Shown: positions 1-26,837 of the stretch, in pieces
How the letters are laid out: every line of letters starts with the position of its first letter
Numbering within the stretch: the stretch's first letter is position 1
Translations under genes and position numbers: made by a program
Source: a virus
DNA: 26,837 bases
Virus record (IMG/VR): IMGVR_UViG_3300025085_000153
Location: 1-26,837 of that record
Direction: 5' to 3' (one strand)
Notes under the pieces: model-generated
Seen by the model: only the letters and a program-made list of their open reading frames with translations
Told to the model about the DNA's origin: nothing
The model's database searches: none

Positions 1-945
1 AACATCTTCCGTAACTCTCTTTGCGCCGGCATTAACTGCAGAAGCAGTAGCATCATTAGATAGTCTATTAATTAGTTCATCCATGATTTTAAACTTAGCT
101 ACTTTAGCTACTAGATTGTTTGTAGGTCCTTCCATGAAACCTTGAATAAGATCAGCAAACTGACAAAAGCGAAACATCAATAAAGCAACTTTTTTCAAAG
201 TCAAGTTCTCAAAGCATCCAGCTGCTTTTGCGATTACACCTTCAATCGTCTTTTTTAGACCATCTATGCTTAAATCACTTAGGAAATCTTGAATACCAGC
301 AATGGTTTTATTGAAAGCATTTGATACACTATCTGCAAAGCCAGACAGTTGTTTTGCTATATTCTTAACCTTAGTCTTTAGTGCATTAGCTACGTCATCT
401 ACAATCTTTAAAATGTTACTCTTAATACCTTGGAGTAATGCAAGAACAGAAAAGTCTACATTCAATAAAGCGTCAAGACTTGATGCCAAAGAAGAAGCAA
501 GACCAATAAGACCAGAAATCTTCGCAAATGCATTTCCAAACGCACCACAAAGACCACCACCAATACTACCAGATAGATTGTTATTGAAGTAATAATCTAA
601 TTGGACTAAGGCTTCAGTCGCATCTGCTGTTAGCTTTTGAGGAGTTAATGCTTTCTGTAACTCAGTTGGGTTGTATTGTGTTTGATCTAAGAACTGTGCC
701 ACTTCATAAATGTTTAAAGGACCTTGATTAACTCTTTCTGTCAAAGTTGGGTAATTAACTTTTTTAGAAAGTGATTGTAACTTATTTGTGATATCCAAAA
801 CTTGAGCAGCATCGTACTTAGCAAGAGGATCATTTTGCAAATCAAGAATAGGAGTAAAATTAGAAATATCATCTATACCCAACCTAGGTTGAACGAAAGC
901 CGATGAATATCTACTTACCAATGGTGTAATTGCTTTACAAGTCAT
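1..945 (-). CDS. T4-like virion structural protein, C-terminus cut by window edge
   Basis: The frame is open from an ATG at 945 to base 1 (315 codons with no stop), so the C-terminus lies outside the window. The start has a clear AAGGA ribosome binding site and lies 16 bp after the gp5-like stop. The N-terminus (MTCKAITPLVSRYSSAFVQ) is followed by a region that reads as alpha-helical. From about residue 125 come glycine/alanine/serine-rich amphipathic helices (SGSIGGGLCGAFGNAFAKI, then SGLIGLASSLASSLDALL), which look like a coiled or membrane-interacting segment. I do not recognise a named family. Being last in the operon gp48-gp53-gp27-gp5, it is probably a baseplate or tail virion protein made late. 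The structural role is inferred from position only. Confidence 0.7.
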   Translation of the reverse strand, partial: MTCKAITPLVSRYSSAFVQPRLGIDDISNFTPILDLQNDPLAKYDAAQVLDITNKLQSLSKKVNYPTLTERVNQGPLNIYEVAQFLDQTQYNPTELQKALTPQKLTADATEALVQLDYYFNNNLSGSIGGGLCGAFGNAFAKISGLIGLASSLASSLDALLNVDFSVLALLQGIKSNILKIVDDVANALKTKVKNIAKQLSGFADSVSNAFNKTIAGIQDFLSDLSIDGLKKTIEGVIAKAAGCFENLTLKKVALLMFRFCQFADLIQGFMEGPTNNLVAKVAKFKIMDELINRLSNDATASAVNAGAKRVTEDV

Positions 946-961
946 ATCTTTTCCTTAGCTC

Positions 962-2707
962 TTAAAACTCATAATTAAGTCTTTTCCAACGTGCCACATC
1001 GTCAGGGTCATCAAGATTCACTAGACCTCTTATATCTGGGAAACCTTTTCTATTAATTACCTTATATCTTTCTGTACCTGTCTGCTGGCCATTTCGGACT
1101 TTGAGTACTGTATAAGTTGTTCCGACAGTCACAGTCTTTGAAGCTGATTGAGCAGCAATCAAATCAAATTCTGCATACTTACCTTCATAATTAGGTCCAA
1201 AGTTATAACCATCAATGAATGTATTACTTTTGCTATAATCTGGTATTACAGAAGCAGGTTCTGGATCTGCGGTCTCTTCTACTACTGGAGCAGGTGCTGG
1301 TCGTGGTGGTGGTGCGACAGTAGGCTCGGCATCATCAACAAGGTAATTAGTAATTGTAGTTGGTGCTGATCTAACAGTAGGTCCGCCACCAGATGGTTGT
1401 TTTGCCGGCACTGCTGGTAAACTAGGGACTATTGCGACTTCATCTGTTGCTGTTGCATAACTTTCTTTAGCTGTAGCTTTACCAGATTGTACAAAAGTTT
1501 TAGTTCCGTCTATATTAACATTACCATCACCGCCCTTTAAATCAATTCTAGGGGAATCATAAGTAATCTTTGATGCACCTTTAAATGCTATCTCACCTTG
1601 TGTTTCTTCATCATCAAGGTTAGCAGTTAATAAGAAGTTCTCTGTTGTCGTATGTACGTTCTTTGCATTAAGGAAATACTCACCATCTGCATTGAGTGTA
1701 GTTAACCCACCAGAATTTGTTTTCAACATATCGGCAGCAAATATATTAACGTTGTCTTCATATGCGTGAAGAGCCATTGAAGCGCCACGCATTTCAATAC
1801 CGTCAGAAACATTAACTTGCATTTTACCACGAACTGTTAGACTATAGTTCTCACACTCTACGTTAACGTCACCATTTGTCCAAAGATTGTATGCACCACG
1901 ATCTGCACGAATATTAATATTCTCACCGCCAGTGATATCATAATCACCTTCAGCAACAGATCGAATAAACCCTTCAGATGAATTTATTATATCACCACCA
2001 ATAGACTTAACTTTAATGGTCCCGTTGTCATCTATTTGAACAACACTACCTGTGTGATGCACTAAAGAAATGAAGTTAGGGCTTACTGCTATTACACTTC
2101 CTTTGTTCTCATCATTTAAAGATTCGATAACACGTGTCTTTAGATTTCTAGTAGGAATAATAGTAGCTGCTTCGTTCCATCCAGATTCCCCATTTCCAAC
2201 AGCAACTCCCTCTTTATCTAAAGTTGCTTGAATAGCAGCAGGGGTTGTGTGTAACTCTTCTCCAGTTAGATGAGGGTTAGATGGCGCTTTACCAAAGTTG
2301 TTAGCAGACTTAGTAGTTGCTCTCTTATAACCAGATGCACCTTCTACACCAAGCCCAGTTGGTACGTCTAAGTTTACACCAGGAATCGTACCTAGAATAA
2401 ACGGGTGTTGTGCATCTCTACCATCTAAGAAGAAACCAAATACCCAATCTTCTTCTTCAAGGATTGCTTGAAATGCATTGCCACCATTTCTTATAACAGT
2501 TGCCCAAGGTAAATCGTCGGTAGTCACAGAGTTAGGTGTAGACCTAGTAGTGTTACCATCATCTGAACCAACGCCAGAAGAGTTTTCAGGTGGGGGTGGA
2601 TGCACACCAAATGCACGAACTTTAACTCTAGCACCATTTGTTGCATCATCGACAAACTCAACTGCGCCTATAAACCAAAGTAAATTTTGAAATCCTACCG
2701 TAGACAT
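962..2707 (-). CDS. gp5: gp5-like baseplate central spike/hub protein (no lysozyme domain seen)
   Basis: This is the central spike of the baseplate. Residues about 10-115 look like the gp5/VgrG OB-fold, ending in the recognisable EEDWVFGFFLDGRDAQHPFI stretch seen in T4 gp5-type proteins. Residues about 200-420 hold repeated short beta-strand motifs with N/D/G turns (for example VVQIDDNGTIKVKSIGGD), as in the triple-stranded beta-helix needle. A Pro/Ala-rich linker (about 460-495) leads to a small C-terminal domain. T4 gp5 has a roughly 160-residue lysozyme domain between OB-fold and helix; here only about 85 residues separate them and no lysozyme motif is seen. The gene overlaps the upstream hub gene as TAATG, implying translational coupling. 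Confidence 0.85.
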   Translation of the reverse strand: MSTVGFQNLLWFIGAVEFVDDATNGARVKVRAFGVHPPPPENSSGVGSDDGNTTRSTPNSVTTDDLPWATVIRNGGNAFQAILEEEDWVFGFFLDGRDAQHPFILGTIPGVNLDVPTGLGVEGASGYKRATTKSANNFGKAPSNPHLTGEELHTTPAAIQATLDKEGVAVGNGESGWNEAATIIPTRNLKTRVIESLNDENKGSVIAVSPNFISLVHHTGSVVQIDDNGTIKVKSIGGDIINSSEGFIRSVAEGDYDITGGENINIRADRGAYNLWTNGDVNVECENYSLTVRGKMQVNVSDGIEMRGASMALHAYEDNVNIFAADMLKTNSGGLTTLNADGEYFLNAKNVHTTTENFLLTANLDDEETQGEIAFKGASKITYDSPRIDLKGGDGNVNIDGTKTFVQSGKATAKESYATATDEVAIVPSLPAVPAKQPSGGGPTVRSAPTTITNYLVDDAEPTVAPPPRPAPAPVVEETADPEPASVIPDYSKSNTFIDGYNFGPNYEGKYAEFDLIAAQSASKTVTVGTTYTVLKVRNGQQTGTERYKVINRKGFPDIRGLVNLDDPDDVARWKRLNYEF

Positions 2708-4026
2708 TATAAAGCATCTCCTTGTCCATACATTGTCAAACTCATGTAAGTTCTATACTCAAACTTGTCAAAGCTATGCTCAATACTTTCTATTACGTAT
2801 ATACCTGAATATTCAGCATCTCTATCTTTACCAAGAGGATTATATTTAAACTCATTCAATTCAATTTGAACTAGACCACCAGCAAAAAGATTAGTATTTC
2901 TTCCGTAAGTAGATATGGTTATCATATTCTGTTTACCATGATACTTATTTGCGCTTTTTGTAGTAAATATTTCTGGGTAATGCATATTCTCTCGTACAGA
3001 AGGATTTAAAATAGCGCCGTCAGCACCTTCTGAGAAGTAATCTTTAATAGTTAAGAAGTTTTGTGTTTCGCTTAAGTAGCTATCGACAAACTCTTGGTCA
3101 TGATTTAATTTAATCTCTGTAGGAGTAAACACATCATCAACTTCTTCTAGGTGATTATACTCATACACAATAGGAGTTTTATTTAGAATGTCAAGTTCGG
3201 TAACTCTCATCTTATAAGCACCATACTTCATATCTTGCATAGTATCTACTTTATTACCAAAATCTATAGAAAGTAAATCTGACATTAACTTACGTTGTGC
3301 TTCTGGTGTAGTATCTTTAATCATGTTGTATTTAAATATTGGAATACTATCGATATCTTCATTAGCAATGTCAATCATATCTTCGAATGTACCAAAGTAA
3401 AAATGATCTCTTGTTTCCCAAAATCTAAATAGCATACTAGAGTTTTCTCTACTAAACGCACGTTTCGCTAGAAAGTCCATTGCTTCATCGGGTCGCATAT
3501 TAGGTATGACAAAGTTATGTTCACCCTCTGTTGCTTGTGATACGATTAAAGTCTTGGCTGGCACGTCTTTAAAAGAACTCCAAGAGAGTTGTGGTTGTGT
3601 GTAGAAATCTTCGTAAAGGTCGTTTACGATTTTAGATATAGTACCATTGTATGCTTTTTGAACTCTATATGAGTCTGAAATAAATTTCTCACGTGAACAG
3701 AAGTGTAATGTAAATTCAATGATCTGATCATCTTTTTCATTGATTGGTCGCACGTCTGTTACGGAATAGATAAAGTATCTTTCCTTTTTTATTTCACCAA
3801 AATAGTCTGAGTATACTATTTCTAATTCTTCTTTACCACTAATATCTTTGATGATATTATTAGAATCAACAATAGTAACGTTACCGTGGACATATGCTTT
3901 ATCCAAGGATTCGACTACATTCCAGTTTTTAAGTTCTGCAGAAACATCAATATCAATATTGCTAAAGGACGATACAATAGCAAATCTATCTAATGAATAT
4001 CTACCTGCTTCTTTAGTTTCTGACAT
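2707..4026 (-). CDS. gp27: gp27-like baseplate hub protein
   Basis: The 439-residue protein lies between gp53 and the gp5-like spike, where a hub ring partner of gp5 is expected. It is rich in beta-strand patterns (NVVESLDKAYVHGNVTIVD, ITISTYGRNTNLFAGGLVQI, EYSGIYVIESIEHSFDKFEY). The last of these resembles the closing beta-domain of gp27/gpD-type hub proteins, which ends in a SIEHSF-like motif. T4 gp27 is 391 residues, so the length is compatible. The ATG at 4026 lies 14 bp inside the gp53 gene and the stop overlaps the gp5 start (TAATG). The assignment combines weak sequence resemblance with strong context; another baseplate hub/wedge protein is possible. Confidence 0.65.
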   Translation of the reverse strand: MSETKEAGRYSLDRFAIVSSFSNIDIDVSAELKNWNVVESLDKAYVHGNVTIVDSNNIIKDISGKEELEIVYSDYFGEIKKERYFIYSVTDVRPINEKDDQIIEFTLHFCSREKFISDSYRVQKAYNGTISKIVNDLYEDFYTQPQLSWSSFKDVPAKTLIVSQATEGEHNFVIPNMRPDEAMDFLAKRAFSRENSSMLFRFWETRDHFYFGTFEDMIDIANEDIDSIPIFKYNMIKDTTPEAQRKLMSDLLSIDFGNKVDTMQDMKYGAYKMRVTELDILNKTPIVYEYNHLEEVDDVFTPTEIKLNHDQEFVDSYLSETQNFLTIKDYFSEGADGAILNPSVRENMHYPEIFTTKSANKYHGKQNMITISTYGRNTNLFAGGLVQIELNEFKYNPLGKDRDAEYSGIYVIESIEHSFDKFEYRTYMSLTMYGQGDAL

Positions 4027-4678
4027 TCTTCATTAAACTCTTTAATTCATTTTGTAGTTGTGGGGCAAAACTGTTGTTGATTAGATTGATTGTTCTTAGG
4101 CTTTGATTTCTATCATATTCATAATCATAAAATCTATATGCTTCCCAAAGCATACCAGAGTCTTGATCATTAGTAAATGTAGGTACTGAATAGTTTTCAG
4201 ATTCGACTTCATATCCTAACTCTACATATGCTAATCTTTCATATGATTCCTTTGACAATTGTATCTCTTCACCTGTAGAGAAGACACCATTGAAGTGTAA
4301 AATATTATCTGTGATAGTTGCATTCTGAGTCCAGTAAAAAACTTCATCATCTAAGTCTTCTGTTTGATCTCCAGTCGATGCTCTATACTGATCTTCGTAT
4401 TTTACCTTCAAGAACTCATCAAAGACTTCATCTTTTTTAGGCCAATCGCTATAAGGATCGATTATGTTATTAGCAAGAAATACTAACCATACATAATCAG
4501 TAGAGCCGTAATAGTAGTAAGCTATATCTTCTGGCATATCATCTTCGGTAACAGTGTAGGGTAAGTATAGATTTGGATCGTTTCTATATTTGTCTAAGAC
4601 TTTTGCACGTCTAGTTATATCAACTATTTGACGTGTATGATAATCAATTCTAGGAAAGTTTTTGAAATAATTTGGCAT
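4013..4678 (-). CDS. gp53: gp53 baseplate wedge subunit
   Basis: This is a T4 gp53-type wedge protein of 221 residues; T4 gp53 is slightly shorter. The N-terminus carries the family pattern FPRIDY, then ILDKY-type and PYTVTEDDMPEDIAYYYYGS, then DYVWLVFLANNIIDPYSDWP, which matches the conserved LysM-like core as I remember it. In the baseplate gp53 clamps neighbouring wedges and must join before the tail tube and sheath are built. The gene starts in a TAATG overlap with the gp48 stop and ends 14 bp inside the hub gene, so the operon is tightly coupled. Late expression is expected from the promoter in the gp48-gp4 gap. Confidence 0.93.
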   Translation of the reverse strand: MPNYFKNFPRIDYHTRQIVDITRRAKVLDKYRNDPNLYLPYTVTEDDMPEDIAYYYYGSTDYVWLVFLANNIIDPYSDWPKKDEVFDEFLKVKYEDQYRASTGDQTEDLDDEVFYWTQNATITDNILHFNGVFSTGEEIQLSKESYERLAYVELGYEVESENYSVPTFTNDQDSGMLWEAYRFYDYEYDRNQSLRTINLINNSFAPQLQNELKSLMKNVRN

Positions 4679-5598
4679 TATACTCCTCCATCGTCTTCAT
4701 AATCAGCAGCAGTGTGAATTGTTTGTTCTACAGCAGTCATTTGAATGTTTACGAAAGCGGGTCGTCCGCCCTTTAGAATACTTTGACCATTTGGTGTATA
4801 GTCTATACTAAACTCTCTAATCATACAAGGCTTCATATAAAAGAAGTAATCTTGATCAACACCTAAGAAAGTTATTTGAGCAACACTTGGGTATGTCAAT
4901 AGACCTCTATCAAAAGAAGTGGCTGAATTAGTTTCACCCTCCTTTAAAGGATTTTCATACGTTGGGTGAATTTTTTTCTTAATAAAACGATTCATCTTTT
5001 TTAAGGTTTCGCTATCTTCTGAGGTCGAAGGAGATAGTTCCCAGTTAAACGTATGAGTTTTTAAGTTGACACCATCAAACATTAATGTCGTATGTGGATT
5101 GATTGCTCTAGCTTTTGACGCTTCGATAGCAGATCCTATCTCAGGTGAAATAGCACCTAGACCAGCTCTTGCCAAAAATTGTGCAATACTAACGCTATCA
5201 TTTGCCAAATCGGAGATACTATCATTCTCACCACCAAAAAGTTTTTTTACTTTATCCATAATACCTTGTGCTGCCGCTCCACCTAGTTTTGAAAAATCGA
5301 GGCGGTCTCCTATAACATCAACTGCTCCAGCACCAATAATTCCTAACTCTTTACCATCTACTTGCAATGAAGAAGTCTCTGCTAATTGCTTTGGTAACGG
5401 TAGTACTATACTATCACTCGTAACGCCATTAATTCCACCACCTGATCCGTACTCATAATTTTTAAAATTTATAACCATGCAATGTCTTCCCAAATTACTA
5501 GGAAAAGTGTACGATGTTCCCGATCTAGCATTTCGCTTTCCTCTGTTAATAGTGTTAGCAGCAGGTTTTACGAATGGTACATTAAATGTAAATGACAT
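4678..5598 (-). CDS. gp48: gp48-like baseplate tail-tube cap protein
   Basis: This 306-residue protein is the first gene of the leftward late operon. Its central and C-terminal parts resemble the tail-tube fold of gp48/gp54: NPHTTLMFDGVNLKTHTFNW, then ELSPSTSEDSETLKKMNRFI, then late strands FFYMKPCMIREFSIDYTPNG and GRPAFVNIQMTAVEQ. The pattern of a hydrophobic strand, a P-S/K-T/S-EE segment and an I-x-x-F-K/I helix is typical of gp48. gp48 caps the baseplate hub and starts tube polymerisation. The ATG at 5598 has a GAGAG-type ribosome binding site. A T4-late box lies about 38 bp upstream. gp54 and gp48 are paralogous folds, so the two names could be exchanged with the gene at 6688. Confidence 0.8.
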   Translation of the reverse strand: MSFTFNVPFVKPAANTINRGKRNARSGTSYTFPSNLGRHCMVINFKNYEYGSGGGINGVTSDSIVLPLPKQLAETSSLQVDGKELGIIGAGAVDVIGDRLDFSKLGGAAAQGIMDKVKKLFGGENDSISDLANDSVSIAQFLARAGLGAISPEIGSAIEASKARAINPHTTLMFDGVNLKTHTFNWELSPSTSEDSETLKKMNRFIKKKIHPTYENPLKEGETNSATSFDRGLLTYPSVAQITFLGVDQDYFFYMKPCMIREFSIDYTPNGQSILKGGRPAFVNIQMTAVEQTIHTAADYEDDGGV

Positions 5599-5610
5599 TA
5601 ATTTTCTCTC

Positions 5611-5618
5611 TATAAATA
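5611..5618 (+). promoter_or_regulatory. T4-type late promoter (TATAAATA) for the gp4 operon
   Basis: An exact TATAAATA box lies in the 56-bp intergenic gap, 36 bp before the gp4 start. In T4 the box sits at about -13 to -6 and is read by RNA polymerase carrying gp55, gp33 and the clamp. Transcription would start near 5624 and serve gp4 through the tape-measure gene. An all-A/T octamer is expected several times by chance in a window this AT-rich, so the support is its position, orientation and the presence of gp33 nearby. Confidence 0.75.
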
Positions 5619-5636
5619 GAATTGACTACTTTAACT

Positions 5637-5644
5637 TATTTATA
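5637..5644 (-). promoter_or_regulatory. T4-type late promoter (TATAAATA, minus strand) for the gp48 operon
   Basis: The plus strand reads TATTTATA, giving a perfect TATAAATA on the minus strand, 38 bp before the gp48 start. The predicted start near 5631 would serve gp48, gp53, the hub genes and the last structural gene. It faces the plus-strand late box at 5611 so that the two transcripts would overlap by a few bases at their 5' ends. Confidence 0.75.
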
Positions 5645-5654
5645 TGGTATAGTG

Positions 5655-6092
5655 ATGGCTTACTCTGGACGGTTCAAACCAAAGAAACCTAAAAAATATA
5701 TTGGTGATCCCACTAATATTATTTATAGATCATTATGGGAATTTAAGCTAATGAGATATTTAGATTCTCATCCAAATGTGATAGAGTGGGGTAGTGAAGA
5801 ATTGATTATACCATATCGTAGCCCTATCGACGGAAGAATGCATAGATACTTTCCAGATTTCATTGTGAAACAGATAAATAAGTATGGGAACAAAGAAACA
5901 ATAATCATTGAAGTGAAACCAGCATACCAAACTATCGAACCAAAGAAGAAGAGTAAAGTAACAAAACAGTATATTAATGAAGTCAAGACCTGGGGTGTTA
6001 ATCAAGCAAAGTGGAAAGCAGCCCAAGACTTTTGCAAAGATAGAAATTGGAAGTTTCAAATAATGACAGAACACGAACTAGGAATTAAGTAA
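5655..6092 (+). CDS. gp4: gp4 head completion protein
   Basis: This is a T4 gp4-type head completion protein of 145 residues. The start MAYSGRFKPKKPKKYIGDPT and the following IIYRSLWEFKLMRYLDSHPN are very close to T4 gp4. The core WGSEELIIPYRSPIDGRMHR, YFPDF and IIEVKP carry the acidic and E-x-K residues of the TnsA-like nuclease fold proposed for this family. gp4 acts on filled heads before tail joining. An upstream in-frame ATG at 5622 would add 11 residues, but it overlaps the predicted transcription start and lacks family support, so 5655 was chosen. The stop overlaps the next start (TAATG). It opens the rightward late operon. Confidence 0.95.
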   Translation: MAYSGRFKPKKPKKYIGDPTNIIYRSLWEFKLMRYLDSHPNVIEWGSEELIIPYRSPIDGRMHRYFPDFIVKQINKYGNKETIIIEVKPAYQTIEPKKKSKVTKQYINEVKTWGVNQAKWKAAQDFCKDRNWKFQIMTEHELGIK

Positions 6093-6688
6093 TGGCAATT
6101 CTATTTGACGAAATTCTAACAAAGGGTGTTAGAGCCGGACAGATACCAGCACGTGAAAACAACGCACGTGATTGGTATAGAAATGCCGCTAAGACTTTTG
6201 GTAGAGTAAACGATTCAAGTCTTATGAGAGGCGATGCGTCACGCTTAACATCAAGACCTGCTATCGGTCAAATGTATATGTATTACTATGACGCAAAGCA
6301 TAAAGAAACATTACCATACTTCGATAGATTTCCATTAGTGTTTCCATATAAGATTGTTAAGGGTGGCTTCATGGGTATTAACATGCACTATCTACCATTG
6401 ATATATCGTGCCCAACTAATGGATGCACTATATGATACTGCTACTAATACAAGATACGATGAGTCCACTCGCCTTCGATTAAACTATAACATTTTATCAG
6501 GTGCGGCTAAATATAGATACTTTAAGCCTTGTGTTAAGCATTATCTAACAAGTCAACTTAGAAGTCGTTTTCTATACGTATATCCAAGCGAATGGGATAT
6601 TGCATTATTCTTGCCACTCGAAAGATTCCAAGGGGCATCAAAAACAAAAGTCTTTGCAGACTCCAGAAAAAGCATGGGAAGAAACTAA
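6092..6688 (+). CDS. Conserved T4-like phage virion/assembly protein
   Basis: The 198-residue protein follows gp4 with a TAATG overlap and overlaps the next gene in the same way. It has a basic, aromatic-rich sequence: RENNARDWYRNAAKTFGRV, MYMYYYDAKHKETLPYFDRF, PLVFPYKI, GGFMGINMHYLPLIYRAQLM, and KVFADSRK near the C-terminus. I remember very similar proteins in marine T4-like phages next to gp4, where they are often labelled structural or hypothetical. I cannot name a T4 equivalent; gp2 (DNA-end protector), which neighbours gp4 in T4, is possible on synteny but unproven. Tight coupling to gp4 and the tube protein suggests a late head or neck assembly role. Confidence 0.75.
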   Translation: MAILFDEILTKGVRAGQIPARENNARDWYRNAAKTFGRVNDSSLMRGDASRLTSRPAIGQMYMYYYDAKHKETLPYFDRFPLVFPYKIVKGGFMGINMHYLPLIYRAQLMDALYDTATNTRYDESTRLRLNYNILSGAAKYRYFKPCVKHYLTSQLRSRFLYVYPSEWDIALFLPLERFQGASKTKVFADSRKSMGRN

Positions 6689-7500
6689 TGGCATTTAGCA
6701 TTTCAGAATTTAATAGTCAACTTAATAAGCATGGGGTTGCTAAGAATAATTTATTTCTCGTTACTATCGCACTCCCTCCTGCATTATCTAGAGATTTGGG
6801 AGTATCACCATCTCCTGGGGCTGAGCCTTTGGGTATATCTCCTGCGGCTAATTCATCTCCACCAAAACTACCAGTAGAAGACCTTAAGTTCTTTTGTAAA
6901 GCAGCAACATTACCTGAATTGACTGTTCAGACAGTAGATAATTTTCCAAACACTTTTGGTACACCTGATCGTCGTCCAAGTGCTATGCAGTTTACTCAAC
7001 TTCCTACCGTATTTATGGTCGATAGTAATTTTAAAGTTAAAGAATACTTTCATTCGTGGATGCAAAGAATTGTTAACTATGATAGACAATCGCCTATGGG
7101 GTTTGTGGATGGAAGATTACCTTTTGAGATTGCATATAAATCAGAGTATAGTGCTGGAGTAACGATTGAAGTTTATTCTTACGAACAAAAAGCAATCACT
7201 TACACATACAAATTTGAAGGTGCTTTTCCAACAAGTATTGGTGAAACTCAAGTCTCTTGGGAAAATGCAGCAGAAATTATGACGTTGCCAGTTACATTCA
7301 CATACGATACTATGATAGTACCAGGTGCCAAGGTAGGCAAAGTTGAAACTACATCAAGTCGTGGTAGTGGTATACTTGGATCTCTTTCAGCGTTGAATAG
7401 CTTTGGTCAAGCAATCAATCAAATACGTAGACCAAGATCGATACAAGACACGATTAACCAATTCACTAACGCACAAACAATATTTAGAAATTTTTTATAG
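6688..7500 (+). CDS. gp54: gp54-like baseplate tube initiator / tail tube-fold protein
   Basis: The 270-residue product starts at the ATG in the TAATG overlap at 6688; the same frame is open further upstream, but that part lies inside the previous gene. Features of the tail-tube fold are KNNLFLVTIALP near the N-terminus, FFCKAATLPELTVQTVD (the inter-ring loop region), FEIAYKSEYSAGVTIEVYSY, and the characteristic FEGAFPTSIGETQVSWENAA followed by LPVTFTYDTM. T4 gp19, gp54 and gp48 share this fold; at 270 residues it is longer than gp19 (163) and close to gp54 (320). gp54 nucleates tube polymerisation on the gp48 cap. Which of gp54 or another tube-like baseplate protein it is cannot be settled here. 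Confidence 0.7.
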   Translation: MAFSISEFNSQLNKHGVAKNNLFLVTIALPPALSRDLGVSPSPGAEPLGISPAANSSPPKLPVEDLKFFCKAATLPELTVQTVDNFPNTFGTPDRRPSAMQFTQLPTVFMVDSNFKVKEYFHSWMQRIVNYDRQSPMGFVDGRLPFEIAYKSEYSAGVTIEVYSYEQKAITYTYKFEGAFPTSIGETQVSWENAAEIMTLPVTFTYDTMIVPGAKVGKVETTSSRGSGILGSLSALNSFGQAINQIRRPRSIQDTINQFTNAQTIFRNFL

Positions 7501-7516
7501 ATTATAGGAGTATATT

Positions 7517-8239
7517 ATGGGTTTACCTAAAATTGACATGCCACTCTTTGAAATTGAGGTACCATCAACGAAAAAGAAAGTAAAGTATAGACCCTTTACA
7601 GTTAAAGAAGAAAAGATTCTTTTAATTGCACAAGAGTCTAATGACATAGATCATATTATAACAGCGATTAAACAAATCATCACAAACTGTTTCCATAAGA
7701 TAGATGTGGACACTCTAACAATGTTCGACTTAGAATATTTGTTACTAAACATTAGATCAGTATCTGTTGATAACAAGATTAAATTCTCTATTAAAGATAA
7801 AGATACAGATAAGCCGGTTGAATTAGAATTAGATATTGCAAACATTAAGGTTGATATACCTGAAGAGCATTCAAATATTATTAACTTAGATGATGGATAT
7901 AAGCTTCTAATGAAGTATCCTTCGTTTGACCAGATTTCAATTCTGGGACAAGTCATGAAAGTAGAAGAGGATGATCAAGCAAGTGTGTCATCTATATTAT
8001 TTGACTTGTTAATTTCTTGTATAGATAGTGTCTTAAAAGATGATGAGGTTCATAAGTTCTCTGATTATAGTGATGAAGAAATTAATGAATTTGCAAGTCA
8101 ATTGCCTTCGAAGTGTATGAAGAGTATGCAGAACTTTTTTGAGACAATGCCTAAAGTTACTTACAAAGAAAAATATATCAATGAAAATGGTGAAGAGAAG
8201 ACAGTTGTTCTGGAGGGAACAGAAACTTTTTTTATCTAG
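7517..8239 (+). CDS. gp26: gp26 baseplate hub assembly protein (tail assembly chaperone-like)
   Basis: The 240-residue product matches the T4 gp26 family: N-terminal MPLFEIEVPSTKKKVKYRPF then TVKEEKILLIAQES, a central TMFDLEYLLLNIRSVSV, and a C-terminal acidic helical region ending in GTETFFI. A strong ribosome binding site (TAGGAG) precedes the ATG at 7517. gp26 takes part in baseplate hub assembly. Position and pairing with gp51 directly before a tape-measure-like gene resemble the gpG/gpGT tail-assembly chaperones of other phages. The last codons run into seven T residues just before the stop, allowing a -1 slip into the gp51-like frame that follows. Confidence 0.88.
   Translation: MGLPKIDMPLFEIEVPSTKKKVKYRPFTVKEEKILLIAQESNDIDHIITAIKQIITNCFHKIDVDTLTMFDLEYLLLNIRSVSVDNKIKFSIKDKDTDKPVELELDIANIKVDIPEEHSNIINLDDGYKLLMKYPSFDQISILGQVMKVEEDDQASVSSILFDLLISCIDSVLKDDEVHKFSDYSDEEINEFASQLPSKCMKSMQNFFETMPKVTYKEKYINENGEEKTVVLEGTETFFI
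8227..8233 (+). other. Candidate -1 ribosomal frameshift site (T TTT TTT)
   Basis: In the gp26 frame the codons are ACT TTT TTT ATC TAG, so the heptamer T TTT TTT allows both tRNAs to re-pair perfectly one base back. After a -1 slip the ribosome reads TAT CTA GCG and continues for 58 codons to a stop at 8407-8409. The in-frame stop lies only four bases after the heptamer. Downstream GC-richer sequence (8239-8262) could form a weak stimulatory structure but I see no strong hairpin. Confidence 0.65.
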
Positions 8240-8409
8240 CGCTGAGTCACAATAACCTCGGCGTGTATTATAAAACTATATTCGTTTTGGCTCAGCATCA
8301 TAAATATCATATATCGGAAATAGAAAACTTAATACCATATGAACGTGACCTCTACTTAGGAATGCTAATTGATCATATAGAAGAAGTAAATAACAATAAT
8401 AAAAAATAA
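8233..8409 (+). CDS. gp51: gp51-like baseplate hub catalyst / chaperone extension, in -1 frame of gp26
   Basis: This frame reads YLALSHNNLGVYYKTIFVLA, then QHHKYHISEIENLIPYERDL and YLGMLIDHIEEVNNNNKK. The HH-x-x-x-IxEIExLIPxERDxY pattern is like the gp51 (baseplate hub catalyst) segment of marine T4-like phages. No ATG lies upstream within the open part of the frame, which begins at 8194, and no ribosome binding site is visible; a GTG at 8263 would lose the conserved start. The simplest reading is synthesis as a gp26-gp51 fusion of about 297 residues by -1 frameshifting, parallel to lambda gpG-T. A one-base sequencing error in the T run would give the same picture as a constant fusion. It is far shorter than T4 gp51 (249). 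Confidence 0.7.
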   Translation, partial: YLALSHNNLGVYYKTIFVLAQHHKYHISEIENLIPYERDLYLGMLIDHIEEVNNNNKK

Positions 8410-8420
8410 AGGCCAGATGA

Positions 8421-10181
8421 ATGGAAAGATCAGAATTACTATTAGACGCCGCAAAGTTTGAAGGTGTGTTCGATTCTATTAGCACTACGTTAGTGCAACA
8501 AACTTCTGTGCTTCGTTCTATGTACAACTTAGATGTAAAGAAATTAGAGCTAGATAAAGAAGCAAGAAAAGATGCGGCACGTGATAGAGCATTAAGAGTA
8601 GATGAGGCAGCTGTTCAAACTCAAACACAAAGTAATGATAGCACCAATACCAACGCTTCTTTCTCTACATCAGGAGGAGGAGGAGTTTCAGGTTTAGCAT
8701 CAGGTCTTGGCACACTTGTAGGTAGTGCGTTGGGTGGAATGTCTATTGCTGGTTTAGGAGCTATGGTAGTCAAGGGCGGATTCTTAGCACTAGTTGCACC
8801 AAAGATCGGTGATTTTATTTCTGGTGCTATCAACGAGACTTTAAATGAATTCAATCCTCCAGATAAAAAAGGAGACGGAACATCAGAATTTAATAAATCT
8901 ATTAGTGACGGTTTAGGCGATGCTTTCACATTTGGATTTATCGGAAGTTTGTTTGGTAAACGAGTTGCTGCTATCGCAGCCGCCGGTGGGTTTGTTAAAT
9001 CATTCAGTGATGAAATCATCAAGAAGTTTGGTAACGAACAAGATGTCATAGACATGTTTGGTGTGGAATTTGATGAAAAGGCTGTTGGTAATATATTAGG
9101 TGCTATAGGAGCCGCAATTGCATTAGTGGCACCAATGGTGATTAGAAAAGCCCTTCCAAAATTTTTATCTAAAGCCATCGCTGGAGCCGCTGTCTTAGGT
9201 GCTGTAGGAGGCGCAGTAGCACTTGATAAAGATGGTAAAAAAGTTGATGCAAAACCAAGAAAGTTTACACAAAAAGGTTATCATCCAGATGGCTCTCCAA
9301 GGCTCTTTAATAGCGCAGGCAAAGAGATGCTACCTCACACCTCCCAATATAAATCAAGTAAACTTGCCTTTGATCAAGACCAAGATTTAATGTCAAGATT
9401 GAGAAAAAGTAAATATAAAAAGCTTGCAAAACTTAGTGGCGTTCTTGGTTCAGTAATATCAATGGGATTTTTAGCATCAATATTATTAAACGAAAAGCTT
9501 ACTGACGATGAAAAAATTAAAACCATTGGTGCAGAATTAGGTACCATCTTTGGAGGAGTTGGTGGTGCTGCTTTAGGTTCGGCCGCTGGTTTAGCACTGG
9601 GTTTTACAAGCGGTCCAGGTATGATACTCACAGGAATCGGTGGCGGGATTGCGGGTGCATTTGCAGGTGAGTGGCTTGGTAATCAAATTGCAACTGGGAT
9701 TGTGGGTAGTAAAAGTGATTTTGATGAACTTCCAGCAGATGTCGAAAATTCAGTCATGTTACCTACCGGTATGAATATGCCAGTTGAAGTTGCCCCTCGA
9801 CCAACTAGAGAAAATAGTGGAAAATCGGGTCGAAATTTGCGACCGATGCAACAGAACTGGGATAGATTGTTTGGAGAAAGCTACGACCCAAGTGGATTGA
9901 TGAAGCCTGAATTATTGATACCACCACAGGGTCCAAACCTACCAAGCACAACACCAACATTTGGACCAGATCAAGTAATATCTAGACAAAGGCGACTAGA
10001 ATCATTAGAATCTAATGCGATGACGCAAGATCAAGCTCAAGCATCTGTGCTACTTGCTGAAGGAGCTAAAGTGTACAAAGCTGGTAATAACTCATCAGTA
10101 ACAAACATAACTAACATTACTAAGGTTGATAGCTCAATATCTCTATCTAATGATAGCGGTATTATGACAGCATTCTCATAA
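8421..10181 (+). CDS. Probable tail tape measure protein (gp29 equivalent)
   Basis: The 586-residue protein directly follows the gp26/gp51 pair, the usual place of the tape measure gene. T4 gp29 is 590 residues, practically the same length. The N-terminus is helical and charged (VKKLELDKEARKDAARDRAL). Several Gly/Ala-rich hydrophobic stretches follow: GLASGLGTLVGSALGGMSIA, then AAAGG, VLGAVGGAVAL, and GTIFGGVGGAALGSAAGLAL with GMILTGIGGGIAGAFAGEWL. Such glycine-zipper membrane segments are common in tape measure proteins, which enter the membrane during DNA injection. The C-terminus is polar with a beta-rich end (NSSVTNITNITKVDSSISLS). The role is inferred from position, length and composition; direct homology to gp29 is not obvious by eye. 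Confidence 0.6.
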   Translation: MERSELLLDAAKFEGVFDSISTTLVQQTSVLRSMYNLDVKKLELDKEARKDAARDRALRVDEAAVQTQTQSNDSTNTNASFSTSGGGGVSGLASGLGTLVGSALGGMSIAGLGAMVVKGGFLALVAPKIGDFISGAINETLNEFNPPDKKGDGTSEFNKSISDGLGDAFTFGFIGSLFGKRVAAIAAAGGFVKSFSDEIIKKFGNEQDVIDMFGVEFDEKAVGNILGAIGAAIALVAPMVIRKALPKFLSKAIAGAAVLGAVGGAVALDKDGKKVDAKPRKFTQKGYHPDGSPRLFNSAGKEMLPHTSQYKSSKLAFDQDQDLMSRLRKSKYKKLAKLSGVLGSVISMGFLASILLNEKLTDDEKIKTIGAELGTIFGGVGGAALGSAAGLALGFTSGPGMILTGIGGGIAGAFAGEWLGNQIATGIVGSKSDFDELPADVENSVMLPTGMNMPVEVAPRPTRENSGKSGRNLRPMQQNWDRLFGESYDPSGLMKPELLIPPQGPNLPSTTPTFGPDQVISRQRRLESLESNAMTQDQAQASVLLAEGAKVYKAGNNSSVTNITNITKVDSSISLSNDSGIMTAFS

Positions 10182-10184
10182 GGT

Positions 10185-10213
10185 AAAAAAAAGAGAGGCC
10201 GAAGCCTCTCTTT
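10185..10213 (-). terminator. Strong intrinsic terminator after gp32 (UUCG loop)
   Basis: On the minus strand GAGAGGC-TTCG-GCCTCTC forms a perfect 7-bp stem with a UUCG tetraloop, extended by three A-T pairs, and is followed by eight T. It ends gp32 transcription. In the plus direction the same hairpin is followed by only TTT, so it may stop the tape-measure transcript weakly. It sits exactly between the two convergent gene blocks. Confidence 0.92.
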
Positions 10214-10232
10214 AATACGTCACTTAGTTAAC

Positions 10233-11168
10233 TTAGTTATCTGCAAGTGACTTGAAGAAATCCAAATCATCATCATCTGTACTAGACGAAAACGAACTTT
10301 CTTCTAAGGAGGGAGATGGAGCTTCACTCAAAGTTGGGGCTGAACGCTCTTTAAACTTAGGCGTAAACTCCATCTCCGGTACATCGTCCTCAGCCGTATG
10401 AGTGGGTGCGTGTTGGCTGCCGTCAAGACCTAGAACTTTGTACAGCTTCGCTTTAAGTTCATTATAAGACTTGAAGTTTTTAGGATCGATGATCTCTTGT
10501 AGCGAATGCTGGGATTTCCAGATTTGCTCAAGTCTCTCATCATCTTCTAACAATACACTAGCTGTATCGAAAGAGGACGGCTCATAAGTGCGATACCCAC
10601 CATCGCCATTACGTGCTTTAAGTTTGAAGTTAGAACCTTCCCAAAAATCAAATGGGTTTAGTGCTTCTTCGTCTTCAAACTCTGGATTCATTGCAGCGTT
10701 TAGCTTATCAAAGATTTTCTTACCAAACTTATACTTGAAGACTTGGCCTTCGTTCTGAGGATTAGTAGGATCTTTCACAACATAAATGTTTGCGTGATAA
10801 GACAAACGGCGCTTTTGTTTACGAGCTTCTTCTTTGCCCGCATCCGTACCATTGTTCCAGAGCTGAGAGTTATACTCTGAAACTGGATCTTCTTGACCAA
10901 TAGTAGTCAATGAGTTTTCGATGTACCAGCCACCTGGTCCTTGAAAGCCGTGATCAAAGACACGGACAAAGGGAAGGTCTTCACCTTCTGGTGCAGGCAA
11001 GAAGCGAATGACAGCGTAGCCATTGCCAGCTTTATCTACTTCTAGCTTCCAGTAATCGTCGTTATTATTATTTGAGGGACCTGCGTTGTTCAACTTTTGT
11101 AGTTGTGAATTCAACTTATCAAAAGACGAAGTACGGTTTTTCTTTAGTGCGGAAAATGATTGTGCCAT
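10233..11168 (-). CDS. gp32: gp32 single-stranded DNA-binding protein
   Basis: This T4 gp32-type protein (311 residues) coats single-stranded DNA in replication and recombination. The N-terminal basic segment (FSALKKNRTSSFDKLNSQLQ) is the cooperativity domain. The core contains YWKLEVDKAGNGYAVIRFLP and the well conserved YVVKDPTNPQNEGQVFKYKF with GKKIFDKLNA. An acidic tail (DDDDLDFFKSLADN) matches the T4 partner-binding tail. T4 gp32 binds zinc through one His and three Cys in the core; the protein here has no cysteine at all in that region, so the zinc site is lost. It has its own sigma70-like promoter overlapping the end of gp59, and a strong terminator follows. Confidence 0.96.
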   Translation of the reverse strand: MAQSFSALKKNRTSSFDKLNSQLQKLNNAGPSNNNNDDYWKLEVDKAGNGYAVIRFLPAPEGEDLPFVRVFDHGFQGPGGWYIENSLTTIGQEDPVSEYNSQLWNNGTDAGKEEARKQKRRLSYHANIYVVKDPTNPQNEGQVFKYKFGKKIFDKLNAAMNPEFEDEEALNPFDFWEGSNFKLKARNGDGGYRTYEPSSFDTASVLLEDDERLEQIWKSQHSLQEIIDPKNFKSYNELKAKLYKVLGLDGSQHAPTHTAEDDVPEMEFTPKFKERSAPTLSEAPSPSLEESSFSSSTDDDDLDFFKSLADN

Positions 11169-11203
11169 ATTTTGTATCTCCTATATGTGCGATGTATTAC
11201 GGT

Positions 11204-11232
11204 ATATTAAACGGTTTGTTCGAAGTTGTCAA
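11204..11232 (-). promoter_or_regulatory. Sigma70-like early promoter for gp32
   Basis: TTGACA (11227-11232), a 17-bp spacer and TAATAT (11204-11209) lie 36 bp before the gp32 start, with an AGGAG ribosome binding site in the leader. The promoter overlaps the last codons of gp59. It lacks the CCC directly before the -35 box that most other early promoters here have. Confidence 0.8.
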
Positions 11233-11806
11233 GTAATATTTTCTTCATTTTAATTTTATCATACTCCATGAAGGGAAAATATTTCTTGCACTTTCTATTT
11301 ATATCAGGATATATAAGTTTGTCAAGTAAAACCTTGTCCCAATGTGAAAAAACTTTGGTTATGTTTGCGATTATAGTTAACGTCTCTATACAGATGTCTC
11401 CTCTGATGTAGTGCTTTAGAAGCGGTGGATGTTGCCCGTCTTTAGAAAGAAGATTACTATTGAAGTCTTCATTCAACACGCCCAGTTCATTTTTAAATAC
11501 GTAAGACAAAGATTGCTTACGCTTCTTCCAATCGAGGTATACCTTTTCACCTTTATCATCATTCACAATGTCGCCTATCCAGATATTAGAGTTTTCTAAT
11601 ACGTTTGCTAAGACATAGTTTTTTGCATCACTGTGCTTTGATAATTTATAATAGTGAAACTTATCCTTTCGATTTTCAAAAGCAGTAGGGTTCGTACTTG
11701 TTTTTCCATTGTATTTAAAAAAGTCGTAGTTAGATGTGAAGTGTTGTTTCAATGCTAAAAAATAGCAGTACACTTCGTAAGCGTCTTTCGTGGAATAGAT
11801 GCTCAT
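11207..11806 (-). CDS. gp59: gp59 helicase loader (loads gp41 onto gp32-coated DNA)
   Basis: The 199-residue protein is like T4 gp59 (217 residues). Shared patterns are AYEVYCYFLALKQHFTSNYD (T4: a VYKLYLMIKQH-type helix followed by KYDVIKYNW), FFKYNGKTS, NRKDKFHYYKLSKH and NSNIWIGDI. The C-terminal half is helical and basic, as in the loader. gp59 recognises forks, binds gp32 and recruits the gp41 helicase, which matches its place next to gp32. The start overlaps the gp33 stop as ATGA. The T4-late-like octamer at 11296-11303 falls inside this gene and is probably chance. Confidence 0.9.
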   Translation of the reverse strand: MSIYSTKDAYEVYCYFLALKQHFTSNYDFFKYNGKTSTNPTAFENRKDKFHYYKLSKHSDAKNYVLANVLENSNIWIGDIVNDDKGEKVYLDWKKRKQSLSYVFKNELGVLNEDFNSNLLSKDGQHPPLLKHYIRGDICIETLTIIANITKVFSHWDKVLLDKLIYPDINRKCKKYFPFMEYDKIKMKKILLDNFEQTV

Positions 11807-12033
11807 ATTGGTAACTTAGTACTTCTTTCGACCATATTTAATCGTTCGGCGTCATCTCTAACTTTTGATTTTAGAACTGGTGAACGACGAATGATTTCTC
11901 CAATAAGATCAATTTCCAAGTTGTTAGTTTCGGCATAATAAACTAGAGCATCTATATAAGATACTTCTTCGTTTACATAACCTTGAATTTCTACTAGTAT
12001 TTGTTCAGCTTTCATTGCCTCTTCCATAGACAA
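11803..12033 (-). CDS. gp33: gp33 late transcription co-activator
   Basis: The 76-residue protein (74 if the in-frame ATG at 12027 is used rather than the TTG at 12033) resembles the gp33 of marine T4-like phages. The pattern is SYIDALVYYAETNNLEIDLI, EIIRRSPVLKSKVRDDAERL and the basic tail ERSTKLPI. gp33 binds the beta-flap of host RNA polymerase and, with gp55, links it to the sliding clamp gp45 to fire TATAAATA promoters. Those boxes are present in this window. The weak ribosome binding site and the TAATTG junction with the gene before suggest translational coupling. The stop overlaps the gp59 start. Confidence 0.8.
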   Translation of the reverse strand: MSMEEAMKAEQILVEIQGYVNEEVSYIDALVYYAETNNLEIDLIGEIIRRSPVLKSKVRDDAERLNMVERSTKLPI

Positions 12034-12237
12034 TTAACCCAACAATGTCTTAACGCCAATTGACCAATTCTCTGCAGCATCTTCTACATAATGAAGAGAT
12101 TTACCAGGAAACGATTCTTTAACGATAAGTGTACCATCATGGCCATAGAAGTCAATATAGTAGCTGTCACCATCTTGCTTTACCTCGGCTCGACCATTCG
12201 TAGATTCTGAAATATAAGTTGAAATAATATTTGACAT
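12034..12237 (-). CDS. Small conserved phage protein, function unknown
   Basis: The 67-residue product contains EVKQDGDSYYIDFYGHDGTL and FPGKSLHYVEDAAENWSIGV. I remember similar small proteins with a KSLxYVEDAAENW motif in marine T4-like phages, none with a known role. It lies in the early operon between a 58-residue protein and gp33, with one base separating it from the preceding stop. No membrane segment or metal-binding motif is seen. Confidence 0.75.
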   Translation of the reverse strand: MSNIISTYISESTNGRAEVKQDGDSYYIDFYGHDGTLIVKESFPGKSLHYVEDAAENWSIGVKTLLG

Positions 12238-12238
12238 G

Positions 12239-12415
12239 TCAAACTCCTAAGCTGTGTCTAATTTCTAATTTTTTATGCTCTCTACCTAAAGCATATGCTT
12301 CATAATAAAGTCGAGCAGTCTCTGCATCATCGATATACAACTCATCAGCAATCCAAACTTTACCTGCCTTTAAGTCGAATGATACTCCATATGTGTTACC
12401 CTTTATCGTATGCAT
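12239..12415 (-). CDS. Small early protein, function unknown
   Basis: The start is the ATG at 12415, preceded by a strong GAGGAG ribosome binding site. A longer frame from 12496 would begin upstream of the promoter's -35 box and can be excluded. The 58-residue product (MHTIKGNTYGVSFDLKAGKV, then WIADELYIDDAETARLYYEA) is beta then alpha in pattern. It is the first gene of the operon leading to gp33 and gp59. Confidence 0.75.
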   Translation of the reverse strand: MHTIKGNTYGVSFDLKAGKVWIADELYIDDAETARLYYEAYALGREHKKLEIRHSLGV

Positions 12416-12442
12416 GAAATACTCCTCTGATTCAATATATAC

Positions 12443-12471
12443 AATATAACAGGTAACACATACTTTGTCAA
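12443..12471 (-). promoter_or_regulatory. Sigma70-like early promoter for the gp33-gp59 operon
   Basis: TTGACA (12466-12471), 17 bp, TATATT (12443-12448). It begins just six bases after the permease stop and lies 28 bp before the first start codon. A short inverted repeat, TACTT-GACA-AAGTA, is centred on the -35 box. Confidence 0.85.
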
Positions 12472-12476
12472 GTAAT

Positions 12477-13448
12477 TTATAGGCCGTTTGGAACAATAAT
12501 GTAATGAATCATTAGCACTAGTGCGACACTTGCGCCAAGTCCTACCATCATCTTACCAAAGTCCTTTGCCACTAGTGGAAACACACTCTTTGTTTTCTTC
12601 TTACCAAAGTATGTTGCCATAGCTAACTCACGTCCTGCTAACAAGCCTACGAACACCCATGTTGTACTCATAGGAATATCGTTTAGTTCTTTAAAGAAGT
12701 ATAAACATAACCAATAGAATAGATCAATTAGTGTAGCACTTCTAACGTAACGAGTGTTATGTTTCTCCAAAACAATCTTTTGAATGCGCCCACCTTTTTC
12801 TTTAAACATAAAGAACAAGCCCACAACAAATACAAAACTAATAAAGACCATTAAGTCTAAAGGTATTGCTCTTGGTAGAAACACTGCGATGTTAGCAATA
12901 TCATGTGATAACCACGTGAACCATAATCCACCTGTTGCTACCCATTGTGCTACACGCCAAAACTTTTTATTGCCTTCACTAACGGGCTGTGTTTCATCAT
13001 ACCATCTACCAAAGTATTTGTGTATCGCAAACCAAACTGCATAAGCAAATGCGGCTGCTACACCATAACCCATAATAGATTTCATCAGCATCTTCTCTAG
13101 TACAAATGTACTTGCGAATACTGATAAGACTAGGAATGATGTTGAAACAGGTACACCCATTCGTGTTAATGCTACAAGAATAGCAGGTGCGGCGGCATGA
13201 TACCATTGCACTTCTTGGAATGGGATTTTGTTTAGGCGACCATAAGATATATCGCCACCATTCATATACCACCCATACCAGAGTGTATATAACAAGACAG
13301 CCGAAGCGGCAATCCATAATGTTTTAAAGTTAAATCGCTCATTGTTTGATGCCATCCATGTACCGAGCGTTTGTACTGAATCATTTGCTATAACTGCATA
13401 GGCAGCAAGCAGGAAGCCAATGAGGCTCCACATAGTGAGTAGTTCCAT
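12477..13448 (-). CDS. PiT-type inorganic phosphate permease
   Basis: The 323-residue inner-membrane protein has about eight to ten hydrophobic segments. It shows the duplicated PiT (PF01384) architecture. Repeat one has ANDSVQTLGT at residues 21-30 (family signature GANDVANAxGT) and GVPVSTSF at 98-105. Repeat two has the degenerate WLSHDIANIAVFLPR at 179-193 and NDIPMSTTW at 256-264. It is shorter than E. coli PitA (499). An AAGGAG ribosome binding site precedes the ATG. It follows the porin-like gene after a structured 136-bp gap and has no clear promoter of its own, so readthrough from the porin is likely. Its presumed job is phosphate uptake for phage DNA synthesis. The substrate is inferred; sulfate is possible in this family. 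Confidence 0.8.
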   Translation of the reverse strand: MELLTMWSLIGFLLAAYAVIANDSVQTLGTWMASNNERFNFKTLWIAASAVLLYTLWYGWYMNGGDISYGRLNKIPFQEVQWYHAAAPAILVALTRMGVPVSTSFLVLSVFASTFVLEKMLMKSIMGYGVAAAFAYAVWFAIHKYFGRWYDETQPVSEGNKKFWRVAQWVATGGLWFTWLSHDIANIAVFLPRAIPLDLMVFISFVFVVGLFFMFKEKGGRIQKIVLEKHNTRYVRSATLIDLFYWLCLYFFKELNDIPMSTTWVFVGLLAGRELAMATYFGKKKTKSVFPLVAKDFGKMMVGLGASVALVLMIHYIIVPNGL

Positions 13449-13465
13449 TTCTTTCTCCTTTGTTT

Positions 13466-13482
13466 GACGGCTTTACCCCGTC
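13466..13482 (-). repeat. Small hairpin in permease leader
   Basis: GACGG-GGTAAAG-CCGTC on the minus strand forms a 5-bp stem with a 7-nt loop, directly upstream of the permease ribosome binding site (AAGGAG at about 13455-13460). It could influence translation start; no family is recognised. Confidence 0.45.
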
Positions 13483-13492
13483 TCTCACAAAT

Positions 13493-13512
13493 GTTGAACG
13501 TTATTGTTCAAC
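13493..13512 (-). repeat. Perfect 7-bp inverted repeat in porin-permease gap
   Basis: GTTGAAC-AATAAC-GTTCAAC is a perfect palindromic hairpin without a T tract behind it. It may be an operator or an RNA-stabilising/processing stem between porin and permease. Confidence 0.55.
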
Positions 13513-13524
13513 CACTACTATCTA

Positions 13525-13561
13525 TAAGAAAAAGATTAGGGGGCAAGTTACCCCGCCCCCC
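13525..13561 (-). terminator. Probable terminator/attenuator after porin gene
   Basis: On the minus strand a G-rich run (GGGGGGCGGGG) and TAACTTG are followed by GCCCCC, then TAATCTTTTTCTT. The stem is four to five G-C pairs with an interrupted U tract. It would reduce, not necessarily stop, readthrough to the permease. Confidence 0.6.
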
Positions 13562-13584
13562 ATATTCGTTTATTGTGTGTCAAC

Positions 13585-14388
13585 TTAGAAGTTGAATGAC
13601 AAGCCCGCTGCCGGTGTCACTGCTTCGTTATCTAGGTTGTATCCTGCTTCAGCGTAATAAGACACTGTACCACCAGCTAGATCACCATAGTAACCCGCAC
13701 CAATGTTTTGTGTCATGTCATCTGCGTCACCATTCATGAAGCCTGTTACACCGAATACACCTACGTTTACTTCATATGCGAAATCGTCTGCATATGTTAC
13801 AGTTGCACCTGCGGCATACTCTTCCATGATAATAAAGTCTGCAGTTGTTAGTACAGTCAAGTCTTCTGCATCTAGATTATAATCAACACCTGTTGATAGT
13901 GCGATACCTGCTAGACCTGTAGCATATGTTACTTGAACATTTTCTACATCTGTTAGGTCTTGACCAATATCAGTAAGACCAACGCCTGCGCTAATACCAC
14001 CCAAACCAAAGCGTAGTGTTTCATGAGCGTCTGCTGGATTAGCTAGAGTAGTCCCACCTACTACTTCGGTAACTCCACCAAAAGTATCTAGTAGATCGCC
14101 TTGATCACCGAAAGATACTGCAACGCCTGATACGTTACCACCCAACGAGTAACCATCTAGTACAACATCATCATCTTTTGTTGTTAGATCAATGCTTGCA
14201 ATACCAAATGGTGCTACAATACCAAGATCGATATCTGGAGTTCCAATCATATCGCCTGCAGCGTTTTCTGTTACATCAATACCTACAGATCCGAAGACCA
14301 TTGGTGAGTTGTATGTTGCGGCAGATTCTGCATTTGCTGTAGCAGCGAAAGTTGTACCTGCAATGATTGCTAAAATAGAAGTTTTCAT
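13585..14388 (-). CDS. Exported outer-membrane beta-barrel (porin-like) protein
   Basis: The 267-residue protein starts with a classic signal peptide, MKTSILAIIAGTTFAATANA, cut after AxA at about residue 20. The mature part is acidic, lacks cysteine and alternates polar and hydrophobic residues in short strands with G/D/N turns (ASIDLTTKDDDVVLDGYSLG, NVSGVAVSFGD, YYAEAGYNLDN). It ends in AAGLSFNF, with the C-terminal aromatic residue that the BAM machinery reads as an outer-membrane signal. This is the pattern of a Gram-negative porin of perhaps 12 strands, short for a general porin. It lies between a tmRNA gene and a phosphate permease, so it may pass phosphate across the outer membrane. It could instead alter receptor or superinfection properties. 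Only the barrel nature is visible. Confidence 0.8.
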   Translation of the reverse strand: MKTSILAIIAGTTFAATANAESAATYNSPMVFGSVGIDVTENAAGDMIGTPDIDLGIVAPFGIASIDLTTKDDDVVLDGYSLGGNVSGVAVSFGDQGDLLDTFGGVTEVVGGTTLANPADAHETLRFGLGGISAGVGLTDIGQDLTDVENVQVTYATGLAGIALSTGVDYNLDAEDLTVLTTADFIIMEEYAAGATVTYADDFAYEVNVGVFGVTGFMNGDADDMTQNIGAGYYGDLAGGTVSYYAEAGYNLDNEAVTPAAGLSFNF

Positions 14389-14414
14389 TAGCGTTTTTTT
14401 CCTTTGTGATTTTT

Positions 14415-14450
14415 AAAAAAGTGTCACTTTTCTGTTGCTAGGTAAGTGAC
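14415..14450 (-). terminator. Intrinsic terminator of the tmRNA gene
   Basis: On the minus strand GTCACTT, a 14-nt loop and AAGTGAC form a perfect 7-bp stem followed by AC and six T. It closes the tmRNA transcript 27 bp before the porin start; the porin would need readthrough or a promoter inside the tmRNA gene. Confidence 0.8.
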
Positions 14451-14682
14451 CAACCCCCTGTGTTATGCCGCTAGGGCGTAACCAGATGGTGCGAAATTTT
14501 CATTTGCATTTAGTTTATTTAACCGAATAACGTAGGTCAACACGATAATCTCCACTCAACTAGCCCGCCTGTCGATCCTAGTTCATCCCCATCATAAAAA
14601 CACTCAGTGAATGTGCTTATGGTGGAGATGTCCGGTACTGCCCCGGAGTCCAGTTCGTCTTCGCCTCGCTTCATCAATTACA
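14430..14682 (-). ncRNA. ssrA: Two-piece (circularly permuted) tmRNA, alphaproteobacterial type
   Basis: Read on the minus strand, the acceptor piece comes first. A T arm TCCGG-GGCAGTA-CCGGA is followed by acceptor strand CATCTCC, discriminator A and an encoded CCA ending at 14620. After a 29-nt excised loop the coding piece starts at 14590 with GGGGATGAACTAGGATCGAC. GGGGATG pairs with CATCTCC over all 7 bp, with the only wobble being G3-U70, the alanyl-tRNA synthetase identity element. CTAGTT (14558-14563) pairs with AACTGG (14650-14655) as helix 2. The tag frame (14463-14507) starts with GCA and encodes ANENFAPSGYALAA then TAA, inside a helix-5 hairpin. Promoter and terminator are both present. 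It rescues stalled ribosomes and tags products for proteolysis with SmpB. The mature 5' and 3' ends are estimates. Confidence 0.93.
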
Positions 14683-14688
14683 AGACTA

Positions 14689-14717
14689 TGTATACACGAT
14701 TCGCACCTAAAAGTCAA
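14689..14717 (-). promoter_or_regulatory. Sigma70-like promoter of the tmRNA gene
   Basis: TTGACT (14712-14717), 17-bp spacer, TATACA (14689-14694). The spacer contains CGAATC, as in several early promoters here. A perfect inverted repeat TTCGCAC-N12-GTGCGAA (14700-14725) surrounds the -35 box and could be an operator. Confidence 0.8.
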
Positions 14718-14742
14718 TGTGCGAAACAATTAGATATTTTTA

Positions 14743-14760
14743 TGTGATAGATTTATCACA
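14743..14760. repeat. Perfect palindromic repeat at the bilin reductase stop
   Basis: TGTGATA-GATT-TATCACA has 7-bp arms and a 4-nt centre and overlaps the stop codon of the reductase gene. No T tract follows in the transcribed direction (TAAAAATATC), so it is a poor terminator. It may be an RNA 3'-end stabilising stem or an operator upstream of the tmRNA promoter. Confidence 0.55.
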
Positions 14761-15487
14761 CCAAGTCTAAGAGTATTGGTGTCGGATCAAATGGCTTTGG
14801 AACTTCAACTTCTGGGAACAAGCATTTTTCGATAAAGACTTTTACATCTTCTTCATCTAAACCAAGTGAAGCCATTGTTCTAGGAGTATGGGGATTTTGC
14901 TTTTGATAATGTGCATATCTATTTTGAGAAAGTGCGCCCAACTCATCACTAGAATTTCCTTGATATTTACCGATGTTATCAAGATAATAGTTTAAGTTTT
15001 CTTTAACAACGTACATCAACTGATTAATTTCAGCTTCTTCTTTTACATTGCCTGCGGCTATCATATCTTCATTAAAAATAGCTTTAGCCCATTCTGGAAG
15101 TTCTCGTTCACGTTTCCAATCAAGTTGCTTCGAAGTCTTAATGAAGTAATCAATCATATGATGCTCTGAATTAGTTGTTGCACTAAAATCATGGAAAGCG
15201 CCAGTCATCTTGTTCTTTCCTGCAATAACATCAAAGCCAAAGATTGGACCATCGTTACCTAGTTCTGGGAAAATGCATACGTGCATCATCCACAATCCTT
15301 TACTCTTACGTGCATCAACAATATCTAAATGCGCTCGGCGATAGTCTTTAGAATTCCAAACACGGTTAACCCATCCTGGTTGATTAAAGCGATCCATACC
15401 TTCTTCATGAATCTCTAAACCTGTTTGTTCTAATCTTGTTATGATGTGTTGTTTAAGCCCTAGTAAGCTTCCCCAAATCTGTGACAT
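14756..15487 (-). CDS. pcyX: Ferredoxin-dependent bilin reductase, PcyX/PcyA type
   Basis: The 243-residue product is a ferredoxin-dependent bilin reductase. The core reads HLDIVDARKSKGLWMMHVCI, then FPELGNDGPIFGFDVIAG and KNKMTGAFHDFSA. By spacing, H69 and D86 match PcyA His88 and Asp105 (17 apart in both). H53 matches His74, and D55 stands where PcyA has Glu76. An Asp at that place is, as I recall, a mark of PcyX, the reductase described from uncultured oceanic phages that makes phycoerythrobilin from biliverdin. It follows heme oxygenase, which supplies biliverdin, with a 35-bp overlap and a GAGGAG ribosome binding site. Electrons would come from a ferredoxin not seen in this window. The exact bilin product cannot be read from sequence. 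Confidence 0.85.
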   Translation of the reverse strand: MSQIWGSLLGLKQHIITRLEQTGLEIHEEGMDRFNQPGWVNRVWNSKDYRRAHLDIVDARKSKGLWMMHVCIFPELGNDGPIFGFDVIAGKNKMTGAFHDFSATTNSEHHMIDYFIKTSKQLDWKRERELPEWAKAIFNEDMIAAGNVKEEAEINQLMYVVKENLNYYLDNIGKYQGNSSDELGALSQNRYAHYQKQNPHTPRTMASLGLDEEDVKVFIEKCLFPEVEVPKPFDPTPILLDLV

Positions 15488-16028
15488 TTTCTAACTCCTC
15501 AAATAATCTAATAGCGAATTCAAAACAAATATTGGCTTCGACAGCCATTTCGTCTGTCAATAGCTCCCGTACATATACTTTTAACTTTTCTTTATCATCA
15601 AACTCATACATCGCACCAGAGCCAGGAACACGTTTCTTAATAATAGCACCGCCATACATATCACCGAAGTGTCGGACATACATATGAGCAATCAGTTTTT
15701 CGTATTCATTTTTCTTTTCTAAATTGTATATATGTTCTATGTATTGAGCATTAGAAACAGTGCATATGTAAGGGTCATAAAAGAACCCATGCAACTCTTC
15801 TAGTTCTTGCATATCTTTTAGGATATGTGATGCTCGAAATACTGGTTGAATATATACTGGAAGGCCTTGAACTTTTAAAGCATCTTCTAGTATCACGTAA
15901 TTGTAATACTGGTTCGTTAGATATCGATAGTAAAGTTCTGGATCTATTTCACCACTAAGAAGTATCTTAGCAAAGCCTCTACGTTCAGCTTTCTTGTGAT
16001 TTTCCCATGTTAACTCTTTCAAGTTCAT
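15453..16028 (-). CDS. ho1: Heme oxygenase (heme to biliverdin)
   Basis: The 191-residue product is a bacterial/phage heme oxygenase; it opens the heme ring to biliverdin, releasing iron and carbon monoxide. The N-terminus LTWENHKKAERRGFAKILLS carries the proximal heme-ligand His11. LYYRYLTNQYYNYVILEDAL follows. The distal helix AHMYVRHFGDMYGG (residues 114-127) matches the family motif GDxxGG. The length is slightly below cyanobacterial HO1 (about 240). It lies in the order kinase-like, DUF1289, heme oxygenase, bilin reductase, with a 3-bp gap before it and a strong AAGGG ribosome binding site. Biliverdin is the substrate of the next gene, so the two form a compact pathway from heme to a reduced bilin. 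Confidence 0.93.
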   Translation of the reverse strand: MNLKELTWENHKKAERRGFAKILLSGEIDPELYYRYLTNQYYNYVILEDALKVQGLPVYIQPVFRASHILKDMQELEELHGFFYDPYICTVSNAQYIEHIYNLEKKNEYEKLIAHMYVRHFGDMYGGAIIKKRVPGSGAMYEFDDKEKLKVYVRELLTDEMAVEANICFEFAIRLFEELENVTDLGKLTRA

Positions 16029-16031
16029 AAT

Positions 16032-16235
16032 TTATCCCTTCTCGTAACGACGAAGGTTCTCTGTTTGATCATACTTTCGTCTAGTGGCATAGCCTAGATT
16101 TTTCATTATTTCCATTCTCTCTTGGTCACTCATAGATGACCATTGACTTATTTGTTCTATTGTTCTCTTACAACCAGTGCATTTACGAGTAGAAGGGTCA
16201 ATAGAACAAATTGAAACACATGGCGAAACATACAT
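16032..16235 (-). CDS. DUF1289-family small cysteine protein
   Basis: The 67-residue product matches DUF1289 (PF06945) as I know it: VSPCVSICSIDPSTRKCTGC, KRTIEQISQW and SSMSDQERMEIM. Four cysteines (C6, C10, C19, C22) form a likely Fe-S or zinc site. The function of the family is not established. The protein is common in proteobacteria, so it may have been captured from the host. It sits 2 bp after the kinase-like gene and directly before heme oxygenase. It has no clear ribosome binding site and is probably translationally coupled. A metal-cofactor role in the bilin cassette is tempting but only inference. Confidence 0.85.
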   Translation of the reverse strand: MYVSPCVSICSIDPSTRKCTGCKRTIEQISQWSSMSDQERMEIMKNLGYATRRKYDQTENLRRYEKG

Positions 16236-16237
16236 TT

Positions 16238-17143
16238 CTATAGATCGGTCCAGTCAACATTTTTAGGGACATAAGACTGAATCTTCATCTTTAAGTCTTT
16301 TGCTAGTTGGGCTTGAGGTGTAACTTCTTTACCCTTACGCTTTACGTAGAAGTAGTTAGCATCTTTGACAGACATTCCACCGCCTTTGCCTTTTTCGATT
16401 TCTGTGTCTACACCAACTTTGTTGAAAGCAAATACGATATCGCCATCCATATATTTCTTTAGAGTTTTACCCATGTTGATAATATCAAGCATAGTCTGAG
16501 ATGCACCACGATGAGTGTTGACTAAAATCTCTACTGGTACTTTTCTACTACGCTTTGCATTCTGGTCGATAGCAACTTCGATATCATTTACAACCCAAAC
16601 GATGTGAACGTTTTCTTTTGCATAACCAATGTTCGATACTTGACGTGTTAAGTTCTGTAACTTTCTTAAGTCTTTTAAAGTTACGTCAAAGATGATGTTT
16701 GGCTTACGATCATCGGCCGCTGTCATAACAGAAGCATAGAATGCTTGCATCTTTTTATCTGGTAAGTTTAATGCGTCACCAATAATCTCATGCAACTTAG
16801 CAACATTATCGGGATTCTTTAGATTAGAAGCTAGGTCTTTAAGGTCAACACCAAACTCGGCCTTTACCTTTTTAACAATAGCAGGAGTCTTAGAAGCAAG
16901 TGTTTTAAGTTCATCAACATCAAAGACCTTACCTTCAAGGCCAACTAGCTTGTCTTTTACAAACCCTTTACCTGATCCAGCACCGCCTGCCATGATAACA
17001 ATATTACCAAACTTAGGATATGCCTTGCCGCCAAATGTAATTAGCTTTTCGAGTAATATCTCATACTGCTCTTCGATGTATTCTTCTCGAATAGTTTCTT
17101 CGACTATCGCAACATCTTTGAGGAATGTACTAAGGGATTTCAA
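16238..17143 (-). CDS. Zeta-toxin/kinase-like P-loop NTPase
   Basis: The 301-residue product has FGNIVIMAGGAGSGKGFVKD with a Walker A (GGAGSGKG, residues 53-60). It then has VFDVDELK and NIIFDVTLKD (a Walker B-like or phosphate-acceptor region), and HIVWVVNDIEVAIDQNAKRS with basic lid residues. This is the layout of zeta-toxin/polynucleotide-kinase-type proteins found in marine T4-like phages. The substrate is unknown. The start is TTG at 17143, supported by GGAG seven to eight bases upstream; there is no good ATG nearby. A T4-late box at 17175-17182 precedes it, so it leads the operon with DUF1289, heme oxygenase and the bilin reductase. Confidence 0.75.
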   Translation of the reverse strand: MKSLSTFLKDVAIVEETIREEYIEEQYEILLEKLITFGGKAYPKFGNIVIMAGGAGSGKGFVKDKLVGLEGKVFDVDELKTLASKTPAIVKKVKAEFGVDLKDLASNLKNPDNVAKLHEIIGDALNLPDKKMQAFYASVMTAADDRKPNIIFDVTLKDLRKLQNLTRQVSNIGYAKENVHIVWVVNDIEVAIDQNAKRSRKVPVEILVNTHRGASQTMLDIINMGKTLKKYMDGDIVFAFNKVGVDTEIEKGKGGGMSVKDANYFYVKRKGKEVTPQAQLAKDLKMKIQSYVPKNVDWTDL

Positions 17144-17173
17144 TTTTCTTCTCCGTTTAAAGACTATCTCATG

Positions 17174-17692
17174 TTATTTATAAAATATGTGAGTGTCGAT
17201 ACGAACAGTACGTTCATAACTATCAGACCAATATGGGTTAACATAAGAGGCGTGATACATAATAGCACCATCTGTAAAGTCTTCTTTTATACCATAATTA
17301 TCCATTATATTATGAGCAATTACACTAACTTTCTGCCACATCAATTCATCTTTAGGCGTATCGTCTTTACCATCACACCACCAAGAGAACTGACATTTGT
17401 TACGAATAGGATTACCATTACTATCATAATGTGATTGATAAACTACATCACAAACTGTATTAGGATATCGATTATCATGAACACGATTAAGAGTTACCCA
17501 ACCCACAGCTTTCTGACCTAATGCGCTATCACCTCTTGCTTCATGATATAAGTTTAATGCCAGACAATGATGTTGTTCATTATACTCAGCAATTAAATGT
17601 TCTTCTTGAAGTGTTATCATTGAAGCATGTACACTAAATGTAAGTAAACCTAAACACAGTACTGATAGAGCAGTAGACATAAAACGAATCAT
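17174..17692 (-). CDS. Exported SleB-type cell-wall hydrolase, probable endolysin
   Basis: The product (172 residues from the ATG at 17692) has a signal or signal-anchor segment, RFMSTALSVLCLGLLTFSVH, then a Hydrolase_2 (SleB, PF07486) domain. The domain reads CLALNLYHEARGDSALGQKA, VGWVTLNRV, YPNTVCDVVYQ, CQFSWWCDG. Glu51 in YHEARGD is the expected catalytic acid. An ATG at 17722 would sit within the first transcribed bases after the -10 box and is excluded; 17692 has TAGGAG nine bases upstream. SleB-type enzymes cut peptidoglycan glycan strands, so this is the best candidate for host lysis, exported by Sec rather than through a holin pore. A perfect sigma70-like promoter stands in front. A role in wall remodelling during infection is an alternative. 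Confidence 0.85.
   Translation of the reverse strand: MIRFMSTALSVLCLGLLTFSVHASMITLQEEHLIAEYNEQHHCLALNLYHEARGDSALGQKAVGWVTLNRVHDNRYPNTVCDVVYQSHYDSNGNPIRNKCQFSWWCDGKDDTPKDELMWQKVSVIAHNIMDNYGIKEDFTDGAIMYHASYVNPYWSDSYERTVRIDTHIFYK
17175..17182 (-). promoter_or_regulatory. T4-type late promoter candidate for the bilin cassette
   Basis: TATAAATA on the minus strand overlaps the last codons of the SleB-type gene and lies 31 bp before the TTG start at 17143, the same distance range as the late promoters in the gp48-gp4 gap. It would place the kinase, DUF1289, heme oxygenase and bilin reductase under late control. Chance occurrence of this AT octamer is not negligible. Confidence 0.55.
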
Positions 17693-17728
17693 TAATGTAT
17701 CTCCTATATTATTAAGAACCATAATAGC

Positions 17729-17756
17729 ATTATACTAGTTTTAAAAAATATGTCAA
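17729..17756 (-). promoter_or_regulatory. Consensus sigma70 promoter for the SleB-type hydrolase
   Basis: TTGACA (17751-17756), 16-bp AT-rich spacer, TATAAT (17729-17734): both hexamers are perfect. Preceded by CCC like most early promoters here. Confidence 0.9.
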
Positions 17757-17767
17757 GGGTATAAACC

Positions 17768-17791
17768 AAAAAAAACTGGCTCGAAAGCCAG
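17768..17791 (-). terminator. Intrinsic terminator after the membrane protein gene (UUCG loop)
   Basis: On the minus strand CTGGCT-TTCG-AGCCAG forms a 6-bp stem with UUCG loop followed by eight T. It isolates the SleB-type gene and its promoter from the upstream gene. The loop is the same as in the gp32 terminator. Confidence 0.9.
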
Positions 17792-17821
17792 CTAGTTTAT
17801 CTACAAATCTACAGAAAGTAA

Positions 17822-18187
17822 TTAATCGTCAGTATCGTCTACTACATCTAAGATTTCCCACTTGACTAGAGTACCAAAAAGGTCTGTAAAGACGTTTAAG
17901 ATTATCCAGGGCAATGAGAACATAGCAATACAAATAAAGTAAATGTTACCAGTCATAATCAATACAATGGTTGCACCGACTTGAACTAATCGACTAGACC
18001 ATGCATCTGGTACGACCATATCAAAGTTTACACCAGAAGTCTTTAGACCCGCAAGCAAACAAAAGCATAGGTAATAAAACATTGATGAGAATATAATCTG
18101 GATTAAAGCTAAAGTTGGTAAAGACCAATAAGCTTCAGTTGGTAAAAATACTGTAACAAGTATAAGGGCTAAATGCATATAACGCAA
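17822..18187 (-). CDS. Multi-pass membrane protein, possible holin
   Basis: The 121-residue protein has about four hydrophobic segments (near residues 3-22, 27-48, 66-84 and 84-103) and a short, highly acidic C-terminus (ILDVVDDTDD). The start is TTG at 18187: its GGAGATACATT leader is identical to the leader of the SleB-type gene and at the right distance, whereas the ATG at 18178 is too far. No family is recognised. Lying directly upstream of an exported cell-wall hydrolase, it could be a holin or pinholin, but holins usually have a basic tail. It has its own terminator and follows the CobS-like gene after a hairpin. Confidence 0.7.
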   Translation of the reverse strand: MRYMHLALILVTVFLPTEAYWSLPTLALIQIIFSSMFYYLCFCLLAGLKTSGVNFDMVVPDAWSSRLVQVGATIVLIMTGNIYFICIAMFSLPWIILNVFTDLFGTLVKWEILDVVDDTDD

Positions 18188-18212
18188 AATGTATCTCCAA
18201 ATTGTTATGGGT

Positions 18213-18232
18213 GAGTGGCAGTTACGCCACTC
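18213..18232. repeat. Perfect hairpin between CobS-like and membrane protein genes
   Basis: GAGTGGC-N6-GCCACTC gives a 7-bp G-C-rich stem without a T tract on the minus strand. It may be an attenuator or mRNA-stabilising element at the 3' end of the CobS-like gene. Confidence 0.55.
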
Positions 18233-18244
18233 TTTATATTTAGA

Positions 18245-19405
18245 TTAAAACGGTGCGTCTTCCTCACCGACCTCATCTTCATTATATGAGTATGTACCAT
18301 CGGTAACATCGCCATCAATCTTTTCATAAAGGTCAATGAAAGCCGCACGTGTATCTGGATCAAAACGATTTACACACAATTCAATCGACTTCATTTTATC
18401 ATTAAAGATAGAGAAGGTCTGTACAATATGACACAACCGACGTGTTGAGATGATATCATCAACACCACCATCTTCAAAGGTTTTACGAATAGCTTGACCC
18501 CAATTGACCAACTTCTCGGCAAATTCGGTATCGTCTGCACCAAACTTCTGCATGTGATTTACAACGATACGCTTTTCAACTTTGATGGTTGGGTAAGGTT
18601 GCTCAAGTGTCACATTGAAACGCTCAAGAAAAGCTTCATCAATGATCGTGGCCGCAATAAAGCGCCCTGCTTCATCACCTTGACCCTTAGTGTTTGCGGT
18701 TGCAATCACGTTAAAGCCAGGTGCAGGTTGGACAACTTCACCAGTCTTTTTGATCAAGACAGGCTTGCCCTCAAGGACACCTTGCAAACACATTAGCTTG
18801 TTAGAGCCACGGTCAATTTCATCAATCAACAAAATTGCACCAGCTTCCATTGCTTTGATCACTGGACCTTTTGCAAAGACAGTTTCACCGTTAAGCAAAC
18901 GAAAGCCACCGATCAAATCATCTTCATCTGTCTCGGGTGTAATCTGAACACGGACATATTCACGCTTGGCGTTTGCACAAGCTTGTTCAATCATCATGGT
19001 CTTACCGTTACCAGATAGACCAGCGACATACATTGGAAAGAACATACCAGAGTCGATAATCTGCTTCACGTCTTTGAAGTAACCCCATTTTACAAAGGTT
19101 GAATCTTTCGCAGGAACATAAACTTCATCTGATGAAGTAGATTGAACACGCAAAGGATTGGTCACTTGAACGGGAGCAGCTGTCGGTAGCTGAACAATTT
19201 TAGTTGGAGCTGAAGATGTTAAAGACATTTTATAAACACCGTAGCCAGCTTTTTCACATTTCTTCATAAGACCAGAAGCTGTGCCACGCTTTGCACCGAT
19301 AGATGCGGCAAACGCAAACATATCTTGGCGCTTAAACGTTTCGGCACCTGGGTTAGAGTTTTCAAAAGCTGCTAAAAGTTCTGTTTGAGTCATCACATTT
19401 TTCAT
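18245..19405 (-). CDS. cobS: CobS-like MoxR-type AAA+ ATPase
   Basis: The 386-residue protein has an N-terminal helical region (residues 1-60, with a FKRQDMFAFAASIGAKRGTA motif), a Pro/Thr linker, then an AAA+ domain. Walker A is GLSGNGKT (129-136), Walker B LLIDEID (192-198), sensor-1 ATAN (236-239) and an EAFLERF segment (258-264) with the likely arginine finger. This is the CobS/MoxR arrangement common in marine T4-like phages, where it is usually called porphyrin biosynthesis protein CobS. Cobalt insertion is not shown; MoxR proteins generally act with VWA partners as chaperone-like machines, and such a partner is encoded next door. It has its own early promoter overlapped by a large inverted repeat. 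Confidence 0.9.
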   Translation of the reverse strand: MKNVMTQTELLAAFENSNPGAETFKRQDMFAFAASIGAKRGTASGLMKKCEKAGYGVYKMSLTSSAPTKIVQLPTAAPVQVTNPLRVQSTSSDEVYVPAKDSTFVKWGYFKDVKQIIDSGMFFPMYVAGLSGNGKTMMIEQACANAKREYVRVQITPETDEDDLIGGFRLLNGETVFAKGPVIKAMEAGAILLIDEIDRGSNKLMCLQGVLEGKPVLIKKTGEVVQPAPGFNVIATANTKGQGDEAGRFIAATIIDEAFLERFNVTLEQPYPTIKVEKRIVVNHMQKFGADDTEFAEKLVNWGQAIRKTFEDGGVDDIISTRRLCHIVQTFSIFNDKMKSIELCVNRFDPDTRAAFIDLYEKIDGDVTDGTYSYNEDEVGEEDAPF

Positions 19406-19436
19406 ATCGAATCACTTTCTCTCTTGTTACTCTTAT

Positions 19437-19465
19437 AATATAAGCACTTTGGTGGAAGAAGTCAA
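19437..19465 (-). promoter_or_regulatory. Sigma70-like early promoter of the CobS-like gene, with inverted repeat
   Basis: TTGACT (19460-19465), 17 bp, TATATT (19437-19442). A perfect 8-bp inverted repeat GGTGGAAG-N10-CTTCCACC (19451-19476) encloses the -35 box and looks like an operator. The leader carries the GTAACAAG element shared with other early genes. Confidence 0.85.
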
Positions 19466-19489
19466 GGGCTTCCACCAAGGTTTTTTGGT

Positions 19490-21664
19490 TTAGGCCACCA
19501 ACTCTGCAAACTTTTGAGTGATAACCTTCGACTTCTTTTTAGAGCCATTTGATTTGTTGAATGCTTTTGCAATCTTGGCTACAGTCATATCGCTATCAAC
19601 ATCAAGGTCTTCGATTTGCTCACTCATTTTATCTGCGGGCATAACGAACCGACGATCATAGCCACAGTTATTGTCAAACAATGCTACACCAGTATCACGA
19701 ATCTCTTTTTTCTTTGCTCGGAACTTCGAATCTGTCTTATAGACATAACCCAATGAGCGACATAGTTCGCCATTCAATTCGTAATTACGATCAGCAATAA
19801 AGTAGTTTAGAGTTGATACGCCCATATCACCAATTGCTTTTACTAGTGAACTAGTATGATCACGACGATTACCACGACCCAAATCAACCATCTTGCCATT
19901 TACTTCGACAGATAGGTTACGATAACGATACCCATAGCCTTGATCATAGCTTAGATCATCACCACCTATAGGTAGGATGCCATTGCTATCGCCATCGGTC
20001 AATGCAACGAAGTTCATTTTTTGAACACGATGCTTTTCACGGAAATCTTCAATGATATATTGCATAGCCATCAAAGCTGTGTTGAGTGGCGTGTTGCCCA
20101 ACTGCTCAAATTCTGAAATTGAACTTGAACGATTTACTGTCTGCCAGAACATCCGACGGAAAGCTTCATCATAATCACGTTTGGTCATAGTTGAGTCAAA
20201 CAATTTTAGCAACGCCAACTCTGTAGATTCAATGTGAGTAACAGAAGGCTTTGCCGCTTTCTTTTTAGCTAACATTGGTTTCCAATCGTCATGGCTACCA
20301 ACTGAAGTGAAGGAATAAACTTCGAAAGGAATACCCACTCGCTTACAGAACATCATCAATGTCAAAGTCTGACGGATCACACCAGGTAGTGTGTGGTACA
20401 TAGACCCAGAGTAATCAATCAACATCATCATGCCGTGGTTTTTAGCATCAGCAATGTTGCTAACCTGCTTAAACAGCATATCATCATACTGGTACTTGTG
20501 AAGCTTGTTTACATCAATAGTACCTTTAGTTGACTCACGGGCACGAAGTGAACGCCAAGCGGCCTTTCTCATTTCGAATTCTTTGACCATCAGGTTTACA
20601 ACCCGCTTAGTTTCTTTGATGAACGTGACATATTTGTCTTCAGGAAACTCTGGGTTATAACCATAGCCTTTCTGTGTTTCTAACCAACGCTGACGACCAT
20701 CACGGATTTCTTCATAAGAGATAGTGCAAGCTTTAGCCTCTTGACGGGTCAAGCCTTTTGCATAAACTACATCTGGAGACTTTAACTTTGAGACGTTCTC
20801 GTTGAAGTTCGTTTCTGTTAGAACTTCTTGGTCCATCAAACCGCTTTCAGGTGAATCAGGCATACTCGACTTAGGTTCTTCTTCGGCTTCTTCCTCTTCA
20901 CCGTTTTCACCAGTAGTTGCTTCTTCATTTGATTCATCAGTATCTTCTGAAGATTTGTTTTCTTCGTTACCGGTTTCACTTTCTTCTGTGCTTTCCTCAT
21001 CGGTCATAGAGTCTTCATTACTCTCGGTGCTTGAATCATCAGGATTCATCTCACTATCACCAGACATTGGAGAAGCTGTAAGAACTTCATTTTCAATTTT
21101 ATTATCGCTATCTTTTGACTTTTCACCAAGCCATTGTTGAATATCACGACAGCACTGAACAACGTCATCATAGGTTTCACAAGCTTTTGCTTGCGCTACA
21201 AAAGGTAGTTCATCATCTGCGAATGGGACATCAACTAGATCACGTGCTTTGGCGTGAATATTTAAACGATCCATGAACCCTAGTTCATAAAGATTTTTTT
21301 CTTTAATACCGAAGAGGTCTTTTTCACCCATCATCAATTCGGTATAGCCACGCTTAAAGTTACCGACAAGACCAGGGTACTTGCGGAGAATATGCTTTTC
21401 GATCCGAACATCTTCTACAATGTTCAGGTGTGAATGGGGAATACCTTCACTCACATATTCATTAAAATTTTCGGGAGTGAATAGGGCATGAGCAATCTCA
21501 TGACCGACAAGCATGTCAAGAACGTCTTTACTCATATCTTTCCAAAGCGGAAGACCGAGTGTACGTGATTTAACATCAAAGAACGCAGTTTCATAATTGC
21601 CCTGCTGCACTGTAATATTCTCGTTAGCGAGAAGGCGGGCAAGAACTGATTTTTGAGCAAACAT
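19490..21664 (-). CDS. cobT: CobT-like protein: HExxH metallopeptidase-like plus VWA domain
   Basis: The 724-residue protein has three parts. The N-terminal region carries HEIAH at residues 55-59 and a possible third ligand, Glu84 (NIVEDVRIEK), as in zinc metallopeptidases. A very acidic low-complexity stretch (about 185-268, rich in E, D, S) follows, as in CobT. The C-terminal half holds a VWA domain with the MIDAS motif DYSGS (417-421) and a downstream LTDGDS. CobT is the VWA partner of CobS in cobaltochelatase; the partner here lies just downstream with its own promoter. The third chelatase subunit, CobN, is not in this window. A peptidase or remodelling function with the AAA+ partner is therefore as likely as metal chelation. 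Confidence 0.88.
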   Translation of the reverse strand: MFAQKSVLARLLANENITVQQGNYETAFFDVKSRTLGLPLWKDMSKDVLDMLVGHEIAHALFTPENFNEYVSEGIPHSHLNIVEDVRIEKHILRKYPGLVGNFKRGYTELMMGEKDLFGIKEKNLYELGFMDRLNIHAKARDLVDVPFADDELPFVAQAKACETYDDVVQCCRDIQQWLGEKSKDSDNKIENEVLTASPMSGDSEMNPDDSSTESNEDSMTDEESTEESETGNEENKSSEDTDESNEEATTGENGEEEEAEEEPKSSMPDSPESGLMDQEVLTETNFNENVSKLKSPDVVYAKGLTRQEAKACTISYEEIRDGRQRWLETQKGYGYNPEFPEDKYVTFIKETKRVVNLMVKEFEMRKAAWRSLRARESTKGTIDVNKLHKYQYDDMLFKQVSNIADAKNHGMMMLIDYSGSMYHTLPGVIRQTLTLMMFCKRVGIPFEVYSFTSVGSHDDWKPMLAKKKAAKPSVTHIESTELALLKLFDSTMTKRDYDEAFRRMFWQTVNRSSSISEFEQLGNTPLNTALMAMQYIIEDFREKHRVQKMNFVALTDGDSNGILPIGGDDLSYDQGYGYRYRNLSVEVNGKMVDLGRGNRRDHTSSLVKAIGDMGVSTLNYFIADRNYELNGELCRSLGYVYKTDSKFRAKKKEIRDTGVALFDNNCGYDRRFVMPADKMSEQIEDLDVDSDMTVAKIAKAFNKSNGSKKKSKVITQKFAELVA

Positions 21665-21692
21665 ATAGAATCACCTCTCTAGTTACTCTACT

Positions 21693-21721
21693 AATATAAT
21701 ACTTATAAGGTAGATTGTCAA
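21693..21721 (-). promoter_or_regulatory. Sigma70-like early promoter of the CobT-like gene
   Basis: TTGACA (21716-21721), 17 bp, TATATT (21693-21698), then GTAACTAGAGAGG in the leader and a GATTC just before the start codon. Confidence 0.88.
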
Positions 21722-21725
21722 GAGG

Positions 21726-21896
21726 CTATATGCCAATTTTATCAGAAAAAACCATCATTGCGATTTTAGCTTCTTCAATGATTTCTTCTTCTGTTGAGTT
21801 AGAGAAGCCATAAGGCATTTCCATCATATCAAAAAGATTTGACGCTTGAGCCACACTAATATTGAGTGCATTGGCGATCATTTTAATATATAGCAT
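21726..21896 (-). CDS. Small early protein of 56 residues, unknown
   Basis: An ATG at 21896 preceded by AAAAGGAA opens a 56-residue frame (MLYIKMIANALNISVAQASN, then LFDMMEMPYGF, STEEEIIEEAKIAMM) ending in TAG. The N-terminal part looks like a short helix-turn-helix-style segment, but too little is present to claim DNA binding. It fills the space between the methylase-like gene and the CobT promoter and has its own sigma70-like promoter upstream. Confidence 0.7.
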   Translation of the reverse strand: MLYIKMIANALNISVAQASNLFDMMEMPYGFSNSTEEEIIEEAKIAMMVFSDKIGI

Positions 21897-21923
21897 ATTG
21901 TTTCCTTTTCTATCTACAAGAAC

Positions 21924-21952
21924 ACATTATCAGTGATTCGTATAGAAGTCAA
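21924..21952 (-). promoter_or_regulatory. Sigma70-like early promoter for the 56-residue gene
   Basis: TTGACT (21947-21952) preceded by CCC. The -10 is TAATGT at 17 bp or GATAAT at 15 bp. The spacer contains CGAATCAC, shared with the promoters at 25559 and 25826. Confidence 0.7.
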
Positions 21953-21955
21953 GGG

Positions 21956-22459
21956 CTACTTTGGGTTATCTACCCAGTAGATAGTGTTTGGAGGCAGAAA
22001 GCCGTGAATAAACCATGCTACGCCAAAGTGTGGGTTTCTTTTCCCAGTAAAGTCTATTCGATTGTTATATACTAGCGCAGACATACCATGTTCCATAAAC
22101 ATACGACCACGTTTGCCGCCTTGAAACGATGCAACAGGAAGTAATAGCGCAAATGGCTTATCTAGCTTATAGCAGTGTTCTATAAACTTATCTTTGATAC
22201 TATAAGGTGGATTTGTCACAATCCCATCATAGATATCATCCCGTGTACAATCAAAGAAATCCCTGTCACCAGACCCAACCATATTAAAACCATGTTCGTC
22301 GAATCCGGTAAGAATGTTAGAACTTTTTCCGCTAGTCGCTTCATAGTATGTTTTGTCTTTATCTAGGTATTGAAGCAGTGGAGCAACCTGGCTACTTGGT
22401 GTGTAGCACTCATCACTCTCACTGTTTCTACCTATTGTTTTAAGAGAATCAAGCAGCAT
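21956..22459 (-). CDS. DNA adenine methylase-like protein (NPPY)
   Basis: The 167-residue product has DECYTP near the N-terminus (residues 16-21), a shortened motif I region (YYEATSGKSSNI, 38-49) and DGIVTNPPYSIKDKFIEHCY with NPPY at 83-86. LLLPVASFQGGKR and a Phe/His-rich C-terminus follow. ECYTP plus NPPY is typical of phage N6-adenine methyltransferase-like proteins that lack a separate target-recognition domain. NPPY is the catalytic motif of amino-methyltransferases. Motif I, normally DPxxGxG, is EATSGKS here, so cofactor binding is uncertain. The gene starts inside the end of the acidic-protein gene (11-bp overlap) and ends an early operon. Confidence 0.75.
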   Translation of the reverse strand: MLLDSLKTIGRNSESDECYTPSSQVAPLLQYLDKDKTYYEATSGKSSNILTGFDEHGFNMVGSGDRDFFDCTRDDIYDGIVTNPPYSIKDKFIEHCYKLDKPFALLLPVASFQGGKRGRMFMEHGMSALVYNNRIDFTGKRNPHFGVAWFIHGFLPPNTIYWVDNPK

Positions 22460-23081
22460 CTACAGAAACATTACCATTCTCATCACAAGGTGTTAATGTG
22501 ACAGGACAGTGAATATTAATCTCACTCCCAGTTTCCATGAAGTCAAGATTTTCAATACCTTCGTAGCCATTTTCATCCCAAGCCTCTTCTACATTTTCTC
22601 TAAATGCTTCCAACTCTTCTTCACTAAGGTATTCATCATCACCTTCGCTACAACCCTGTCGAACACTAAAGTCACACCAACATCCATCCCAAGTCTCAAG
22701 CATTTCAGCATCATAATCTTCTATTTCGTGGAAATCACAACTCTCAGAAGTAGATGGTGTAAAATTATCAATCAGTTCGATAATCTGTTGATCAGATTCT
22801 TCGCTTTCATCACAACAGTAATCATCATAAACTTCTTGAAGATTTTTGTAATGCGGTTCACCATTAGCTGGAGACACACCAACTTTAGAATTAGCAAGTT
22901 CTAAAATTTCTTCTTCTGTCTCTGGAATAGTGACTAACCAACTACCCCAACGCCAACCGGTTTCCATAGTCACCCAGACGGTATTACCACCATCACGCCA
23001 ACCACCATTAATTTCATGTGTAAATATGGTATCTTCAAGTACCGATTTTTTATAAGCGGGTTCCATTTTTAAATATTTCAT
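22449..23081 (-). CDS. Acidic protein, function unknown
   Basis: The 210-residue protein is strongly acidic, with cysteine-containing clusters (DDYCCDESEESDQQ, WDGCWCDFSVRQGC) and an N-terminal beta-rich part (NTVWVTMETGWRWGSWLVTI). No family is recognised. A high negative charge is common in phage DNA mimics and host inhibitors, which is one possibility, not a claim. It starts 2 bp after the small membrane protein gene and overlaps the methylase-like gene. Its AAGG ribosome binding site is moderate. Confidence 0.7.
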   Translation of the reverse strand: MKYLKMEPAYKKSVLEDTIFTHEINGGWRDGGNTVWVTMETGWRWGSWLVTIPETEEEILELANSKVGVSPANGEPHYKNLQEVYDDYCCDESEESDQQIIELIDNFTPSTSESCDFHEIEDYDAEMLETWDGCWCDFSVRQGCSEGDDEYLSEEELEAFRENVEEAWDENGYEGIENLDFMETGSEINIHCPVTLTPCDENGNVSVDAA

Positions 23082-23083
23082 TT

Positions 23084-23326
23084 TTATACCTTATTGCGTT
23101 TGCGTTGAACTTTAGTTTTAGCGGATTCATATGTGGTAGAAATAATGGTCCAAAGTACCATCAGACCTAAAAGGCCAATTGCCACAATGGGTATAGCAAC
23201 GTTAGCGGTGACCTTAAATAATGTCACAATATAAACTACACCAATGAAAGCAGCCACATAAGCCGCCATCTTAGCAACAGTGACTGCAATACCTTTACCA
23301 AATTCTAATAATACTTCAGTATCCAT
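23084..23326 (-). CDS. Small two-helix membrane protein
   Basis: The 80-residue product has two hydrophobic helices (AAYVAAFIGVVYIVTLF and IPIVAIGLLGLMVLWTII) and a basic C-terminus (KTKVQRKRNKV). AGGAA precedes the ATG. No family is recognised. Two helices with a basic tail resemble small holins, but its place in an early operon far from the hydrolase argues for a different membrane role. Confidence 0.7.
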   Translation of the reverse strand: MDTEVLLEFGKGIAVTVAKMAAYVAAFIGVVYIVTLFKVTANVAIPIVAIGLLGLMVLWTIISTTYESAKTKVQRKRNKV

Positions 23327-23335
23327 GTTATATTC

Positions 23336-23890
23336 CTATGCTATTTGAAACCATTCTGGGGTTTCACGTTTAGACCAAACCATTTTAAAACGGCTTTGTT
23401 TAGTTTGATAGAATGCACGATATGATTTTACCACGTCTTCGAACATGCATTCTGGATTTGATTTCATCGCCAAAGGCTGCTTTGTCAAATAGCCGACTGG
23501 GATATTGCGTGGTGGCGTGGCTAAAAGTTCACGCAACTTTGTATCTGACATATGCTCTTTACCGTAGCGATACTTATATTCGTCACAAAGTGCGATAAAG
23601 TGAACATAATGCCAGTTATAGTTATTGTTAGATAACATTGTCCAAATGGTGCATGGGTGTGATTGATGCGCTACACGATACAGGACTTGCTCTTGATTAT
23701 CGTCTGGATGAACCCAATACTTTACTTTGGTCTTACCAGACTTAGAAGGGCGTATCTCTATAGTCCCGTCAAGCATACGATGGGCTGTAGAGAGCATCTG
23801 TGCGCTTTCTACGACCATCTTGACTACATGCTTATCACACTGAAGTTGTGCGGCTTTGATGGGATCTTTATCTAGTACGAATAAATTCAC
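23336..23890 (-). CDS. Conserved T4-like phage protein, function unknown
   Basis: The 184-residue product starts with GTG at 23890, one base after the previous stop. It shows the pattern MNLFVLDKDPIKAAQLQCDK, HVVKMVVESAQMLSTAHR, then YRVAHQSHPCTIWTMLSNNN and YNWHYVHFIALCDEYKYRYG. I recall this MNxFVLDxDPxxAA-DKHVVKM family in many T4-like and other large marine phages; some entries carry a DNA glycosylase label that I cannot confirm. Conserved His, Asp and Lys suggest an enzyme. It lies in the early operon driven from 24443-24471. Confidence 0.8.
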   Translation of the reverse strand: MNLFVLDKDPIKAAQLQCDKHVVKMVVESAQMLSTAHRMLDGTIEIRPSKSGKTKVKYWVHPDDNQEQVLYRVAHQSHPCTIWTMLSNNNYNWHYVHFIALCDEYKYRYGKEHMSDTKLRELLATPPRNIPVGYLTKQPLAMKSNPECMFEDVVKSYRAFYQTKQSRFKMVWSKRETPEWFQIA

Positions 23891-23891
23891 A

Positions 23892-24131
23892 TTAAACTTC
23901 TTTGATCATAGCTTCAAGTTCTTGGTCTGTAAAACCAGAACTAGGACCGAAGTATTGTTGCACTAATTCTAAAAGCATATCAAATGATTTAGAAGTAAAT
24001 TCATAAATAGGATTGCCGCCAGCGGGGCCATCTAGTGTGATAAGAGAAGCATGACACCCATGCTCTATTGCGAAGTTTTTAACTTCAAGGTGGGATGCTT
24101 CGTGGTTTATATCGATTTCAACTGAATACAT
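23892..24131 (-). CDS. Small early protein, function unknown
   Basis: The ATG at 24131 preceded by GAGAAAA was chosen; an in-frame ATG at 24155 would overlap the preceding gene and add eight basic residues. The product of 79 residues (MYSVEIDINHEASHLEVKNF, FGPSSGFTDQELEAMIKEV) is acidic with no recognised domain. Confidence 0.7.
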   Translation of the reverse strand: MYSVEIDINHEASHLEVKNFAIEHGCHASLITLDGPAGGNPIYEFTSKSFDMLLELVQQYFGPSSGFTDQELEAMIKEV

Positions 24132-24144
24132 AATTTTCTCTTTC

Positions 24145-24417
24145 TTACATTGCATAGATTTTTTTCAAGTAGTCACGGTGTGCGTCAACTGCTTGAACGT
24201 CAAGTTTAGGATTACGCTCATGATACGCTATCTTACGTTCACAAATGTCTAGTTCTTTAGATGCTTGGGCACGTTCAATAATACTATCACTACGCAACAA
24301 TACTAACTTCAAAAGGAAGTAATTGTCAAGGTGATTTTTAATCGCTGTCGTAGGATTAATACGTGCGGCGATTGCTGGGTTGAACGAACTAGAGTTTGTG
24401 TCGGAGTAGAAAAACAT
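24145..24417 (-). CDS. Early protein, function unknown
   Basis: The ATG at 24417 follows AGAAAGG in the leader of the promoter at 24443. A longer frame from 24471 would start inside the -35 box and is excluded. The 90-residue product (MFFYSDTNSSSFNPAIAARI, KNHLDNYFLLKLVLLRSDSI, HRDYLKKIYAM) is helical and basic. It heads the operon running down to the methylase-like gene. Confidence 0.7.
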   Translation of the reverse strand: MFFYSDTNSSSFNPAIAARINPTTAIKNHLDNYFLLKLVLLRSDSIIERAQASKELDICERKIAYHERNPKLDVQAVDAHRDYLKKIYAM

Positions 24418-24442
24418 ATCAAAACCTTTCTTGTTACGACTC

Positions 24443-24471
24443 ACACTACACGAATCGTGGACAACTGTCAA
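24443..24471 (-). promoter_or_regulatory. Sigma70-like early promoter of the six-gene operon
   Basis: TTGACA (24466-24471) preceded by CCC, 17-bp spacer containing CGATTCG, and a weak -10 TAGTGT (24443-24448). GTAACAAG follows in the leader. The -35 box overlaps the TGA stop of the upstream gene. Confidence 0.75.
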
Positions 24472-24701
24472 GGGTCTTTATTATATTTTGTTTCAAAAAA
24501 ACCTTCTGTTTGGTTTAAAGCCACAATCATATCTCTAAACATTTTATGAGACATGCAAATCAAATCAGCTTTACCCTCATCTGGAAATTGTCTTAAGAAA
24601 ACTCCAGCATCATCAATAACCAATTCTACATCGGTATATTGATTATTTTCATCTAATACTGTAGTCACGGTATGATCCCATTCAATTTCATTACTAAACA
24701 T
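24468..24701 (-). CDS. Small early protein, function unknown
   Basis: The 77-residue acidic product (MFSNEIEWDHTVTTVLDENN, YTDVELVIDDAGVFLRQFPD) appears beta-rich then helical (MFRDMIVALNQTEGFFE). Start and preceding stop overlap as TAATG. No family is recognised. Confidence 0.7.
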   Translation of the reverse strand: MFSNEIEWDHTVTTVLDENNQYTDVELVIDDAGVFLRQFPDEGKADLICMSHKMFRDMIVALNQTEGFFETKYNKDP

Positions 24702-24859
24702 TAAGCAGCTTGCTTTTCGATTTCTTCAAGCATTTGAGTCTTACGTTCAAGCATACGCTCAAGTGAATAGAGCGCCATACGCTTCTCATCACTAGCACCT
24801 TCTTTAAAGGCGATAATTGCATCTTCAAGTGTTTGGATATCGATCACTTCATCAATCAT
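24701..24859 (-). CDS. Small early coiled-coil protein of 52 residues
   Basis: An ATG at 24859 opens 52 codons (MIDEVIDIQTLEDAIIAFKE, GASDEKRMALYSLERMLERK, TQMLEEIEKQAA) ending in a TAA that overlaps the next ATG. Heptad-like Leu/Met/Ile spacing in the second half suggests a coiled coil. It overlaps the preceding gene by 8 bp, consistent with coupled translation. Confidence 0.7.
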   Translation of the reverse strand: MIDEVIDIQTLEDAIIAFKEGASDEKRMALYSLERMLERKTQMLEEIEKQAA

Positions 24860-25070
24860 TGTTAGACCCTTTCAAAAATTCATTATTACTAGCAGCGATA
24901 TGATCAGTATAGATTTTACTAAGTTCTAAAAAAGTTGTCATATCTTCATAACCTTGTTCCGCATCGGCTCGAAGTTTTGAACCAAGTGGAAAAGGCTTTA
25001 TCGTATCAGCTTTCGACTTTCTTTGAAGTCTTGATTGCGCTCCCACTTTCCAATAAGTTGTTTTTAACAT
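24852..25070 (-). CDS. Small basic early protein, function unknown
   Basis: The 72-residue product (MLKTTYWKVGAQSRLQRKSK, then DMTTFLELSKIYTDHIAASN) has a basic N-terminus and a helical C-terminus. AAGGAG precedes the ATG. It lies 23 bp after the 144-residue protein gene in the operon driven from 25559-25587. Confidence 0.7.
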   Translation of the reverse strand: MLKTTYWKVGAQSRLQRKSKADTIKPFPLGSKLRADAEQGYEDMTTFLELSKIYTDHIAASNNEFLKGSNND

Positions 25071-25093
25071 TATTCACTCCTTGAATTCAAATC

Positions 25094-25528
25094 TTAATTA
25101 CATACATAAGGTTTATTCCATAGACCAGCGTTAACGTCAACATACCAACCCACATCAAAGTAATCGGTTTGAATGTCACTGTTATCGTGGTTGGTGTATT
25201 TAGAGCCAACGCCGTGCATAGCACCAAGCAATTCTTCATAGAAGTCAGCAATCTTTTCTTCACCAACTTCACGCATGTTATCTACACAGTGATAAGGATT
25301 GATTTGCAAATAATCGCTAATAGTTGAACGTGCCCAACCACGCCACTCACAAACTTTTTCATTGTACTTATTGGCGGCAGCGATTAAGTCTAACGAACCA
25401 GACTTGAGACTAACAACTAAAGTGCTATGATTATTAACACTTACGCTACCCTTCATATTGTACTTTTTAAGAACAGCTTTAATCTGGGGCATCATTGATT
25501 TCTTTTTATCTTGGTTCATATAGGCCAT
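25094..25528 (-). CDS. Conserved phage protein (LPD29-like?), function unknown
   Basis: The 144-residue product begins MAYMNQDKKKSMMPQIKAVL, KKYNMKGSVSVNNHSTLVVS, LKSGSLDLI. This start is shared by many large-phage and plasmid proteins that I recall under a large-polyvalent-protein-associated domain label; the exact number (LPD29) is from memory. Later it has WRGWARSTISDYLQINPYHC and GWYVDVNAGLWNKPYVCN. No catalytic motif is evident. It is first gene of an early operon with an AGAGGTG ribosome binding site. Confidence 0.8.
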   Translation of the reverse strand: MAYMNQDKKKSMMPQIKAVLKKYNMKGSVSVNNHSTLVVSLKSGSLDLIAAANKYNEKVCEWRGWARSTISDYLQINPYHCVDNMREVGEEKIADFYEELLGAMHGVGSKYTNHDNSDIQTDYFDVGWYVDVNAGLWNKPYVCN

Positions 25529-25558
25529 TTGGCACCTCTTTCATCTTGTTACATTATT

Positions 25559-25587
25559 AATCTATAGTGATTCGCAATGAATGTCAA
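25559..25587 (-). promoter_or_regulatory. Sigma70-like early promoter of the 25528-24468 operon
   Basis: TTGACA (25582-25587) preceded by CCC, 17 bp with GCGAATCAC, and TAGATT (25559-25564). GTAACAAG follows in the leader. Confidence 0.8.
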
Positions 25588-25590
25588 GGG

Positions 25591-25794
25591 TTAAATTGCG
25601 GCTAAAACGCTTTCTCTAACGAGAGTGTCTTCGGCTTCTTCGAAATCAACATTACTTGAAAGAGCGGCTAATTCGTTTAAAGCCCACTTATAAACTAGTT
25701 CAATAGAACCTTCATTAACGTCAGCTAATTGTTTTGCTTGAGCAACGATATCTGAAACTTTTTGATTACCGACATCTGTAAACATATTAAACAT
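25591..25794 (-). CDS. Small acidic early protein, function unknown
   Basis: The 67-residue product (MFNMFTDVGNQKVSDIVAQA, KQLADVNEGSIELVYKWALN, VDFEEAEDTLVRESVLAAI) is helical and acidic. It has its own early promoter at 25826-25854. The stop lies three bases before the -35 box of the next promoter, showing how tightly the early units are packed. Confidence 0.7.
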   Translation of the reverse strand: MFNMFTDVGNQKVSDIVAQAKQLADVNEGSIELVYKWALNELAALSSNVDFEEAEDTLVRESVLAAI

Positions 25795-25825
25795 AGTGAT
25801 TCTCTTTCTTTCTTGTTACTCTTAT

Positions 25826-25854
25826 AATATAAGTGATTCGAAAGGGAATTGCAA
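25826..25854 (-). promoter_or_regulatory. Sigma70-like early promoter of the 67-residue gene
   Basis: TTGCAA (25849-25854) preceded by CCC, 17 bp ending in CGAATCACT, TATATT (25826-25831), then GTAACAAG in the leader. Confidence 0.85.
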
Positions 25855-25861
25855 GGGCTAA

Positions 25862-26837
25862 TTAACAGATTTCTACAACTTGGGCCATATTTTTTCCACC
25901 AAATCCAAAAGAATTATTCAACATTCTCTTAGCTGGTCTAAGCATATTTTCTCGTACTAGTAAGTTCTTATCATCAAATGTACAAGTTTCAAGATTATGA
26001 ATGTGAGGTATTACTCCTCTATTCATAGAGAGGATAGAGTAAATTGTTTCTATCACACCAGCGGTTGCAAGTGTATGACCAATCTTACTCTTGGGTGCCC
26101 AGATAGGTACTTCTCCTACAGACTTAACAATAGTATTATATTCTATCTCATCACCCACTGGTGTTGATGTAGCATGAGCATTCACTGCGTCCACACCATC
26201 TACATGCTTCAACGCTTTACTAATAGCAATAGTAGCACCTCGACCATCAGATGCAGGTGAAGTCATTTCAACAGCATCGTTAGATTTACCCACGGGATAA
26301 AGTCTAGCAATAGGACGAACTCTATATTTTTCTACCATCTCTTCTCTCATAAGAACAAGAGAAGCACCACCTTCACCCATAAGAAAGCCAGCACGATTTT
26401 CATCAAATGGCGCAGAGTGATTTGCGATAGCACCTAGTTGATTAAAGTATTTGATAGCAAGGTCGCAACAACCTGCATCAGAACCACCGACAATCACGTA
26501 ATCACTTTCTTGTGCTTCATACATACCATAGTCTATAGAAGCCAGTCCAGTCGCACAAGATGCTTGTAGACCAACAGTGTTTCCCATGAAGCCATATAAA
26601 GATGCTAAATGAGAAGAAGTCATCTCTGGGATACGATTGACAAGGCGTCTTACAAGAACTCGTTTGCTTTGATGTACCCTATTCATCATCTCCACACCCA
26701 TCTCAATATCGTTTGAGACACTAGAGAAAACTATAGAAACGTTTTCACTATGATCCAGATTAGCCATCTCAATTGCCCGATTTGCTGAATGAAAGCCTAG
26801 CATCTGAGAATTAGAAAAGGTTGGTCTTAATTTTAAA
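25862..26837 (-). CDS. Beta-ketoacyl-ACP synthase (KAS II/FabF-like), N-terminus outside window
   Basis: The frame is open to the window edge upstream of the in-frame ATG at 26803, and the residues before it (FSNSQMLGFHSANRA) read like the interior of the family, so the true start is outside. The visible part has the catalytic cysteine in LQASCATGLASIDYG, the first histidine in VNAHATSTPVGDEIEYN, the second histidine with its lysine in KSKIGHTLATAGVIE, and the C-terminal NNSFGFGGKNM glycine loop. The Cys-His-His triad is complete, so the enzyme should be active in chain elongation. FabF is about 410 residues; about 80-90 residues are missing. It may alter host membrane lipids or make a special acyl chain during infection. 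Confidence 0.92.
   Translation of the reverse strand, partial: LKLRPTFSNSQMLGFHSANRAIEMANLDHSENVSIVFSSVSNDIEMGVEMMNRVHQSKRVLVRRLVNRIPEMTSSHLASLYGFMGNTVGLQASCATGLASIDYGMYEAQESDYVIVGGSDAGCCDLAIKYFNQLGAIANHSAPFDENRAGFLMGEGGASLVLMREEMVEKYRVRPIARLYPVGKSNDAVEMTSPASDGRGATIAISKALKHVDGVDAVNAHATSTPVGDEIEYNTIVKSVGEVPIWAPKSKIGHTLATAGVIETIYSILSMNRGVIPHIHNLETCTFDDKNLLVRENMLRPAKRMLNNSFGFGGKNMAQVVEIC

Follow-up and report, generated by a model that had tools for sequence, protein, structure and literature searches.

Two-piece tmRNAs of marine phages have been described before: 53 were reported by ARAGORN in 18,146 phage genomes (PMC9004378), and a 2025 database holds 79 phage tmRNAs of all forms (PMC11915505). 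One described case is the ssrA gene of Melnitz EXVC044M (MZ577097; PMC9004378), which, like the gene studied here, is an alpha-type permuted tmRNA of a marine T4-like phage; the host of Melnitz is a methylotroph (OM43) (PMC9004378). Cargo in the intervening sequence (IVS) has also been reported, namely a tRNA-Ala in one nominally archaeal tmRNA and a repeat element in another, and the tmRNA database paper makes no mention of a protein gene inside an IVS (PMC11915505). A text search of the open-access literature likewise returned no description of a protein gene nested in a tmRNA IVS. In addition, the cassette of heme oxygenase and a PcyX-like protein is known from marine phages (PMC11480375).

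Here, we analyzed a 26,837-base fragment (26.8 kb) of an IMG/VR virus record, hereafter the window. Its T4-like genes include those for baseplate hub, wedge, tube-cap, head closure and DNA end protector proteins, together with the gp59 helicase loader, the gp33 late-transcription regulator and gp32. The tmRNA gene and pcyX shared a strand in each of the 37 contigs measured, and in the nearest relatives the tmRNA gene was found 35-78 nt behind pcyX. The ORF that follows the tmRNA gene (13585-14388) has an apparent signal peptide and ends in Phe, features reminiscent of an outer-membrane barrel; it matched nothing in Pfam or PHROGs, and homologues occur after or near the tmRNA gene in several relatives. 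Elsewhere, the window carries beta-ketoacyl synthase domains (PF00109 and PF02801; 25862-26836, open at the contig end), and the stretches 16238-17143 and 18245-21664 hold a zeta-toxin-like kinase and an AAA ATPase (AAA_5, CbbQ_C) that adjoins a 724-aa acidic ORF lacking any Pfam match; we take the latter pair to recall CobS/CobT.

The region 14420-14721(-) is a complete, intact, circularly permuted alpha-type two-piece tmRNA gene, in which the acceptor piece is followed by the IVS and then by the coding piece. The Rfam model tmRNA_permuted (RF04321) matched 14463-14681(-) over model positions 1-213, that is, at full length, with 115.5 bits against a gathering threshold of 47 (E 3.4e-22). The best match within the clan was alpha_tmRNA (RF01849), which covered 14420-14721(-) with 108.8 bits against a threshold of 50 (E 3.7e-29) and included the motif ACCURGCAACAGAA at 14443-14430. 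Both matches bear out the sequence-only reading, made before any database search, which had proposed a two-piece tmRNA with the acceptor piece first and had named RF01849 as the check. Its landmarks were also right: 14620 is the last position of the encoded CCA, the coding piece begins with GGGGATGAAC at 14590, the 7-bp acceptor stem contains G3-U70 and the T arm is perfect. The resume alanine codon and a hydrophobic degron tag are present as ANENFAPSGYALAA, exactly the tag read earlier. Helix 2, which had been proposed to pair across the two pieces, is backed by the covariance-model alignment, with a few non-standard pairs. The likely pseudoknot PK1 would lie 11 nt upstream of the resume codon, and a single G-U to G-C change in one relative (L084) supports it. 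The folding energy of the tmRNA was 3.1 s.d. below that of dinucleotide shuffles. Coordinates are listed in Table 1.

Table 1. Features of the tmRNA locus and of the adjoining cassette in the window
Feature	Position	Strand	Basis or remark
Heme oxygenase	15453..16028	-	Pfam PF01126
Ferredoxin-dependent bilin reductase, PcyX-like, upstream of the tmRNA on the same strand	14756..15487	-	Pfam PF05996
tmRNA promoter, -35 TTGACT (14717-14712), 17-nt spacer, -10 TATACA (14694-14689)	14689..14717	-	position conserved in relatives
Acceptor piece (3' part of the tRNA-like domain), RF04321-matched extent	14620..14681	-	encoded CCA 14622-14620
T arm TCCGG-GGCAGTA-CCGGA	14631..14647	-	5/5 pairs; stem pairs covary in the family
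Acceptor stem 3' strand CATCTCC, with U70	14624..14630	-	followed by discriminator A 14623
IVS, 29 nt, discarded at maturation, without ORF	14591..14619	-	sequence reading
Acceptor stem 5' strand GGGGATG, with G3; start of the coding piece	14584..14590	-	7/7 pairs with 14624-14630
D-arm region AACTAGGATCGAC	14571..14583	-	RF04321/RF01849 alignment; signature nearly confined to viral contigs
Likely pseudoknot PK1, CGTG/TACG and TTGACC/GGTTAA	14519..14544	-	sequence reading; outside the Rfam models
Tag frame ANENFAPSGYALAA and stop TAA; GCA..GCA TAA	14507-14463	-	sequence; pN/pS of relatives
3' hairpin GTCACTT-ACCTAGCAACAGAA-AAGTGAC, 14-nt loop, conserved alpha-tmRNA end element	14423..14450	-	loop motif conserved
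T6 run after the hairpin, putative intrinsic terminator	14415..14420	-	sequence; T-rich in close relatives

ARAGORN reported no tmRNA in the window. We rejected this blank as a sign that no tmRNA is present and regard it as a limit of the tool, because two covariance models and the anatomy agree. The program found 56 of 63 RF04321-positive loci, the window and its three nearest relatives being among those missed. In a set of 164 distinct copies selected by a sequence pattern it found 98 and missed 66, and all 50 of the missed copies that were checked with RF04321 passed. ARAGORN-based counts of phage two-piece tmRNAs are thus too low. The tmRNA of Sinorhizobium phage Phosso (L260/L273), which has an IVS of 410 nt, is unannotated in its record and was also missed by ARAGORN.

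The promoter and terminator of the earlier reading were both recovered. The promoter of the window scores just 9/12, is weaker than the versions of its relatives and was not flagged by a consensus promoter scan; many relatives have TTGACA-17-TATAAA at the identical position and spacing, and among 39 distinct tmRNAs, 29 match TTGACA-N16-18-TATAAT at 10/12 or above (about 3.6% of shuffles do so). The word TATAAATA, which we take to be the T4 late-promoter word, occurs within the 78 nt examined upstream in 17 of the 39 (for example, L083 and L101), and where it could be aligned it forms the -10 element of the tmRNA promoter, 17 nt behind the conserved TTGACA. The tmRNA genes with this -10 element may be transcribed both early and late. 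At the other end, the 3' hairpin and T6 run together are likely to be an intrinsic terminator; they were not reported by a terminator scan, since it permits loops of 3-8 nt only. The loop motif AACAGAA is present in 36 of the 39 tmRNAs, and the stem varies while staying mostly paired.

We also used 80 contigs bearing a pcyX gene related to that of the window. RF04321 scored above its cut-off in 61 of them; some relatives had no detectable tmRNA, and most of these records are fragments. The sequence-only reading had called phage tmRNAs known but uncommon, of which the first part holds and the second does not, given these 61 contigs and the at least 120 viral contigs recovered by one pattern. 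Because variation in IVS length would misalign the sequences, helix conservation was counted by script at anchored positions in place of a MAFFT alignment. The closest copies (L084 and L085) have GGGGCTG/CAGCTCC where the window has GGGGATG/CATCTCC, with an identical tag, which by comparison of the sequences is a compensatory change; in the close relatives, both stem and tag are kept, and the disruption that the sequence-only reading had named as grounds for refutation was thus not observed. In a set of 38 distinct tmRNAs, pair 5 of the acceptor stem is found as A-U, C-G, G-C and U-A and pair 6 as U-A, C-G, A-U and one U-G, whereas G3-U70 is invariant although G3-C70 would pair too. In the independent pattern-selected set, acceptor and T stems were fully paired in 111 of the 120 viral loci listed, and U70 was kept in all 111 complete copies. 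Two pairs of relatives (L117 and L119, L105 and L106) have flanks that are 95-100% identical, with a T arm at 47% and a D-arm region at 59-71% identity; T arm and D-arm region differ jointly (for example, T loop GGCAGTA versus TTCAACT), and the comparison points to a cassette swap inside the tRNA-like domain. The swapped parts are contiguous in the permuted gene.

Selection is seen on the tag as well as on the stem. In pooled tag codons from 14 close pairs, a small sample with partly overlapping members, pS was 0.212 and pN 0.050 (ratio 0.24), and in the wider set each of the 98 tags that ARAGORN called terminates in AA. The tag thus appears to evolve as a peptide across the family, favoring active tagging over a decoy role. 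The latter, in which the tRNA-like domain would bind SmpB and block host trans-translation, as proposed for the tag-less form of DS6A, has a precedent in a tag-less phage tmRNA whose expression inhibits tmRNA (PMC4131195; PMC11915505). We consider it unlikely here: in the window copy and its relatives the tag frame is open and under purifying selection, with the resume alanine codon and the AA end retained, and the seemingly tag-less copies that were inspected (L194, L248, L222, G020 and G021) all proved either to have a tag or to be cut by the contig end. The earlier reading of a complete, seemingly functional form in a T4-like phage therefore stands as intact and probably functional, and we are confident, from sequence comparison, that this marine T4-like phage has, at this locus, a functional two-piece tmRNA gene.

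For its processing, charging and tagging, we infer the following from established two-piece tmRNA biology. RNA polymerase would initiate at the gene's own promoter, RNase P would cleave before G14590 and tRNA 3'-processing would finish the acceptor piece at the encoded CCA, so that the 29-nt IVS would be lost between the two cuts while the acceptor stem and helix 2 would hold the acceptor and coding pieces together. The host alanyl-tRNA synthetase would then charge the tmRNA via G3-U70, and host SmpB and EF-Tu would deliver it to ribosomes that have stalled on broken mRNAs. Translation would shift onto the tag, and ClpXP-type proteases would degrade the product. The likely benefit for the phage would be that ribosomes are kept free during host mRNA degradation and shut-off of host transcription.

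The 29-nt IVS of the window holds no nested ORF, and this copy would be the empty form of a nest-type tmRNA gene. In one member of its pcyX group (L022, contig G021), the IVS is 352 nt long, which explains the low tmRNA score of this locus, and is nearly filled by a membrane-protein-like ORF of 117 codons. The stop of this ORF is the TAG of GGGGGTGAAATAGG, inside the mature coding piece, and both acceptor stem and tag are intact. Like this one, nested ORFs led by a Shine-Dalgarno sequence were found in the same group in L012/L102 (31 codons), L104 (36) and L112/L113 (24). In a wider set of 225 distinct two-piece tmRNAs (220 of viral and 5 of cellular origin), 145 have an IVS of 60 nt or longer, and in 39 of these the ORF was longer than in dinucleotide shuffles (p<0.05), with a concentration among long IVSs (16 of 29 at 130-199 nt; 11 of 12 from 200 nt upward). 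A Shine-Dalgarno sequence followed by at least 18 codons was present in 42 of the 225 tmRNAs and in 40 of the 84 whose IVS measures 90 nt or more; nearly all relatives are metagenomic fragments. Most of these ORFs start 10-40 nt past the CCA, and their ends cluster, relative to G1, at -1 (16 cases, at the UGA of UUUGAUGGGG), +13 (11, at the UAG of GAAnUAGG), -7 (5) and -12 (4). The cellular two-piece tmRNAs, from five replicons only and with IVSs of 22-95 nt, had no ORF led by a Shine-Dalgarno sequence. In Melnitz, the IVS of 142 nt contains such a candidate ORF (MFKWLSKTRLVV...IPKYLSG..), which resembles a small set of metagenomic nested ORFs; it is less certain, because its frame continues into the coding piece.

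Three families, A, B and C, were followed by unrestricted homology searches of viral contigs (loci L405-L484, L485-L541 and L542-L579; further nested ORFs are at L022, L175, L178, L181, L184, L187, L190, L239, L245 and L312). Family A proteins have 38 aa and a single apparent membrane segment; they have 292 relatives, and the best 80 of these include 73 that are nested in a tmRNA IVS, each with its stop at -1. Of 57 family B loci (47 aa), 48 are nested, 39 with the stop at +13; for family C (about 77 aa, hydrophobic), the figure is 26 of 38, the stop being at -12 in all 26. Several of the non-nested loci are contig ends or copies with one motif base changed. Four copies of family A and one of family B sit just upstream of a tmRNA (L417, L418, L420, L434 and L541). 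Some family B copies (L494 and L507) lie away from any tmRNA, with the acceptor remnant GGGGTCGAA still present at the 3' end. More distant relatives in family C stand alone as genes, and three of these (L571-L573) have a homologue of the L178 nested ORF as a neighbor. Homologues outside the IVS suggest movement into and out of it. No significant match to any of the three families was found in PHROGs, Pfam or annotated phage genomes; family A gave a sub-threshold Pfam hint to DUF2542.

Independent nearest pairs gave pN/pS values of 0.16 for family A (21 pairs), 0.20 for B (12) and 0.10 for C (6), all three being under purifying selection. It might be argued that the nested frames are conserved RNA structure or chance open frames, since folding is frequent in short IVSs and certain conserved frames (for example, 'LRLTAIRC..') have no ribosome-binding site and resemble structured RNA. 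These low ratios in three families, however, together with Shine-Dalgarno sequences and fixed start offsets, an ORF that beats dinucleotide shuffles in 27 of the 41 IVSs of at least 130 nt, and the homologues of family C that stand outside tmRNA genes, leave this explanation little probability. On the evidence of the sequences, we think it highly likely that the IVS of phage two-piece tmRNAs encodes small conserved proteins whose families are missing from Pfam, PHROGs and annotated phage genomes.

The position of these ORFs could couple the nested protein to tmRNA output. Since the nested stop lies near or beyond the RNase P site, maturation would have to excise the nested message from the transcript, and each transcript would then yield either the nested protein, if translated before the RNase P cut, or a tmRNA. 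In the +13 class, the stop (the UAG of GGGGnnGAAnUAGG) lies inside the mature tmRNA, and so cleavage should leave a nonstop message, which the new tmRNA would itself rescue and tag, making the nested protein self-limited. We offer this coupling as a hypothesis with somewhat less than an even chance of being right. If phages do place conserved small-protein genes in the excised IVS of a ribosome-rescue RNA, then RNA processing, translation and rescue would compete on one transcript, a compact regulatory circuit open to direct test in an isolate, for example Melnitz.

With regard to origin, at least 120 viral contigs contain the D-arm signature GGGGNNGAACTAGGATCGACAG, against a single occurrence in 84,980 species genomes, on a phage contig in a MAG. 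The tmRNA gene lies 0.6-5 kb upstream of gp59-gp32 (and gp33 where detected) in the clade of the window, in Mosig, in Melnitz and in that same phage contig, which comes from an archaeal MAG. Based on this conserved placement and the essentially viral signature, the gene looks like an old resident of the phage group. Capture from one host clade, for which the sequence-only reading had set out a check, was not supported, the signature being essentially viral and the placement common to Mosig and Melnitz; a recent capture from the host is likewise not supported, because the gene is widespread in the phage group and its D-arm signature is viral. A passive and functionless capture of host ssrA, for example by imprecise excision, is very improbable: phages and islands do integrate at ssrA and leave fragments in prophages (discussed in PMC9004378), but the entire gene, promoter and terminator included, is retained here, diverged phages have it in a conserved location, its D-arm signature is essentially viral, and no integrase was found among the window proteins scanned.

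The alphaproteobacterial style of the tag, which the sequence-only reading took as a host clue, was confirmed as to type and is weak as to host, because Melnitz has an alpha-type tmRNA despite its methylotroph host and some pcyX phages (L082, L112 and L113) carry a beta-type tmRNA (RF01850, 127-140 bits). The latter suggests that the hosts of the pcyX phage group may extend beyond alphaproteobacteria. The archaeal MAG mentioned above, labelled Euryarchaeota (L135/L292, PBDU01000009.1), has its permuted tmRNA on a T4-like phage contig that carries gp59, gp32, gp2 and baseplate genes and has a family C ORF in its tmRNA IVS. An archaeal tmRNA was rejected, since this was the only permuted copy above the cut-off in the 293 genomes searched from the archaeal phylum of that MAG. 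No permuted tmRNA was found in the T4-like phage phiM12, whose gp59 is the closest among isolates. Searching annotated phages by blastn with the window tmRNA gave no match at 1e-5 and, at a loose limit, weak matches only, mainly to Melnitz.

Compared with known systems, the locus is most readily set beside Melnitz, in which the tmRNA also lies upstream of gp33 (late-transcription coactivator) and gp59; the order tmRNA-gp33-gp59-gp32 is common to the window, Melnitz, Mosig and another phage contig. The two tmRNAs share about 70% identity over 61% of the query. Melnitz has a glutamine riboswitch behind its tmRNA, which the window lacks, its IVS is 142 nt with a candidate nested ORF against 29 nt, and its tmRNA has no adjoining pcyX, unlike that of the window. 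Pelagibacter phage Mosig EXVC030M, like the window, has both hemO-pcyX and a permuted tmRNA; in Mosig they are about 71 kb apart, its pcyX is 49% identical and its tag is called as GEDNFALAA. Alphaproteobacterial ssrA (RF01849, for example, in Caulobacter) shares with the window the gene order, acceptor stem, T and D arms, tag style and 3' hairpin motif, whereas the D-arm reads GAACTAGG in the window and GAAATAGG/GAAACAGG in five cellular replicons, and the window gene stands in a phage gene context. Mycobacteriophage DS6A also bears a tmRNA-like RNA, but this is little beyond a tag-less tRNA-like domain, whereas that of the window is two-piece with a tag. The IVS-cargo tmRNAs (PMC11915505) resemble the nested-ORF relatives in having extra sequence in the excised IVS of a permuted tmRNA, and differ in that conserved protein genes with ribosome-binding sites, as seen in the relatives, are not mentioned for them. 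Therefore, as phage two-piece tmRNAs have already been published (Melnitz and Mosig), the window copy is an ordinary further member of this class, and the novelty lies in the nested ORFs of its relatives.
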